The translations under genes were made by a program, and so were the position numbers. A DNA stretch of 64,000 nucleotides, taken from an uncultured Deferribacteraceae bacterium (lineage in GTDB: Bacteria > Chrysiogenota > Deferribacteres > Deferribacterales > Mucispirillaceae). Within the stretch, counting starts at the first letter, position 1. Every line of letters begins with the position of its first letter. The stretch covers positions 62,001-126,000 of the forward strand of contig CAMQYS010000003.1 of NCBI GenBank assembly GCA_947039395.1. Direction: 5' to 3'. The notes under the pieces are model-generated. The model ran no database searches. It worked only from the letters and a program-made list of their open reading frames with translations, and was not told where the DNA came from. Below are positions 1 to 64,000 of this stretch, piece by piece.

Positions 1-1086
1 TACTCTTGACTTCTCAATACCTTTTAGCTTCTTTTTTAAGAATGCTATTCTATCTGTTACCTTTCTTTTATCTATCTCAAGTTTAGTCTCACCAGGCCCT
101 TTACCACCAATTCCACCTGTTAAACGTGATAGAGAATCATCTTTAATACCAAGTCTTGGTAATATATATTTTAACTGTGCTAGTTCAACAATTAACCTAC
201 CATCGTTATCTTTTGCTCTATTAGCAAATATATCTAAAATAAGTTGAGTTCTATCAATGACTTTAATCTCTGTAAATTCTGCTATCATTCTACTTTGGCT
301 AGGTGTTAAAGTATTATCATATATTAAATACTCAGCTCCTGATGATACAGTTTTTATTACAATCTCTTTTAGTTTACCAGTTCCTACAACATATTTTGCA
401 TCAATTTTATTTCTTATCTGATATATATTGTCTATTACTTCAAGATTAGCTGTTCTTGCTAACTCTTTTAACTCAAGCAGGTTTCTTGCAGCTTCAGCAC
501 TATTCTTAAATGCACCTGTCAAGACTGCCATCGATCTGCCTTTAGTAATATTTAATTTAGTAGACTTAGATTCTATCTCATCTTCTAGCCCTTCAATGAA
601 TTTATTATAATCTATACGTTGGTTATAAATATCTTTATCATCTAATGTATTATACTCTCCGTTACCACCAACAGGTAGTAGATATATTGTTGACATAGAT
701 AACGGAAGTCCAACAGTATCAACCGATACAACTGTTAAACTATCAAGTCTTAATAACGCAAGATCAGCGATATCATCTTCATCTGGAGTACTATTTTTGA
801 AGTCCGTTCTAATTAATCTAATTCCTCTAAGTTTACCTGATATTAATCCGAACCGATTTAATTTTGGAATAACTAACTCTTCACTGCTTCCTATAATAAC
901 GTATTCTATATTCCCTCTTCTATCTATAATTATACCTATCTGTCTTTTGGTAATAAATGATATATCAGTTATCACTTTAGCTAAATCAACAGAGATGAGG
1001 TTATCACTCTTATTTTTACGACTATATAATTTCTCTAATCTCTTAACAATATTTGCGGTAAGCCCTTCTGTTTTCCCGTGTAATAT
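1..1086 (-). CDS. hflX: GTPase HflX, 5' part (truncated by the window edge)
   Basis: HflX is a ribosome-associated GTPase that splits or rescues stalled 50S/70S ribosomes. The 362 residues present are the N-terminal extension and the HflX-specific domain. The family signature TGGIGGKGPGETKLEID lies near residue 330. The GTP-binding G domain should follow but is beyond the window edge. The conserved N-terminus of long HflX proteins (a His-Gly-x-Thr-x-Gly-Leu type motif) is read here as LHGKTEGL, yet no in-frame ATG, GTG or TTG lies between the upstream in-frame stop and that motif. The only reasonable start is ATA at 1086-1084, with a strong AGGAGG ribosome-binding site 6 nt upstream. A frameshift or sequence error is the alternative; an automatic caller may instead choose an internal GTG. 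The gene is divergent from the heptosyltransferase pair. Identity is secure, the start is inferred. Confidence 0.87.
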   Translation of the reverse strand, partial: MLHGKTEGLTANIVKRLEKLYSRKNKSDNLISVDLAKVITDISFITKRQIGIIIDRRGNIEYVIIGSSEELVIPKLNRFGLISGKLRGIRLIRTDFKNSTPDEDDIADLALLRLDSLTVVSVDTVGLPLSMSTIYLLPVGGNGEYNTLDDKDIYNQRIDYNKFIEGLEDEIESKSTKLNITKGRSMAVLTGAFKNSAEAARNLLELKELARTANLEVIDNIYQIRNKIDAKYVVGTGKLKEIVIKTVSSGAEYLIYDNTLTPSQSRMIAEFTEIKVIDRTQLILDIFANRAKDNDGRLIVELAQLKYILPRLGIKDDSLSRLTGGIGGKGPGETKLEIDKRKVTDRIAFLKKKLKGIEKSRV

Positions 1087-1091
1087 ATTAC

Positions 1092-1098
1092 ACCTCCT
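1092..1098 (-). promoter_or_regulatory. Strong Shine-Dalgarno preceding the hflX ATA start
   Basis: AGGAGGT on the minus strand lies 5 nt before the ATA proposed as hflX start. A four-codon mini-ORF (ATG AAG GAG GTG TAA) overlaps this site in another frame and stops just before the ATA. Whether it couples translation cannot be told from sequence. Confidence 0.6.
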
Positions 1099-1196
1099 TC
1101 ATATCAATATTTTAATCTAATTATCATAATAGTTAAAGATATTTATTCTATACAATAGCACTAGAAATAAATTTAAAAATATGTTAGCATTCTGTA

Positions 1197-2249
1197 ATGA
1201 AAACTGTTAGCACTTTTAATAACATTCTTATATTTAATCCAGCTTTTTTAGGTGATGCCGTATTAACCACACCTCTTATAAAAGCTATTAAAAAGTTATA
1301 CCCTTCTGCATCTATTACATTTACAACAAGACCAGAATATGCAGAATTGTTTACCGATATTGATATAATAGATACTATTCTTCCTTTTGATAAATATGGA
1401 AAGTTTAAAGGGGGGTTTGGTACGCTTAAATTTGCAAAAATTTTAAGAAAAAAGAAGTTTGACCTTATTATCAATCTTCATCGTTACATAAGATCAACTC
1501 TCTTACTAAAACTTGCTAAACCAAAATGTTTGATCGGCTTTAAATCCGCATCTTTATCATTTTTATTTGATAAATCTGTGTATCGTGATAAAGAAATACA
1601 TGAAGTGCATAGAAACTTATCTATACTTGAAGGATTAACTGAAGAGTATTCTTTAGCTTCTGCAATTGATCTAGGTGGAAAAGTTATTACTAGATTTGAT
1701 AGAACTCTTTTTAGTAAAATAAAACTCTATCAATCAACAATCTCTCCAAATAAAAAAATAATCGGATTAGCTATAGGATCAGTATGGAAAACAAAACGTT
1801 ATCCTCCAGAGATGTTTGCAAAACTTGCATCATCACTTTATCTATCTAACTATACAATAGTCTTATTCGGCTCATCTGTAGATAAAGAATCTTATAATGA
1901 GTTTTTTAAATATTATAAATATCCTTATGTCGATTATTTATATAAAATTGATATAAAAGATCTCTCAACATTTATTGCATCTGTTGATATTCTTGTATCT
2001 AATGACTCTGGGCCTATTCATATCGCTTCATCAACCATAACAACTATTATTGATATTTATGGAGCAACTGTGCCTCAGCAAGGTTTTTATCCGTACAGCG
2101 ATAACTCCTATATTGTAGAAAATTTATCTATTCCATGCAGACCTTGTGGAGCTCATGGTGGAAATAAATGTCCTAAAAAACATTTTAAATGTATGAATGA
2201 TATAGATTATAATGAAATTAAAGCTATTATTGACAAAACTGGTGAGTAA
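1197..2249 (+). CDS. LPS heptosyltransferase, GT9 family (RfaF-like)
   Basis: Glycosyltransferase family 9 enzyme, 350 aa, expected to add ADP-heptose to the lipopolysaccharide inner core at the cytoplasmic face of the inner membrane. Visible family marks are the N-terminal nucleotide-fold strand ILIFNPAFLGDAVLTTPLI (residues about 10-28), the donor-site motif VSNDSGPIHIAS, and the Cys-rich C-terminal element CRPCGAHGGNKCPKKHFKCM. The ATG at 1197 has no good ribosome-binding site, so the 5' end is less certain than the identity. A second GT9 gene follows after 4 nt, so the two are probably one transcript adding successive heptoses. WaaC versus WaaF roles cannot be assigned from sequence alone. 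Confidence 0.88.
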   Translation: MKTVSTFNNILIFNPAFLGDAVLTTPLIKAIKKLYPSASITFTTRPEYAELFTDIDIIDTILPFDKYGKFKGGFGTLKFAKILRKKKFDLIINLHRYIRSTLLLKLAKPKCLIGFKSASLSFLFDKSVYRDKEIHEVHRNLSILEGLTEEYSLASAIDLGGKVITRFDRTLFSKIKLYQSTISPNKKIIGLAIGSVWKTKRYPPEMFAKLASSLYLSNYTIVLFGSSVDKESYNEFFKYYKYPYVDYLYKIDIKDLSTFIASVDILVSNDSGPIHIASSTITTIIDIYGATVPQQGFYPYSDNSYIVENLSIPCRPCGAHGGNKCPKKHFKCMNDIDYNEIKAIIDKTGE

Positions 2250-2253
2250 CTAA

Positions 2254-3231
2254 ATGAAAAACATCCTTATAATACGATTTTCTTCTTTCGGAGATATAAT
2301 ATTAACAACTGGTATAATAAAACAGATTAAGTTCCAACGACCAAACTATAGGATAGATGTATTAACGTCATCTGAATATGCATCAATATTCAAAAAGTTT
2401 CCATACGTTAGAGATATATATGTTGTAGATAAAGACCTTCCTCTAACATCATATATTGCATACCTTAAAAAAATCCCTAAATATGATTATATTTTTGATT
2501 TACATGCTAATATATACTCTCTAATTGCTAAAATATTTTTACACGGAAAAACAGCTACTTATAACAAAAATCCTATAGCGAGAAGATTATTTGTAAAACT
2601 TAAAATTGGTAAAATGTTTCTCAAAAAACATGTTGTAGAGAAATATTATGACGTTGTTCAAAAATCATTAAACCTTAAACAAATATTAAATATCAATGAA
2701 CTAAAACCTTTTATACCAAATATATATTCTAATGATAAAAGCTCAACAGATAACTCTGGTACAGTTATAACAATACACCCTTTTGCTAGCAAACAAACGA
2801 AAATATGGCCACATTTCAATGAACTTATTAAAGTATTATCTGATAGTGGTGCAATCGTTAATGTAATAGGTATAGGAGATATAGAAGTGTCACCAAATGT
2901 TAATAACCTTACAGGACACAGACATTTTGATAGTTTAGTAGAGATAATCTCTAAATCAGATATATTAATTAGTAATGATTCAGGACCGATGCATCTAGCT
3001 GTAGCATTAAATATTAACCTAATTGCCATCTTTGGATCAACGACTAAAGAGTTAGGATTCTATCCTATATTTGATAACTGTAAAATATTAGATTATCCTA
3101 ACTTATCATGTAGACCATGCCATGTTCATGGATTAAATGCTTGTCCACTCAATGATTTTAGTTGTATGTTATCAACATCTATTGAAGAAGTAAGATTTAA
3201 TACAATATCTATTCTATCTACATTGATTTAA
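2254..3231 (+). CDS. LPS heptosyltransferase, GT9 family (second copy)
   Basis: Second GT9 enzyme, 325 aa, starting MKNILIIRFSSFGDIILTTG, the classic family N-terminus with Gly-Asp in the acceptor-site loop. Later come ISNDSGPMHLAVAL (donor-site Asp-Ser-Gly-Pro-x-His) and CRPCHVHGLNACP, parallel to the Cys-rich tail of its neighbour. The start is preceded by GGTGAG inside the end of the upstream gene. It lies 4 nt after that gene, so the pair is most likely an operon for lipopolysaccharide core synthesis. The transcript converges on the MltD-like gene from the other strand; the 216 nt between them hold only weak dyads and no clear terminator. Confidence 0.88.
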   Translation: MKNILIIRFSSFGDIILTTGIIKQIKFQRPNYRIDVLTSSEYASIFKKFPYVRDIYVVDKDLPLTSYIAYLKKIPKYDYIFDLHANIYSLIAKIFLHGKTATYNKNPIARRLFVKLKIGKMFLKKHVVEKYYDVVQKSLNLKQILNINELKPFIPNIYSNDKSSTDNSGTVITIHPFASKQTKIWPHFNELIKVLSDSGAIVNVIGIGDIEVSPNVNNLTGHRHFDSLVEIISKSDILISNDSGPMHLAVALNINLIAIFGSTTKELGFYPIFDNCKILDYPNLSCRPCHVHGLNACPLNDFSCMLSTSIEEVRFNTISILSTLI

Positions 3232-3447
3232 TTTATATGCTAACTAAACAATAATACGATTATACATATTTTAATCTAACAAGATTGAGTTACCAATATT
3301 ACTAATATTCTATTTATAAAGCTATTAAATATGATTATCTTAATCGCCTTTATATAAACTACTTTAAATAAACTTAAAGGTTATTACTTACAGTTATCTA
3401 GAATTTATCTACTTAAGCTCAACTAAATATATAAGTATCATACTTTT

Positions 3448-4869
3448 CTATCTACTTTTAATAACTATTTTCTGACCTATACGTAATCTATGTACATTAC
3501 CGATACTAGGGTTAAGACGCTTTAATGATGTAGTTTTCATTCCATGTTTATTTGCAATAGCTATAAAAGTATCGCCACTTCTAACAACATAATATTTTGG
3601 TGTATATTTATTTAATAGTTTTGAAATACCTTTATCCATATCGCTATTAGAATATTTACTTATCGGAAGTAAAATAGGTTTAGTTCGTAAAATAGTATTA
3701 CCATCAAGGCAATTTAGATCTTTCAACTTACGTAGATTAACACTATATTTTTTTGCTATACTCTTGATATTTGATCCGCTTTTAGCATTAACAATAGAAT
3801 ATCTTAATCTCTCTGATTTATCTGTCTTGCTTAAGAGATCAATTGCCTCTTTATCTCTACCATATGGCACTCTTAAAGCATAGCTATCAACTGGAGGTGT
3901 TATGCCCACCTTCAATGATGGATTTAACTCTATCATATCTTCAAACTTAATATTTAGATTTTCAGCTAGCCAAAAAAGATTAATCTGTGAGTCTACAGAT
4001 ATTTTTGAGAAAAATAATGGAGTACTTTTAGGAGCTTCAAAACCAAATTTAAGATAATTTTTATAAATTATTAATAACGCAATAAATTTTGGAACATAAT
4101 CTCTTGTCTCTAATGCTAAGGTTCTAGTGCTTGCAATCTTGAAAAAATCATCTGTTTTATGTTTAACTGATGCACGATGTATCCTTCCAGGCCCTGCATT
4201 ATATGCTGCTAACGCTAGAAACCAATCATCGAACCTTTTATATAGATCACTCAAAAATCTAGCTGCTGATTTACTTGAAATTTCAAAATCTCGTCTCTCA
4301 TCAACCCAGAAATCATTCTTCATTCCATACATTCTACCTGTACTAGGCATAAACTGCCACATACCTGTTGCACCCACGCGTGAAATAGCATGATTGTTAA
4401 ATCCTGACTCTGTAAAGGCTAAAGCTACTAAATCTGACGGTAGTTCTGCTTCTAGAAAAATATCTTCTACTACATACATATATTTATTAGCTCTATCTAA
4501 CCATTTTTGTGTTACATCTGGTATCTTTTCAGTGAAATATTTTAAATATCTTTCAACTCTTGGAGTCATCACTATCGGAACATTGAACTCTTTCATCTCA
4601 TAGAAATATTCATATTCAGTAATCTTCTCTCTATCTTCAACTATTGACGAATAAAGACTTATATCTGGAACTAGCAATAGTAACTCATCTGATTCTGTAA
4701 TTTCAATACTGCTTTCAAGATCTCTTAAATTATATTCATCACTCAATGAGCTTCTTATCTGATCTGTATCATATGAAACTAAATCGCTATTCTTAGCACA
4801 ACTAACTACTACTATAAAAGAAAACAATATTGTTAATCTCTTAAACCCTTTTCTAAATAAATTAATCAT
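3448..4869 (-). CDS. Membrane-bound lytic transglycosylase with LysM domains (MltD-like lipoprotein)
   Basis: Lipoprotein of 473 aa that cleaves peptidoglycan glycan strands to anhydro-muropeptides in the periplasm. The signal peptide ends in the lipobox VVSC (Cys24). The SLT domain (about residues 130-260) has the catalytic Glu154 in AFTESGFNNHAISRVGATG followed by MWQFMPSTGRMYG, and later LALAAYNAGPGR. Two LysM peptidoglycan-binding modules follow, one degenerate (about 355-405) and one clear at the C-terminus beginning YYVVRSGDTF. It starts 3 nt after the LpoA-like lipoprotein gene, so both are likely co-transcribed with rsmG and the mnmG genes. The architecture matches MltD. Confidence 0.9.
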   Translation of the reverse strand: MINLFRKGFKRLTILFSFIVVVSCAKNSDLVSYDTDQIRSSLSDEYNLRDLESSIEITESDELLLLVPDISLYSSIVEDREKITEYEYFYEMKEFNVPIVMTPRVERYLKYFTEKIPDVTQKWLDRANKYMYVVEDIFLEAELPSDLVALAFTESGFNNHAISRVGATGMWQFMPSTGRMYGMKNDFWVDERRDFEISSKSAARFLSDLYKRFDDWFLALAAYNAGPGRIHRASVKHKTDDFFKIASTRTLALETRDYVPKFIALLIIYKNYLKFGFEAPKSTPLFFSKISVDSQINLFWLAENLNIKFEDMIELNPSLKVGITPPVDSYALRVPYGRDKEAIDLLSKTDKSERLRYSIVNAKSGSNIKSIAKKYSVNLRKLKDLNCLDGNTILRTKPILLPISKYSNSDMDKGISKLLNKYTPKYYVVRSGDTFIAIANKHGMKTTSLKRLNPSIGNVHRLRIGQKIVIKSR

Positions 4870-4872
4870 CTT

Positions 4873-6435
4873 CTATCTTATCTCTCTTAATTTATAATTC
4901 ACATTGATATAATATTTTTTTGGATATCTAACAACGATATTATTTTCTATTCTAGTGATATTTGTTAAATAGTTAGCCTGTACATCATTTATATTACTAG
5001 TTAGAAATTCTATCATATCGTAACCTACCATACTACTATAACTCATCCCTTCTCCAAAAAAAGCATTATAATTATCTGATAGTAACCCTATATTATCATT
5101 AATAATATATAGATTAGGTGTTATAATATATATCTTCCTAAAATATACTTTGTAATCATCATTATAACTTAATGAGCTTAATGAACTTGTTACAAGAATA
5201 ACCTTATGAAGATTATCATCTGTCTGTACATACCTTACAATAGGAAGAATAGACTCCATCTGATCATCATCACTTATTATGATATTAATTATGCTTTTTT
5301 TCTTGTTTTTTCTATAATAGTTTTGTAGATAGTTTTGTAGATCTGTTGAACCATTACTTGCAACATATATACTTGATAAAATATTCATACTTGAAAGCTT
5401 TTCTTGCATATATATTGCTTCATCTCTTTTATCTTCTGAAGCGGTAATCAATATCTCTGATCTAGTATTAAAAACAGATAACTCAACTGCTTTATCTAAT
5501 AACTGATTAAAAGATGTATCAAAATCAAAATAGTTATTATCAACTAAAATAGTTCTATTATCAAGATTGATTAAAACTTCATTATCTTCTGTTATCGTAA
5601 AATCACTTCCAACCGTTTTGATCGTATATTTCGATCCTAACGCTTGCATATTATATATCATACCCTTAACATGATCATTTTCTATATTTGAATTAATAAT
5701 ATTAATAACTACATTCTCATTAACAGAATGCTTAACATATTTTTTCACTTCCTGCTCATCTTGACCGATCATATCAATACTTTTACTACCTTCTCCCTTT
5801 ACCACCTTATTATTGATAGCACTATCTGGAACAATCAATGGTAAACCAGTGTTCCTATCCATATCAACTATTCCATCTTCAATATTTTTGATATCAATAC
5901 TGTTTTTATTTATATTTTTTAACGACTTAATTTTAAGTCTATCATCAATACACCTTATAGGAGATTCACCATCTTCTAATCTTATATTAAGCTGACTACA
6001 ATAACTTCTTAATACCTTATAATATTCAGGTGTCATCTCTCTACTTTTTAGCCTATTAGCGATCCTGTTTGCTCTACTTCTATCTCTTACTTCAATAAGT
6101 AAATCATATAGCCATAAATCATAAAACATCTTTATCTCTTCATCTGCTATTAGACTTAGATTAACTTTCTCAAATAAAAATCTAGCGTACGCTCTATCAC
6201 CACTTACTAGATAGTAGTAACCTAAAAATAATGTTGCAGAGTTAGCAGTACTAACATCTTCTCCTGCCGCATAAAACCGTAGATCAACAACGTCATTTGT
6301 TTTCAAATCTTTATTAATATATTCATATATATTAAAGGGATTTCTAGATAAACCACTTGCACAACTACTTACTAATATCGCCACTAATAACACAATAACT
6401 ACGTTTAAACATCTCTTCAACTCTTGTAACCTCAA
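4873..6435 (-). CDS. LpoA-like / periplasmic-binding-fold lipoprotein
   Basis: Predicted lipoprotein of 520 aa: signal peptide and lipobox LVSSC (Cys25), then a helical TPR-like N-terminal part (about 40-160), a low-complexity linker, and a C-terminal half resembling a periplasmic binding fold. That layout resembles LpoA, the outer-membrane activator of penicillin-binding proteins. The first start is TTG at 6435 with GAGGG 7 nt upstream; a second TTG at 6420 also gives a good signal peptide (MKRCLNVV). Either start overlaps the 3' end of rsmG by 56-71 nt. The lytic transglycosylase follows 3 nt downstream, which supports a role in peptidoglycan growth. Sequence divergence is high, so the function is inferred from architecture and context. 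Confidence 0.6.
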   Translation of the reverse strand: MRLQELKRCLNVVIVLLVAILVSSCASGLSRNPFNIYEYINKDLKTNDVVDLRFYAAGEDVSTANSATLFLGYYYLVSGDRAYARFLFEKVNLSLIADEEIKMFYDLWLYDLLIEVRDRSRANRIANRLKSREMTPEYYKVLRSYCSQLNIRLEDGESPIRCIDDRLKIKSLKNINKNSIDIKNIEDGIVDMDRNTGLPLIVPDSAINNKVVKGEGSKSIDMIGQDEQEVKKYVKHSVNENVVINIINSNIENDHVKGMIYNMQALGSKYTIKTVGSDFTITEDNEVLINLDNRTILVDNNYFDFDTSFNQLLDKAVELSVFNTRSEILITASEDKRDEAIYMQEKLSSMNILSSIYVASNGSTDLQNYLQNYYRKNKKKSIINIIISDDDQMESILPIVRYVQTDDNLHKVILVTSSLSSLSYNDDYKVYFRKIYIITPNLYIINDNIGLLSDNYNAFFGEGMSYSSMVGYDMIEFLTSNINDVQANYLTNITRIENNIVVRYPKKYYINVNYKLREIR

Positions 6436-6994
6436 TATTTAACCCTCTATAACTTATAGTAGCTGATGCTTCTTTTAGTTCATCTTCAAGCATTTCACCT
6501 TTATATAAAATAATCTTAAACTTGTTTGACAATACTTTCTCTGTATGGCTTAGAACTTTATCTACCTTTGCAACACCACGAGCTGTTATATAATTAAACT
6601 TCTTACCTTTAATATTCTCAACTCTATCATTTATCACCGTAACATTCTGTAACCCAAGTTCAGTAATAGCTTCATTTAGAAAATCACACTTCTTGCGTAT
6701 AGACTCTATTAGCGTTACTTTAAGCTCTGGGTAACATATCGCTATAACTATTCCAGGAAAACCGCCACCTGAACCGATATCTGCTAACTTATCACTTGCT
6801 TTAAAGTATCTAACCGATCTCTCAACCTCTAGTAGATGAAAATAATAAACACTATCCAGATAATGTTTACAATAAAATTGATCTCTATCCTTAATATTTG
6901 TAAGGTTAAGGGTAGCACTTTTATGTAGTTCATAGAATAACTCTAATTTATCTACAATACCTTCACTAATATATAAATCTTTACCTACTATCAA
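6365..6994 (-). CDS. rsmG: 16S rRNA (guanine-527-N7) methyltransferase
   Basis: RsmG (GidB), 209 aa, methylates G527 of 16S rRNA using SAM; its loss gives low-level streptomycin resistance in several bacteria. The Rossmann SAM site is LADIGSGGGFPGIVIA (about residues 71-86), followed by VTLIESIRKKCDFL and the RGVAKVDKVL segment typical of RsmG. The start is TTG at 6994 with GGAAG 8 nt upstream. It lies 18 nt behind mnmG copy 1, the classical gidA-gidB order near the origin. The 3' end overlaps the next lipoprotein gene. In many genomes parA-parB follow rsmG; they do not here. Confidence 0.93.
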   Translation of the reverse strand: MIVGKDLYISEGIVDKLELFYELHKSATLNLTNIKDRDQFYCKHYLDSVYYFHLLEVERSVRYFKASDKLADIGSGGGFPGIVIAICYPELKVTLIESIRKKCDFLNEAITELGLQNVTVINDRVENIKGKKFNYITARGVAKVDKVLSHTEKVLSNKFKIILYKGEMLEDELKEASATISYRGLNIEVTRVEEMFKRSYCVISGDISK

Positions 6995-7012
6995 CCTAAT
7001 AACTTCCTATAT

Positions 7013-8881
7013 TTACGCTTTTTTAAACTTCTCTATAGCGATCTCTAACATTGATATAGCATTATGTGTCATACCTGAAATACGTAATGCTTGTCCTAAA
7101 TTTTCAGGAGATATTTTTTTTAACTTCTCTACTTGTTCTAGTCTTAATCCAGATACCTTACCGTAATCTATATCTTGTGGAATACGTATAAACTCTAATT
7201 TATTCGACTTAGCAATCTCTTGCTCTTCTTTCTTGATATAACCTTCATAAAATATCTCTATCCATATCCGCTCTTTAAGTTGAGATGATAGAGTATCAAC
7301 TAAACTCATCTCTTCTAAAATTGAGTAGCTAGCTTTAGGACGTTTAAGAAAATCATAAGCAGTAATACTCTCACCAAGCATTATATTATATTTAGATATT
7401 ATATCAACTATATTCTTATCTGTGATCCTTATTTTTGTATTCCTTAACCTTTCAATTGTATTACTCACTACAGTACAATCTTCCAAATAACGCCTATATC
7501 TTTTATCTGATATTAATCCAAAATATTTACCATAATTTAATAACCTAACTTCAGCATTATCTTCTCTTAATCTCATTCTATATTCTGCTCTTGATGAAAA
7601 AATACGATAAGGCTCATCAACGCCTTTAGTTGTTAAATCATCTGTCATTACACCTATATAACTTTCATCTCTTTTAAGTATAAACGGTTCTTTGCCCTCT
7701 ATTGATAAAGTAGCATTGATAGCCGCCATAAAACCTTGTACTGCTGCTTCTTCATACCCTGATGTACCATTAATCTGTCCTGCAAAATATAATCCATCTA
7801 TTAACTTCGTTTCATAACTCTTTTTCAAAATTGTTGGTTGATATGCTATATACTCAATCGCATATGCAGGGCGTATAAACTCTGCTCTCTCTAATCCTAT
7901 TATCGTTCTATACGCTGTAAGTTGTGCATCTATTGGTAGAGATGATGAAAAACCATTAATATATATCTCATTACTATCTATCCCTTCTTCCTCTAACACA
8001 ATTAAATGTCGCTCTCTATCTGGAAACTTAGATACTTTATCCTCCATAGATGGACAATATCTTGGTCCTAAAGCTTTATCCTTATTATTAAAATATAATG
8101 ATCTATATGTATTATCACGAACAACCTTATGAGTTTTTTCAGATGTATATGTTATAAAACAATCTATCTTATCATCATCCAATATATCTGTCTCAAACGA
8201 AAACCCTCTTCTTATACTTTCTTTTTTATATGCTTCTACTTTATTAAAATCAATACTTCTTTTATCAACCCTTGCAGGTGTTCCTGTTTTTAATCGTATA
8301 GGTTCAAACCCTAATGAATTTAACGAGCTAACTAAATGTGTAGACGCAATATCATTCATTCTACCGCCTTCATAACTCTTATCTCCAACAAATATCTTTC
8401 CATTCAAAAATGTTCCTGTTGTAATGATAATCTTTTTAGCACAGTACTCCTCATCTGATAATGTCTTTATACCGTATACACCTCTATCATTAACTAATAT
8501 ATCTGAAACAATAGCTTGTTTTATACTTAAATTATCTGTACTAAATAACGTTTTCTTCATACGTTCAGAATATTTATATTTATCTGCTTGAGCTCTTGAA
8601 CTTCTTGCAGCAACACCTTTACTTTGGTTCAATAACTGAAACTGTATAAAGGTTGCATCTATATTTCTTCCCATTTCGCCACCTAAAGCATCTAGGTCTT
8701 TAACTAATGATCCTTTGGCTAATCCGCCTATCGCTGGATTACAGCTCATATACGCTATCTTATCAAGCGATATTGTTATAAGCATCGTGCTAAATCCACG
8801 TCTAGCAGATGCAAGCGCTGCTTCACAACCTGCATGCCCTGCACCTATTACTATAACATCATATACATCTTTATTTAGCAT
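7013..8881 (-). CDS. mnmG: tRNA uridine-5-carboxymethylaminomethyl modification enzyme MnmG, copy 1
   Basis: MnmG (GidA) works with MnmE to build the (carboxymethyl)aminomethyl group on wobble U34 of tRNAs, using FAD, NADH, GTP and methylene-THF. This copy is 622 aa, the usual length. It has the FAD motif GAGHAGCEAALASA, the conserved Cys in YMSCNPAIGG and in GPRYCPSMEDK, the KTGTPAR segment, AGQINGTSGYEEAAVQG and a canonical C-terminal helical domain ending with LGQALRISGMTHNAIS. AAGGAAT precedes the ATG. It is followed by rsmG after 18 nt and preceded, after 197 nt, by a second mnmG. Because all signature residues are kept, this is the better candidate for the housekeeping enzyme. Confidence 0.93.
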   Translation of the reverse strand: MLNKDVYDVIVIGAGHAGCEAALASARRGFSTMLITISLDKIAYMSCNPAIGGLAKGSLVKDLDALGGEMGRNIDATFIQFQLLNQSKGVAARSSRAQADKYKYSERMKKTLFSTDNLSIKQAIVSDILVNDRGVYGIKTLSDEEYCAKKIIITTGTFLNGKIFVGDKSYEGGRMNDIASTHLVSSLNSLGFEPIRLKTGTPARVDKRSIDFNKVEAYKKESIRRGFSFETDILDDDKIDCFITYTSEKTHKVVRDNTYRSLYFNNKDKALGPRYCPSMEDKVSKFPDRERHLIVLEEEGIDSNEIYINGFSSSLPIDAQLTAYRTIIGLERAEFIRPAYAIEYIAYQPTILKKSYETKLIDGLYFAGQINGTSGYEEAAVQGFMAAINATLSIEGKEPFILKRDESYIGVMTDDLTTKGVDEPYRIFSSRAEYRMRLREDNAEVRLLNYGKYFGLISDKRYRRYLEDCTVVSNTIERLRNTKIRITDKNIVDIISKYNIMLGESITAYDFLKRPKASYSILEEMSLVDTLSSQLKERIWIEIFYEGYIKKEEQEIAKSNKLEFIRIPQDIDYGKVSGLRLEQVEKLKKISPENLGQALRISGMTHNAISMLEIAIEKFKKA

Positions 8882-9078
8882 TTCATAATTCCTTAAAATT
8901 TACCATATATAACTTAATTCTTTACAAGACATAAACAATCCTGCTATCACACTCTTATACCTAAAATACTTTATACAATACATTTCAATCTTCTTCACAA
9001 CAACTAAAATAAACATTTACTTATATAGTACATATATAAATGTAACTTATAGCAGATAAAGAAGATATAACAATCTTT

Positions 9079-10905
9079 CTAAATATCGGTATGTTTTACT
9101 ATCTTAGATATCTCTATTGCGATAACCGATATCGCAGCTGGAGAGATTCCAGGTATTTTTCTGATCTCTTTTAAACTCTTAGGTTTAAGTAAGGCGATCT
9201 TCTCTGCATACTCTAACCTTAACCCTGGAATAGATTTATAACTGATTGAATCAGGTACTAATATATCATCATATATATCTGCTTTTTCAACCTCTTTCTG
9301 TTCTTTATCTATATATCCTTTATACTTAATTTCTACCTCTAGCTGGTCTATTAACTTCTCAGAAAGATTACTCTCGCTTATACCACTTTCTTTGATCATA
9401 TCTCTATATGATACTTCTGGTCTTTTTAATAGATCGTGATACGATATATTTTTATCTTTATCCTTTAATTTATTCAATCTAGCTATTTCTAAATCTATTA
9501 GCTCTCTATCATTTAAATATCTGTCATACCTTTCTTTTCTAATAAGTCCTAATTTATATCCGTATCCTAATAACCTTGCTTCAGCTCTATCTTCTCTTAA
9601 TAGTAACCGATACTCTCCTCTTGATGTAAACATTCTATACGGTTCATCAACACCTTTACTCATTATATCATCTCCTAATACTCCGATATAACTTTCATCT
9701 CTACCTAATATTAATGGATCTTTACTATCTATCGACAATACAGCGTTAACTCCTGCCATAAAACCTTGTACAGCTGCCTCTTCATATCCCGATGTTCCAT
9801 TTAACTGTCCTGCAAGATATAACCCCTTTACCTTCTTTGATTGATATGAGTAATCTAACTCTTTTGGATTATAAACGTTATACTCTATCGCATATGCTGG
9901 TCTTGTAAATATAGCATTCTCTAACCCTTTAATTGATCTATAAGCTGCTACTTGTATATCATATGGAAGAGATGTTGACATACCATTAATATGGCACTCA
10001 AACATGTCTAGACTTTCTGGCTCTATAACAATATTATGTGATGTTTTCTCTGGAAAGTTTTTTATTTTATCTTCAATTGATGGACAATATCTTGGACCCT
10101 TAACTGCCATCTCTCCACTATATAGTTGAGAAGTTTTTAAATTATCTGCAACTATTCTACAAGTTTCATCGTTAGTGTATGTTAGATAACAATCTATATT
10201 CTTTAAGTTATTCTTAATACTATCTGGAGAAAACGATATATTTCCAAAATCAGATGATAATACCTCAAGCCCACTAATATCTATAGAATCAAATCTTATT
10301 CTTGCAGGTGTATCAGTTTTCATCTTAAAATGATTTAATCCTAGCTTACTTAAAGACTCTCCTAGTGCAACACTTGCAGGTTCATACATTCTTCCTGCTG
10401 ACATCTTCATGTTTCCGATATAGATATGTCCATCTATAAATGTACCTGCTGTAACAACTATCTTTTTACAGAGGTATATCTCGCCAGATGCAACACTTAC
10501 AGACTCTACTTCATTATTATTAATATTAATATCTGTTACAATACCCTGTTTTAGATCTAAGTTAGGAGTATCAAATATAGTAGTACGCATTCTATCTTTA
10601 TAAAGATATTTATCTGCTTGAGCTCTAGTTGCCCTTACAGCCACTCCTTTACTTCTATTTAATATTCTAAACTGTATCCCTGTTGCATCTATATTTCTTC
10701 CCATTTCGCCACCTAAGGCATCCATATCTTTAACTAAGTTTCCCTTACCGATACCGCCTATCGCTGGATTACAAGGCATTAATGCCACATTTTCAATTGA
10801 TATTGTGAGCAATAAGGTTTCTGCTCCCATACGTGCAGATGCTAATGCTGCTTCACAACCTGCATGTCCTGCACCTATAACTATTACATCATACTTCTTA
10901 AACAT
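9079..10905 (-). CDS. mnmG: MnmG paralogue (copy 2), diverged
   Basis: Full-length second MnmG, 608 aa, with the FAD motif GAGHAGCEAALASARMG, Cys in LMPCNPAIGG and GPRYCPSIEDK, and AGQLNGTSGYEEAAVQG, so the core is intact. Differences from copy 1 and the family are a Gly to Asp change in the KTGTPxR motif (here KTDTPAR), a shorter C-terminal linker, and a weakened C-terminal domain (LKEIRKIPGISPAAIS instead of LGQAxRI). A ribosome-binding site AGAGG lies about 7 nt upstream. It sits between the parS/mnmE region and copy 1. Two MnmG genes are known in some bacteria; whether this one modifies the same tRNAs, binds a different partner, or has lost activity cannot be read from the sequence. Confidence 0.88.
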   Translation of the reverse strand: MFKKYDVIVIGAGHAGCEAALASARMGAETLLLTISIENVALMPCNPAIGGIGKGNLVKDMDALGGEMGRNIDATGIQFRILNRSKGVAVRATRAQADKYLYKDRMRTTIFDTPNLDLKQGIVTDININNNEVESVSVASGEIYLCKKIVVTAGTFIDGHIYIGNMKMSAGRMYEPASVALGESLSKLGLNHFKMKTDTPARIRFDSIDISGLEVLSSDFGNISFSPDSIKNNLKNIDCYLTYTNDETCRIVADNLKTSQLYSGEMAVKGPRYCPSIEDKIKNFPEKTSHNIVIEPESLDMFECHINGMSTSLPYDIQVAAYRSIKGLENAIFTRPAYAIEYNVYNPKELDYSYQSKKVKGLYLAGQLNGTSGYEEAAVQGFMAGVNAVLSIDSKDPLILGRDESYIGVLGDDIMSKGVDEPYRMFTSRGEYRLLLREDRAEARLLGYGYKLGLIRKERYDRYLNDRELIDLEIARLNKLKDKDKNISYHDLLKRPEVSYRDMIKESGISESNLSEKLIDQLEVEIKYKGYIDKEQKEVEKADIYDDILVPDSISYKSIPGLRLEYAEKIALLKPKSLKEIRKIPGISPAAISVIAIEISKIVKHTDI

Positions 10906-10946
10906 TTTAGAACCTCTATTTAAGCAAACTATCTACACAACATATA

Positions 10947-10962
10947 TGTTTCACGTGAAACA
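10947..10962. promoter_or_regulatory. parS site 1
   Basis: Perfect 16-bp palindrome TGTTTCACGTGAAACA, the bacterial consensus for ParB loading in chromosome segregation. It is one of three identical sites in the mnmE-mnmG intergenic region. Confidence 0.93.
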
Positions 10963-11055
10963 TATACTCTTAAAACAATCATAAACCAAATAGGTAAAAA
11001 ATTATTACAATTACAACATTTTAATACTATCTATATATGCAAAACCGACCAGTAA

Positions 11056-11071
11056 TGTTTCACGTGAAACA
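11056..11071. promoter_or_regulatory. parS site 2
   Basis: Second perfect copy of TGTTTCACGTGAAACA, 109 bp from the first (start to start). The perfect match within non-coding AT-rich DNA makes chance very unlikely. Confidence 0.93.
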
Positions 11072-11168
11072 TTATAATATAGGTCAACTTATATAAAACA
11101 ATCAGAACTACCATTCACTCTACATCTTTATTTATATCACAATCATTTCTACTTAAATGTAGTCGCAA

Positions 11169-11184
11169 TGTTTCACGTGAAACA
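11169..11184. promoter_or_regulatory. parS site 3
   Basis: Third perfect parS, 113 bp from site 2. The nearly even spacing of about 110 bp is about ten and a half helical turns. The 310-bp intergenic region 10906-11215 holds these three sites and the start of mnmG copy 2, with nothing else recognisable. Confidence 0.93.
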
Positions 11185-11215
11185 TTATAGACGGGATACT
11201 GTCGCAACATAAAGC

Positions 11216-12610
11216 TTACTTCCCTATACAAAACTTATTAAATATAATAGAAAGAACGTCTTCTGTATAATTCTCGCCTGTAATATCCTCAATCTTTCTA
11301 ATAGACTCATTTAAATCAAATATAATCATATCCTCTGGAAAATTATTATCAATATTCTTAACAACCGATTGAAGCGAACTCTTAACAATCTCTAACAACA
11401 TAGCGTGTCTTTCTGATACAATACCTATAGAGTTAGGTTTTATATCCCTGCTATTTAAAATCATATCCTTAATAGTAAGTAATAAGTTATTAATACCTTC
11501 GCCTGTCTTAGATGATATAACTATATCAAACTTTGAAGCATCTATACTATGCTCTAAATCGCTCTTATTACCAACCTTAATCACTTTATTACTAGCAGTA
11601 GAGTTTATAAGAGTATCAAGGCTCTTATCATTAAGTATAGAGATATCACCATCGTTCACATCAAATAATATTAAGATAATATCTGCTTTACCAATAACCT
11701 CTAAAGATTTAGAGATACCGATACTCTCAATCTCATCTGTTGATTCTCTGATCCCTGCTGTATCTGTTACAGTTACAGGTATCCCTGATATTAAAAATCG
11801 CTCACTAATAAAATCCCTTGTTGTGCCTGCAATATCAGAAACAATAGCACGATTACTATCTAGAAGCTTATTAAGTAGCGATGATTTACCAACATTAGGT
11901 TTACCAACTATAACTAAATTTACATCGTTACTTATAGATCGCAATGATTTGTATGATAACAACAGCTCATCTATTTCAACTAATAGCGGATTAACTATTT
12001 TAAGCAATCTATTATAAATACTAGAAATATCTGTATCTTCAGCAAAATCAATATCTGCTTCTAATATTGCTTTACAGTTTAGTAGTTCACTCTTAAAGCT
12101 ATCAAATAGAACACCTACAGAACCATTCATCTGATCATAAGCATATCTTAAAGATGTATCTGAATCAGATGATATAAACTCTTGTATAGCTTCAGCCTCA
12201 TTTAATGAAACTTTACCATTTAAAAAAGCTCTCATAGTAAACTCACCGTTTCTCGCATCTCTAAAACCTAGATCATAAAATGACCTTAATGCTGATGAGA
12301 TAAGCATAGGATTACCATGAAATGATATCTCAACTACATCTTCACCTGTATACGAATACGGTGCTTTAAAATATGTTACTAAAACATCATCATAAAACCT
12401 ATCATATAAAGATATAAACTTAGCAAAATACACCTTATTTGGCTCTATATGAGCTATTTGAGCCCCTTTCCTATCTTGGATAAGATTAAAGGTCTTTATC
12501 GCCTCTAAGCCTGAAATACGCACCACTATTACAGGTGAAGTTAATACAACCGTAATCGGTGCAACAATAGTCTCTCTATTAACATTATTTAACTGAATAT
12601 TATTATCCAT
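11216..12610 (-). CDS. mnmE: tRNA modification GTPase MnmE
   Basis: MnmE (TrmE), 464 aa, the GTPase partner of MnmG in U34 modification. Domains: N-terminal folate-binding domain, helical domain, and a G domain inserted at about 230-380 with G1 VGKPNVGKSS (236-243), G2/G3 around AGTTRDF and DTAGIRES, and G4 GNKSDL. The protein ends in the diagnostic CIGK with Cys461. The usual glycine-rich N-terminal motif before the VRISG strand (typically TPPGxGGIxxIRISG) is replaced here by PITVVLTSPVIVVRISG, an unusual divergence in the folate/dimer region. It lies upstream of the parS cluster and the two mnmG genes. Confidence 0.94.
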   Translation of the reverse strand: MDNNIQLNNVNRETIVAPITVVLTSPVIVVRISGLEAIKTFNLIQDRKGAQIAHIEPNKVYFAKFISLYDRFYDDVLVTYFKAPYSYTGEDVVEISFHGNPMLISSALRSFYDLGFRDARNGEFTMRAFLNGKVSLNEAEAIQEFISSDSDTSLRYAYDQMNGSVGVLFDSFKSELLNCKAILEADIDFAEDTDISSIYNRLLKIVNPLLVEIDELLLSYKSLRSISNDVNLVIVGKPNVGKSSLLNKLLDSNRAIVSDIAGTTRDFISERFLISGIPVTVTDTAGIRESTDEIESIGISKSLEVIGKADIILILFDVNDGDISILNDKSLDTLINSTASNKVIKVGNKSDLEHSIDASKFDIVISSKTGEGINNLLLTIKDMILNSRDIKPNSIGIVSERHAMLLEIVKSSLQSVVKNIDNNFPEDMIIFDLNESIRKIEDITGENYTEDVLSIIFNKFCIGK

Positions 12611-12811
12611 AACCCTATCTACTTATTATTATAATTAGGTATTCTAATTACTATTAATCGTTATAACAAACTAATCATAACAAACTTTTTATATCTAAAC
12701 AAATACAACAATGATACTCATATCTATAATTAATAAAAAAGTTAACCAATCAAACAATTAGTTAACCCTTTAAAATTAAGTATAATAAAATTCTATGTAC
12801 ACCACAATAAT

Positions 12812-13666
12812 TTATCTATCCATTCTAAGCATGAATGATTTAAGTGTATTAGACATTAACATTGTGATTGTCATCGGTCCAACTCCACCAGGAACAGGTG
12901 TAATAGCTGATACAATATTATTTACATTCTCAAAATCTACATCACCACAAAGTTTGTTATATTCATCTCTATTCATACCAACATCTATAACTACAGCACC
13001 TTTCTTTATAAAAGAACTTTTTACAAACTTAGGTATTCCGATAGCTGCCACTAATATATCTGCTTCACTACATTTCTTCTCTATATCTTTTGTTTTAGAG
13101 TGACAAACCGTAACTGTAGCATTAGCTTTAATCATCATAGCAGACATAGGTTTGCCAACAATATTACTTCTACCTATAATAACACAATCTTTACCAGCTG
13201 TATCAATATTATAATATTTTAAAATCTCCATTATTCCAGCAGGAGTGCAACTTATTAATGTATCTTCGCCGATATTTAATAGTCCAACATTGAATGGATG
13301 AAATCCATCAACATCTTTAGATGGATCTATTGCACGTAATATCTTTTTATCATCAACACCTTTAGGAACAGGTAGCTGTACTAAAATCCCATCAATTCTT
13401 TCATCATTGTTATATTTATCAATTAATTCTAATAGCCCTTCAGTAGTAATTTTATCAGAAACTCTATCAACTATAGAATAAAATCCTATATCGGATGCAG
13501 CCTTCTCTTTTGATGACACATAAACATGTGAGGCTGGATCATCTCCTGCAATAATAACAGCAATACCCGGAACTCTTCCGAACTTCTCTACACAACCTGC
13601 TACTGACTGCTTCAACTTCTCTCTAATACTCGCTGAAACCACTTTGCCGTCTAATAATAAAGACAT
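12812..13666 (-). CDS. folD: Bifunctional methylenetetrahydrofolate dehydrogenase / cyclohydrolase
   Basis: FolD interconverts 5,10-methylene-THF, 5,10-methenyl-THF and 10-formyl-THF, feeding purine, formyl-Met and (through MnmE/MnmG) tRNA modification chemistry. The protein is 284 aa from ATG 13666, chosen because GGAGGA lies 4 nt upstream and the alignment starts at MSLLLDGK; a longer reading to 13720 adds 18 unlikely residues. Family marks are YVSSKEKAASDIGF with the catalytic Lys, the ILVQLPVPKGVD segment, IGRSNIVGKPMS for NADP, and the C-terminal TPVPGGVGPMT. It lies between gyrA and mnmE on the same strand. Confidence 0.94.
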   Translation of the reverse strand: MSLLLDGKVVSASIREKLKQSVAGCVEKFGRVPGIAVIIAGDDPASHVYVSSKEKAASDIGFYSIVDRVSDKITTEGLLELIDKYNNDERIDGILVQLPVPKGVDDKKILRAIDPSKDVDGFHPFNVGLLNIGEDTLISCTPAGIMEILKYYNIDTAGKDCVIIGRSNIVGKPMSAMMIKANATVTVCHSKTKDIEKKCSEADILVAAIGIPKFVKSSFIKKGAVVIDVGMNRDEYNKLCGDVDFENVNNIVSAITPVPGGVGPMTITMLMSNTLKSFMLRMDR

Positions 13667-13846
13667 AGACTCCTCCGTACAAATATTAATAACTAATAAC
13701 AATATTTTAACATGATACATATAAAATACAAGAAAACAATCATATTCTATATATCATTATAGTTTTATATAATATAAAAATTAACATATAATACACTATC
13801 ATATTTATAAATATTGATACTTTTTATATATAAGGCAAAACAGCTT

Positions 13847-16291
13847 TTAACTTTCTAAAAACTCTTCATCATCATTTATATCTGATGCTACAACAGCTAA
13901 AGAGATTATCTCATCACCTGATGTATTCATTATAGAAACACCTTTAGCACTTCTACTTAATGTTAACCTTATTTTAGACACAGATGTACGTATTATTTTA
14001 CCACTTTTAGTAATAAGCATAATATCATGATCTATTGTTACTTGTTTTGCACCAACAACAGTACTACCTTTATCAAGTTTCATAAGGATAACACCTTTAC
14101 CACCACGAGATTGTACTCTATATTCATCAACAGGAGTACATTTTCCACGACCTGCAGTAGTTACCGCAAATATCTGTGATTCAGTTTTAATAACTTCTAA
14201 TGATACAACAAAATCATCAGAGTTTAATGATATACCTCTAACACCAGTAGCTGTTCTACCCATTGTTCTAACTTCAGATATATTAAATCTAATTGCTTTA
14301 CCTTGACTAGTAGTAATAAAAATATCATCATCTTGAGAGGTTAATAGTGTTGATACAATTTCATCATCTTCCCTTAATTTAAGTGCGATCATACCAGATC
14401 TACTAGATTTAAAGTCAGATACTTGTACACGTTTAACTACACCTTGTTTTGTTCCAAAGAATATACATTTACTGTTATCATCATCTGATACAGTTAAGAT
14501 TGAAGCTATTTTTTCATCTTGTTCTAAAGTTAATAGGTTAGAGATATGTCGACCTTTACTATCTCTATTTTGTTCAGGCACTTGATAAACTTTTAGGAAA
14601 TGAACCTTACCTCTATTAGTAAAGAACATCTGTAAGCAGTGATTAGTAGTAGGTATTAACTGTTCAACAAAATCTTCCCCTTTAGAAGATGCTCCTGTTT
14701 TACCTTTACCACCACGTTTTTGTGCAGTAAAATTAGATAACAGTGTACGTTTAATATATCCGTTATGAGTAATTGTAACGACAGTTTCATCATTAGGAAT
14801 AAGATCTTCCATATTAAAACCAGTTATTTCATTAGATATCTCTGTTTTACGAACATCACCGTAAACTGTTTTAATCTCTTCAAGTTCTTTACGGATCATA
14901 TTCATAAGTTTCTTTTTAGAATCAAGTAGCGAGTTATAATAATCAATATCCTTTAATAATCTTGCATACTCTTCCATTAGTTTATCTATTTCTAGTCCAG
15001 TAATTTTAGCTAACCTCATATCTAAAACAGCTTGTGCTTGTATATCTGATAAAGCGTATTTTGATATTAAACTTTTCTTAGCAGTTGCAGTATCTGGAGA
15101 AGCTTTAATTAACTCTACTATAGCATCTATATTTTCAACAGCTATTTTTAGACCCTCAACAATGTGCATACGTTCAAGAGTTTTCTTTAATAGGTATTTT
15201 GTTCTACGAGTAACAACATCTACTCTATGGTCTAGAAATGCATGTAAAATAGGCATTAATCCTAATACTTGAGGCTTACCATTAACTAACGCTACCATAT
15301 TATAGCTAAATGTTGATTCTAATGCTGTAAACTTATATAATCTATTAAGTATAACTTCAGCAGACTCACCTCTACGAACATCAATTAATATTTTAATACC
15401 TTTTCTATTAGATGTATCTCTTATATCAGTAATACCAACCATTTTCTTAGTATTAACAAGTTCAGCTATTTTTTCAACTAGAGATGCTTTATTAACTTGG
15501 TACGGTATTTCAGTTATAATGATCTGTTCTTTACCACCTTTTTTAAGTTCGATAATTTCTGTTCTAGCTCTAACTTTAACAGATCCTCTACCTGTTTTAA
15601 ATGCTTGAACAACCTCTCCTCTACCCATAACGATTGCAGAAGTAGGAAAGTCAGGCCCTTTTATTATTTCACATATTTCATCAATTGTTCCTTCAGGGTT
15701 ATCAACAAGAAATAAAAGAGCGTCCATAACTTCTGTTAAATTATGTGGAGGGATATTTGTTGCCATACCAACAGCGATACCAGATATACCATTAATAAGT
15801 AGGTTAGGTATTTTCGTTGGAAAAACAACTGGTTCTTCCATAGATCCATCGTAACTTGGAGAAAAATCAACTGTTTCAGAGTCTATATCTGCCATCAATT
15901 CGCTAGTAATTTTAGACATACGAGTTTCTGTATAACGCATTGCAGCTGGTGAGTCGCCATCTATTGAACCAAAGTTACCTTGTCCGATAGCAAGCGGATA
16001 ACGCATAGAGAAATCTTGTGCTAAACGTACAAGTGCATCGTATATCGCTGTATCACCATGAGGATGAAGTTTACCCATCACATCCCCAACAACTCTTGCT
16101 GATTTTTTATTCGGTTTATTAAATTGAAGACCCATTTCATTCATTATGTATAGAACACGACGATGAACAGGTTTAAGACCATCACGCACATCTGGTAACG
16201 CTCTTCCTGCTATAACACTCATAGCGTAATCTAGATAACTATTTTTTAATGTTTCTTCAATACTTATCTCTAGTATCTGTTTATTATCCAC
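13847..16291 (-). CDS. gyrA: DNA gyrase subunit A
   Basis: GyrA, 814 aa, the breakage-reunion subunit of DNA gyrase. The start is GTG at 16291 with AGGAGAT about 8 nt upstream. The catalytic Tyr120 sits in [10 protein letters not shown]. The quinolone-resistance region reads [17 protein letters not shown]: the position equivalent to E. coli Ser83 is Thr81 and Asp87 is Asp85. The GyrA-box [10 protein letters not shown] lies in the C-terminal beta-pinwheel, which has several repeats of the KRxxxSxF type. The gene follows gyrB with 46 nt between. No intein or truncation. Confidence 0.97.
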
Positions 16292-16292
16292 A
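16284..16292 (+). promoter_or_regulatory. Consensus DnaA box overlapping the gyrA start
   Basis: Perfect TTATCCACA. It overlaps the GTG start region and first codons of gyrA, so codon content may explain it; as a lone box it could still bind DnaA in this origin-proximal segment. Confidence 0.4.
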
Positions 16293-16337
16293 ATTTATAT
16301 CTCCTAATTGAAAAGTAACAATAACTTTATGATAAAA

Positions 16338-18749
<2,412 letters not shown>

Positions 18750-18867
18750 CTAAATACTTATCTAAATATATTTTATTACATATCTTGGTATTATAGTAGA
18801 TTTTATAAAATTTATCATCTCTTTTTTATTAAAAAACAAAATATTAGAAAAAATCCCTTTACTATCA

Positions 18868-19890
18868 TTACAAATCTGATATATCTATCACATTTTCATA
18901 ACCTTTTCTTTCATTATCTATCCCTGAATAAATCGTTTGTCGTCCAGATGATAAGATATTTCTCAATTTTTCAGAGTTATTTTTATCAAGTCCAGATTCA
19001 AAATCATCTAATAAACAGATCACCTCCTCACCACGTTCACCTTCAATCATATTGATTAAAGTTAACATAACTATCAATGAAAAAATCTTTTTCTGTCCAA
19101 AGGATGAATATCTTTCAATCGCTTTATCATATTTATACATATAAAACTTATCTCGTTGTGAACCGTAAAGAGATCTTTTAATATAAACCTCTTTACTAAA
19201 TAAACTATCATCTAAACTATTACTTTCATAATGAAGATAATAATTAGAAAACTCTTTAAAATCTTCGCCACAGTAAGCTGATAAACCTATATTTATTTTA
19301 TCAACTGTAGCTAACCTTTTTTTATATATTATGTTTGATAGATGAAAAATCTTCTCATTTAAAATATTTATATATAATTGATCATAACTATTTTTAGATA
19401 TCTCTTCATTTTTTTGATCTATATATCTATTATAAGATCTAAGTTCATTAATATAATTTATATCTGTATAGAATATCGATCGATCAATAAATGAGCGTCT
19501 ATCACTTTGAGATACTGATAATATCCCAAGATGATCAGGAGTGTATGCTTTAACTAAATGAGAGTATAAATACTCGTTATAGCTATTAATACTATCTCCA
19601 TCAATAGTTAATGTTTTTTTATTATGATATTTTAAAACTATCTCTTGTTCACTCATATCTGATTGTTGAAACATAATACCTTCAACTCTTAAAAACTTCT
19701 CATTAAACGATATTAATGAAGATAAAGGCTGACGCTTAAATCCACGCATAGATAGAAGAAGATAAATTGATTCTAATATAGAGCTTTTACCGATACCGTT
19801 TGCACCTATAAATAAAGTCTCTTTATTAAATGTTAAATCTAATTTTAAATGATTACGAACATTTAATAGCTTTAACTGAGAAAGTAGCAT
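18868..19890 (-). CDS. recF: DNA replication and repair protein RecF
   Basis: RecF, 340 aa, an SMC-like ATPase that helps load RecA at gapped DNA. Walker A is GANGIGKSSILE (from residue 29). The signature and Walker B region near the C-terminus reads FGQKKIFSLIV and then CLLDDFESGLD. The ATG shares its A with the TAA stop of dnaN (TAATG), so translation is coupled. It belongs to the classic dnaA-dnaN-recF-gyrB order. Confidence 0.92.
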   Translation of the reverse strand: MLLSQLKLLNVRNHLKLDLTFNKETLFIGANGIGKSSILESIYLLLSMRGFKRQPLSSLISFNEKFLRVEGIMFQQSDMSEQEIVLKYHNKKTLTIDGDSINSYNEYLYSHLVKAYTPDHLGILSVSQSDRRSFIDRSIFYTDINYINELRSYNRYIDQKNEEISKNSYDQLYINILNEKIFHLSNIIYKKRLATVDKINIGLSAYCGEDFKEFSNYYLHYESNSLDDSLFSKEVYIKRSLYGSQRDKFYMYKYDKAIERYSSFGQKKIFSLIVMLTLINMIEGERGEEVICLLDDFESGLDKNNSEKLRNILSSGRQTIYSGIDNERKGYENVIDISDL

Positions 19891-20996
19891 TAAATCTTGT
19901 CAATAGAGATCGGAACTATTAAATATCTATATCTATCTGATTCTGGAGTAATTAATGCTGGTGAACGATGACTATTCATCTCAAGAAGAAAATGTTCTGA
20001 TTCAACATTATTTAATATTTCTTGAAGAAGCCTTGCATGAAAAATAATGTTAAATGGATCACCTTTATACTCAATATCTTCAATAGTCTCTTTACCTAAA
20101 CCATGTTCAGTTTCTAAACTAGATAAAGTTAATCTACCTGTTTCAAAAGATAAAGAAATACCCGGAGAATCTTCATCAGTAATTGTTGCTATCCTTTTAG
20201 CTGTTTCCATGAATATCTTTTTATTTAATCTTGCTTGTATAGGGTAATCATTTAAAAATAATTTCGATACACCTTTAACAAACTTTTCTATTAATTTAGT
20301 GTATACAGTTATATTACCAGATTTAAAAGACATCTGTTTTTTATCTGTAGATATTTCAATAATATCTCTGTTCTCAATTATTTTCATTAATTCAGTAACA
20401 GTTTTTTTAGGAATGTTTACAATAAACTCATCAGAAAAATTCATATCAAATATAGTATTAGCAATAGCAACTCTTTGTAAACCCGTTGCATAAACCTCTA
20501 AACAATTACCGTAAACATTAAAATGTGCTCCAGTATATTCAACTTTCTGATGCTCATTAGAAACACAGAATGAAACTCTTTTAAATAAACTTATTAAATC
20601 CTTAGATGATAGTTTAAGATAATACTCTCCAGTTATAGGAGCCATCGTTGGAAATGTTTCTATATCAGTTGTAGCAAGCCTAAATAATGATTTACCAGAT
20701 TTAATATTTAATCTGTTGTCATGAAAGTTAAATTCTACAATAGAAGTTTCTGGAAGCTCTTTTACTATCTCTAAAAGTTTCTTACAACTAACTGTTAAAG
20801 AACCAGACTCAATCATATCTACATCAATTGTTGCAGAAAAACCTATCTGATAATTTGTTGTACGCATAGTTAATACATTCTCTTCAACAGAGAGATAAAC
20901 ATTTTGAAGTAAAGGGTTTATAAACTTACTACTTGTAAATCCATTTGCATATTGTAAGTGAGTAAGTATCTTTTCTTTTATAACTGAAAATTTCAT
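19890..20996 (-). CDS. dnaN: DNA polymerase III beta sliding clamp
   Basis: Beta clamp, 368 aa from ATG 20996 (MKFSVIKEK, the usual N-terminus). The upstream ATG at 21011 is read as part of the leader, because GAGGAT lies between the two ATGs, the same arrangement as in gyrB. The protein has three repeated clamp domains with TGAHFNVYGN, NIPKKTVTELMKI and the C-terminal PALITPESDRYRYLIVPI. It keeps DNA polymerase III on the template and serves as a docking ring. It overlaps recF by one base downstream; the candidate origin lies upstream. Confidence 0.95.
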   Translation of the reverse strand: MKFSVIKEKILTHLQYANGFTSSKFINPLLQNVYLSVEENVLTMRTTNYQIGFSATIDVDMIESGSLTVSCKKLLEIVKELPETSIVEFNFHDNRLNIKSGKSLFRLATTDIETFPTMAPITGEYYLKLSSKDLISLFKRVSFCVSNEHQKVEYTGAHFNVYGNCLEVYATGLQRVAIANTIFDMNFSDEFIVNIPKKTVTELMKIIENRDIIEISTDKKQMSFKSGNITVYTKLIEKFVKGVSKLFLNDYPIQARLNKKIFMETAKRIATITDEDSPGISLSFETGRLTLSSLETEHGLGKETIEDIEYKGDPFNIIFHARLLQEILNNVESEHFLLEMNSHRSPALITPESDRYRYLIVPISIDKI

Positions 20997-21332
20997 TAAA
21001 ACTATCCTCATGCGATAAATTTCTATTTATATTTATATTTTGTTGTTATTATAGGACAACTTATAACATTGTACAAGTAAATTAATCTCTTATTTTATAA
21101 TAACTTTTATAACTCATAACAACATTTAAATAATACTCAAATCTACTAACAACTTCTAGCAGTGTTATAATATATCATCGTCTAAAGTGGAGAAAATAAT
21201 TATATAAATATAAATTTATTATTTTTTGTATTATATAATAGTTCAATTGTGTATAACAGCTAAATCTAAATATTAATAACAGTTAAAACTCACCTAACTA
21301 TATCGTAACAAACAACTTTTATTGTGGAAAAC
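20997..21332. other. Candidate replication origin (oriC), dnaN-dnaA intergenic region
   Basis: A 336-bp non-coding, extremely AT-rich stretch between dnaA and dnaN, the commonest oriC position. It holds one TTATNCACA-type DnaA box on the minus strand (TTATACACA at 21248-21256), a one-mismatch box (TTTTCCACA, minus strand, 21323-21331), and a G+C-free A/T tract at about 21197-21240 that could serve as unwinding element. It also carries the dnaN promoter and leader. Few boxes match consensus, so the evidence is position plus composition. The 5' flank of dnaA (22683-22874) is the main alternative. Confidence 0.5.
21248..21256 (-). promoter_or_regulatory. DnaA box TTATACACA
   Basis: Matches the 9-mer consensus TTATNCACA on the minus strand inside the candidate origin. 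Confidence 0.5.
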
Positions 21333-22682
21333 TTAATTGATAAGTTTCATTTTATCAAGAAGAAGATTTATAGTACCTTCAAGTTCGTGATTAGACAGTA
21401 ATTCATCTGTAATTTTATTTACAGCATGAAGGGCTGTTGAATGGTCTCTACTAAAGATAGATGATATCTCTGTGTATGATAGAGATAGTTTTTCACGTAT
21501 AAGATACATAGCTATACTTCTTGCAAGAGCGATTGTTTTAGATCTATTTTTTGATTTTAGATCGCTAACTTTTAATTGATAGTATTTAGCAGTTAATTCA
21601 AGAATACTATCAGGAGATAAACTTTTATCTCTTTTCATTAGAAAATCTTTAAGATGTTTTTCAGCAAACTGAATAGTAATATCTTCGTTATCAATTGATG
21701 CGAGAGTAAATATTCTAAGAGTAGCTCCAAGAATTTCACGAGTACTATCACTTTTAAGATTGTTTGCAAGATATCTTATTATGTCGTCTGAAAATCTTTG
21801 AGATGTTAGATCTTCAATTTCTATATATTTTTTTATAATAGCTTCTTTCTCTTCTACAGATGGTGTTGATACATCTACCATAAGTCCAGATGTAAATCTT
21901 GATGATAATCTAGGATCGAGTTCTTTTATATTATTAGGAGATGTGTTAGATGTAAGAACGATCTGTTTCTGTGTTGCATAAAGTTGACTGAAGGTAAAAA
22001 AGAATTCTTCCATTGTTCTACTTTTACCAGCTATAAACTGTACATCATCGCATAGAAAGAGGTCTATATTTAGATATCGTTGTTTAAAGCTATCAAGTTT
22101 GCTAAGACGCATAGATGTAACAAAATCATTAACAAATGATTCTCCTGTTGTATAAAGTATTCTATATTTAGGAAAGCGTTCTTTAAATTCATTACCTACA
22201 GCATGCATTAGATGAGTTTTGCCAAGTCCAACATCTCCGTATATATATAATGGATTGGCTGTTGTTTTACCACTTATGAGTGATGAGCAGGCTGCATGTG
22301 CATAACGGTTAGATGTACCTACAACAAAGTTATCGAATGTAAATCTTTTATTTAATGGTAGATCAAAAGTTGTATCAGTAGTAGTTGTATTTCTTTCAAC
22401 TTGAGATACAGTACGAATAGTTTGATCATCTTTATTTTCGATAGATATTACTATATCGACATCTGATCTTAATCCTAAATTATCTTTAAATGTTTTTTTG
22501 ATTAAAGGAAGATAGTTTTCCTCAACCCACGTTTTAAAAAATTTATTAGGAGCAGTTAATATAACTGGATTACCGTTTAATGTTTTAATGTTAAGTGGTG
22601 AGAGCCACTGATTAATTTCTGCTTCAGTTAGCTCACTTTTAAGAATATCAAGAATATTTAACCATGTACTATTATCTTTCAT
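21333..22682 (-). CDS. dnaA: Chromosomal replication initiator DnaA
   Basis: DnaA, 449 aa, AAA+ initiator that binds DnaA boxes and opens the origin. Domain I spans about 1-80 and a short linker about 81-110. The AAA+ core has Walker A GDVGLGKTHLMH (149-156) and Walker B LFLCDDVQFIAGK, with sensor residues in SRFTSGLMVDV. The C-terminal DNA-binding domain carries the signature RDHSTALHAVNKI. The ATG has GGGAG 5 nt upstream. The upstream neighbour on the same strand is an outer-membrane protein gene, not rpmH/rnpA as in many bacteria. Confidence 0.97.
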   Translation of the reverse strand: MKDNSTWLNILDILKSELTEAEINQWLSPLNIKTLNGNPVILTAPNKFFKTWVEENYLPLIKKTFKDNLGLRSDVDIVISIENKDDQTIRTVSQVERNTTTTDTTFDLPLNKRFTFDNFVVGTSNRYAHAACSSLISGKTTANPLYIYGDVGLGKTHLMHAVGNEFKERFPKYRILYTTGESFVNDFVTSMRLSKLDSFKQRYLNIDLFLCDDVQFIAGKSRTMEEFFFTFSQLYATQKQIVLTSNTSPNNIKELDPRLSSRFTSGLMVDVSTPSVEEKEAIIKKYIEIEDLTSQRFSDDIIRYLANNLKSDSTREILGATLRIFTLASIDNEDITIQFAEKHLKDFLMKRDKSLSPDSILELTAKYYQLKVSDLKSKNRSKTIALARSIAMYLIREKLSLSYTEISSIFSRDHSTALHAVNKITDELLSNHELEGTINLLLDKMKLIN

Positions 22683-22764
22683 AAATCTCCCTATTAAACA
22701 ACTAAAAAACCTGTAAAACTTATAATATCAACTATGTTATTAACCGTATGTAATAAAATATTTT

Positions 22765-22792
22765 CTTTTTACTGCTACTTAGTAGTAAAAAG
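22765..22792. repeat. Near-perfect inverted repeat upstream of dnaA
   Basis: Arms CTTTTTACTGCTA and TAGTAGTAAAAAG pair over 13 positions with one G-T wobble and a 2-base centre. It lies in the 192-bp gap before dnaA. No run of T follows on either strand, so it looks more like an operator or cruciform than a terminator. Confidence 0.55.
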
Positions 22793-22845
22793 TATATCAA
22801 TAATATCATCAACTGTATGATAACGGGTTTTATCTTATAATTAAA

Positions 22846-22872
22846 TAGATTATAATAAGTTTTTATAATCTA
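22846..22872 (-). terminator. Candidate terminator after the outer-membrane protein gene
   Basis: Perfect 10-bp inverted repeat (arms TAGATTATAA / TTATAATCTA, 7-nt loop) starting 3 bp past the stop of the minus-strand barrel gene and followed by a weak T-rich run. It would separate that gene from dnaA. Confidence 0.5.
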
Positions 22873-22874
22873 TC

Positions 22875-23822
22875 TTAAAATATAAATGTTATTGTTGTTC
22901 CAAATGAGTAACCAAAACCTGTATAGTTTGTGCTACCCACTGTATCATAAAAAGTTTTCCCTACATAATGTTTACCTGATATAAGAAGTTGAAAGTAAGG
23001 AGATACTTGAATAAAGTTTTTAATACTTATAGCATATTTAAATCTTAACCAGTACAGTTCGCTATAATATTTATTTCTACTAAAATAGTTATCATTTACG
23101 ATATTGGTTAATAGATATCTTTCATGTTCTATTTGAAACTCTACTGTAAAGGTATTACTATCGTTAGGAGTTAATAGATATCCTACTGTTAGATCTAATA
23201 CAGGTTGGTAGTTTATTTCAAGCCCTTGATACCTTGAGAACTTTACTTTAAGATAGTTTAATGGATAGCCTACTATAAAAGTTATACGAGGATTATGATA
23301 CTCATATCTTATCATAGGAAGAGGAAAAGTTTCTCCAAATGGAGAGTATGTTGAATAAAATATCCCAAGATATAATCTATGATATCCTCCTCTATTAGAG
23401 CCATCTTCGAAAGCTGTTTCAGCTTTCTTACTTTCAAGTAGTTTATATGCGTAAAAACCTTCAAAATCTATAAGGTTTAATAGAGAAAACGGTTGATTAG
23501 ATGATGAGGCTATGCTAGCACCGAACCAATGATTTCCGACTGTATGTGAATATCCAACACCAACACTTGTTAAGTTACTACTAGTATTAATCGCTGTCAA
23601 GTTAGATATTTGATATGAGAAGTTTGAGTTACCTAATTGGTTTGAACCAGAAATGTCAAATTTTGCAGCATCATAATTATCAGAGTTTATATATCTATAA
23701 TCTATCTGATTGTCTTGATACGGGTAATATAGTGGTGATGGATATCGCTCTGCATATGCAGGTGATAATATTGTTAAAAATAGCACTAGAGGTAAAAATT
23801 TAAATAAATGTTTTAATAACAC
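22875..23822 (-). CDS. Outer-membrane beta-barrel protein, unknown function
   Basis: 315-aa exported protein. The signal peptide is about 24 residues with cleavage after AYA. The mature part is a series of amphipathic strands rich in Tyr, Phe, Ser and Asn and ends in an aromatic C-terminal residue (ITFIF), typical of BAM substrates. No named family is recognised. The start is GTG at 23822 with GGAG 7 nt upstream. It begins 12 nt after the PEP-utiliser-like gene, so it is probably co-transcribed with it and purC. Export and barrel topology are well supported; substrate and role are unknown. Confidence 0.68.
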   Translation of the reverse strand: MLLKHLFKFLPLVLFLTILSPAYAERYPSPLYYPYQDNQIDYRYINSDNYDAAKFDISGSNQLGNSNFSYQISNLTAINTSSNLTSVGVGYSHTVGNHWFGASIASSSNQPFSLLNLIDFEGFYAYKLLESKKAETAFEDGSNRGGYHRLYLGIFYSTYSPFGETFPLPMIRYEYHNPRITFIVGYPLNYLKVKFSRYQGLEINYQPVLDLTVGYLLTPNDSNTFTVEFQIEHERYLLTNIVNDNYFSRNKYYSELYWLRFKYAISIKNFIQVSPYFQLLISGKHYVGKTFYDTVGSTNYTGFGYSFGTTITFIF

Positions 23823-23834
23823 AATGGAACTCCG

Positions 23835-25637
23835 TTAATCTAATATCTTCAATTTGTTAGAGACGATTACTGTTTCTTTACAATCTAAAATACCAGATGC
23901 ATATCTAACTCCAGAATATATCGGCATATCGTTTAATATTGCAAATTCAACTATCGGTGAGTATAAAGGTATAGAGTCGAAAATAAAACCTTCGGCATCT
24001 TTATATTTATTTAAATCAAATACAGATACTTTTGAAAAGTGTATAATCATACCTTTATAGCTATCTAAATTTAGATCGGTTGTAATAACGCCACTACTAT
24101 CTTTATCGTTTAAAGATAGTACATCTATAACTTTATTTTTTAATATTGCTGTAGATATATATTTATTTGTTTCATTTATCGTTAAAATATCTTTTACGTA
24201 CACCTCTTTAGGTTTAAATAATGTTGAAAATCTATAAAATTTATTTCTTTTGAAAGAGATCGCATTAAATAGATCTCCATAAAAATTTCCGTTAAAGAGT
24301 TTATAAACATCATCGTAGTCTAAATAATAAAATCCATCAGTTGAGTCAATAAAATCTTCTTTTAGATGGTTTTTAAAATATTTATCGAGTGCTGTTGTCA
24401 TATATCCCATAAGGTTTGATAGAGTTAGTAGAAAATCATCTCTCATATCTAATAATCTATGGATACGTTCAACTATACTTTTAATCTTTTTAGATGCAAA
24501 CAATGAATGTTTTATATTTAACTCTTTAATTAATATATCGTAATTAGATGGTTCATGATTATCTATACTACTATTTGATTTAATCTTTTTAGATAAGAAA
24601 TCAAAGAATGTAAAAACATCTATATCTTTAGCTTTATTAAATATATTTTCTTTACGGGTTTTATATATTAATTTTAATAATTTATTTCTATCGGCTGTTA
24701 GCTCAAAAAGATCATTAAATGCAGATATTAATTCAATAACAAAAAATGTATGAACAATAAATATTTTTATATATACGTTAAATAAGAAATCACCTTTAAT
24801 AGAGGCTATATTAGTTGATTGAGATTTATGTTTTAATTCATCTAATATCTCTACAATCTCTTCAATTAAGTCTGGGTATAGAGATCGTTTTAATTTTGAT
24901 GTTTTGCTTTTAGATTTTAAATATAGTGGTGTTTGGTAGTTTAGTCTAAATTGATATGAGTTAATTCCGATATAGTTTAACGATTTTTCGTAATTTTGTA
25001 ATGTTATATATGGTGTGTTAAAAACATTAACAGTAGATGGGGACACAGTTTTAAGTCCAGCAGAAATAAACAACGGATATAGAATATCAGGATTCTGCTC
25101 TAAGATAGATGCAGTTAAAGGAGATACTGTATCAGGAAAATAATCATCAATAAAGCTGTTAGATAAGATTGTTTCTCCATCAAGATAAAATCTATCACTA
25201 ATTTCACATTCAGCATCAGTAAACGGTCTCTCAATAGATTTATCTTTAAGATTATAATCAAGTGAGTTTATATGTTCAATTTTAGATATTGATTTTATGA
25301 AAACTTTATTTTGTGATATTATAAAACTTACAGAAATATCTACTAAATTGATATCTTCTAAGGTATTGATAACTTTACATATCCTACTCCAATCAGAAGA
25401 GTCAAGTAGATTATCAAAACCAGATATAACTCTGTAGAAGTTTTTATATATACCTTTTAATAGAACAGCTTCAAAGCTAGAAAATTTTAAATAGTAGAAA
25501 GCGTTATTTGATTTATATCTAGAAACTCCTTCAAACTCAAACGATATATTATCATCTGAACTTTCACTTTCTTTTTTGCTTTCAAATATTTCTACCCCAG
25601 CATCAGATGCTTTTTCTAACAGTTCTTTATTACTCAT
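23835..25637 (-). CDS. PEP-utilising-enzyme-like protein, probable pseudoenzyme
   Basis: 600-aa protein without signal peptide. Residues about 80-125 (ICKVINTLEDINLVDISVSF and KVFIKSIS) resemble the tail of the ATP/pyruvate-binding domain of PEP synthase or rifampicin phosphotransferase, and YFPDTVSPLTASILE resembles their conserved PLT segment. The last 70 residues look like the swivelling phosphohistidine domain (DAEGFIFDSIPLYSPIVEFAILNDMPIYSGV), but the GG-x-x-SHA motif with the phospho-carrier His is absent. The ATP-grasp domain is also missing. It is therefore probably not a phosphotransferase and may act as a scaffold or regulator. It starts 7 nt after purC and ends 12 nt before the barrel protein. 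The homology is by eye and distant. Confidence 0.5.
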   Translation of the reverse strand: MSNKELLEKASDAGVEIFESKKESESSDDNISFEFEGVSRYKSNNAFYYLKFSSFEAVLLKGIYKNFYRVISGFDNLLDSSDWSRICKVINTLEDINLVDISVSFIISQNKVFIKSISKIEHINSLDYNLKDKSIERPFTDAECEISDRFYLDGETILSNSFIDDYFPDTVSPLTASILEQNPDILYPLFISAGLKTVSPSTVNVFNTPYITLQNYEKSLNYIGINSYQFRLNYQTPLYLKSKSKTSKLKRSLYPDLIEEIVEILDELKHKSQSTNIASIKGDFLFNVYIKIFIVHTFFVIELISAFNDLFELTADRNKLLKLIYKTRKENIFNKAKDIDVFTFFDFLSKKIKSNSSIDNHEPSNYDILIKELNIKHSLFASKKIKSIVERIHRLLDMRDDFLLTLSNLMGYMTTALDKYFKNHLKEDFIDSTDGFYYLDYDDVYKLFNGNFYGDLFNAISFKRNKFYRFSTLFKPKEVYVKDILTINETNKYISTAILKNKVIDVLSLNDKDSSGVITTDLNLDSYKGMIIHFSKVSVFDLNKYKDAEGFIFDSIPLYSPIVEFAILNDMPIYSGVRYASGILDCKETVIVSNKLKILD

Positions 25638-25644
25638 AATTATT

Positions 25645-26535
25645 TTATTTATCCGATGTTTTTAATAACAGGTTTGTAATGTATGCATATTTCTCTTTTG
25701 CTTTAACTATTATATCGTTAGGAAGAGTAGGAGCGGGCGGTTGTTTATTCCAATCTAATGTTTCAAGATAATCTCTTACAACTTGTTTATCCATGCTATC
25801 TTGAGAACGACCAATTTCATAAGTTTTTTTACTCCAAAACCTTGATGAGTCAGGAGTTAAAACTTCATCTATCAATATGATTTCGTTGTTATACATACCG
25901 AATTCAAATTTAGTATCTGCTAGAATGATTTCATGTTCTGATGCGTAGTTGTTAGCTTTATTATATAGATCAATTGAGTATTGTTTTAATTTTGATGCAG
26001 TATCATCGCCTATCAGTTCAACGACTCTATCGTATGATATAGGTTCATCGTGTAATCCAACATCTGCTTTTGTGCTAGGAGTAAATAGTGGAGTTTCAAA
26101 CTTTTCAGATTCTTGCATACCGCTTGGAATAGTTATACCTGATATCATAGATGTTTGTTTATAATCTTTCCAACCAGAACCAGTTATATATCCTCTAACT
26201 ACACACTCAACAGGTAATGGTTTAGCTTTTTTAACAAGCATACTTCTACCTTCAAGAATATTTTTATATTGATGACAGATTTCTGGCATTTTATCTATAT
26301 TAGTTGTAATGAGATGATTTTTAACAATATCTGATGTAAAGTTAAACCAAAATTCTGATAGTTCCGTTAAAAATTTACCTTTAGCTTCTATACCGTTTGG
26401 AAGAATCACATCAAATGCAGATATTCGATCTGTTGATATAATAAGCAAATTCTCTTCAATTTCATATATATCTCTTACTTTTCCTCTTCCTAAGAGTTTT
26501 AGTTCAGACAAGTTTGTTTCTAATATTGCAGACAT
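25645..26535 (-). CDS. purC: Phosphoribosylaminoimidazole-succinocarboxamide synthase
   Basis: SAICAR synthetase, 296 aa, the ATP-dependent step adding aspartate to CAIR in purine synthesis. Motifs: LGRGKVRDIYEIEE near the N-terminus, STDRISAFDVILPNGI, ECVVRGYITGSGWKDY and LADTKFEFG with the metal-binding residues. It is the longer (about 300 aa) form. AGGTGGTG lies upstream of the ATG at 26535. It is the first gene of a likely purC / PEP-utiliser-like / barrel operon and is divergent from the Lrp-type regulator. Confidence 0.95.
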   Translation of the reverse strand: MSAILETNLSELKLLGRGKVRDIYEIEENLLIISTDRISAFDVILPNGIEAKGKFLTELSEFWFNFTSDIVKNHLITTNIDKMPEICHQYKNILEGRSMLVKKAKPLPVECVVRGYITGSGWKDYKQTSMISGITIPSGMQESEKFETPLFTPSTKADVGLHDEPISYDRVVELIGDDTASKLKQYSIDLYNKANNYASEHEIILADTKFEFGMYNNEIILIDEVLTPDSSRFWSKKTYEIGRSQDSMDKQVVRDYLETLDWNKQPPAPTLPNDIIVKAKEKYAYITNLLLKTSDK

Positions 26536-26784
26536 AATATTACACCACCTATATATTTAGATACCAATTTTAATTTATAAAACATAAAATAGCAATTATA
26601 AATCCTTTAAGTGCGTAATTTAGATAAATTAATAAGCTTTTGTTTATAAAGTTAAATAAATATTGCAATTAAATTAAATAGATAATATCTTAGATATATA
26701 AGGTATATTTTTTTTTAAAAATATGTATATTATAATATGTTGGTTTACGATTTGCTAAATAGCTAAATATTGGAGGTAAGTAGT

Positions 26785-27231
26785 ATGAGTCTGGATGCTG
26801 TTGATGTAAAAATTATTAATATGTTAATTGAGAATGGTCGTGTATCATACACAGATATATCTAAAGTGGTAGGAATGAAACTTCCTTCTATTATAGATAG
26901 AATAAAGAGATTAGAAACAAACGGTATAATTACTGGATATTCAACAAAAATTAATCATCGTAAATTAGATTATGACATATCTGCTTTTATAGGTGTAAGT
27001 ATTGATAATCCTATGCACCTTGAAGATTTTAATAATGAAGTTGCATTGATTGATGATGTGATTGAGTGTTATCATATTACAGGAGAGTACTCTCTACTGG
27101 TTAAGATAATAGCTAAAAACACAACAGAGCTAGCTATAATTATTAAAAAGATAAGAGCGTTGACTGGTGTTGTAAATACTAATACTATGTTAGTTTTCTC
27201 AACTTTACTTGATAGAGAGCATAGAGTTTAA
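26785..27231 (+). CDS. Lrp/AsnC family transcriptional regulator
   Basis: 148-aa regulator with an N-terminal winged helix-turn-helix (LDAVDVKIINMLIENGR, then YTDISKVVGM and DRIKRLETNGII) and a C-terminal RAM/ACT-like effector domain. ATG 26785 was chosen because GGAGGT lies 7 nt upstream; a TTG at 26770 would place the start before that site. Regulators of this family sense amino acids or other small molecules and form octamers. It is divergent from purC across 249 bp that include a TATAAT at 26731-26736 with no convincing -35. Targets cannot be named. Confidence 0.9.
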   Translation: MSLDAVDVKIINMLIENGRVSYTDISKVVGMKLPSIIDRIKRLETNGIITGYSTKINHRKLDYDISAFIGVSIDNPMHLEDFNNEVALIDDVIECYHITGEYSLLVKIIAKNTTELAIIIKKIRALTGVVNTNTMLVFSTLLDREHRV

Positions 27232-27332
27232 TCATATATCTTTATACTTAATAGGGATTGTTAAGTTCTATTTTATATATAAAGTGTTTTTAAGATGTAG
27301 TTAGATATAATAATCAATATAGAAAGTGTGTA

Positions 27333-28094
27333 ATGTCGTTATCAGTTATCATTCCGATATATAATCGTAGGTGTCAACTAAGAGATGCAATTGACTCTGT
27401 ATTATCGCAAAGGTGTATTGATGAGATTATTGTAGTAGATGATTTTTCAGATGAACTATCCTATAAAGATGTAAATCAATATCTACCATCGGTTAGATAT
27501 TTCAGGACAGATGAAAATAAAGGTGTATCGACTGCAAGAAATATCGGTGTATCTTTATCTAAATCAGAGTATATCGCATTTCTTGATTCAGATGATATTT
27601 ATCTACCTTTAAAATGTAATCATCAATATCGGTTTATGTTAGATAACGAATATAAAATATCTCATACAAATGAATTTTGGTATAGAGAGAATAGATTTAT
27701 TAATCAAAATAAAGATATGGCTAGATATGGTGGAGAGATTTTTTCTAAGATATTAGATAAATGTAGAGTTTCTCCATCAACACTTATGATCGAGAAAAAA
27801 CTGTTTCAGTCAGCTAATGGTTTTGATGAGGCATTAAGAGTTTGTGAAGATTATGAACTGTTATTAAGGTTATCAATAGATAATATTATTGGATATATAG
27901 AAGATAGATTAACTATTAAAAGATCTATAACAGATGATCAACTATCTAAATCTATAAAATATATTGAGTCAGTACGGCTTAATATTTTAGAAGATTTCAG
28001 AAGAAAATATTTAGATCAATTAAAATTAGAAGATAGTATTGCATTAAACTTAGAGATTGAAAGAAAGTTGAATATAGTAAAAAAAATATTTTGA
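27333..28094 (+). CDS. Glycosyltransferase family 2
   Basis: 253 aa, GT-A fold inverting glycosyltransferase. It begins MSLSVIIPIYNRRCQLRDAI with IVVDDFSDE (nucleotide-binding Asp) and has GVSTARNIGVSLS and then AFLDSDDIYLP, the DxD metal site, near residue 90. There are no membrane segments; the C-terminus is Lys/Leu-rich and probably membrane-associated. The gene stands alone between the Lrp regulator and a small secreted protein. Acceptor and sugar are unknown, but LPS, capsule or flagellin decoration are plausible. Confidence 0.85.
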   Translation: MSLSVIIPIYNRRCQLRDAIDSVLSQRCIDEIIVVDDFSDELSYKDVNQYLPSVRYFRTDENKGVSTARNIGVSLSKSEYIAFLDSDDIYLPLKCNHQYRFMLDNEYKISHTNEFWYRENRFINQNKDMARYGGEIFSKILDKCRVSPSTLMIEKKLFQSANGFDEALRVCEDYELLLRLSIDNIIGYIEDRLTIKRSITDDQLSKSIKYIESVRLNILEDFRRKYLDQLKLEDSIALNLEIERKLNIVKKIF

Positions 28095-28243
28095 GATATT
28101 GAGATTAATATTTGTTTAATAAGGTAATAGTTTCTTAAAATTAGCTAAGTTAATTGATTTTATATTTTAGATAGGTATTAAGTATATTTATTTATGTGGT
28201 GATGTTTGGTGATTTAAGCAAACTGTTATTAATATAACAACAG

Positions 28244-28618
28244 CTATCTTCGTATTGCATCTCTTTTTGCTTTCTCTTCTATTTCTTTATCTTTTTCACT
28301 TTTAAATCTTTCAATATCTGTTTTATATTTAGGTGGGTCAATAGGGAGTTTACATAATTCCATTTCACTTGGATCGTATGAGCAATCGAAGATTTCACAC
28401 TGTTGAAGTTTGTAAGATCGTTTATTCATAGTATTAAGTATTTTATTTTCGTTATCAATATTTTCAACTAATGTCCAATATCTTACAACTTCTTGATTAT
28501 TGTTATTTTCAGATGTACATATAAGTATTGATGATCCGTAACGCATTGCATCAATTGTCGTGATAGCTGTGAGAAACGGTATAGATAAGATTATTATTGC
28601 TAACTTTAGAATAAACAT
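28244..28618 (-). CDS. Small exported protein, unknown
   Basis: About 124 aa from ATG 28618 (a TTG at 28654 would add 12 residues; neither start has a clear ribosome-binding site). The N-terminus FILKLAIIILSIPFLTAITTIDA is a signal peptide or anchor. The mature part has four Cys (ICTSE, QQCEIFDCS, ELCKLP) that could form disulfides, and a charged Lys/Glu tail. No family is recognised. It is divergent from a second small secreted, Cys-containing gene, which suggests a functional pair, but that is only context. Confidence 0.5.
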   Translation of the reverse strand: MFILKLAIIILSIPFLTAITTIDAMRYGSSILICTSENNNNQEVVRYWTLVENIDNENKILNTMNKRSYKLQQCEIFDCSYDPSEMELCKLPIDPPKYKTDIERFKSEKDKEIEEKAKRDAIRR

Positions 28619-28694
28619 ATATAAAGTATAGAAGTTATTACAGGTAGATGTCAAGAGGATATCTACTATTAAAACAATATCTAGCAGGTTAAAA

Positions 28695-29144
28695 ATGAGT
28701 AGATTATTTTCAATAAATTTTTATATTTTCTTTATATTACTTTTTTTATCTATAGATTTATACTCTCAAAAGATAGAACAGAAATATATATCATCAGAAC
28801 CAAAATTAACAGAACCTGTAGATAGAGATGTTAAAGATATTGATGAGCCAGCAGAACCTGATATGGGTAGTGCACAGATAGATACTTTAGAAGTTCCAGA
28901 GCCTGTAAATATTGATATAGAAGATCCACAGAAATATCTTGGAGAGTTTTATGATGATCATCTATTAGCGGAAGAGCCACCAGAGATAAACCTTAGAGAT
29001 GCGTATATAGGCGATGGTTGCCCTGTTGGAGTATATTGTGCTGATAACTATGAAAACCTTATGATAGAGCCTCCTTATGTGCCTGGAGAGATGTATATAC
29101 CTCAACCAGTATCAGCATGCCCACCGAATGTAAAATGTAATTAG
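28695..29144 (+). CDS. Small secreted acidic protein with CPx4-5C motifs, unknown
   Basis: 149 aa with a signal peptide (about 24 residues, ending near LYSQ). The mature part is acidic and rich in Pro, Glu and Asp (PEPVNIDIEDP, AEEPPEINL). The C-terminal third has two spaced Cys pairs, CPVGVYC and CPPNVKC, similar in form. AGG lies 6 nt before the ATG. No family is recognised; candidate roles include a periplasmic or surface-associated structural protein. Divergent from the small exported gene at 28244. Confidence 0.55.
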   Translation: MSRLFSINFYIFFILLFLSIDLYSQKIEQKYISSEPKLTEPVDRDVKDIDEPAEPDMGSAQIDTLEVPEPVNIDIEDPQKYLGEFYDDHLLAEEPPEINLRDAYIGDGCPVGVYCADNYENLMIEPPYVPGEMYIPQPVSACPPNVKCN

Positions 29145-29471
29145 TTTTAAGACTGGTTATTGAAAATAAATAGATAGTGGTATATCAATCAATATTATTA
29201 TACAACCTATATAAATTGTAGCTACCTTCAATCTTAAATATAATTACAATTACTGTTAAATATAGCAACTTTCAATATTTAATATAGTTCGTTGAAGCCT
29301 TAAATATTATTAATCTAAGTTGAAAAGTATATAGTTATGTTTACAAAACTGTAAATATAATTAGTGTAATTATATCAATTCAGCGTATGTTTATAAATAT
29401 CTTAATAAATCTTTTATCTGTCAAAACTAGTCTAATATAAGTGATATTGTTTTAGATTATCTAGTCGATTA
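29145..29471. other. Non-coding gap between convergent genes with AT-rich dyads
   Basis: No coding potential seen in 327 bp. Two adjacent dyads lie at 29340-29355 (TTTACA/TGTAAA) and 29355-29375 (ATATAATTA/TAATTATAT with a 3-nt loop). They may end the converging transcripts of the small secreted gene and marC. Confidence 0.45.
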
Positions 29472-30098
29472 TTATGGAAAGGCTAATATTATGGCTTGAT
29501 ATGTTCCAACTATTCCAGATACTAATATTTTCACACCGATAGCAACAATAAAAACCTGCATTATTCTTGATACAACAAGTAGAATAAGCTTACCTGTTAT
29601 CAGTTCAATAAGGTTTGAGAAAAAGAATAGGAAGAACATTAATACAAATGCAATAACAGCTGAAAGGATTGTAGTTGATAATCCGACATCGTTTGTCATA
29701 ACTATGATAGTTGATAATGTTCCAGGCCCAACCATCATAGGAAACGCCATAGGTATAATGGCTTTCTTTATTATATCACTATCAGAATCGGTTGAATTTA
29801 GATTTATTGTAACATTAGCAGGAAACATCAATTTTTTTAATCCCATAGCAATAAGAATAATTCCTCCAGCTACTTTCAAATGATAAAACTCTATATTAAA
29901 GAAGTAATGCATAATAAATCCACCAGTTAAGGTGAAGAACATAACTATTATAAATGAAACTAATATAACGGCAGAGAACACCTTTCTTCTAGTTTTTTTA
30001 GAAAGCCCTTCTGTCATTAATAAACATTGTGGAAGGCTATTAAATGGGTTTATTAGTGCAAATATTGATGATATGGCTATAATAAATTCGTTCTGCAT
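29472..30098 (-). CDS. MarC family integral membrane protein
   Basis: 208-aa protein of the UPF0056/MarC family with about six transmembrane helices. Family features are the N-terminal FALINPFNSLPQCLLM, a Gly-rich second helix (GGIILIAMGLKKL) and MVGPGTLSTIIVM in the middle. Despite the name, involvement in multiple antibiotic resistance was not upheld for MarC; the function is unknown and possibly transport-related. AGGAGAT lies upstream of ATG 30098. It is divergent from ridA across 115 bp. Confidence 0.9.
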   Translation of the reverse strand: MQNEFIIAISSIFALINPFNSLPQCLLMTEGLSKKTRRKVFSAVILVSFIIVMFFTLTGGFIMHYFFNIEFYHLKVAGGIILIAMGLKKLMFPANVTINLNSTDSDSDIIKKAIIPMAFPMMVGPGTLSTIIVMTNDVGLSTTILSAVIAFVLMFFLFFFSNLIELITGKLILLVVSRIMQVFIVAIGVKILVSGIVGTYQAIILAFP

Positions 30099-30213
30099 TT
30101 ATATCTCCTGTAATGTGATAGGGTATACGGTTTTTTTAAAAATGCAAGTTAAATAAGTTGACATATATTTGTAATTATCGTTTGATAGATATATAGAAAG
30201 TAGGAGGATAACT

Positions 30214-30612
30214 ATGAAAAAGATATTAGAGAGTAGTAACGCACCAAAACCGTTAGGACATTACTCACAAGCTGTAGAGATTAATAATACTATCTATCTA
30301 TCAGGACAGATAGGGCTTAATCCAAATACAAATTATTTAGCTATAAACCTTGCAGCTGAAGCTGAACAGGTAATGAAAAATATTAAGGCAGTACTTGAGT
30401 CAGCGAGTTTATCGTTAGATAATATTGTTAAAGTAACAATTTACCTTAAAGATATGGAGTATTTTCAAAAATTTAATGAAGTATATGCTAGTTTCATGAA
30501 AGATAATCATCCTGCAAGAAGCTGTATAGCTGTAGCTGGACTACCTAAAGATGCTAATGTTGAAGTTGATGTTATAGCTGTTAGGTTTGATGAGAATGAA
30601 GATTTTAACTAA
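30214..30612 (+). CDS. ridA: RidA family enamine/imine deaminase
   Basis: 132 aa. RidA removes reactive 2-aminoacrylate and other enamine/imine intermediates produced by PLP enzymes. Family motifs are PLGHYSQAVEINN, YLSGQIGLNP, the SLDNIVKVTIYLKD strand and HPARSCIAV, where the Arg binds the substrate carboxylate. GGAGG lies upstream of ATG 30214. It is a trimer in the cytoplasm in known cases. It is a single gene between marC and the converging glycosyltransferase gene. Confidence 0.95.
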   Translation: MKKILESSNAPKPLGHYSQAVEINNTIYLSGQIGLNPNTNYLAINLAAEAEQVMKNIKAVLESASLSLDNIVKVTIYLKDMEYFQKFNEVYASFMKDNHPARSCIAVAGLPKDANVEVDVIAVRFDENEDFN

Positions 30613-30638
30613 ATTTAAATTTTGAAGAATACTATGTT

Positions 30639-32231
30639 TTATATATCAGGTTGATATATTTTAATAGATTTATTTTGATCTTTTCTACCTAAATAAGTTA
30701 GAGGAGATGAACTGATGATTATGTTATTATACATCAATCTTGATAGTTTTAATGTAAAGAAGATTATAGATATCTCATAAGTTAGATCTGTATCAAACCC
30801 TTTAGTCTCATTGAAAGATTTTTTAGAGAATAATATAAATTTATCTGATATTGCATCTACTTTATGCGTATATCTATTAATAGGATCGATAAGTTTTAAA
30901 TAATTAAAATTATCTCCTCTATAATTATATGTTGCGATATGTTCTTTAACAGATAAACCTAATAAGTAGATTTTATTATTTTTATATAGTATAGGAAGAG
31001 TAACTGATCCAACATTATTAAGAGTTGAGTAACCTAATAAATCATCAAGTGAAAAGTTTTCATTAAGTTTTATATCAGCGTCAATCAATAATATGTACTC
31101 TGAATTTAAATCAGTTATAATTTTATTTAATTTTTCGAGAGTTTGTGTATCATTTAAGTTTATCGAAGAGTTTTTTAATTTAGGTAACTCTATAATTTCA
31201 TAATTATCATAATTTATATTCTGATTAATATTATCTACAACATTTTTACTACTATCTTTTATATTATTTATGATAATTGAAACTTTAGGTTTAGAGTTAT
31301 TTTGATAGATTACATTAAATCTATTTGCTTCATTGCTTTCAACATTTGCTTTAATATTACTACGTTTAAGATGTTTTGTTAAGGCTTTAATAGATGCTTC
31401 TGTTGTGTATGATTTAGATGAGGCATCAAGAGATGTAGACTCTGCATGAGCTCTCCAAAAATATAGTATTTTAGGGATATGATAAATATTATTCGTTTTA
31501 TCAACTACACGTAAAAATAGATCGTAATCTTGAGAACCGTTATAATTGCTATCAAAATGACCGATTTCATCTAATAAATCTTTTTTAATTACTGATAAAT
31601 GACATATATAGTTTGATGATTTTAGATAGAATATATCAAAATCAGGTTTAATCACAGGAACGACTAAGTTATGTGGATAAGTTAACGCTTCGTCAGTGTA
31701 TATAAAATCAGGATCGTAGATATTTATCGCTTTTACAACTTCAAATAGTGCTGATGAATGAAGTATATCATCGTGATCTAGTAGTGCAATATATTCTCCT
31801 TTAGCTATCTTTAAAGCTTCATTGCTATTATCTGATATACCTTTATTTTCATCAAGTTTTATATATATAATTCTGCTATCTATTGATTGATAATATTTAC
31901 AGGTTTCTTCAACAGAAGTAGTAGTTGATCCATCAGCTAGAACTAGTTCCCAGTTTTTATATGTTTGATTAATAGAAGAATTTAGCATCTCTTTTAGATA
32001 TATTTCAGGAGTATTGTATAGAGGAGAGATTATACTGATAAGTGGAGTAATATTAAATTGGTACTCTTCTTCATATTTTTTTCTTTCACAAGATATATTA
32101 GGAGATATATCGGTTGATCTATTAGTAAATTGAACTTTGATTTTATGAAATGTAAGTAGTAAAGTGTTATAGATTCCGATATCTTTAATTTTTTTGTATA
32201 TTCTAATAAGAACGATTTTAAAAAAATTCAT
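30639..32231 (-). CDS. Two-domain GT2 glycosyltransferase
   Basis: 530 aa. The first GT2 domain (about 55-300) has ISIISPLYNTPEIYLKEML, LDENKGISDNSNEAL and ALLDHDDIL (DxD-type metal site), then YFWRAHAESTS. A second, poorly conserved GT-like half has INNIKDSSKNV and YILLIDADIKL. It overlaps the formyltransferase-like gene by the ATGA of 32228-32231 and is the last gene of the flagellar/fliW/csrA run. Such tandem GT2 proteins elongate O-antigen, capsule or flagellin glycans; which of these is not determined. Confidence 0.83.
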   Translation of the reverse strand: MNFFKIVLIRIYKKIKDIGIYNTLLLTFHKIKVQFTNRSTDISPNISCERKKYEEEYQFNITPLISIISPLYNTPEIYLKEMLNSSINQTYKNWELVLADGSTTTSVEETCKYYQSIDSRIIYIKLDENKGISDNSNEALKIAKGEYIALLDHDDILHSSALFEVVKAINIYDPDFIYTDEALTYPHNLVVPVIKPDFDIFYLKSSNYICHLSVIKKDLLDEIGHFDSNYNGSQDYDLFLRVVDKTNNIYHIPKILYFWRAHAESTSLDASSKSYTTEASIKALTKHLKRSNIKANVESNEANRFNVIYQNNSKPKVSIIINNIKDSSKNVVDNINQNINYDNYEIIELPKLKNSSINLNDTQTLEKLNKIITDLNSEYILLIDADIKLNENFSLDDLLGYSTLNNVGSVTLPILYKNNKIYLLGLSVKEHIATYNYRGDNFNYLKLIDPINRYTHKVDAISDKFILFSKKSFNETKGFDTDLTYEISIIFFTLKLSRLMYNNIIISSSPLTYLGRKDQNKSIKIYQPDI

Positions 32232-33121
32232 AATATATCTCCTACTATAAAAATAGAGTCAAATGTGCTAACTTTACTATCATCAGAATCTATATCTGTT
32301 ATAAGAATAGTTCCATTACCTAAGGCGATCTCGATACACTCTTTATTAGCAGATATAATTTCTCCAACTTCGCCATATTTACCGTACCATTTCTCTAAAT
32401 ATGCTGCAACAATATAGTATTTATGATCTTTATGATAGAAGAATGAGTTTTTATATGGATACCCAAATGAGCGTATAAAGTTGTATATATATATAGCAGA
32501 TTGGCTAAAATCAACTAGATGATCTTGATCTCTAATTCTTGATGTATATGATGCTAATTTATAGTTTTGTGGTGTATGAGTAAATTCATTATTATTTTTT
32601 GTAATTGTAGATAGGAATGAAGATATTTCTATAGCAATTTTTTTCATAAATATTGCAGGTATATCATCATGTTCGATAGGTATTTTTTTCTGATATATAA
32701 TATCTCCAGCATCAATTTCCGTAAATTCTTTATAGATAGTTAATCCAGATATAGCGACACCTTTTTGTATCTGTTCGGTGATAGCAGAGTAGCCTCTATA
32801 TTTTGGTAATAGTGATGGGTGAGTATGATATATAGGTATACAAAGATTAGTATAAATTTCTTTAAAATATGATTTAGGCCAATCAATTGTAAGTATAAAG
32901 TCGTATTGAGAGAGGTTTTCATCTGATAGTAATGTACCTTGATTACTACTATCTATGGTAGATATGTTAATAAGGTTAGAGTATGTGGATATATCACCAG
33001 TATCTCTTTTTCTAAGCGAGTTTTTACGATTTGTTACTATATTAAAGTGAAGGTTATTACTGATTAATTCTATTAATGTGAGTTCTCCAAGTAGTCCAGA
33101 TAGAAAGATAATCGGTTTCAT
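32228..33121 (-). CDS. Formyltransferase-like protein (sugar N-formyl transfer type), possibly altered active site
   Basis: 297 aa with a methionyl-tRNA/sugar formyltransferase fold. The motif HPSLLPKYRGYSAI and the Asp segment EIDAGDIIYQKK are clear. In the catalytic Asn-x-His triplet the residue at the Asn position appears to be His (IYHTHPSLLP), so activity is uncertain. The C-terminal part is Fmt/ArnA-like. Gene context, with an ATGA overlap to a GT2 gene, suggests formylation of an amino sugar in a surface glycan rather than initiator tRNA. The true fmt gene is expected elsewhere. Fold assignment is good, substrate is inference. Confidence 0.68.
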   Translation of the reverse strand: MKPIIFLSGLLGELTLIELISNNLHFNIVTNRKNSLRKRDTGDISTYSNLINISTIDSSNQGTLLSDENLSQYDFILTIDWPKSYFKEIYTNLCIPIYHTHPSLLPKYRGYSAITEQIQKGVAISGLTIYKEFTEIDAGDIIYQKKIPIEHDDIPAIFMKKIAIEISSFLSTITKNNNEFTHTPQNYKLASYTSRIRDQDHLVDFSQSAIYIYNFIRSFGYPYKNSFFYHKDHKYYIVAAYLEKWYGKYGEVGEIISANKECIEIALGNGTILITDIDSDDSKVSTFDSIFIVGDIL

Positions 33122-33753
33122 AGATCAAGGTAGTTAGTTTTATCGTTAATAAGTTCAAGATATAAAGGTATCATACTCCATGCATCAACTGCGGCATATT
33201 GTATCTGTTTATCGGTTAAAGTTTTTTTAGCCCAATTAGTTATTTGAGAACTTTTAAGTAGTTTTTTATTTAGAAACCTTGCAACAAGTGACCTTGCATT
33301 ACTTTTTTTAAGCCCTTTAGACTTTGCCATAATAGATAGATCGGAGAAATTTTTAGGTTCAATTTTTCTAGATAACTCTTTAAGTTTTTTAATATCAGTT
33401 GTAAGTCCTAAACCGATTTTTAATATAGTGGTGCTATTAAGTATATCAATTAATCCAGTATGAATATTACTTTTTTTAACTCTAAATAGATATACTTTAT
33501 CAGTCGTTGCAATTTGAATTAAAGATATAGGATAAGTTTGTCCTTTAATAAATGCAGGTCTAGATTCTGTATCAAACCCGATTCTTTCAGCTTGTTTTAT
33601 CTCTTCAATATGCTTATCAATATCTGGATCATCTATGTTTAGTAGATATATCTTTCCATCAAATAAAAGTGGTTCAAGTTCATTTATGATATCATTAGAT
33701 ATATCTTCTAAGTATCTCAGATTATTTTCAGAAGCAGTAGAGCTTTCTGTCAT
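33118..33753 (-). CDS. 3'-5' exonuclease, RNase D/WRN-like DEDD family
   Basis: 211 aa with the DnaQ-like fold used by RNase D and WRN exonuclease. Motif I is [10 protein letters not shown], motif II is around GLTTDIKKL, and motif III is [13 protein letters not shown], giving the four acidic residues of the DEDDy type. There is no HRDC domain, so it is the short form. It overlaps csrA by the ATGA at 33750-33753 and the formyltransferase-like gene by ATGA at 33118-33121. Its place inside a flagellar/glycan operon is unusual, and its substrate (RNA or DNA) is unknown. Confidence 0.87.
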
Positions 33754-33983
33754 GGTTTATTCCTTTCATTAAATAGCTGAAATAATGATATAACATTATC
33801 TTTAGATATCGCACGAATGTTTTCATTTTTAATAGCTTCATATATCTCTTTTCTATGAACAGAGATATCTCTTGGAGCATTAATTCCCAGTTTAACAGTT
33901 TTTCCAACAACATCAACAACAATGATCTCAATTTCATCACCTATCATTATGCTTTCGTTATTCTTTCTAGATAGTATTAACAT
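33750..33983 (-). CDS. csrA: Carbon storage regulator CsrA
   Basis: 77-aa CsrA homologue: [20 protein letters not shown], then [18 protein letters not shown]. CsrA dimers bind GGA motifs in RNA leaders and block or stabilise mRNAs; in bacteria with FliW it controls flagellin translation. ATG 33983 was chosen because MLILSRK is the conserved start and GGAG lies 8 nt upstream. It follows fliW after 11 nt, and its last bases overlap the exonuclease start. Confidence 0.96.
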
Positions 33984-33994
33984 AACCAATACTC

Positions 33995-34432
33995 CTATTT
34001 AGCAGGAAAGAGAGATTTCTTTATTGGGAAAACATCGTTATCAAGTATTATCTGTTTAGCTATTTTTTTATCTAAGTTAATGATAAGTGGAGCACGTAAA
34101 TTTGCAGTAGATTTAGTTGGATCCTCAGGGATAACAACTATAGAAAAGATTTTCATATTTTCTATATCATCAACACTTAATACTTTCATTTCACGTTTAG
34201 GTATAGTTGGTTCATAGTCCGTGAAAAATTTTGTAGCCTCTACAAGAATAAAACAGATATCATTATTTTCTACTGATTGAAACCATATAAATGGATACGA
34301 TGATTCATTAGAAATTAATAAAAACTCATTTAATTCATTAAAACCTAAGAGTGGGGAACAAAGAGTTACCACGTCACTCTCGTTATACTCTATCTCTCCC
34401 AACTTTGCAGAGTTTATCTTTAGGATAGACAT
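33995..34432 (-). CDS. fliW: Flagellar assembly factor FliW
   Basis: FliW, about 145 aa, binds flagellin and CsrA in a partner switch that couples flagellin synthesis to secretion. Family marks are [21 protein letters not shown] and [20 protein letters not shown] 34432 follows GAGGTG; a GTG at 34438 would also be possible. It is directly upstream of csrA, the widely conserved fliW-csrA pair, and downstream of flgL. Confidence 0.93.
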
Positions 34433-34501
34433 ACACACCTCATAAAAAATTGATAAATTAATACATTCTACTACTCTATAATATATATATAAAAAACTAG
34501 A

Positions 34502-37500
34502 TTACCTTAAAAAATCTAATAACGATATTGATAGCATATTAGTAGTTACCCTTAAAGCTGTTTTATAAGCTTCTGTAGCAAGTGCTTGCTCGGTCATAGC
34601 AGCGGCTATATCTTGAGGAGTTGATCCAAGATAAGATGATTTAGTATACTCACTTGCCCCAATTACAGTAGTGTGGAAAGTGGTTACGGACTCAGTTCTT
34701 GCTAATCTACTACCAACATCAGCACTTGCTTTTAATAGTTGTTTCTCTATCTGATCAAGATAGTCGATTTGTTCTTCAATACCTGTTCCGATGGCTGCCT
34801 CAAAAGAATTAGTAGCATTTAATTTTCCTCTGTCAAAACCTAGATATAAACCATCAGCAACATATGTAAATTCGCCAGCGGTATTGATAGGAACTTCTTG
34901 AATAGTTCCACCATTTTCTGATGTAACACGTATCGTTGTTTGATCTCCTGCTTTAGGAAAACCTAATGTACCGTCATAATCATTCTCTATAGATAAGCTT
35001 CTCATAGTAGCAGGATCTGTTGTAAATGATAATTTACCTTCACTATCTAGTTTTGCACTTAATCCTGTAAGATCGGTATCTAGTGCGATTAATCTATTAA
35101 TCTCATCAGTTAACTCTTTAGGAGAGGCATAATCTTTTTTATCTAACGTAATAGATCTACTTCTTTCTGCTCCATTAACATCAATATAGTTGAAAGTTAA
35201 TGTTCTGGCTTCATCACTTGAATCAGATAAGTTAGTATTCGTGAGTTTGTTAGGAGCTTTAGCAGAGATTACAGTACCAGTATCAGGGGTTGTAATTCCC
35301 AACTCATTGTTACCGTATGATCCAACAGGAGGTCCAACAGGTTGACCGTTAACATCCTTTTCATTAAATACTAATGCACCAGTAGTACTGTCAAAAGATG
35401 CCATAACTCTACCCGCTGTATCGGTAGCTAACTCTGCATTAATTGCAGTAAGTAGATCTGCTTTAGTAGCATATGTTGCAGGAGCTGGCAAAGTAATCTG
35501 TTTAGATGGATTAGCAGTATCGCCTATATCTGTAATATAGAAATTTGTGTCAGTTAACGTTAATGGAAAACCAGTATCTGGTAGTGGTTCATTACTTAAA
35601 GATCCAAACCCCATTATAAAATTGCTTAATGTATTTTTAGAAGCATTTTCAGGTAGTTTTCCAATATTTTCAGTAAATGAAACTATTTTTGTTCCATTAT
35701 TAGATTCCATCACAATCTTACCGTCAGAATCTGTACTGTATGTAATCCCTTCATTTTTTAACTGTGGATTATTATTTAATTCTTTAACTATATATGCGTT
35801 AGTTGATGCAGCATCAGTTAATGGAGGAAAAGCTTCAGATAGATCTATATCTATATCAACAGTAGAGCTTTTACCTGTTACATTATCAAACATATTAATA
35901 CCGAAAGATATTTCACTACCTAAATCGTTAATTATATCTTGATCAAAACCTATTGTACCAGATGTTGAATATGATTCATGCTGTATATAGAACTCATCAT
36001 CAGAACCGTTTTGCATTACTTCATATCTCCAGTTATCATTATAATTACCTTTATATGTTCCATCAAATTTTGGCATAGCAGTTGATCCTAATGATGAGTT
36101 TCCCCATGCTGAAGGCTCACCAAAACCGTTTTTATCGATGTTATATTTCAATGCATGTTCTAAATTTGTTAATACTCTAAATAAGTTATCGTTACTTCCA
36201 TCATTTGTAGTTTTCATTACTCCAAGCGATATTTTTGTATCATCTACTAGATCTAGATTAAAAGATGTTGTTAAGCTTGTTTCAGGAGGAGTTGGAAATT
36301 GATGTTCATTAGGTGTAATCGTTACTCCACTAGGTAGAGATATTTCTCCCCCAAGATAGTTCTCTACTTTTTGATTATATACCTCAACACCATTGGTATC
36401 TCTAATTGATATATGCACTGTTCTAGTTCCATCAGTACTTACACTATTAGTCATATTTACACCCCAAGTAGCATCTCCTTGTCCACGATATTTACCACCG
36501 ATAACAAGATCATTATTACTATTAGATTGGAGTCCAGATTCAGTTGAGTTTTGAAAGAAAGTTAATTCGCTATCTCCACCACTACGGTTATCTTTTACCT
36601 GTATTTTACCATCAACTAATGATACTGTTGCTGTTTCTCCATACAGATCGTTTAAGAAATCCATATAGTCGCCTACAGTAGTATTACTCACACCTGGAGT
36701 TTGTTTAATAGTTGGTATATCAGTTTGCATATCGTTATGAGGAGGTGTTACAGTGTTATTCATATAAACAGTATTGATTTGAGTTGAGTCATTAATATTA
36801 TTATTAACAACAGCAAATGATATATCAAATTTACCAAGATCATTAGGATCAGAGCTATTGTTAGATGTTAATGAAGCAGATATCTCACCTGAAAATCCAG
36901 CTGCATTTAATGCAGATTGAAGCTCATATTCTATATCTTTCTTAGTAGGAGCAGAGACACTATTTAGGTTAACAGTGTATACTCCACCAGTTGAAGCTAA
37001 TGATATAGACTTATTTCCACCAAATCCAGAATCTATTAATTTTTGATTAATTATTTTTTCTTGTTGAGCGACTGTCTTACCATTAAGTTCTGCAGCAGGA
37101 ACTGTAATATTTCTACCATCAATTGTAATATTAAAATCATTTGTACCATCATAACCAGTTGTTGTTGAAACATCGGTAGTAGTTATAGGCCCTCTTGCAG
37201 GAAGATTTACTGATACAGGCTCACCGTTAACAAAGAAATCAAATCTTCCACCTGCAGTGAAATCTACATTAGAGTGTGTAGTGCTAATATTCTCTATACC
37301 GTCATTATTATATGTTGTTCCTAGATCAAATTGTGTATCTTTACCTTCTGTAACAATAACACCACTTGTAAAACCTAAACTACTTCCATCAGAACCTGAT
37401 ATAGCAAGGTGAACATTATCACCTGCCTTATTTGTGTAAAATGATAACCTATCACCATCAGAAGTAACTGTGATATCTTCTGAAAGATCGGTAGTATGTT

Positions 37501-38851
37501 TAGCCTCATCTCCTGTAGCTGGAGTAAAGTAACCGCTATCTATTTGCTGTTCTATTGAGTTTTTAAAATCATTAAGTCCATCATATCCCTCAGCAGGAAC
37601 ATTTATTGAACCGATATATTCAGCTGTTTTTAACTCTTTTTGTACAGCTTCAGCTAATTTTTCAGCTGATCCATAAGATCCTTGAGGAATAACAACTTGA
37701 TACATTTTATTACCGTATGCAACCTTTAAAGTTCTTTCCTCATCTGTTGTTTTGGTATGATCTAGTTCGGGATTAATAGGAGACATGATATTCGCAGATC
37801 CGATAGGTCTTCCATGGCTATCTGTCCCAGAAACATTAAGAGAATCGCCAGTAGCAAACTTATTTCCATCAAGCTCGGCTAGTAGTGTTGCAAGATTAGC
37901 TAAAGAACCGTTAGCTGTTAATACTTTTGTTGATAGCAATGTTTTAAAAGATTGCATAAATATATCACTACCAGGAGAGTTAGTCGCAATGTTTTGATTG
38001 TAACCTATCTGTGCTAATATTGATCCCATATCTCCAGCATAACTAACTTCTGATCCAGCTTTATAATTAAATTCTACAGCCATTTGAGTATTTTCATGTT
38101 CTTCGTTAGGCATTTGAATAGAGAAGCCTAATCCAGTATTTATAATTTTTCCAGGTTCATATTTAAAAGATAATGTATTAGATGTAGCATTTCCTTTTTG
38201 ATTTGCTTCATCAGATCCATTAGAGTCAAGTACAACAGGTTTTCCATTAGAGTCAAATATGCTTACAGTTGCTATACCATTAACAACACTTATATTTGTT
38301 TTGTAAGTTCCAGAAGCTAACTCTCCCATATCTGAAAACACAGGCTTTGTAGCTATACTAGTTGATCCAAGCGAATTAGATGATACATTGGAGATAGAAC
38401 TTCCTCCAGAAGAAAAAGGAGGAGTACCAGTTTGAAACCCACCAAATATATATCTGCCAAGATAACTATTGTTAGCGTGTGCCATTAGTTCATCCATAAT
38501 GGCTTCAACTTCTTTCGCCATAGCAGCTCTTGCATCAGCATCATTTGTTGCATTAGAACCACCAACTGCAAAATCAGCTTTAATTTTTTTAATTTTCTCT
38601 AATGCGTCCGTTAATACTGTGTCAGTATTTGCTATCCAACCAGTTGCCGATTCACCATTCTCTTTAAACTGATTAAGTTCATCGATTGTTCTTTGCACAT
38701 TGTAAGCAGAAACATATGCAGATGCATTTTGTTCAGGCTTTAAAAGATCTTGTTGAGCATTAACTCTATCTCCTGCTGCAAGCATACCAGCTAATGTAGT
38801 ACCAATTGAGTTAGTATACTTCATTGCCATCATATTGAAAGTAATTCTCAT
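34502..38851 (-). CDS. flgL: Giant flagellar hook-filament junction protein FlgL
   Basis: FlgL (HAP3) joins hook-associated FlgK to flagellin. This one is 1449 aa, against about 300-850 in most bacteria. The helical N-terminus (residues 1-130, MRITFNMMAMKYTNSIGTTL onward) and C-terminal helices (EQIDYLDQIEKQLLKASADV) are the D0/D1 parts of a flagellin-like core. The middle about 1200 residues contain at least five similar beta-rich modules, at roughly 370-490, 570-630, 970-1055, 1095-1190 and 1215-1295. Each has the pattern hydrophobic strand, YxSxxELxxxINxxL helix, then xGxLxFxxxxG. These resemble the flagellin-hook IN module. No phase shift or stop is present. It sits between flgK and fliW. 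Confidence 0.88.
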   Translation of the reverse strand: MRITFNMMAMKYTNSIGTTLAGMLAAGDRVNAQQDLLKPEQNASAYVSAYNVQRTIDELNQFKENGESATGWIANTDTVLTDALEKIKKIKADFAVGGSNATNDADARAAMAKEVEAIMDELMAHANNSYLGRYIFGGFQTGTPPFSSGGSSISNVSSNSLGSTSIATKPVFSDMGELASGTYKTNISVVNGIATVSIFDSNGKPVVLDSNGSDEANQKGNATSNTLSFKYEPGKIINTGLGFSIQMPNEEHENTQMAVEFNYKAGSEVSYAGDMGSILAQIGYNQNIATNSPGSDIFMQSFKTLLSTKVLTANGSLANLATLLAELDGNKFATGDSLNVSGTDSHGRPIGSANIMSPINPELDHTKTTDEERTLKVAYGNKMYQVVIPQGSYGSAEKLAEAVQKELKTAEYIGSINVPAEGYDGLNDFKNSIEQQIDSGYFTPATGDEAKHTTDLSEDITVTSDGDRLSFYTNKAGDNVHLAISGSDGSSLGFTSGVIVTEGKDTQFDLGTTYNNDGIENISTTHSNVDFTAGGRFDFFVNGEPVSVNLPARGPITTTDVSTTTGYDGTNDFNITIDGRNITVPAAELNGKTVAQQEKIINQKLIDSGFGGNKSISLASTGGVYTVNLNSVSAPTKKDIEYELQSALNAAGFSGEISASLTSNNSSDPNDLGKFDISFAVVNNNINDSTQINTVYMNNTVTPPHNDMQTDIPTIKQTPGVSNTTVGDYMDFLNDLYGETATVSLVDGKIQVKDNRSGGDSELTFFQNSTESGLQSNSNNDLVIGGKYRGQGDATWGVNMTNSVSTDGTRTVHISIRDTNGVEVYNQKVENYLGGEISLPSGVTITPNEHQFPTPPETSLTTSFNLDLVDDTKISLGVMKTTNDGSNDNLFRVLTNLEHALKYNIDKNGFGEPSAWGNSSLGSTAMPKFDGTYKGNYNDNWRYEVMQNGSDDEFYIQHESYSTSGTIGFDQDIINDLGSEISFGINMFDNVTGKSSTVDIDIDLSEAFPPLTDAASTNAYIVKELNNNPQLKNEGITYSTDSDGKIVMESNNGTKIVSFTENIGKLPENASKNTLSNFIMGFGSLSNEPLPDTGFPLTLTDTNFYITDIGDTANPSKQITLPAPATYATKADLLTAINAELATDTAGRVMASFDSTTGALVFNEKDVNGQPVGPPVGSYGNNELGITTPDTGTVISAKAPNKLTNTNLSDSSDEARTLTFNYIDVNGAERSRSITLDKKDYASPKELTDEINRLIALDTDLTGLSAKLDSEGKLSFTTDPATMRSLSIENDYDGTLGFPKAGDQTTIRVTSENGGTIQEVPINTAGEFTYVADGLYLGFDRGKLNATNSFEAAIGTGIEEQIDYLDQIEKQLLKASADVGSRLARTESVTTFHTTVIGASEYTKSSYLGSTPQDIAAAMTEQALATEAYKTALRVTTNMLSISLLDFLR

Positions 38852-38887
38852 ATTTTATTACCCTTATGTTTATTTATTGTAAATATA

Positions 38888-40642
38888 TTATCTACCAGCA
38901 CCTAGTCCATTTATTACAGTATTAATCATTTCATCAATAACGTTTATATATCTAGAATTTGATTCAAAAGTTCTTTGAAATAATGTCATGTTAGTTAACT
39001 CTTCATGCTCACTTACACCTCTAACAGCTTCATTTCTCATAACACTTTGCTGAAATGATAACTCTTTAGTTTTTGCAAAAGTGTCAACTTGTGATTTATC
39101 AGAGGCTAACACACCGATAAAGAAACCGTATGCCTCACCAAGTGTTCTACCAGAAGTACTATCTAATGATTTAAATTGTAATCCTGCAATATTTTTTGCA
39201 ACACTATTATCTCCTGGTGCACCAGATGAGCCAGTTGCTATATATTCTGGATTATCTTTAATGAGCATTGATATATCAATATCCTTTGCAGATGTACCAG
39301 AGAAAAAAGTATTTAACCCTGCTGCTGATAAAAACCCTGATGTGTCTGATGAGAATCCGAATGTATTTCCTGATGTAGAGAATATCTCTATGTTATTATC
39401 CTCTCCGATAGTAGAACCTAGCTTACCACCTGAACTAGAGTTTATTTTATCAGATATTGATGCTAAAGTATCTCTTGATGGGTCAACATCAATTGTTATA
39501 GTATTTATTACACTACCTTCATTATCGTAAACATCGATAGAAAATGATCCCTTTGCTATATCAAAAGGTAGCTTTCCTGTTTCGCTATCTAGCGGAAATA
39601 GAGCATTGCCTACATTATTTGTTCCTGATAGTTGATCAAAACGTATTGTTCCTTGCCCTAAAGAATGTGTTTTATTTGTTTCATTAATAAGAGCTCTAGC
39701 AATAACATCTAGTTCAGAAAGATACCCGCTTAAAATTTCATCTCTTGCTTTAATATCACCAGCGATTGAACCACCTATTAAGCTTTCAGTAATATTAATA
39801 GGTTCAGCATTACTTATAGTACCTACTCCTAAGACAGGTTTAAAGTAGACATCAAGAGCGCCATCTTTTTCAGGATTAGGCAGTACTTCAAGTTCATGAG
39901 CTACATCTCTATCTACTACAGCGTGTCCACCTACAAATAAAGTTATTTGTCCAGCTTCATTCTCATTTGTAACAACTGTTGCAAATGTTGAGAGTTGATC
40001 AATAAGAAGGTCTCTTTGATCTCTTAAATCATTTGCTTTAGCACCACCTACTTCAGATGCTAATATAGAAGAGTTTAATGTTGCGATATTTTTGATAATA
40101 GTGTTTATTTGCGTAACACTACTTTTAAGTCGTATATCTATATTTTTTTGTACTTGTTCTATTGATCCGTAACCCTCTCTTAACTGCCTTGCAAGAGTTT
40201 CTGATTTTTCTAAGAGAGAATATTTTTTTATAGCAGCTTCATCTGTATTATCAGGAGAGGTTGAAGCTAATTCTTGCCATGCACCAAAATAGTTTTTTAA
40301 CGGATCTCCTAATCCAGCTCCAGTTTCTAATTCGTTAAAATATAACATCGCTTCTCCTAAACTATTTTGCATAGATCCAAAATAATTATAAGAAGAACTT
40401 TCTGTTCTTACAGCCTTAGCTAACAAATCGTTATGTGCTCGTTCAATACCAGTAACTTGAACACCAGTCCCCATAGGCCCATAAACTGTAGCCTTTGGTT
40501 GCTTTGACTGGATACTTACCATCTGTCTTGAATATCCAGGTGTTGTTAAGTTATTTAAGTTATTACCAACCACATCCATCGCTACCTGTGATGCCATTAA
40601 TCCAGACACACCAGTAGAGAACATCCCTAAAAGATTACTCAT
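38888..40642 (-). CDS. flgK: Flagellar hook-associated protein FlgK (HAP1)
   Basis: FlgK, 584 aa, the hook-filament junction protein distal to the hook. The conserved N-terminus is FSTGVSGLMASQVAMDVVGNN and then LTTPGYSRQMV, and the C-terminus has EELTNMTLFQRTFESNSRYI. The middle holds one IN-type module (TIDVDPSRDTLASISDKINS). AAGGAG lies before the ATG. It is followed by flgL after a short gap and preceded by flgN. Confidence 0.95.
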   Translation of the reverse strand: MSNLLGMFSTGVSGLMASQVAMDVVGNNLNNLTTPGYSRQMVSIQSKQPKATVYGPMGTGVQVTGIERAHNDLLAKAVRTESSSYNYFGSMQNSLGEAMLYFNELETGAGLGDPLKNYFGAWQELASTSPDNTDEAAIKKYSLLEKSETLARQLREGYGSIEQVQKNIDIRLKSSVTQINTIIKNIATLNSSILASEVGGAKANDLRDQRDLLIDQLSTFATVVTNENEAGQITLFVGGHAVVDRDVAHELEVLPNPEKDGALDVYFKPVLGVGTISNAEPINITESLIGGSIAGDIKARDEILSGYLSELDVIARALINETNKTHSLGQGTIRFDQLSGTNNVGNALFPLDSETGKLPFDIAKGSFSIDVYDNEGSVINTITIDVDPSRDTLASISDKINSSSGGKLGSTIGEDNNIEIFSTSGNTFGFSSDTSGFLSAAGLNTFFSGTSAKDIDISMLIKDNPEYIATGSSGAPGDNSVAKNIAGLQFKSLDSTSGRTLGEAYGFFIGVLASDKSQVDTFAKTKELSFQQSVMRNEAVRGVSEHEELTNMTLFQRTFESNSRYINVIDEMINTVINGLGAGR

Positions 40643-40673
40643 AATAAAATACTCCTTTTATCGTAAACTATCA

Positions 40674-41147
40674 TCAACCTATTATATGGACTGATGATGT
40701 AGCGTTGTTTGACTTTTTTTTATCATAAGTATTACAAGAAAGAATACCTAACTGAGTATATAGATCATTCATAACTTTTACATTTGTTGAATAAAGCATT
40801 TTTAATGCTATTGATTCATTATTAATACCTACTACTATTTTTTCAAATTGACCTTTAATATCAATTAATTCTTCTCTATCTTCATCAGGAGCTACCTCAA
40901 TGATTGATGATAATGTACTATCTTTAGCATTAAGTTCATTTTTCACTCTATCTGCTAAAGATTTTCTCGCTTCCTCTAGTAACTTCTCTTTATGAATAAG
41001 TTTCTCTTTTTTTGCTAGAAGGGTATTTGTTTCGCTAAAATCCCATGTAACGATTGCATTTTTTTCTTTAGTAAGAGTATCTTGAACATCTGCATATAAA
41101 GATAGTTGAGACCTTAGTAACTCTTTTAGCGTATTGATCGACGCCAT
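40674..41147 (-). CDS. flgN: Flagellar export chaperone FlgN
   Basis: 157-aa helical protein of the FlgN family, a chaperone for FlgK and FlgL before export. Visible are the amphipathic helices (LKELLRSQLSLYADVQDTL, then LLAKKEKLIHKEKLLEEARK) and the C-terminal helix around LYTQLGILSCN. AAAGGAGGTG lies upstream of the ATG. Its place directly before its two client genes is the strongest support. Confidence 0.8.
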   Translation of the reverse strand: MASINTLKELLRSQLSLYADVQDTLTKEKNAIVTWDFSETNTLLAKKEKLIHKEKLLEEARKSLADRVKNELNAKDSTLSSIIEVAPDEDREELIDIKGQFEKIVVGINNESIALKMLYSTNVKVMNDLYTQLGILSCNTYDKKKSNNATSSVHIIG

Positions 41148-41234
41148 AATTCAGCACCTCCTTTGTAAAAAATACAAAAGACTCTGGATTTATATGACAA
41201 TAAATAAGTAGAAATATTTTAGATAAAGTTTAAT

Positions 41235-41555
41235 CTAAGAATTTTTCAAGTAAACTTTACTTACAATACTTTCAGAGATGCGTGCACTAGAAACATTATA
41301 TGTTCCGTTAGCAACACTGTTACGTAACTCATCAATAAGCGCTTTGCGTGGATCGGGCATATCTTTAAGTTGCTGTACCATATCTTTGAGAAGTTTGCTG
41401 TTAGATGAGAGTTGTAATGTATCTTTTGCAGTAGCTTGTGGAACCGATTTCGAATCAGTAGTATTATAAGCGTTGCTACTTTTTGATGATACATTTTTAG
41501 AAGAAGAGTTAGCACTATCTTTACGTATAAAAGGTATGTTGTTGTTAATTTTCAT
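41235..41555 (-). CDS. flgM: Anti-sigma-28 factor FlgM
   Basis: 106 aa, largely unstructured and Ser-rich at the N-terminus. The C-terminal sigma-binding half is DTLQLSSNSKLLKDMVQQLK and then RKALIDELRNSVANGTYNV, the FlgM pattern. FlgM holds sigma-28 (FliA) inactive until hook completion and is then exported. GAGGAA lies upstream of the ATG. It stands between the flgJ-like gene and flgN, a common arrangement. Confidence 0.87.
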   Translation of the reverse strand: MKINNNIPFIRKDSANSSSKNVSSKSSNAYNTTDSKSVPQATAKDTLQLSSNSKLLKDMVQQLKDMPDPRKALIDELRNSVANGTYNVSSARISESIVSKVYLKNS

Positions 41556-41717
41556 ATCTGCTAATTCCTCTCTAAAATAATCTCTACAAACATTTATGAA
41601 TAGGACGATAGTATATTATAATTTTTAAATCATATCAATTAAAATATCTAGCAATACTATCCAATAAATGCTACTAACACATTTAACTTATTTATAGTCA
41701 TAACCATTTTCTTTTGG

Positions 41718-42179
41718 TTATAGTGACTTAATGCTATATTTCAAATCTATTAAGGAATCTTCGTTTTTTAAAGATTCCATTTCTTTTAATTTATTAACTG
41801 ACTCAAGGTTGTTCGTTGTTATATCTTTAGAGTTAGGCTCTCTAAGTGAGCTATATTCATCAGTTGTATCTACTAGATATTTGTATAATGAATTACCAAG
41901 TCCAGAATCAGGTGATTTAGTAATAAGATCTACATATTCATTATCTAGCATTTCAGTAAATATATCTTCAGCATTACTTTTTTTAACTAAAGTTGATTCA
42001 AAAGATTCAGATGCTTTTCTCATTGTTTTCATCATCATAGATAGAAACATACCTTCAAAAGCTGCAGTTGCTTCTTTTAGTTCAACCTGTTTTTTCTGAT
42101 CGCTAGCACTCATATTTTTAGTTGTATTATTTGTGCCTAACCCTAAAATACTGTTATTATTACTATTATTAATTGTCAT
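41718..42179 (-). CDS. Flagellar rod-binding protein, FlgJ N-terminal type
   Basis: 153 aa corresponding to the rod-capping N-terminal domain of FlgJ: ATAAFEGMFLSMMMKTMRKA, then MLDNEYVDLITKSPDSGLGNSL. The muramidase domain found in enterobacterial FlgJ is absent, so wall penetration must use another enzyme. The ATG overlaps the TAA of flgI (TAATG), so the two are translationally coupled. A hairpin (arms ATAACCA/TGGTTAT, 41700-41721) overlaps its 3' end. Confidence 0.87.
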   Translation of the reverse strand: MTINNSNNNSILGLGTNNTTKNMSASDQKKQVELKEATAAFEGMFLSMMMKTMRKASESFESTLVKKSNAEDIFTEMLDNEYVDLITKSPDSGLGNSLYKYLVDTTDEYSSLREPNSKDITTNNLESVNKLKEMESLKNEDSLIDLKYSIKSL

Positions 42180-43270
42180 TACATAATCTCCAGATCAGCA
42201 TATAATGCACCAGCTGATTTAACTGCTTGTAATATTGATATTAAGTTCCTAGGAGAAACTCCTAATGCGTTTAATGCTTTAACAAGATCAGATATAGTTA
42301 CAGCTTCAGGCATCATCATTACTCTAACCTGTTCAGTTGATGGATTTGGATTATTAGCTTGAGGTTGTAAAGGCTCATCAATATTAGCAGTTGGAGCTTT
42401 TCTAATATCTAACTGATCAGATATTGTTATACTAAGATTACCATGTGAAATAGCTATTGCACTTATTTTAACATCAGAACCCATTACAACAGTGCCAGTT
42501 CTTTCATCTATAATAACTTTAGCAAATGCTTCTGGTTGAATTTCAATATTTAATAATGAACTCATAAAGTCGTAATATCTAGGTTCAAACTCTGATGGAA
42601 TATTAATTTTTATCGTTGAAGGGTTTTCTATCTGTGCGATATCAACACCTATAAAACTATTGATTGCTGATTTAGCTTGTACAACATCAGCTATTCCTCT
42701 TCCACTAAAAGAGATACTTATATATGACGTGTCCATAGCAAAATCTACTTCTTTCTCCACTGTAGCACCACCTGGGATTACTCCAACAGTAGGATGATTT
42801 TCAGTACCATCTTCATTATTAGTATTTAGTCCACCGATAGATAAAGGCCCTTGTGCAACTGCATATACTTGTCCGTTTGCAGCAGCTAGAGGTGTTAGAA
42901 GTAATGTTCCACCTTCTAAAGATGATGAATCACCAACAGAAGAAATAGTCACATCAATAAGTGAACCTGTTTTAGCAAACGGTGGAAGTTTAGCAGTAAC
43001 CATAACAGCTGCAACGTTTTTAACACGTACATCGTTTTGAGGAACAGTTATTCCTAATCTATCAAGCATGTTTACTAATGATTGAATAGTAAATTCCGTA
43101 CCCTGCTTATCTCCAGTACCATCAAGACCAGCAACAAGACCGTAACCGAATAACTGGTTATTTCTTATGCCCTCAACAGATGCTATATCTCTAAGCTTAA
43201 CTCCAGCTGAAGAGTTAACAAATGATATAACAACAATAATAAGAGTTAAAACTATTAATCTTTTAAACAT
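42179..43270 (-). CDS. flgI: Flagellar P-ring protein FlgI
   Basis: FlgI, 363 aa from ATG 43270 (GGAT upstream), forms the flagellar P-ring around the rod in the peptidoglycan. A signal peptide ends near SSAG, followed by VKLRDIASVEGIRNNQLFGY and GLVAGLDGTGDKQGTEFT, both conserved. Near the C-terminus lie VVMGSDVKISAIAISHGNL and LVKALNALGVSPRNLISILQ. It is the first gene of a run reaching at least to csrA. A sigma-54 promoter lies 35 bp upstream. Confidence 0.96.
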   Translation of the reverse strand: MFKRLIVLTLIIVVISFVNSSAGVKLRDIASVEGIRNNQLFGYGLVAGLDGTGDKQGTEFTIQSLVNMLDRLGITVPQNDVRVKNVAAVMVTAKLPPFAKTGSLIDVTISSVGDSSSLEGGTLLLTPLAAANGQVYAVAQGPLSIGGLNTNNEDGTENHPTVGVIPGGATVEKEVDFAMDTSYISISFSGRGIADVVQAKSAINSFIGVDIAQIENPSTIKINIPSEFEPRYYDFMSSLLNIEIQPEAFAKVIIDERTGTVVMGSDVKISAIAISHGNLSITISDQLDIRKAPTANIDEPLQPQANNPNPSTEQVRVMMMPEAVTISDLVKALNALGVSPRNLISILQAVKSAGALYADLEIM

Positions 43271-43304
43271 CACACATCCGTTCTAAAATAATATAGGTAA
43301 GACA

Positions 43305-43320
43305 AGCAATTGTTATGCCA
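43305..43320 (-). promoter_or_regulatory. Sigma-54 promoter for the flgI flagellar operon
   Basis: On the minus strand TGGCATAACAATTGCT matches the -24/-12 consensus TGGCACN5TTGCW with exact GG-to-GC spacing; only the sixth base differs. It lies 35 bp upstream of the flgI ATG, and transcription would begin near 43293. Class II flagellar genes are often RpoN-dependent. Confidence 0.72.
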
Positions 43321-43798
43321 TAGAGTGTAAAAATAGTAGATATATAAAGATTATTTATGATTTATCTATCTGGTTTATGCGGACATTAGTAACCTATATA
43401 TTAAATATTACTATATTAAGATGAATTATCGAATTAGATTTATCTGATGAGCTGAACAGATTAGAGGAGTTTATAAGCTAGGCAGACCTAACGAACTATA
43501 TTAATTTATTAGTTGGATATTATTCTATATATTAAAGTGTGTATATATTATGTATTATTGATTGCTAAATATCTTTAATAGATTTTAATTGTATTGATGA
43601 GTATAGATTTTAATTTTAAGGAGCAAATTTAGATTAAGTATATATATAAAAAATAAAAAGAGTTTAGAAATTTAATAAAATAGATAGCAACTTATAATGA
43701 AAGTATAAAACTTTACACTGTGATAATAGATGATTTTAAAATGCTACCATATATAGAAGTTATAAGTTTTAGTCTATAAAACTTATAACTGTTGAAAA
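43321..43798. other. Non-coding region upstream of the flagellar operon
   Basis: About 480 bp, AT-rich, with no plausible reading frame. Enhancer sites for a sigma-54 activator may lie here, but no site is recognised. A small dyad (TAGG/CCTA near 43475-43490) is the only structure seen. Confidence 0.4.
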
Positions 43799-44602
43799 CT
43801 ATTTTGATTCACTATATCCGAACTTAAACGATAATTGCATAGCTTTTTTAATAAGTAGAGGTGCGATTTCATTAACTATACGATCATTACTCATTCTAAC
43901 TTTAGGAGCAGACACACCTATTCCAGCAGTAGCTTTTCCCATAAAATCCATTATAGGTACGGCAACACAGACAACATCTTGTTCGAACTCTTCATTATCA
44001 ATGGCGTATCCGATTTCTCTTATTAGATCGAGTTCTTTTATAAGATCAGTGATTGACTTGACAGTATTTTCTGTAACAGGTTGTAGTCCATCTCTGAAAA
44101 GAATTTCTATCTCTTGATTATCTAATTTAGCTAGTTGTGCTTTACCGATAGCTGTTGCATAGGCATGTCCGATATGTCCAACACGAGGTTTTAGCCTAAT
44201 CGGTTTAGAGGTATCTACCATGTTTAAATAAACAACTGTACCATTATCAACTATACCAACATAAGAGGACTCATCTAAGATATCTGTAATCTCTTTAAGG
44301 TAAGGGTAGCTAATTTCTGCTATATTCAACTTTTTGATGTATGTTTGAGCAATTTGGAAAGTTTTAACACCTAATGTAAAGCTATCGTTATTTCTATTGT
44401 ATTCAACGTAATCAAAATGTTCAAGTGTAGCCAACAGTTTAGAAGTATTACTTTTTGTAAGCGATAACCTATCACTTATTTCAGAAAGTGTGAGTTCATG
44501 CTCATATTCTCCAAGTAACTCTAAGATAGCGATAGTGTTACTTACTGCAAAAACTTTATAATCAGTTTTCGCTCTTTTAATACCATTCGCATCATTTATC
44601 AT
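43799..44602 (-). CDS. IclR family transcriptional regulator
   Basis: 267 aa. The N-terminal winged helix has FAVSNTIAILELLGEYEHEL, then LTKSNTSKLLATLEHF. The C-terminal effector domain has HAYATAIGKAQLAKL and EQDVVCVAVPIMDF, typical of IclR ligand binding. These regulators usually control small-molecule catabolism. A 157-172 bp gap separates it from the divergent DUF362/ferredoxin gene, a plausible target. No operator is identified. Confidence 0.93.
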   Translation of the reverse strand: MINDANGIKRAKTDYKVFAVSNTIAILELLGEYEHELTLSEISDRLSLTKSNTSKLLATLEHFDYVEYNRNNDSFTLGVKTFQIAQTYIKKLNIAEISYPYLKEITDILDESSYVGIVDNGTVVYLNMVDTSKPIRLKPRVGHIGHAYATAIGKAQLAKLDNQEIEILFRDGLQPVTENTVKSITDLIKELDLIREIGYAIDNEEFEQDVVCVAVPIMDFMGKATAGIGVSAPKVRMSNDRIVNEIAPLLIKKAMQLSFKFGYSESK

Positions 44603-44774
44603 ATTAATATATTACTCTCTTTTTAAAACGCTGTATTATTTTTATCATTAATACTATTCTTCTGTCAACAAAAAATTAGGAGAGAGTTATATTATAGTTG
44701 TTATTCTTAATTATAAAAACTATAATATGGTCGTAGTCATCATTAAATTAGAATAAATATTGAGAGGATCTGAA

Positions 44775-45845
44775 ATGAGTTCAGTAGTATATTTTTCTTC
44801 TATGAAAAGTAATTATCATAAATCGCCATTAAACAAGATCAAAAAATTAGCTAACAGAGCTGGAATAACCGATCTATACGAGAAAGATGAGATAGTGGCA
44901 TTAAAAGTTCATTTTGGAGAATTAGGTAATACAGCTTTTTTACGTCCTATATTTTTACGTCCTATACTAGAGATATTAAATAGAGTTAAAGCTAAACCGT
45001 TTTTAACAGATACGAACACTTTATATACAGGGATGCGTACAAACTCTGTAGATCATCTACATAACGCTATGCTTAATGGATTTAATTACTCAACACTACA
45101 AGTTCCTGTGATAATTGCAGATGGATTAAGGGGTGAAAATAGTGTTAATATTCCGATTCCAAATGCAATAGTATGTGAAAGTGCGAAGATTGCAACCGAT
45201 ATAGCTAATGCGGATAAGTTATTTGTTGTTTCTCATTTTAAAGGGCATGAGATGACAGGTTTTGGTGGAGCATTAAAAAACCTTGCAATGGGCTGTGCAT
45301 CAAGAGAAGGTAAAATGGATATGCACTCTGATGTAAGACCATCAGTTAACGCTCATAAATGTACAGCGTGTGGTAGATGTAAGATTGTTTGTAATTGGGG
45401 AGCGATCACTATATCTAAAACTGCTACGATTGATGACAAATGTACTGGTTGTGCTAAATGTATTGCAACTTGTCCAGAAACAGCTATACAATCTGATTTT
45501 GATGTTTCTTGTGATATGCTTCAACAAAGGATAGTTGAATATGCATCAGCTGTTCATAGCCATTACACGAAACCACCTGTTTACATAAATATATTAACAT
45601 CAATTGTTCCAGCGTGCGATTGTCATGATGGTAACGATGCCCCGATGATCCACGATATAGGATTTATGTCATCGACCGATCCAGTTGCAATTGATAAAGC
45701 ATCTTATGATATTATAAATCAAACAGCGGGCAAAGATTTATTTCAAGAGGCGTGGCCTCATCTTGATCCAACAGATCAATTTAAACACGCTGAAAGAATA
45801 AAGTTTGGCAGTTTAGAGTATAAGTTAGTTGATGTTGATAAGTAA
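44775..45845 (+). CDS. DUF362 protein with two [4Fe-4S] ferredoxin motifs
   Basis: 356 aa from ATG 44775 (GAGAGGA upstream; a TTG at 44760 precedes that site). The N-terminal DUF362 domain has VVYFSSMKSNYHKSP and LFVVSHFKGHEMTGFGGALK. It is followed by two four-Cys motifs, CTACGRCKIVC and CTGCAKCIATC, and a DUF362 C-terminal part. It is a putative iron-sulfur redox protein in the cytoplasm. A 15-bp tandem repeat makes FLRPIFLRPI. Divergent from the IclR gene. The physiological partner is unknown. Confidence 0.88.
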   Translation: MSSVVYFSSMKSNYHKSPLNKIKKLANRAGITDLYEKDEIVALKVHFGELGNTAFLRPIFLRPILEILNRVKAKPFLTDTNTLYTGMRTNSVDHLHNAMLNGFNYSTLQVPVIIADGLRGENSVNIPIPNAIVCESAKIATDIANADKLFVVSHFKGHEMTGFGGALKNLAMGCASREGKMDMHSDVRPSVNAHKCTACGRCKIVCNWGAITISKTATIDDKCTGCAKCIATCPETAIQSDFDVSCDMLQQRIVEYASAVHSHYTKPPVYINILTSIVPACDCHDGNDAPMIHDIGFMSSTDPVAIDKASYDIINQTAGKDLFQEAWPHLDPTDQFKHAERIKFGSLEYKLVDVDK

Positions 45846-45866
45846 TATTAAATTTAATATTACTTA
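45839..45866 (+). terminator. 28-bp perfect palindrome over the stop codon
   Basis: The sequence reads the same on both strands, with arms TAAGTAATATTAAA. It includes the TAA stop of the DUF362 gene and lies just downstream of the CDS end. It probably forms a hairpin that ends the transcript or protects its 3' end. Confidence 0.6.
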
Positions 45867-46159
45867 ACTAAGAAATTAATGAGTGAGGTTTTTTGTATAG
45901 ATAGTTTTATGTTTAGATAAAATATCTAAACATAATTAGTGTCTATTTTATAGGATGATATATAGTGTAGTATCAACTAAAATATTAAAATTAACTAACT
46001 GTATTTTGTAAAATTATATAATATTAGCTAGGATACTAAAAACTAACTAGTATTTGTTTCATAATTAATGTATACTACAGGATAAGATATTAACGGTTTG
46101 GTAGTAATAATTTAATAAAATTATCCAGTATCTACTGACTTGTCTACATATTTTCCCAA
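45867..46159. other. Non-coding gap between convergent genes
   Basis: AT-rich, with no coding potential seen; the only structures are at its ends (the palindrome to the left and the hairpins next to nhaD). Confidence 0.4.
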
Positions 46160-46202
46160 ATATTTATCCCCTGTAAGTTAATTACTCACAGGGGATAAAT
46201 AT
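46160..46202 (-). terminator. Strong 15-bp hairpin downstream of nhaD
   Basis: Perfect inverted repeat with arms ATATTTATCCCCTGT / ACAGGGGATAAATAT and a 13-nt loop. The GC-rich core makes it very stable. It lies 52 bp past the nhaD stop. A second hairpin is at 46205-46228. The run of T after it is weak, so rho-independent termination is likely but not classic. Confidence 0.6.
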
Positions 46203-46204
46203 AT

Positions 46205-46228
46205 TAAGATTAAAACTTTATAATCTTA
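46205..46228 (-). terminator. Second hairpin downstream of nhaD
   Basis: Arms TAAGATT / AATCTTA with a 10-nt loop, next to the stronger hairpin at 46160. It may act with it as a double terminator. Confidence 0.45.
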
Positions 46229-46253
46229 TGGTCATAACAATAATACAGTCAAA

Positions 46254-47741
46254 CTAATCGATAAATATAAATGCCACAATTAGGAATAAAGGTATAAGTA
46301 TCGCTATCGACCAGACCATATATCCAAAGAATGAAGGCATCTTAACACCTTGATTTTCAGCGATTGATCTAACCATAAAGTTTGGAGCATTACCGATATA
46401 AGTGTTAGCACCCATAAATACTGCACCCATACTTATTGCAAGAAGAGTAGATGATTTCTCTGTCATAAGCATCTGTATATTAGCAGGATTTGAAACATCT
46501 CCTGCAGCTGTAGTAAAGAAAACTAAGTAAGTTGGAGCGTTATCAAGGAAACTTGAAAGTATACCTGTTATCCAAAAATACATTAAGTTAACTGGATTAC
46601 CATTTTCATCACTAATCATTGATACAACACTAGCTAAGCCACCACTTTCTCCTGCTTGTAATATTTTAAGTGCAGGGATCATAGTGATAAATATACCGAA
46701 GAATAATTTACCAACTTCAAGAATAGGTTCCCAGTTAAATCCGTTTAATTCCCTACTCTCTTTTCTAGTAAGTTTAAGAGATAGCCAAGCAAGGATTAAT
46801 AGTAAGATTAATCTAGTCAACTCATTTAAATACATAGGCACATGATATATAGAGAAAGCGATAGGAGCATTATCAAAAATAGATGCATCTATCGGTGCAG
46901 CTGGGTTTGGTTTCCATACACCACTTATAACAACTGCAAAAATAACTCCAGCTATTAGAAGAAAGTTAATAGAACCTTCAAGTCCAAGTTTTTCATCATC
47001 GCTATTTTCAGGAGCAGGTTTTCCTTCTTTTTTATATAAAATTGTGTCCATAATAAAATATATTATAAATAATATTGTAAGAGTAAATAACATCGGTAGG
47101 AACATATGTTCTAATGTCCAGAAGAAATCTACACCTTTAAGAAAACCAAGAAATAGTGGAGGATCTCCAACAGGTGTTAGTGAACCACCGATATTTGCAA
47201 CAGTGAATATAAAGAATATAACTGTATGTACTTTATATTTACGATGAGCATTAGCTCTAAGTAACGGTCTAATAAGAAGCATAGCAGCACCAGTTGTTCC
47301 CATCCAACTTGCCAATATTGCACCTATTAGAAGTATTAAAGTATTTACAATAGGCGATCCAGATAGAGATCCTTTTAATCTAATTCCACCAGATATAACA
47401 AACAGTGAGAATAATAGTATTAGAAACGGAACATAATCTATAAGAAGAATATGTATAACTTCGTAAGCGGTTATCGAAACACCGTACACAGCAATAAACG
47501 GAACGATAAACATAACTGCCCATGCAACCGATATTTTACCGTAGTTATGATGCCAAAATTTAGCAAAAAGTATAGGCCCTAAAGCGATAGAGAGAAGCAT
47601 GCCAGTAAATGGTATGATCCATAAGCTTGATAAATCTGCTCCACTAAGATACCATGCATCGCCTACTGCTGAGGCTGCAAAAGATATCTTAGGAATAAGT
47701 GAAAGCATAGATATAAGTATTAGAAATTTAAGTTTACGCAA
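46254..47741 (-). CDS. nhaD: NhaD-type sodium:proton antiporter
   Basis: 495 aa with about 12 transmembrane helices, of the ArsB/NhaD (IT) superfamily. It starts at TTG 47741 with AGGAGGAT 6 nt upstream and has a signal-like first helix (LKFLILISMLSLIPKISFA). Family marks are NIGGSLTPVGDPPLFLGFL, GNAPNFMVRSIAENQGVKMP and ILSSFLDNAPTYLVFF. NhaD exchanges Na+ for H+ at the inner membrane and helps keep cytoplasmic pH and sodium balanced. It stands alone; two hairpins lie downstream. Confidence 0.88.
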   Translation of the reverse strand: MRKLKFLILISMLSLIPKISFAASAVGDAWYLSGADLSSLWIIPFTGMLLSIALGPILFAKFWHHNYGKISVAWAVMFIVPFIAVYGVSITAYEVIHILLIDYVPFLILLFSLFVISGGIRLKGSLSGSPIVNTLILLIGAILASWMGTTGAAMLLIRPLLRANAHRKYKVHTVIFFIFTVANIGGSLTPVGDPPLFLGFLKGVDFFWTLEHMFLPMLFTLTILFIIYFIMDTILYKKEGKPAPENSDDEKLGLEGSINFLLIAGVIFAVVISGVWKPNPAAPIDASIFDNAPIAFSIYHVPMYLNELTRLILLLILAWLSLKLTRKESRELNGFNWEPILEVGKLFFGIFITMIPALKILQAGESGGLASVVSMISDENGNPVNLMYFWITGILSSFLDNAPTYLVFFTTAAGDVSNPANIQMLMTEKSSTLLAISMGAVFMGANTYIGNAPNFMVRSIAENQGVKMPSFFGYMVWSIAILIPLFLIVAFIFID

Positions 47742-48001
47742 AATATCCTCCTGAGATAGTTTTATGTTATTATATATAGAATCAGTTAAACAAAATAAAT
47801 AACAGTTTAACCTGTTACTCTATTTTATTTAATTTGTAACTAAATTACTTCATAAGTAGATTTAACTTTAAGATATCAATATATTAAGATGTATATAGAA
47901 TTAAAGGTGCAGTATATATACACTGACATATTACTTTAAGAGATCTTTATCACCATAACATCATATTCGGCTAAAATAGAAATAAATTAATAGTTAATCA
48001 A

Positions 48002-48784
48002 TTAAATGATTGAGTATTTTTCTTTTTGTTTAACAACAGTTGTTGCTACATTAAAATTATTGAGACAGCTTTCTGCATATTTCTGCACTAAGTTGTAATC
48101 GTTACAATTTTCAGAAACATGCACAAGAACTGCTTCTTTCAATTTACTTATACTTAACTTACATATTAAGTTATGAGCCTCTTGATTTGATAGGTGTCCA
48201 AAACTTGATGCAATTCTTGTTTTCAAAAAATTAGGATATCTAGAGTTTTTCAATAATTCTGGATCGTAGTTTGACTCAAGTATAATTATTTCTGTATCTT
48301 CAACAGACTTATGCACATAATCAGATATAACTCCAACGTCAGTAAGATAGGTTATATCTACTTCATCAAACTTAAATCTATATCCAAAAGGTTCAACGGC
48401 GTCATGCTTTATTCTAAAAGGTTTAGCCGAGAAATCATTAAAAGTTACTTCAACATCAGGTTCTAATTTATAGAAAAGATCTTCATCAAACCCATTTTTT
48501 ATAAGTCTTTCAACTGTTTTAGTTGAGGCATATATTTTTGGAGAGTATCTACTTAAAAACGGTTTCATACCAGCGATATGATCGTTATGTTCATGAGTTA
48601 TGAACAGTATAATTTCATCAATATCAATATGAGGTAGATTACTATTATCAATTGTTTCTGCGATATATGGCATAATTTGATTAAGTGGTAAGCCCATATC
48701 AACAAATATACATTTTTTACCTAATCTAAAAACAGAAGAATTACCAGAGCTACCCGATGAGATTATATCGTATTTTAAATTCAT
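48002..48784 (-). CDS. Metallo-beta-lactamase fold hydrolase (YycJ-like)
   Basis: 260 aa from ATG 48784 (MNLKYDIISSGSSGNSSVF). The first motif, HEHNDHIAGMKPF, is the HxHxDH zinc site, and other ligands lie in LTDVGVISD and LVHVSENCNDY. The GSSGNS segment is typical of the YycJ/WalJ type of cytoplasmic phosphodiesterase-like MBL proteins, many acting on nucleic acids. A TTG at 48820 would add a Lys-Ile repeat coded by an ATAAAG tandem run and is disfavoured. It is a single gene. Confidence 0.88.
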   Translation of the reverse strand: MNLKYDIISSGSSGNSSVFRLGKKCIFVDMGLPLNQIMPYIAETIDNSNLPHIDIDEIILFITHEHNDHIAGMKPFLSRYSPKIYASTKTVERLIKNGFDEDLFYKLEPDVEVTFNDFSAKPFRIKHDAVEPFGYRFKFDEVDITYLTDVGVISDYVHKSVEDTEIIILESNYDPELLKNSRYPNFLKTRIASSFGHLSNQEAHNLICKLSISKLKEAVLVHVSENCNDYNLVQKYAESCLNNFNVATTVVKQKEKYSII

Positions 48785-48790
48785 ATTTTT

Positions 48791-48808
48791 TATCTTTATC
48801 TTTATCTT
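48791..48808. repeat. Hexanucleotide tandem repeat upstream of the MBL gene
   Basis: Three copies of TATCTT (ATAAAG on the coding strand) lie in the leader, starting 7 bp upstream of the ATG. Translated in frame they would code Lys-Ile repeats. Such repeats can change copy number. Confidence 0.6.
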
Positions 48809-49070
48809 TATTTTTAACAACTTATTATATCAAAACAGTAATTATTAGATATGTAACAATCGTTAAGATCAACGAGTAGTATCAACATTATAAGTTAAAT
48901 AGTCAAGTGATAATAATCACAAAATGCAAGATTGACTTTAAATTAAGTTAAGGTATATAACTATTTTGAGGAACATTTTCTGTATTATTTTGATTTTAAG
49001 ATATACGGATAGGCATATAAATTACTATTAAGAAAGTCTTTAGATAAGTACTTAATACGTCAATCTTTCC

Positions 49071-49099
49071 TTGACATATAGATTGTTTTTTGAGAAAAT
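49071..49099 (+). promoter_or_regulatory. Sigma-70 promoter of the candidate RNA
   Basis: -35 TTGACA at 49071-49076, 17-bp spacer, -10 GAAAAT at 49094-49099 (4 of 6 matches to TATAAT). Start of transcription would be near 49106. Confidence 0.6.
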
Positions 49100-49105
49100 C
49101 ATAGT

Positions 49106-49383
49106 AAGCAACTATTTATAGTTACTCTGTTACTGCTATAGAGGTATGTGATGTGCACCATACGCTTCTATGATATGGTAGTGTTTTGGCGACTATCTAC
49201 TGTATCGGTTTTTATTTGCTATTCTTTAGACTATTTTTAAGGATAACTAACGGGTAGTAGTGTTAAGGATAATTTTTTGCATTTTAGATGCAACACTAAC
49301 CACTAGGGTAGGCTTTTACACGAATAGCAATTATAGGTAATAAATATCGTAAGATAAAAACTTAGCAGTTTCTTTTATTTTTT
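49106..49383 (+). ncRNA. Candidate structured small RNA of unknown class
   Basis: About 278 nt of non-coding sequence with local G+C higher than its surroundings and several helices. Helix A: ATAGA (49138-49142)/TCTAT (49167-49171) plus GTATG (49144-49148)/CATAC (49159-49163). Helix B: GGTAGT (49177-49182)/ACTATC (49192-49197), closed by GATA/TATC. Helix C: TTGCTATTC (49216-49224)/GAATAGCAA (49322-49330), closing a domain. Inside it, helix D/E: TAGTG/CACTA and TTGCAT/ATGCAA. A promoter lies upstream and a terminator at the end. It does not show the marks of tmRNA, SRP RNA, RNase P or known riboswitches. Two AAGGATAA repeats (49239 and 49265) could bind CsrA. Confidence 0.55.
49358..49383 (+). 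terminator. Intrinsic terminator of the candidate RNA
   Basis: Short hairpin (AAACT/AGTTT, loop TAGC, 49358-49371) followed by a T-rich run CTTTTATTTTTT. The stem is weak, but the U-tract is long. Confidence 0.5.
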
Positions 49384-49432
49384 AACAATTTAATCTTATT
49401 AATAGCAAAACATTTGCGTTGAGGGTAATTAA

Positions 49433-49786
49433 TTGAATAGTGTAAACAAATATTATGGGGGTTCTGTTACAAATAGAATCGCTCAAGATATACAAAACTT
49501 ACCAAATAAAGATAAAAATTTAAGTACTACGAACGGTGAGCGTATAGCTCCTGATAGTACAAGTAAATTAGCTATTACTACTCCTGTAGATAAGGCGATA
49601 GAAAGACTTTATGATAAGTATGATACATCAGGCTTTTATAATAAAATAAGATATGATAAAGATTTGAATATATATATAAAATATAAGATAGATAGATCTA
49701 ATAACCAATCAGTATCACAATTTCCAACCGAACAACAGGTAACTCTTATGCAGGTTAAGAAAAACATACTTAATATATACCTTTAA
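49433..49786 (+). CDS. Small FlaG-like protein (tentative)
   Basis: 117 aa. Its C-terminal 65 residues (KIRYDKDLNIYIKYKIDRSN, then SQFPTEQQVTLMQVKKNI) follow the FlaG/YvyC pattern of an amphipathic strand, 'I-D-R-x-T', 'IPxE' and a terminal helix. FlaG influences filament length or flagellin secretion in some bacteria. The start is TTG 49433 with GAGGG upstream. The N-terminal half is polar and looks unstructured. It lies right after the candidate RNA terminator and is a single gene. Alternatives include any small secreted or surface protein. Confidence 0.45.
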   Translation: MNSVNKYYGGSVTNRIAQDIQNLPNKDKNLSTTNGERIAPDSTSKLAITTPVDKAIERLYDKYDTSGFYNKIRYDKDLNIYIKYKIDRSNNQSVSQFPTEQQVTLMQVKKNILNIYL

Positions 49787-49909
49787 GCTTTATACTTTCA
49801 TTTAATAGCAGTTTACATTAGTGTTGATATTTTATATAGTTTGAAGATTTATATTGTAATTCAATAGTAGTTCAAAACTTTTATTGGTATTATTTACTCA
49901 CTATTTATA

Positions 49910-52141
49910 TCACTCCGTTGACTCACTATTATTTTTAATTTTTCTATTAAAACAGATAAGTTTAATTGATCTTAACATTAAAATAAGTATAAAAATAACT
50001 ATAAAATAATCTCCAGTAGAACCTATTGTGCAACCAAAATATGCAGCTATGGGAGATTTCATATCGGGTTCGCTCACAGCATTATCTCCATATGCGTCAG
50101 AGAATTCATTTTGTGCCTCTTCAAATGTTACTCCACTTCCAGCTAATTCTACACGTTGAATGATCCTACTATTATTTTGATTAATTATATCAAATGCGTT
50201 ACTATAGTCCATATAATCATTAGGTGTAAATGTAAATGCTAAATTACAACTTTCTCCTTGTTGAAGCTTAGTAGAGAGGCTACAAGTGGTATTTGTTTCA
50301 TCAAGTGAAAAAGCTTCATTTTCAGTAAATGTATGATTAAATATTAAGCTTCCACCTCCAGCATTTCTAACATTCACTTTAACTAGGTTAGATGTTTTAG
50401 CGATTTCAGTTTTGTTAAATGTAATATTATTATTATGTACAACTAATTTTTGAGGAGAGGTATCATTAAATATAGTTGTATCAGCTCTAGTAGAATATCT
50501 TACAATGTTTACATTTTTATCATTTTTGTTAGGATATGATAGTACAACATATTCTGGTACAAGCCCTCTTCCACCATATGCAAAGCCTCTATCAAACTGT
50601 ACAAATGGAGTGTATACAGAATTTTTAATACCTCTAATTCTATAATATCTATATGTATATTTAGTTGCGTTATTAACTTTATCGTAGTAGTTATTAACTC
50701 CTCTAGGAACTCTATCTAGTAGCTCAAAATCATCAGAGTGATTAGATTTAGCCCATATTTCAGTTTGAGCATTTTTATCAATATTCCAGCTTAATATAAC
50801 AGAGGCGTTTGTTTTATTAACTTTATCAACTTTAAAATTAGATGGTGCAGAATAAAGTGAATTTGTATTAAATGTTAATAATTTATTTAGATCAAGAACA
50901 CCGCCAGCCATAGAATGTAGTTGTTGGTCGTCAGTTTTAGCTACATTTGCAGAGTTAACAATCATTTGTTCAATATTAGCAGGCGTGAGATAAGGTTTTA
51001 AAGATATAAGTAAAGCAATTGATCCAGCCACAAAAGGTGTTGCCATAGAAGTCCCAGATTTAAAACTATATGAACTATAATTGCTAGATTGATTACTATT
51101 TAAAACCGTACTAATAATTCCACTTCCTGGTGCAAAAATATGTACAGATGTTTTACCGTATGATGAGGCAGCAGAGCCATTATTACCCCAGATAGATCTT
51201 TTAGGATAACTGTTTGACGCACCAACAGAGATCAATCCTCTTAAAGGGTATGCAGCAGGATATGATGGTTGCCAATCTGTATTGCTACTATCATTACCAG
51301 CTGCAGCTATAACAACAATTCCGTGATCAATAGCTTTTTTAAAAGCATCATATTCAGCTTGTGATGCTTTGTTAATATCTCCACCTAACGAGGCGTTAAT
51401 AACTCTAGCACCTCTATATATCGCATAATCTACCGCTTGAATAATTTTAGATATATTACCTGTACCACCTTGATCTAAAGCTTTAGCAGAGAGCAGTTGT
51501 ACATTCCAAGCAACTCCAGTAGATCCAATACCGTTATCCCCTTCTGCACCGATAATGCCACCAACGTGTGTTCCATGTCCGTTATTATCGTAACCTAGAT
51601 CTACACCAGATTTTTGAGTAATCGTATTTATTCCGTTATTGTATATATTAAATCTAAGGTCTTCGTGTCCTAAATCTACTCCTGTATCAATAATTGCAAC
51701 AGTAACATCTGGTGCGGTAGAGATTATATCCCATGCTTTTTCTGCATTTATACCACTCTCTTGTTTAAATTGATAATTTGTTGAAGATGAGTTAGTTCTA
51801 TAGTAGTAATCATTAGGTATAGTATCCATTGTTTTAACAGTATAATCTGGGTGTATATACTCTATTTGATCATTTGATTTTAATCTATCAATTACTTTAT
51901 CTGCATTTTGAACATTGATAAGAAACGTATTAGTTGTTAAATATATAGGCATATTGGTATGATCAGTTGTGGTGATAATATTATTTATCTCCAACATTGA
52001 TGCCATTGCAGATACACTGTTTTTATATTTTACAATTATTTGTTCGTTGTTATCACTACTATTTTGAGCATATATATTTTGGGTTACTACCACATTTATC
52101 GTTAATATTATCAGTATCATAATTACTGTTACTTTTTTCAT
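49910..52141 (-). CDS. Secreted subtilisin-like serine protease (S8) with C-terminal membrane anchor
   Basis: 743 aa from ATG 52141 (MKKVTVIMILIILTINVV, signal peptide; AGGTG upstream). A propeptide is followed by the S8 catalytic domain with Asp in AIIDTGVDLGHED, His in NGHGTHVGGIIG, oxyanion Asn in AAAGND and Ser in SGTSMATPFVAG. After it come a fibronectin-like part and an ASPM-SPD2-hydin-like beta domain (NLAFTFTPND). The tail has Cys, one hydrophobic helix (FIVIFILILML) and a basic cluster, like a C-terminal sorting signal. The enzyme should act outside the cell or on the surface. It is a single gene; the substrate is unknown. Confidence 0.92.
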   Translation of the reverse strand: MKKVTVIMILIILTINVVVTQNIYAQNSSDNNEQIIVKYKNSVSAMASMLEINNIITTTDHTNMPIYLTTNTFLINVQNADKVIDRLKSNDQIEYIHPDYTVKTMDTIPNDYYYRTNSSSTNYQFKQESGINAEKAWDIISTAPDVTVAIIDTGVDLGHEDLRFNIYNNGINTITQKSGVDLGYDNNGHGTHVGGIIGAEGDNGIGSTGVAWNVQLLSAKALDQGGTGNISKIIQAVDYAIYRGARVINASLGGDINKASQAEYDAFKKAIDHGIVVIAAAGNDSSNTDWQPSYPAAYPLRGLISVGASNSYPKRSIWGNNGSAASSYGKTSVHIFAPGSGIISTVLNSNQSSNYSSYSFKSGTSMATPFVAGSIALLISLKPYLTPANIEQMIVNSANVAKTDDQQLHSMAGGVLDLNKLLTFNTNSLYSAPSNFKVDKVNKTNASVILSWNIDKNAQTEIWAKSNHSDDFELLDRVPRGVNNYYDKVNNATKYTYRYYRIRGIKNSVYTPFVQFDRGFAYGGRGLVPEYVVLSYPNKNDKNVNIVRYSTRADTTIFNDTSPQKLVVHNNNITFNKTEIAKTSNLVKVNVRNAGGGSLIFNHTFTENEAFSLDETNTTCSLSTKLQQGESCNLAFTFTPNDYMDYSNAFDIINQNNSRIIQRVELAGSGVTFEEAQNEFSDAYGDNAVSEPDMKSPIAAYFGCTIGSTGDYFIVIFILILMLRSIKLICFNRKIKNNSESTE

Positions 52142-52656
52142 AAAGCACCTTTTGTCTAAACTAATCAACAAATTGTTGGTTAGTAGATCAATCTAATTAA
52201 ATAGAAAACTTGTTGTTTTCATCACATAATTAATTAAGATGATTTTATGAAGTTGTTTTTAGTAAGTAGATGTTTTAGTGATAAATTGGCATGAGGTATT
52301 CTGCTTGAGTAAGGCGATTATATGCCTTACCACGATAAAGTGTATTATCAATTTTTAAGGATAGTTTTGAGATACTATCACACCTATATAATTTAATAAA
52401 AAATCATATAATTAAAGTCCACTATTTAAAACCTTTTAAAACCTTTTTAAAGCTAAATATACTAAACAAATCTATATTAATTTACTATCCAATCTGCATA
52501 TCAAACCATAGTTTCTTGATATATGATAAATAGTAAAACTTAATCATCGTAACTAATAATATGGATCATAAAGCAATTTTATATATCAACAATAAAAAAA
52601 ATATGGTAAATAAGATTTTGGTATTAGTTAATAGATAGATAAGGTGGTATGCGAAG
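52142..52656. other. Non-coding region upstream of tgt with a hairpin
   Basis: 515 bp between the divergent protease and tgt genes. It holds a perfect hairpin at 52309-52330 (GTAAGGC/GCCTTAC, 8-nt loop) inside an outer TGATAA/TTATCA pair (near 52279 and 52347). A short direct repeat (AAAACCTTTT, twice in about 20 bp) lies near 52430. No gene is seen. Confidence 0.4.
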
Positions 52657-53766
52657 ATGTTTTCTTTTAAATTAGAGAAAGAGGATAAAAATAGTTCAGC
52701 ACGAGCAGGGATAATAACAACTCCACATGGAGTAATTCATACCCCTATGTTTATGCCAGTAGGCACGGTAGGATCGGTAAAAGGTATAGCACCAGATGAT
52801 CTAGATGCAGTAGGTGCAGAGATAATTTTAGGTAATACATATCATCTCCATCTACGTCCTGGTGAAGATACAGTTGCCTCATTTGGAGGTTTAGCATCAT
52901 TTAATTCATGGAATAAGCCGACATTAACAGATAGTGGTGGGTTTCAAGTATTTTCACTTGCAAAACTTAATTCAATAAAAGAAGAGGGTGTGGCATTTAG
53001 ATCGCATCTTGATGGTAGTAAATTATTTTTATCTCCTGAAACATCAATTGAGATACAAGAGAAGATCGGTGCAGATATAATGATGGCATTTGATGAGTGT
53101 CCACCGTATCCATCAGAGCATAGCTATATGAAAAGCTCAGTTGAGCGAACAACTAGATGGGCTAAGCGTTGTTTAGAGGCAAAAAGTAGAGATGATCAAG
53201 CACTTTTTGGTATAGTGCAAGGAGGTATATATGATGATCTTCGTAAACAGTCAGCATCAGATCTTTTATCTATGGATTTTAACGGATATGCAGTAGGTGG
53301 TGTTGCAGTTGGAGAGCCAGTAGAGGAGATATATAGGCAGACAGAACTTACAGCAGGGTTACTTCCTAAAGATAAGCCTAGATATTTAATGGGTGTAGGA
53401 ACGCCAGAGAATATTATTAACTGTATTTCACATGGAATAGATATGTTTGATTGTGTAATGCCAACAAGAAATGCACGTAACGGCATGCTTTTTACATCAA
53501 GTGGTAAAGTTAATATAAAGAGAGTAGAATTTAAATTGTCTGATGATAAGATTGATGATGAGTGCGATTGCTATACATGTAGAACTTTTAGTAGAGGCTA
53601 TTTGAGACATCTTTTTACAGCAAAAGAGATACTTGCCTATAGATTAAATAGTATACATAATTTACATTATTACATTTCTCTTGTAAAAAAATTAAGACAT
53701 GCTATACTAAGTGGCGATTTTATTAATCTAAAACGCAAAATTTTATCTAAGTATAATAACAAATAG
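52657..53766 (+). CDS. tgt: Queuine tRNA-ribosyltransferase
   Basis: Tgt, 369 aa, exchanges guanine-34 in GUN-anticodon tRNAs for preQ1 in queuosine synthesis. The active-site motif is [12 protein letters not shown]; the nucleophile Asp lies in [13 protein letters not shown]; zinc is bound by CDCYTC and a His in GYLRHLF. The ATG lies after GGTGGT, about 9 nt upstream. It starts the run tgt-yajC-secD-secF-proS, and tgt-yajC-secDF is a conserved arrangement. Confidence 0.96.
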
Positions 53767-53781
53767 CGAGGTATAGATATT

Positions 53782-54192
53782 ATGTTTTTTAATACAGTGG
53801 CATATGCACAAGAGGTAGCACCAGTGGCTTCAAAAGCTAGTTTATTCAGTTCGTTCCTTCCTTTGATACTAATATTTTTTGTATTCTACTTCTTCATTAT
53901 TAGACCTCAACAGAAGAGACAGAAAACTTTAGTAGCGATGATTGATGCGTTAAAAGCAGGAGATGAAGTTTTAACAACAACAGGTATTTATGGAACGATC
54001 TCATCAATAGTAGATACAAATACATTTCTATTAGAGATAGCGCCTAATGTTAAAGTTAAGATGGCAAAAGGAAGTATCGGTTCTAAAGTTAATCAAGATA
54101 TTGGTACAGGCGAGCAATCAACTATAACTACACCTAAAAGTTCTAAAGAGAAGCCTTCATCAGTAATCTCAAAAAAAAGCAGTAAGTTGTAG
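53782..54192 (+). CDS. yajC: Preprotein translocase subunit YajC
   Basis: 136 aa with one transmembrane helix (SFLPLILIFFVFYFFII) and the conserved IIRPQQKRQKT, then AGDEVLTTTGIYGTI. YajC joins SecDF in the inner membrane. GAGGT lies 8 nt upstream. It is followed by secD after 6 nt; the C-terminal tail is Ser/Lys-rich and longer than in many homologues. Confidence 0.95.
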   Translation: MFFNTVAYAQEVAPVASKASLFSSFLPLILIFFVFYFFIIRPQQKRQKTLVAMIDALKAGDEVLTTTGIYGTISSIVDTNTFLLEIAPNVKVKMAKGSIGSKVNQDIGTGEQSTITTPKSSKEKPSSVISKKSSKL

Positions 54193-54198
54193 TCGATT

Positions 54199-55749
54199 AT
54201 GAACCTTAAATTTCGTTGGATGCTAATTATATTAGTTGTTGTTGTTTCTATTGTTGCGGTATACCCTATATCTAACAAAATAAAGTTAGGTCTTGATCTT
54301 CAAGGTGGTATGCATGTAGTTTTAGGTGTAGATACAGATAAAGCTTTAGAAGCGAGGGTTGATCTTATAGCGAGGCAACTTCGTTCAGAGTTTCAAGAGG
54401 AAACAATTGCTTTCACTTATGTTCAAAAAAGTGGAGAGAATACTATTGCTGTATCATTAGATAATAGTTCAGATAGAGATAAAACAGAAGAGTTCATGGA
54501 TCTAAACTATCCATTTTTCACAGATGTATCATTTAATCAAACGGGCAATGTGTTAACGTTTAAAATGAGTTCAGAAGAGATCAAACAGATCAAACTATTA
54601 GCAGTCGATCAATCTATAGAGGTTGTTAGAAATAGAATAGATCAGTTCGGTGTATCAGAACCGTTAATTCAACGTCAAGGTGAGAATCATATATTAGTTC
54701 AACTTCCAGGTATAACAGATGCTGAAAGAGCGATAAATCTTATCGGTCAAACAGCACAGCTTAGATTTCATTTAGTAAACGATCAGATTGATCCAACTAA
54801 TATTGAAATATCTGATCTAGGTTTTGATGATGTTATTATGTATTCAAAACATTTAGAGAAAGGTACTGGTAAAGTGTTATCAACAGAACCTTATGTTATA
54901 AAGAGTGATGCTGTATTGACAGGTGATTATCTTATTGATGCAGAGGTTAGAATATCTCCAGAATTTAATACTCCTTATGTATGGATTAAGTTTAATCAGG
55001 CAGGATCAAAACTGTTTGAAGAGATTACAGGTAGTAATGTTGGTAAACGCTTAGCTATTGTATTAGATGATAATATCTATTCTGCACCGAACTTAAAAGA
55101 GAAGATAGCAGGTGGAGAGGCAAGTATTGATGGTTATTTTACCTTAGAAACAGCAAGAGATTTAGCGATTGTACTTCGTGCAGGATCACTTCCAGCTCCA
55201 GTTACAATATTAGAGAATAGAACAGTTGGACCATCACTAGGTGCTGATTCAATTCAAGCAGGTTTAAGAGCTTGTTTTATCGGTTTAATAGCTGTAATGC
55301 TTTTTGTTGGTATATATTATAGATGGTCAGGTATTGTAGCAAATACAGCGTTGCTACTGAATCTACTTATATTATTGGGTGTGTTAGCTTTATTTGGAGC
55401 AACATTAACACTTCCTGGAATTGCAGGAATTTTATTAACATTAGGTTTAGCGGTTGATGCGAATGTTCTTATTTTTGAAAGAATACGAGAAGAGATGAGA
55501 CAAGGCAGAACAGCACTTAACGCTTTAGAGATCGGATATGAGAAAGCGTTTTGGACGATCGTTGATGCGAATGTAACATCATTAATAGCAGCTGTTGTTC
55601 TGTTTCAATTTGGAACAGGCCCAGTGAAAGGATTTGCAATTACCTTAACAGTAGGTTTATTAGCATCGATGTTCACTGCGATATTTGTAACAAGAACAAT
55701 TCTTACAGAGTTTGTAATAAAAAGAAAAGTTAAAACTTTATCTATCTAA
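54199..55749 (+). CDS. secD: Protein translocase subunit SecD
   Basis: 516 aa with an N-terminal helix, a large periplasmic part with KLGLDLQGGMHVVLGV and VVRNRIDQFGVSEPLIQRQG, and five C-terminal transmembrane segments including LTLGLAVDANVLIFERIREE, the proton-coupling region. With SecF it drives the late stage of protein export using proton motive force. The start has a poor ribosome-binding site and is probably coupled to yajC. It is followed by secF. Confidence 0.96.
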   Translation: MNLKFRWMLIILVVVVSIVAVYPISNKIKLGLDLQGGMHVVLGVDTDKALEARVDLIARQLRSEFQEETIAFTYVQKSGENTIAVSLDNSSDRDKTEEFMDLNYPFFTDVSFNQTGNVLTFKMSSEEIKQIKLLAVDQSIEVVRNRIDQFGVSEPLIQRQGENHILVQLPGITDAERAINLIGQTAQLRFHLVNDQIDPTNIEISDLGFDDVIMYSKHLEKGTGKVLSTEPYVIKSDAVLTGDYLIDAEVRISPEFNTPYVWIKFNQAGSKLFEEITGSNVGKRLAIVLDDNIYSAPNLKEKIAGGEASIDGYFTLETARDLAIVLRAGSLPAPVTILENRTVGPSLGADSIQAGLRACFIGLIAVMLFVGIYYRWSGIVANTALLLNLLILLGVLALFGATLTLPGIAGILLTLGLAVDANVLIFERIREEMRQGRTALNALEIGYEKAFWTIVDANVTSLIAAVVLFQFGTGPVKGFAITLTVGLLASMFTAIFVTRTILTEFVIKRKVKTLSI

Positions 55750-55780
55750 TTTATTGGATAGTTTAGGAGAGCATAATAGC

Positions 55781-56716
55781 ATGTTTGAGATAGTTAAACG
55801 AAATACGAAGATAGATTTCATGGGGCACACAAAGTTTTACTTTATTTTTTCTGGTATACTTATATTAGGTACACTTGTACTTCTTTTTACAAAAGGTTTT
55901 AATTACGGTGTTGATTTTTCAGGTGGAACGGTAGTACAGGTAAGATTTTCTAACCCTCCATCAACGGATCAGATGCGTAATGTTCTTGATAAAGCGATTG
56001 ATGGACAAGTGAGTATACAGGATTTTGGTGAAGCTACTGATTTTCTTATTAAGGTTGAAAATACTGATGAAGCACTTCAAGTTGTTTCAGATAAAATTCA
56101 AACTATATTAATTACTTCATTTGAAGAATCAGGTACGGTAGAGATTCAAAGAGTTGAACAGGTAGGCCCACAAGTTGGTAAGCAGTTAAAACAGCAAGCC
56201 GTTTTTGCAGTTATATATGCGATCATCGGGATATTAATTTATGTAGCTTTTAGATTTGAATTGCTTTATGCATTTGGATCTATTATAGCATTAATACACG
56301 ATATAATTTTAACGATAGGATTGATAATCATAACAAATACAACATTTGATTTAACGGTTCTTGCGGCTATATTAACAGTTGTTGGTTACTCTTTAAACGA
56401 TAAAATAGTTATTTTTGATAGAATAAGAGAGAAACATAAAATAATTAAAGGTGAGTCTTTAAAAGATGTAATGAATATAAGTCTTAATGAGACGTTGTCT
56501 AGAACATTATTAACATCAGTTTCTACCTTAATTGCAGTTTTAGCGTTATATTTATTTGGTGGCGAAGTAATACGTGGATTTGCATTAGTAATGTTTGTTG
56601 GAGTAGTTATCGGTACATACTCTTCAATAGGTATATCATCAGCAGCTGTTTGTAAATTAAGAGAGATATTTCCAGCTAAAGAGGTTTCTAAAAAAGATCT
56701 TAAAAAGAGTAGTTAG
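55781..56716 (+). CDS. secF: Protein translocase subunit SecF
   Basis: 311 aa from ATG 55781 (AGGAGAG 9 nt upstream); a TTG at 55754 precedes that site and is disfavoured. It has the first helix, GVDFSGGTVVQVRF, and VVGYSLNDKIVIFDRIREK (transmembrane region with Asp that conducts protons). It is the partner of SecD and sits 31 nt behind it, with proS following after 6 nt. Confidence 0.95.
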   Translation: MFEIVKRNTKIDFMGHTKFYFIFSGILILGTLVLLFTKGFNYGVDFSGGTVVQVRFSNPPSTDQMRNVLDKAIDGQVSIQDFGEATDFLIKVENTDEALQVVSDKIQTILITSFEESGTVEIQRVEQVGPQVGKQLKQQAVFAVIYAIIGILIYVAFRFELLYAFGSIIALIHDIILTIGLIIITNTTFDLTVLAAILTVVGYSLNDKIVIFDRIREKHKIIKGESLKDVMNISLNETLSRTLLTSVSTLIAVLALYLFGGEVIRGFALVMFVGVVIGTYSSIGISSAAVCKLREIFPAKEVSKKDLKKSS

Positions 56717-56722
56717 TATATT

Positions 56723-58429
56723 ATGAAATTATCTAATTATTTTATTGATACATTGAGAGAAGATCCTTCAGATGCAGAGGTGATCTCTCAAAAACTGATG
56801 TTGCGTGCATCTATGATCAAAAAACTAGCATCAGGTATTTATACATATCTTCCACTAGGTTTAAGAGTTCTTAGAAAAGTGGAGAAGATAGTTAGAGACT
56901 CAATGAATAAAGCAGGTGGTATAGAGTTACTTATGCCTGCTGTTCAACCAGCAGAGTTATGGCAAGAGTCAGGCAGATGGGAATTTTACGGTAAAGAGCT
57001 TTTAAGATTAAAAGATCGCCATAATAGAGATTTTTGTATAGGTCCAACTCATGAAGAGATTATCACAGATATAGTTCGTACATCTATACGTTCATATAAA
57101 CAACTCCCATTAACATTCTATCAGATACAGACGAAATTTAGAGATGAGGTTCGTCCTCGATTTGGAATAATGCGTGCAAGAGAGTTCATCATGAAAGATG
57201 CTTACTCTTTTGATGTATCAGATAATGCAGCAGAGATTTCATACTGTAAGATGGATAAAGCGTATAGAGAAATTTTTGAACAATGTGGTTTAACATATAA
57301 AGTTGTTGATGCAGATTCAGGTGCGATAGGTGGATCGTTCTCTCATGAGTTTATGGTTACGGCAGAAACTGGAGAAGATGAAATAATATCTTGTAGCAGT
57401 TGTGATTATTCAGCAAATATCGAAAAAGCTACAGTTATATATAATGCTAATCCAAGTAAAGATGTTCAAGGAAAGCTTGAAAAAATTTTAACACCTAAAG
57501 CACATACAGTTGAAGAAGTTAGAAAATTTTTATCATTAAAGACAGAAGATATTGTTAAAAGTATGCTTGTTAGATGTGATGATAAGTTCTATCTAATATT
57601 AATTAGGGGTGACCGTGAGCTTAATCTAGCAAAATTCAAAAATATGATAAATTCATCAACTTGTGAACTTGCAACTGCTAAAGAGGTTGTTGAGATTACT
57701 AAAGGAGATTTAGGATTTACAGGCCCTATCGGTATTAATATCCCTATTTATGCTGATAATGAAATTAAAGATATGATCAATTTTGTTACAGGTGCTAATG
57801 AAAAAGATATGCATTATATTAATGTTAATATAGATGTTGACTTTAAAGTTGAACTTTTTGGAGATTTTAGAAATGCATCTGAATCAGATATATGTCCTAA
57901 ATGTGGTGGAAGATATGTTATAACAAGAGGAATAGAAGTTGGACATATATTTAAATTAGGTACAAAATATTCTGAGAAATTGAAAGCACATTTTATTGAT
58001 AATAACGGGAAAGGTAGTAAGATTGTTATGGGTTGTTACGGTATCGGTATTGGAAGAATAGCCGCAGCTGCTGTTGAACAATGTTACGATGATAAAGGTA
58101 TCTTATGGCCTAAAGCTATAGCACCGTTTGAGATTGTGATAGTTCCGATGAGTAATGATGACGAAGAAGTTAATAACTTATCAAATCAATTATACGATAA
58201 TTTACTAACTAAAGGTATAGATACTTTATTAGATGATAGAGATGAGAGGGGTGGCGTAAAATTAAAAGACGCTGAATTAATAGGATACCCAATATACATA
58301 ACGGTTGGCAAAAAGTCTGTTGCAGAAGGTTTTTTTGAATTGACTGTTAGAAATGGATTAGTCAAACATAAGATAGAAATCAAGGATGCTGTAAATAAAA
58401 TAGTAGAAATACTTGATTTTATAGGTTAG
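56723..58429 (+). CDS. proS: Prolyl-tRNA synthetase
   Basis: ProRS, 568 aa, of the bacterial class II type with the editing (INS) domain inserted between motifs 2 and 3 (about residues 225-400). Motif 1 is near GIYTYLPLGLRVL, motif 2 is FRDEVRPRFGIMRAREFIMKD, and motif 3 is GIGIGRIAAAAVEQ. The C-terminal anticodon domain has VTVGKKSVAEGFFEL. It charges tRNA-Pro and hydrolyses Ala-tRNA-Pro. It is last in the tgt-secF run. Confidence 0.97.
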   Translation: MKLSNYFIDTLREDPSDAEVISQKLMLRASMIKKLASGIYTYLPLGLRVLRKVEKIVRDSMNKAGGIELLMPAVQPAELWQESGRWEFYGKELLRLKDRHNRDFCIGPTHEEIITDIVRTSIRSYKQLPLTFYQIQTKFRDEVRPRFGIMRAREFIMKDAYSFDVSDNAAEISYCKMDKAYREIFEQCGLTYKVVDADSGAIGGSFSHEFMVTAETGEDEIISCSSCDYSANIEKATVIYNANPSKDVQGKLEKILTPKAHTVEEVRKFLSLKTEDIVKSMLVRCDDKFYLILIRGDRELNLAKFKNMINSSTCELATAKEVVEITKGDLGFTGPIGINIPIYADNEIKDMINFVTGANEKDMHYINVNIDVDFKVELFGDFRNASESDICPKCGGRYVITRGIEVGHIFKLGTKYSEKLKAHFIDNNGKGSKIVMGCYGIGIGRIAAAAVEQCYDDKGILWPKAIAPFEIVIVPMSNDDEEVNNLSNQLYDNLLTKGIDTLLDDRDERGGVKLKDAELIGYPIYITVGKKSVAEGFFELTVRNGLVKHKIEIKDAVNKIVEILDFIG

Positions 58430-58513
58430 AATTACTATATTTATATAGCGGTCAAGATAATATGGATTGTTTTGATTAGGATTGTTTTATTGTTTCTCAA
58501 TACGAGGTAGTTT

Positions 58514-59434
58514 ATGTCTAAAAAGTTTACAATAATATTTTACGAGTCATCAAATTTTGGCAAGACAAGAACAGTAATCTTATCTAAAAATTTAATAATA
58601 GGTATATTTATTTTTCTATCACTAGTTTTTATGAGTTCTATAATTCTATTTACATTAAATCATAAATATACTAAAGAGATCGCATCGTTAAAACTTTTAA
58701 CGGGTGAGAATATTGATTTAATGAATCAAATATCAAACTATTACGATCAATTAGATAAATTAAATCTAAAATTAGCTTCATTAGATAAGCTAGAGTATAA
58801 AGTTAGGGATTTTATATCAGAGAGTAAAGATGATAGTATTCTTCGTCCAGTATCGGTAGGTGGCAAAGAGATTGATACGATGAGAGATTACTACGCTGTA
58901 TCAGATAGACGAGAAAAAGAGTTTTTTAGTAACCTAAGCAGTTCATTAGATAAGATAGATGAAAGAATAGATATGCATAGTGATTCTTTAATAGAACTTA
59001 CACAATATTTAGAAGAGAAGAATTTCATCATGTTATCAACACCTACAATATGGCCAACAAGAGGTTGGATATCATCTAAGTTTGGATTTAGAACATCTCC
59101 ATTTTCAGGAAGACGAGTATTTCATGAAGGTTTAGATATCGCTGCAAGGTACGGCATAGATGTTAGAGCTACTGCAAAAGGTGTGGTTGTGTTTTCTGGT
59201 GTAAGAACGGGATACGGATATATAGTAACAATAGATCACGGTTACGGATATTTAACACGTTATGCACATAATAGTGAGTTATTAGTTAAGGTTGGCGATA
59301 AAGTTGAAAAAGGAACACCGATTGCGAAAGTTGGATCATCTGGAAATAGTACGGGTCCACATGTACATTACGAAGTTTTATCAAACGGTATTCCAGTAAA
59401 TCCTATCAAGTATATAATTGAAGAAGGGTATTAA
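58514..59434 (+). CDS. M23 family metallopeptidase (LytM domain), inner-membrane anchored
   Basis: 306 aa: an N-terminal transmembrane helix (about 25-50), a coiled coil (about 55-140), then a LytM domain. Zinc ligands are visible: FHEGLD (His and Asp), YAHNSEL and HVHYE, all intact, so it should be an active endopeptidase and not an EnvC-like activator. It cleaves peptide cross-links in peptidoglycan. GAGGT lies upstream of ATG. A strong terminator follows. Confidence 0.9.
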   Translation: MSKKFTIIFYESSNFGKTRTVILSKNLIIGIFIFLSLVFMSSIILFTLNHKYTKEIASLKLLTGENIDLMNQISNYYDQLDKLNLKLASLDKLEYKVRDFISESKDDSILRPVSVGGKEIDTMRDYYAVSDRREKEFFSNLSSSLDKIDERIDMHSDSLIELTQYLEEKNFIMLSTPTIWPTRGWISSKFGFRTSPFSGRRVFHEGLDIAARYGIDVRATAKGVVVFSGVRTGYGYIVTIDHGYGYLTRYAHNSELLVKVGDKVEKGTPIAKVGSSGNSTGPHVHYEVLSNGIPVNPIKYIIEEGY

Positions 59435-59476
59435 TTACATATAGAAAAAATATTTAATCTTATATATTAAATAAAT

Positions 59477-59523
59477 AGCGTTTCAAGAATTATTCTGTTA
59501 TAATTTTTGAGGCGCTTTTTTTA
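59477..59523 (+). terminator. Rho-independent terminator after the M23 gene
   Basis: Stem of 10 pairs (AGCGTTTCAA / TTGAGGCGCT, two G-U) with an inner helix AATTAT/ATAATT, followed by TTTTTTT. Confidence 0.88.
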
Positions 59524-59609
59524 TTATATGATAGTTATAGGTAGTTAATATTTTTATTGCATATTAATAGCAAACTATTTTATAACTAAAAAAGTTGTTG
59601 TTTAATTAG

Positions 59610-59636
59610 ATATTTATCTATTTAATAGATAAATAT
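59610..59636. repeat. Perfect 13-bp inverted repeat
   Basis: Arms ATATTTATCTATT / AATAGATAAATAT around a single T. It abuts a second perfect repeat at 59637. Confidence 0.75.
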
Positions 59637-59672
59637 AAGATACTTTATTTATTGTATCATTTAAAGTATCTT
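59637..59672. repeat. Perfect 11-bp inverted repeat
   Basis: Arms AAGATACTTTA / TAAAGTATCTT with a 14-nt loop. It begins right where the preceding repeat ends. Confidence 0.75.
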
Positions 59673-59776
59673 AATTAGTAATGTGTGATATAACGATAAA
59701 TATGCATAGTAATTAATGTGTATTTATATATTATTAAGGCAATTCATTTATAATTTGAGATAAGGAAAGATATATT

Positions 59777-61135
59777 ATGTTGACAGTAGTAATATTAGCG
59801 GCAGGCAAAGGAACAAGAATGTTATCATCAAAACCAAAAGTCCTTTTTGATCTTGCAGGTAAGAAGATGATAGATTACTCTATCAATTTAGCTTTATCAC
59901 TAAAGCCTAAAAAAGTCATTGTTGTATTAGGCGATAAAGCAGAGGAAGTAGAGAAATATATATCAAAATATAAAGTAGAGATAGTTATTCAGAAAGCACA
60001 ACTAGGAACTGCTGATGCAGTTAAAACAGCATTGCCTAAGATTGTTGCAGGCAGTAAAGTATTAATTCTTGCAGGAGATATGCCTTTAATTGATAAAGAG
60101 TTGCTAACAACTTTTATTAAAGAGACAACAAAAGATGTATCGTTTATATCAACAAAAGTTGAAACTCCAGATGGTTACGGTAGGGTTCTTAGAGACTCAA
60201 AATTAGATGTGATAAGTATAGTTGAAGAGAAAGATTGTAATCAGAATGAGAAAAATATAAAAGAGATTAATTCAGGTATATATCTATCAACCGTTTCAAA
60301 GCTAAAAGTATTATTAAAGGATATCAAACCGAATAACTCACAGAAAGAGTATTATCTAACAGATATTATAACTCATGGTTCAGGATCATTTATATCAAAG
60401 GATTCTGATAAGTTTTTAGGCATTAATAGTCGAGAACAGTTATCTGTAGTATCGAAAATAATATGGATGCAGAGGGCAAAATATCATCTTAATAATGGAG
60501 TGGATATCGTTGATCCATCTAACTGTTATTTAGATGATGATATTGTGATCGGTTCAGATACGGTAATTTTTCCTAATGTTACGATTAAATCAGGTAGTAA
60601 GATAGGTAAAAGCTGTATGATATATAATAACACGGTTATTGAGAGCTCAATAATTTCAGATAATGTTGAAATTAAGTATGGTTCAGTAATAGAGGGTTCA
60701 AATATCGGCAGTAAGTCAATAGTAGGTCCGATGGCGAGATTACGTCATGGTACAGTTTTAAAGGGATTAAATAAGATCGGTAATTTTGTAGAGGTTAAGG
60801 AGAGCGAGTTAGGTTTAGGTTCACAAGCATCACACCTTTCATATATCGGAGATGCAACGATAGGTAAAGATGTAAATATCGGTTGTGGATTTATAACATG
60901 TAATTATGATGGTATAGATAAGCATAAAACTATAGTTGGCAATAATGTGTTTATCGGTTCAGATGTTCAGTTGGTAGCTCCTATAAAAGTTGGTAATGAT
61001 GTTTTAATCGGAGCTGGTTCAACTATTGTGAAAGATATAAGTTCAAGTGATTTAGCGGTATCAAGATCAGAGCAGAAGAATTTAAAAGGTTCAGGTCTTA
61101 AATATCTTTTAAAAACTAAAAAGAAGAAAAGATAA
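59777..61135 (+). CDS. glmU: Bifunctional UDP-GlcNAc pyrophosphorylase / GlcN-1-P acetyltransferase
   Basis: GlmU, 452 aa, makes UDP-GlcNAc from GlcN-1-P, acetyl-CoA and UTP for peptidoglycan and LPS. The N-terminal uridyltransferase has VILAAGKGTRMLSSKPKVLF and LAGDMPLID. The C-terminal left-handed beta-helix has hexapeptide repeats and SYIGDATIGKDVNIGCGFIT, then NYDGIDKHKT (acetyl-CoA binding). AAGGAAAG lies upstream of ATG. The ClC gene follows after 4 nt, so both are likely one transcript. Confidence 0.96.
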   Translation: MLTVVILAAGKGTRMLSSKPKVLFDLAGKKMIDYSINLALSLKPKKVIVVLGDKAEEVEKYISKYKVEIVIQKAQLGTADAVKTALPKIVAGSKVLILAGDMPLIDKELLTTFIKETTKDVSFISTKVETPDGYGRVLRDSKLDVISIVEEKDCNQNEKNIKEINSGIYLSTVSKLKVLLKDIKPNNSQKEYYLTDIITHGSGSFISKDSDKFLGINSREQLSVVSKIIWMQRAKYHLNNGVDIVDPSNCYLDDDIVIGSDTVIFPNVTIKSGSKIGKSCMIYNNTVIESSIISDNVEIKYGSVIEGSNIGSKSIVGPMARLRHGTVLKGLNKIGNFVEVKESELGLGSQASHLSYIGDATIGKDVNIGCGFITCNYDGIDKHKTIVGNNVFIGSDVQLVAPIKVGNDVLIGAGSTIVKDISSSDLAVSRSEQKNLKGSGLKYLLKTKKKKR

Positions 61136-61139
61136 TATT

Positions 61140-62891
61140 ATGTTGAATAATATAAGAGATCTAGTAAATAAACTTATTTTTAAAAATGAAGATTTAGTTA
61201 TGATAACGGTAGCTGTAACAATAGGTGTTACCGTTGGTTGTGCTAATATTATTTTCAGAGAACTTATAATTTTTGTACAACTACTATCTTTTGGCACAGA
61301 GTCAGAGGTTATTCTGTATAATCTTCAAACAACGCCTGTTTGGAAGATACTTTTAATACCAACATTAGGTGGATTAATAGTTGGAATAATTAGTCGAATA
61401 TTTAAATCATCAGCAGGGCGTAGTGTTCCAGATGTTATCAAGGCGGTATCATTAAATAAGGTTATTCCATCACTCACTCCAGTTATAAAAATTATTACGT
61501 CTTCAATAACATTGGGTACAGGTGGATCAGCAGGTAGAGAGGGGCCGATAGTTGTAATCGGTGCAGGAGTTGGATCATCAGTAGCGAGATTATTTAAATT
61601 TTCATCAACACGAGTTGCAACATCAGCAGCAGCAGGTGCAGCAGGCGGAATAGCAGCAACATTTAACGCACCTCTTGGTGGAGCGATGTTTGCAGCAGAA
61701 GTTTTAGTAGGAGAGTTTTCGCTTAAAACATTTACATCAATAATAATATCAGCAGTAACAGCAACTGCGGTGAGTAGATCATATTTTGGAGATGAGTTAA
61801 CGATTCATGCACCGAACTATTCGTTAAACAGTTTTTTTGAACTTCCATTATATGCATTAATGGGTATTTTTATTGCGATCATATCGGTTATATTTATTCG
61901 TTTTTATTATAGGGTTTCAGAAAATTTTCAGATGCTAAAGATTCCATCATTTATTAAACCAGCGATCGGTGGTTTATTAATGGGTATAGTTGCACTTTAT
62001 AGTAGAAATATTATGGGTGTTGGTTACGGTACGATCTTAGAGGTGTTAAATGGAGAGATAATAGGATACACATTATTTCTGCTTATATTTCTAAAGATTA
62101 TAGCAACATCGTTAACATTAGGATCGGGTGGATCAGGTGGACAGTTCGTACCGACATTATTTATAGGTGCAATGACAGGTGGATTTTTCGGATATATAGC
62201 ACATATGTTTTTTCCAGAAATAGCAGGAACATCAGGTACGTATGCGTTAGTAGGAATGGGAGCTATGTTAGCAGCTGTTATCAGAGCGCCTATAACATCA
62301 ATATTTATTATTTTTGAGATCACACAAAACTATCAGATTATTTTACCACTTATGATATCAGTAATAATCGCTAATCTAATATCATATAGGATAGAGAAAG
62401 ATTCAATTTTCACATGGGTATTATCAAGAGAGGGTTTCAACTTAGGTAAAGGAGTTGAACAAAATATTTTATCTATGATCTATGTAAAAGATATAATGAT
62501 GACTGATATAATTGTTTTTGAAGAGAGTACTCCATTATCAGAAATTCGTGAATCTATAGTTCGTAAACCTCATGCATATTTTCCAGTAGTAGATAAGAAT
62601 GGTTGTTTATCAGGAATGATATCGTTGAATGACCTAAAGAACATCATCTTTAAAAAAGGTGATAACGATAAAATTACTGCAGGTGAGATAGGAATTAGAA
62701 ACAATATAATTACAGTCAGAGAAGATGAGAGTTTATTAGAATCACTAGCTGATTTTGGAATAAAAGATGTTGGTGATCTACCAGTTGTTGAAGATTCAGA
62801 GCATGGATTAAAATTAATCGGTTTATTAAGAAGGTCAGATATTATAATAGCTTACAATAAGATGTTAGTTGATTATGTTCCAAATAATTAA
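61140..62891 (+). CDS. ClC-type chloride channel/antiporter with CBS domains
   Basis: 583 aa. The ClC membrane domain (about 20-430) has GSAGREGPIV with the gating Glu134 and GSGGSGGQFVPTLFIG. The region of the GSGIP selectivity motif reads SAGRSVPDV, so the anion selectivity may differ. Two C-terminal CBS domains (about 445-575) follow, beginning VKDIMMTDIIVF, and may sense nucleotides. The presence of the gating Glu suggests a proton-coupled exchanger rather than a pure channel. It is coupled to glmU. Confidence 0.92.
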   Translation: MLNNIRDLVNKLIFKNEDLVMITVAVTIGVTVGCANIIFRELIIFVQLLSFGTESEVILYNLQTTPVWKILLIPTLGGLIVGIISRIFKSSAGRSVPDVIKAVSLNKVIPSLTPVIKIITSSITLGTGGSAGREGPIVVIGAGVGSSVARLFKFSSTRVATSAAAGAAGGIAATFNAPLGGAMFAAEVLVGEFSLKTFTSIIISAVTATAVSRSYFGDELTIHAPNYSLNSFFELPLYALMGIFIAIISVIFIRFYYRVSENFQMLKIPSFIKPAIGGLLMGIVALYSRNIMGVGYGTILEVLNGEIIGYTLFLLIFLKIIATSLTLGSGGSGGQFVPTLFIGAMTGGFFGYIAHMFFPEIAGTSGTYALVGMGAMLAAVIRAPITSIFIIFEITQNYQIILPLMISVIIANLISYRIEKDSIFTWVLSREGFNLGKGVEQNILSMIYVKDIMMTDIIVFEESTPLSEIRESIVRKPHAYFPVVDKNGCLSGMISLNDLKNIIFKKGDNDKITAGEIGIRNNIITVREDESLLESLADFGIKDVGDLPVVEDSEHGLKLIGLLRRSDIIIAYNKMLVDYVPNN

Positions 62892-62914
62892 AGGAATAAT
62901 TATTAAGGTTAAAA

Positions 62915-64000
62915 ATGTTAGATAATTTAGAAGTAGAGTTAAATAAAGAACAGTACGATGCAGTTGTATCAAAGAATAGATCTCTTCTTATCATTGCAGG
63001 AGCAGGTACAGGTAAGACTAGAGTTATCACATACAGGATAGCGTATCTTATAAAAAAGTATGATGTTAGACCTGGAAATATTTTAGCGGTTACCTTTACA
63101 AATAAGGCAGCATCAGAGATGAAGTCGAGATTGTATTCACTTATAGGTTCACTTTCAACAGCATTACATATAGGTACGTTCCACTCAATTTGTTTAAATA
63201 TTTTAAGAACTGATGGACATTTTATAGGTGTAGATGATAGTTATTCAGTTATAGATCAAGATGATAGACTGGTTATTATTAAACGTATAATTAAGGATTT
63301 AGGCATAGATGATAAACGTTATCCACCGAGAAAATATCTACATTATATTAGTGAATTCAAAAATACTATGAGCTATGTTAATTATCAAAAGCCATCAGAA
63401 ACGATATTGAAATTAGCATTAGTATATGACAGATATCAAGAGCAACTAAATTCATCACGATTTATAGATTTTGATGATATGCTATCATTGGTTGTACGAA
63501 TGTTTTATAAAGATAGTTCAGTTCTTGAAAAGTATCAAGAGATATATAAGCATATATTAGTTGATGAGTATCAAGATACGAATAAAATTCAATCGACATT
63601 TTTATCTTTAATCGGTAAGGGTAATAATATATGCGTAGTTGGCGATGATGATCAATCTATATATGGTTGGCGTGGTGCAGAGATAGCTAACATATTAAAT
63701 TTTGATAAAGAGTATGAAGATGTTAAAGAGATTAAGTTAGTAGAGAATTATCGAGCTGGACAGAAAATATTAGATATTGCAAATAATGTAATAGAGTATA
63801 ATATTAATAGAAGAGGCAAAAAATTAGTTTCAGCAAAAGATATAGATGCAGAGATAAGATACGAGACATTATCAAATGAAGCGTTAGAAAGCAACTTCAT
63901 TATAGAAGAGATAAAAACATTAATATTAAAAGATACAGATTATTTTGATATAGCTATATTATATAGAAAAAACTCTCAATCGCGTAATTTTGAGATATCG
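62915..64000 (+). CDS. UvrD/PcrA/Rep family DNA helicase, 5' part
   Basis: The first 362 codons are present; the gene is truncated by the window edge. Superfamily 1A helicase motifs are seen in order: Q motif LNKEQYDAV, Walker A GAGTGKTR, Ia AVTFTNKAASEMKSRL, II VDEYQDTN, III VVGDDDQSIYGWRGAE and IV LVENYRAGQKIL. These unwind DNA 3' to 5' in repair, replication restart or rolling-circle processes. Whether it is UvrD, PcrA or Rep needs the C-terminus. AAGG lies about 7 nt before ATG. Confidence 0.95.
   Translation, partial: MLDNLEVELNKEQYDAVVSKNRSLLIIAGAGTGKTRVITYRIAYLIKKYDVRPGNILAVTFTNKAASEMKSRLYSLIGSLSTALHIGTFHSICLNILRTDGHFIGVDDSYSVIDQDDRLVIIKRIIKDLGIDDKRYPPRKYLHYISEFKNTMSYVNYQKPSETILKLALVYDRYQEQLNSSRFIDFDDMLSLVVRMFYKDSSVLEKYQEIYKHILVDEYQDTNKIQSTFLSLIGKGNNICVVGDDDQSIYGWRGAEIANILNFDKEYEDVKEIKLVENYRAGQKILDIANNVIEYNINRRGKKLVSAKDIDAEIRYETLSNEALESNFIIEEIKTLILKDTDYFDIAILYRKNSQSRNFEIS

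Follow-up and report, generated by a model that had tools for sequence, protein, structure and literature searches.

A lineage-specific structured RNA element preceding a flaG-like gene in uncultured Deferribacteraceae

Some orphan structured leaders of the size considered here have turned out to be new regulatory classes. To our knowledge, few RNA elements have been described for the phylum Deferribacterota. In C. jejuni, the flaG leader is bound by CsrA (PMC4894983). Here we describe an element of the plus strand (49071–49383) that lies between a metallo-beta-lactamase-fold gene and a FlaG-like gene in a stretch of 64,000 nucleotides (the window) from an uncultured member of the Deferribacteraceae. 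As judged by comparison of the sequences, we consider it a real, lineage-specific structured RNA element that is absent from Rfam and that would act either as a structured leader or as a small RNA (sRNA). It offers a defined candidate for which coordinates, four homologs and covariance models are available, and its genome contains a csrA–fliW flagellar region; the range of the element is one genus.

The longest internal open reading frame of the element encodes 30 amino acids, and the lengths of interspecies insertions and deletions are not in threes. We thus regard it as non-coding, in agreement with the preliminary description. Its G+C content is about 0.33, compared with about 0.22 in the intergenic DNA upstream. 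The protein encoded downstream matched Pfam FlaG with E = 0.016, below the curated cut-off, and shared 60–66% identity with its congener counterparts. On the other side of the element, a tandem TTTATC-type repeat (48787–48815) occupies the 5′ end of the metallo-beta-lactamase-fold gene, where an upstream TTG start would give KIKIKIKIK; since the congeners have stops at this repeat, the gene probably starts at an internal ATG. The coordinates of all features are collected in Table 1.

Table 1. Features of the RNA element and of the genes discussed with it (positions in the window)
Feature	Position	Strand	Remarks
csrA	33752–33983	minus	within window
fliW	33995–34438	minus	within window
Metallo-beta-lactamase-fold gene	48002–48820	minus	5′ neighbour of the RNA element
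Promoter	49071–49099	plus	10/12 consensus with TG; hexamers invariant in four species
−35 TTGACA	49071–49076	plus	followed by 17-nt spacer and extended −10
Extended −10 TG-A-GAAAAT	49094–49099	plus	upstream TG present
P0, 5′ hairpin	49106–49127	plus	starts at inferred transcription start; pair probability 1.0
P1, 5′ strand ACUGCUA	49132–49138	plus	closing stem; partner 49363–49369; 7 Watson–Crick pairs, invariant
P2 hairpin, 12 bp	49139–49170 (49139–49150/49159–49170)	plus	invariant apical loop AUGUGCAC; consensus fold
P3 hairpin	49172–49206 (49172–49181/49197–49206)	plus	10 pairs retained in 4/4 species
P4, 11 bp	49207–49217/49352–49362	plus	pair probability 0.99–1.0; runs into P5
P5	49218–49224/49322–49328	plus	consensus fold; pair probability 0.31–0.52
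P6	49229–49259	plus	inner helix, consensus fold
AAGGATAA, copy 1	49239–49246	plus	ACGGAAAA or ATGGAAAA in congeners
AAGGATAA, copy 2	49265–49272	plus	AAGGATAA or AGGGATAA in congeners
P7	49277–49293	plus	inner helix, consensus fold
P8	49295–49313	plus	inner helix, consensus fold
P9	49336–49348	plus	inner helix, consensus fold
P1, 3′ strand UAGCAGU	49363–49369	plus	pairs with 49132–49138
U-tract	49370–49383	plus	may be a P1-dependent terminator; differs in length and sequence among species, U-richness kept
Translation-initiation hairpin	49387–49437	plus	CAAUU/AAUUG masks start codon; inner GCAAA-ACA-UUUGC; holds SD GAGGG
FlaG-like gene	49433–49786	plus	117 aa, TTG start; presumed controlled gene

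Elsewhere in the window, two adjacent mnmG/gidA-like genes lie on the same strand (7013–8881 and 9079–10905); compared with congener copies, they are locally about 68–71% alike at the DNA level. Non-coding DNA between the gyrB-like and recF-like genes (18741–18867) is unusually conserved (97% congener identity), the dnaN–dnaA intergenic region (21012–21332; 84% conserved) is a candidate replication origin, and a stretch just 5′ of an NhaD-like antiporter gene (47725–47800, minus strand) shows 92–96% congener identity. A subtilase gene (49910–52171) encodes a C-terminal transmembrane segment and basic tail that resemble a surface-sorting signal.

An Rfam search of the window locus with gathering and permissive filters, followed up to E = 10, returned no family, riboswitches and SRP RNA included, and no match was obtained up to E = 1 at the three congener loci. 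This covariance-model comparison bears out the preliminary description, which had seen no standard signatures of tmRNA, SRP RNA, RNase P or common riboswitches. The 6S RNA model (RF00013) matched neither the window nor the congener loci, the RNase P model (RF00010) did not match the element, and neither the tmRNA model (RF00023) nor a tRNA-like domain matched it, with no tmRNA found by ARAGORN in the window. The corresponding RNAs of the same genome were located at G000:C59 (6S RNA, 60.3 bits), G000:C56 (RNase P RNA, 249.8 bits) and G000:C1 (tmRNA, 150.2 bits). Because all three sit elsewhere, a misplaced housekeeping RNA was rejected.

Three congener MAGs of uncultured Deferribacteraceae served as relatives, so that the genus set comprised four species (G000–G003). 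Whole-genome BLASTN showed the element to be single-copy and syntenic in each of them. It is linked to the flaG-like gene in the same order and on the same strand in all four, within a surrounding 40 kb that is likewise syntenic across the genus. BLASTN and covariance models of the two halves of the element (R1 and R2) gave no convincing match outside the genus when applied to the family or order: scores within the genus were 172–188 bits (R1) and 113–121 bits (R2), and matches elsewhere reached about 24 bits at most. The out-of-genus R1 matches that we inspected were largely inside open reading frames or not beside a FlaG-like gene. A scan of 84,980 species genomes with a 17-base core yielded model-supported matches in the three congeners only, and we found no clear counterpart of either the RNA or the flaG-like gene outside the genus. 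Those FlaG genes of the sister genus that we inspected were beside flagellin genes or elsewhere, without this leader. A potential paralogue at G000:C24 (E = 0.009) was an unconvincing AT-rich intergenic stretch, and a phage or plasmid origin was dismissed, the sole match being an AT-rich stretch of 47 nt.

Within the locus, identity to G001 and G002 was 62/64% in the upstream flank (48821–49040), 48/45% at 49040–49070, 86/88% in the RNA body (49106–49383), 92/96% in the spacer 49384–49432, the highest of the regions, and 70/72% in the flaG coding sequence. The conserved block thus begins at the promoter and extends without interruption into the TTG with which the FlaG-like gene starts. The end at 49383 assumed in the preliminary description has to be abandoned, since the strongest conservation is found in the 49 nt that follow. 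Conservation as such is not unique to this locus, because other intergenic stretches of the window are conserved too; its length is unusual.

Promoter-like sites are about as frequent here as expected (10 found, 9.5 expected), so that a single match of the 10/12 type is not rare. Both hexamers and their spacing are constant in all four species, however, while the sequence of the 17-nt spacer drifts, and for this reason we consider the promoter, which had been recognized from its −35/−10 elements, to be credible. No sigma-70-like site was found between the RNA and the gene (49384–49432), nor did a comparison by eye match this segment to the TAAAG...TCGACGAA element that lies 5′ of one flagellin group. 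The conservation of this segment could reflect an unrecognized promoter of the flaG-like gene.

Folding of the window sequence alone gave a structure mildly better than chance (z −1.5 for the whole 279-nt fold). The domain closed by P1 (49132–49369) folded better than dinucleotide shuffles in all four species (z −2.5, −3.0, −4.0 and −3.4), with weaker values for the reverse strand (z −1.7 to −3.0). In the four-species consensus, P0 to P4 had pair probabilities of 0.99–1.0, and the four helices P1 (7 bp), P2 (12 bp), P3 (10 bp) and P4 (11 bp) that had been proposed at the outset were recovered. They are predicted to meet at a four-way junction that is nearly perfect, neighbouring helices being separated by no more than one unpaired base. 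The sequence of P0 drifts while its pairing is mostly kept (UA, UG or CG at one pair), and in P2 a variable upper stem, with two pairs changed on both sides, carries an invariant apical loop. The GUGCAC core of this loop is a self-complementary palindrome, and dimerization through it is therefore conceivable. Covariation among the four sequences was limited to two pairs in which both partners had changed, a number that 125 of 500 shuffles also reached. Of all cells, 97.7% were paired, and overall 85–125 of 500 shuffles did as well. The predicted structure is thus supported by fold energy and selection, with covariation too sparse in four sequences to prove it. Taken with purifying selection across four species, the invariant promoter, the lack of an Rfam match and the location of the housekeeping RNAs at other loci, the fold scores support the earlier view that the RNA is structured, belongs to an unknown class and has its own promoter.

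At the 3′ end, the terminator claimed previously stands in part: the U-tract is present, but a search for a local hairpin before it found none, and the sole preceding stem is the long-range P1 (ACUGCUA/UAGCAGU), whose 3′ strand directly continues from P4. Termination at the U-tract is possible. In the hairpin that follows, the start codon is paired in all four species (unpaired probability 0.12 or less) and the SD in part. Since the stability of this hairpin does not exceed that of shuffles (z −0.2 to −0.8), its role is suggested by conservation.

The preliminary description had also pointed to two identical AAGGATAA sequences and to csrA in the same window, and both observations were confirmed. 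All four species have ANGGA at both sites, which are separated by about 26 nt; the N varies. The functions proposed for the repeat fared less well. AAGGATAA is SD-like rather than anti-SD, and its first copy is not conserved; pairing of the 5′ arm with the SD, by which the 5′ end of the RNA might act as an anti-SD, was predicted in the window species only. CsrA binding gained no support either, given the loss of the first AAGGATAA copy in the congeners and a motif count (2 observed, 0.78 expected, P 0.18) that does not exceed chance. The GGA sites lie about 150–180 nt upstream of the SD GAGGG, do not overlap it and fall in no clear small hairpin loop, so that the element lacks the arrangement of a CsrA-controlled leader. 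A CsrA sponge of the CsrB/RsmZ type, with many GGA motifs in hairpin loops, was rejected in view of only two to three ANGGA at chance level. Altogether, the sequence of the element lends little support to an involvement of CsrA.

The flagellin leaders of the genus contain a hairpin displaying AAGGA, together with GGA at the SD. Leader L166 (G000:C3:131453), just past the window, carries GGGAAGGATTCCC, and its congener L171 has GGGAAGGACTCCC. Such a leader appears to be a canonical-looking candidate target of CsrA, conserved in the genus, with sites far clearer than those of the RNA described here.

We favour, at about even probability, a lineage-specific structured 5′ leader of approximately 327 nt that would control the flaG-like gene in cis, possibly with premature termination. 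This reading is preferred because sequence comparison shows a single promoter and a continuous conserved block from the −35 to the start codon, because the same downstream gene follows on the same strand in 4/4 species, and because the start codon is predicted to be masked. The absence of a clear counterpart of either RNA or gene outside the genus, the fold z-scores, the consensus pair probabilities of P0 to P4 and the C. jejuni flaG leader as a precedent also speak for it. The transcript is predicted to fold into the P0 hairpin and then into the compact P1-closed domain joining P2, P3 and P4, followed by the U-tract and a second hairpin that would hide the SD and start codon. Output of FlaG-like protein might then be set by the fraction of read-through at the U-tract, by opening of the start-codon hairpin, or by both, the signal being either folding of the domain itself or a protein or ligand that binds it. 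Transcripts ending at the U-tract would leave an RNA of about 278 nt as a stable by-product. No conserved switch pairing was found in the leader; a 9-bp switch helix (49215–49223/49401–49409) was discarded (P 0.12, cost 6–11 kcal/mol).

The closing stem and U-tract fit a free-standing sRNA equally well and keep this alternative in play. Such an RNA, of about 265–278 nt, would extend from near 49106 to the U-tract and act in trans, either through base pairing or by binding a protein, and the downstream gene would have its own unrecognized promoter; we regard it as a serious contender, though somewhat improbable. It would account for the sigma-70-type promoter, for a P1 that joins both ends of the domain and directly precedes a U-tract that stays U-rich as its sequence drifts, and for the better-than-shuffled fold of the domain in all four species. 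It is harder to reconcile with 49 nt beyond the U-tract that are more conserved than the RNA itself, with the missing local terminator hairpin and with the same gene always downstream.

An RNA that titrates CsrA, or a leader under its control, would tie the flaG-like gene to the CsrA–FliW circuit through binding of a CsrA dimer to ANGGA. The presence of csrA and fliW in the window, the persistence of two sites about 26 nt apart and the C. jejuni precedent speak in its favour, but with chance-level motif numbers, sites remote from the SD and outside clear hairpin loops, and much clearer sites in the flagellin leaders of the genus, we consider it very unlikely. Equally little weight is given to a conserved regulatory DNA region in which the fold is incidental to AT-rich sequence. 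Conservation of other intergenic stretches, the non-significant covariation in four sequences and the z of −1.5 for the window sequence agree with it, whereas unbroken conservation over about 330 nt is long for a promoter region, and the z-scores, which lie between −2.5 and −4.0 in the four species and are weaker on the reverse strand, speak against it. At the other extreme, the cis-acting leader might be a large regulatory RNA of a new class: its four-way junction would sense a ligand or protein, dimers might form through the invariant GUGCAC loop of P2, and the gene under its control would be a flagellar-type one of gut-type Deferribacterota. This extension of the preferred reading is unlikely.

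Several known systems share traits with the element. Like the CsrA-bound flaG and flaA leaders of C. jejuni (PMC4894983), it is a putative structured leader that precedes a flaG-type gene, and csrA and fliW are present in its genome, but it is probably much longer, and its GGA motifs are neither at the SD nor in clear loops. With metabolite riboswitches and attenuator leaders it has in common a compact multi-helix domain closed by a single stem, a U-tract, a masked start and one downstream gene; it differs from them in its lack of an Rfam riboswitch match and of a recognizable conserved switching helix, in its non-metabolic gene and in its restriction to one genus. 6S RNA (RF00013) is likewise long, has a promoter of its own and is closed by a stem, yet the element is without an RF00013 match and the 6S RNA of this genome lies at its own locus. 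Compared with the ornate large RNAs OLE, ROOL and GOLLD (PMC12286853), the element is smaller and has no sequence or model match. It resembles them as a large structured RNA of unassigned role, whose apical GUGCAC palindrome could, as a guess at oligomerization, allow loop–loop dimers.
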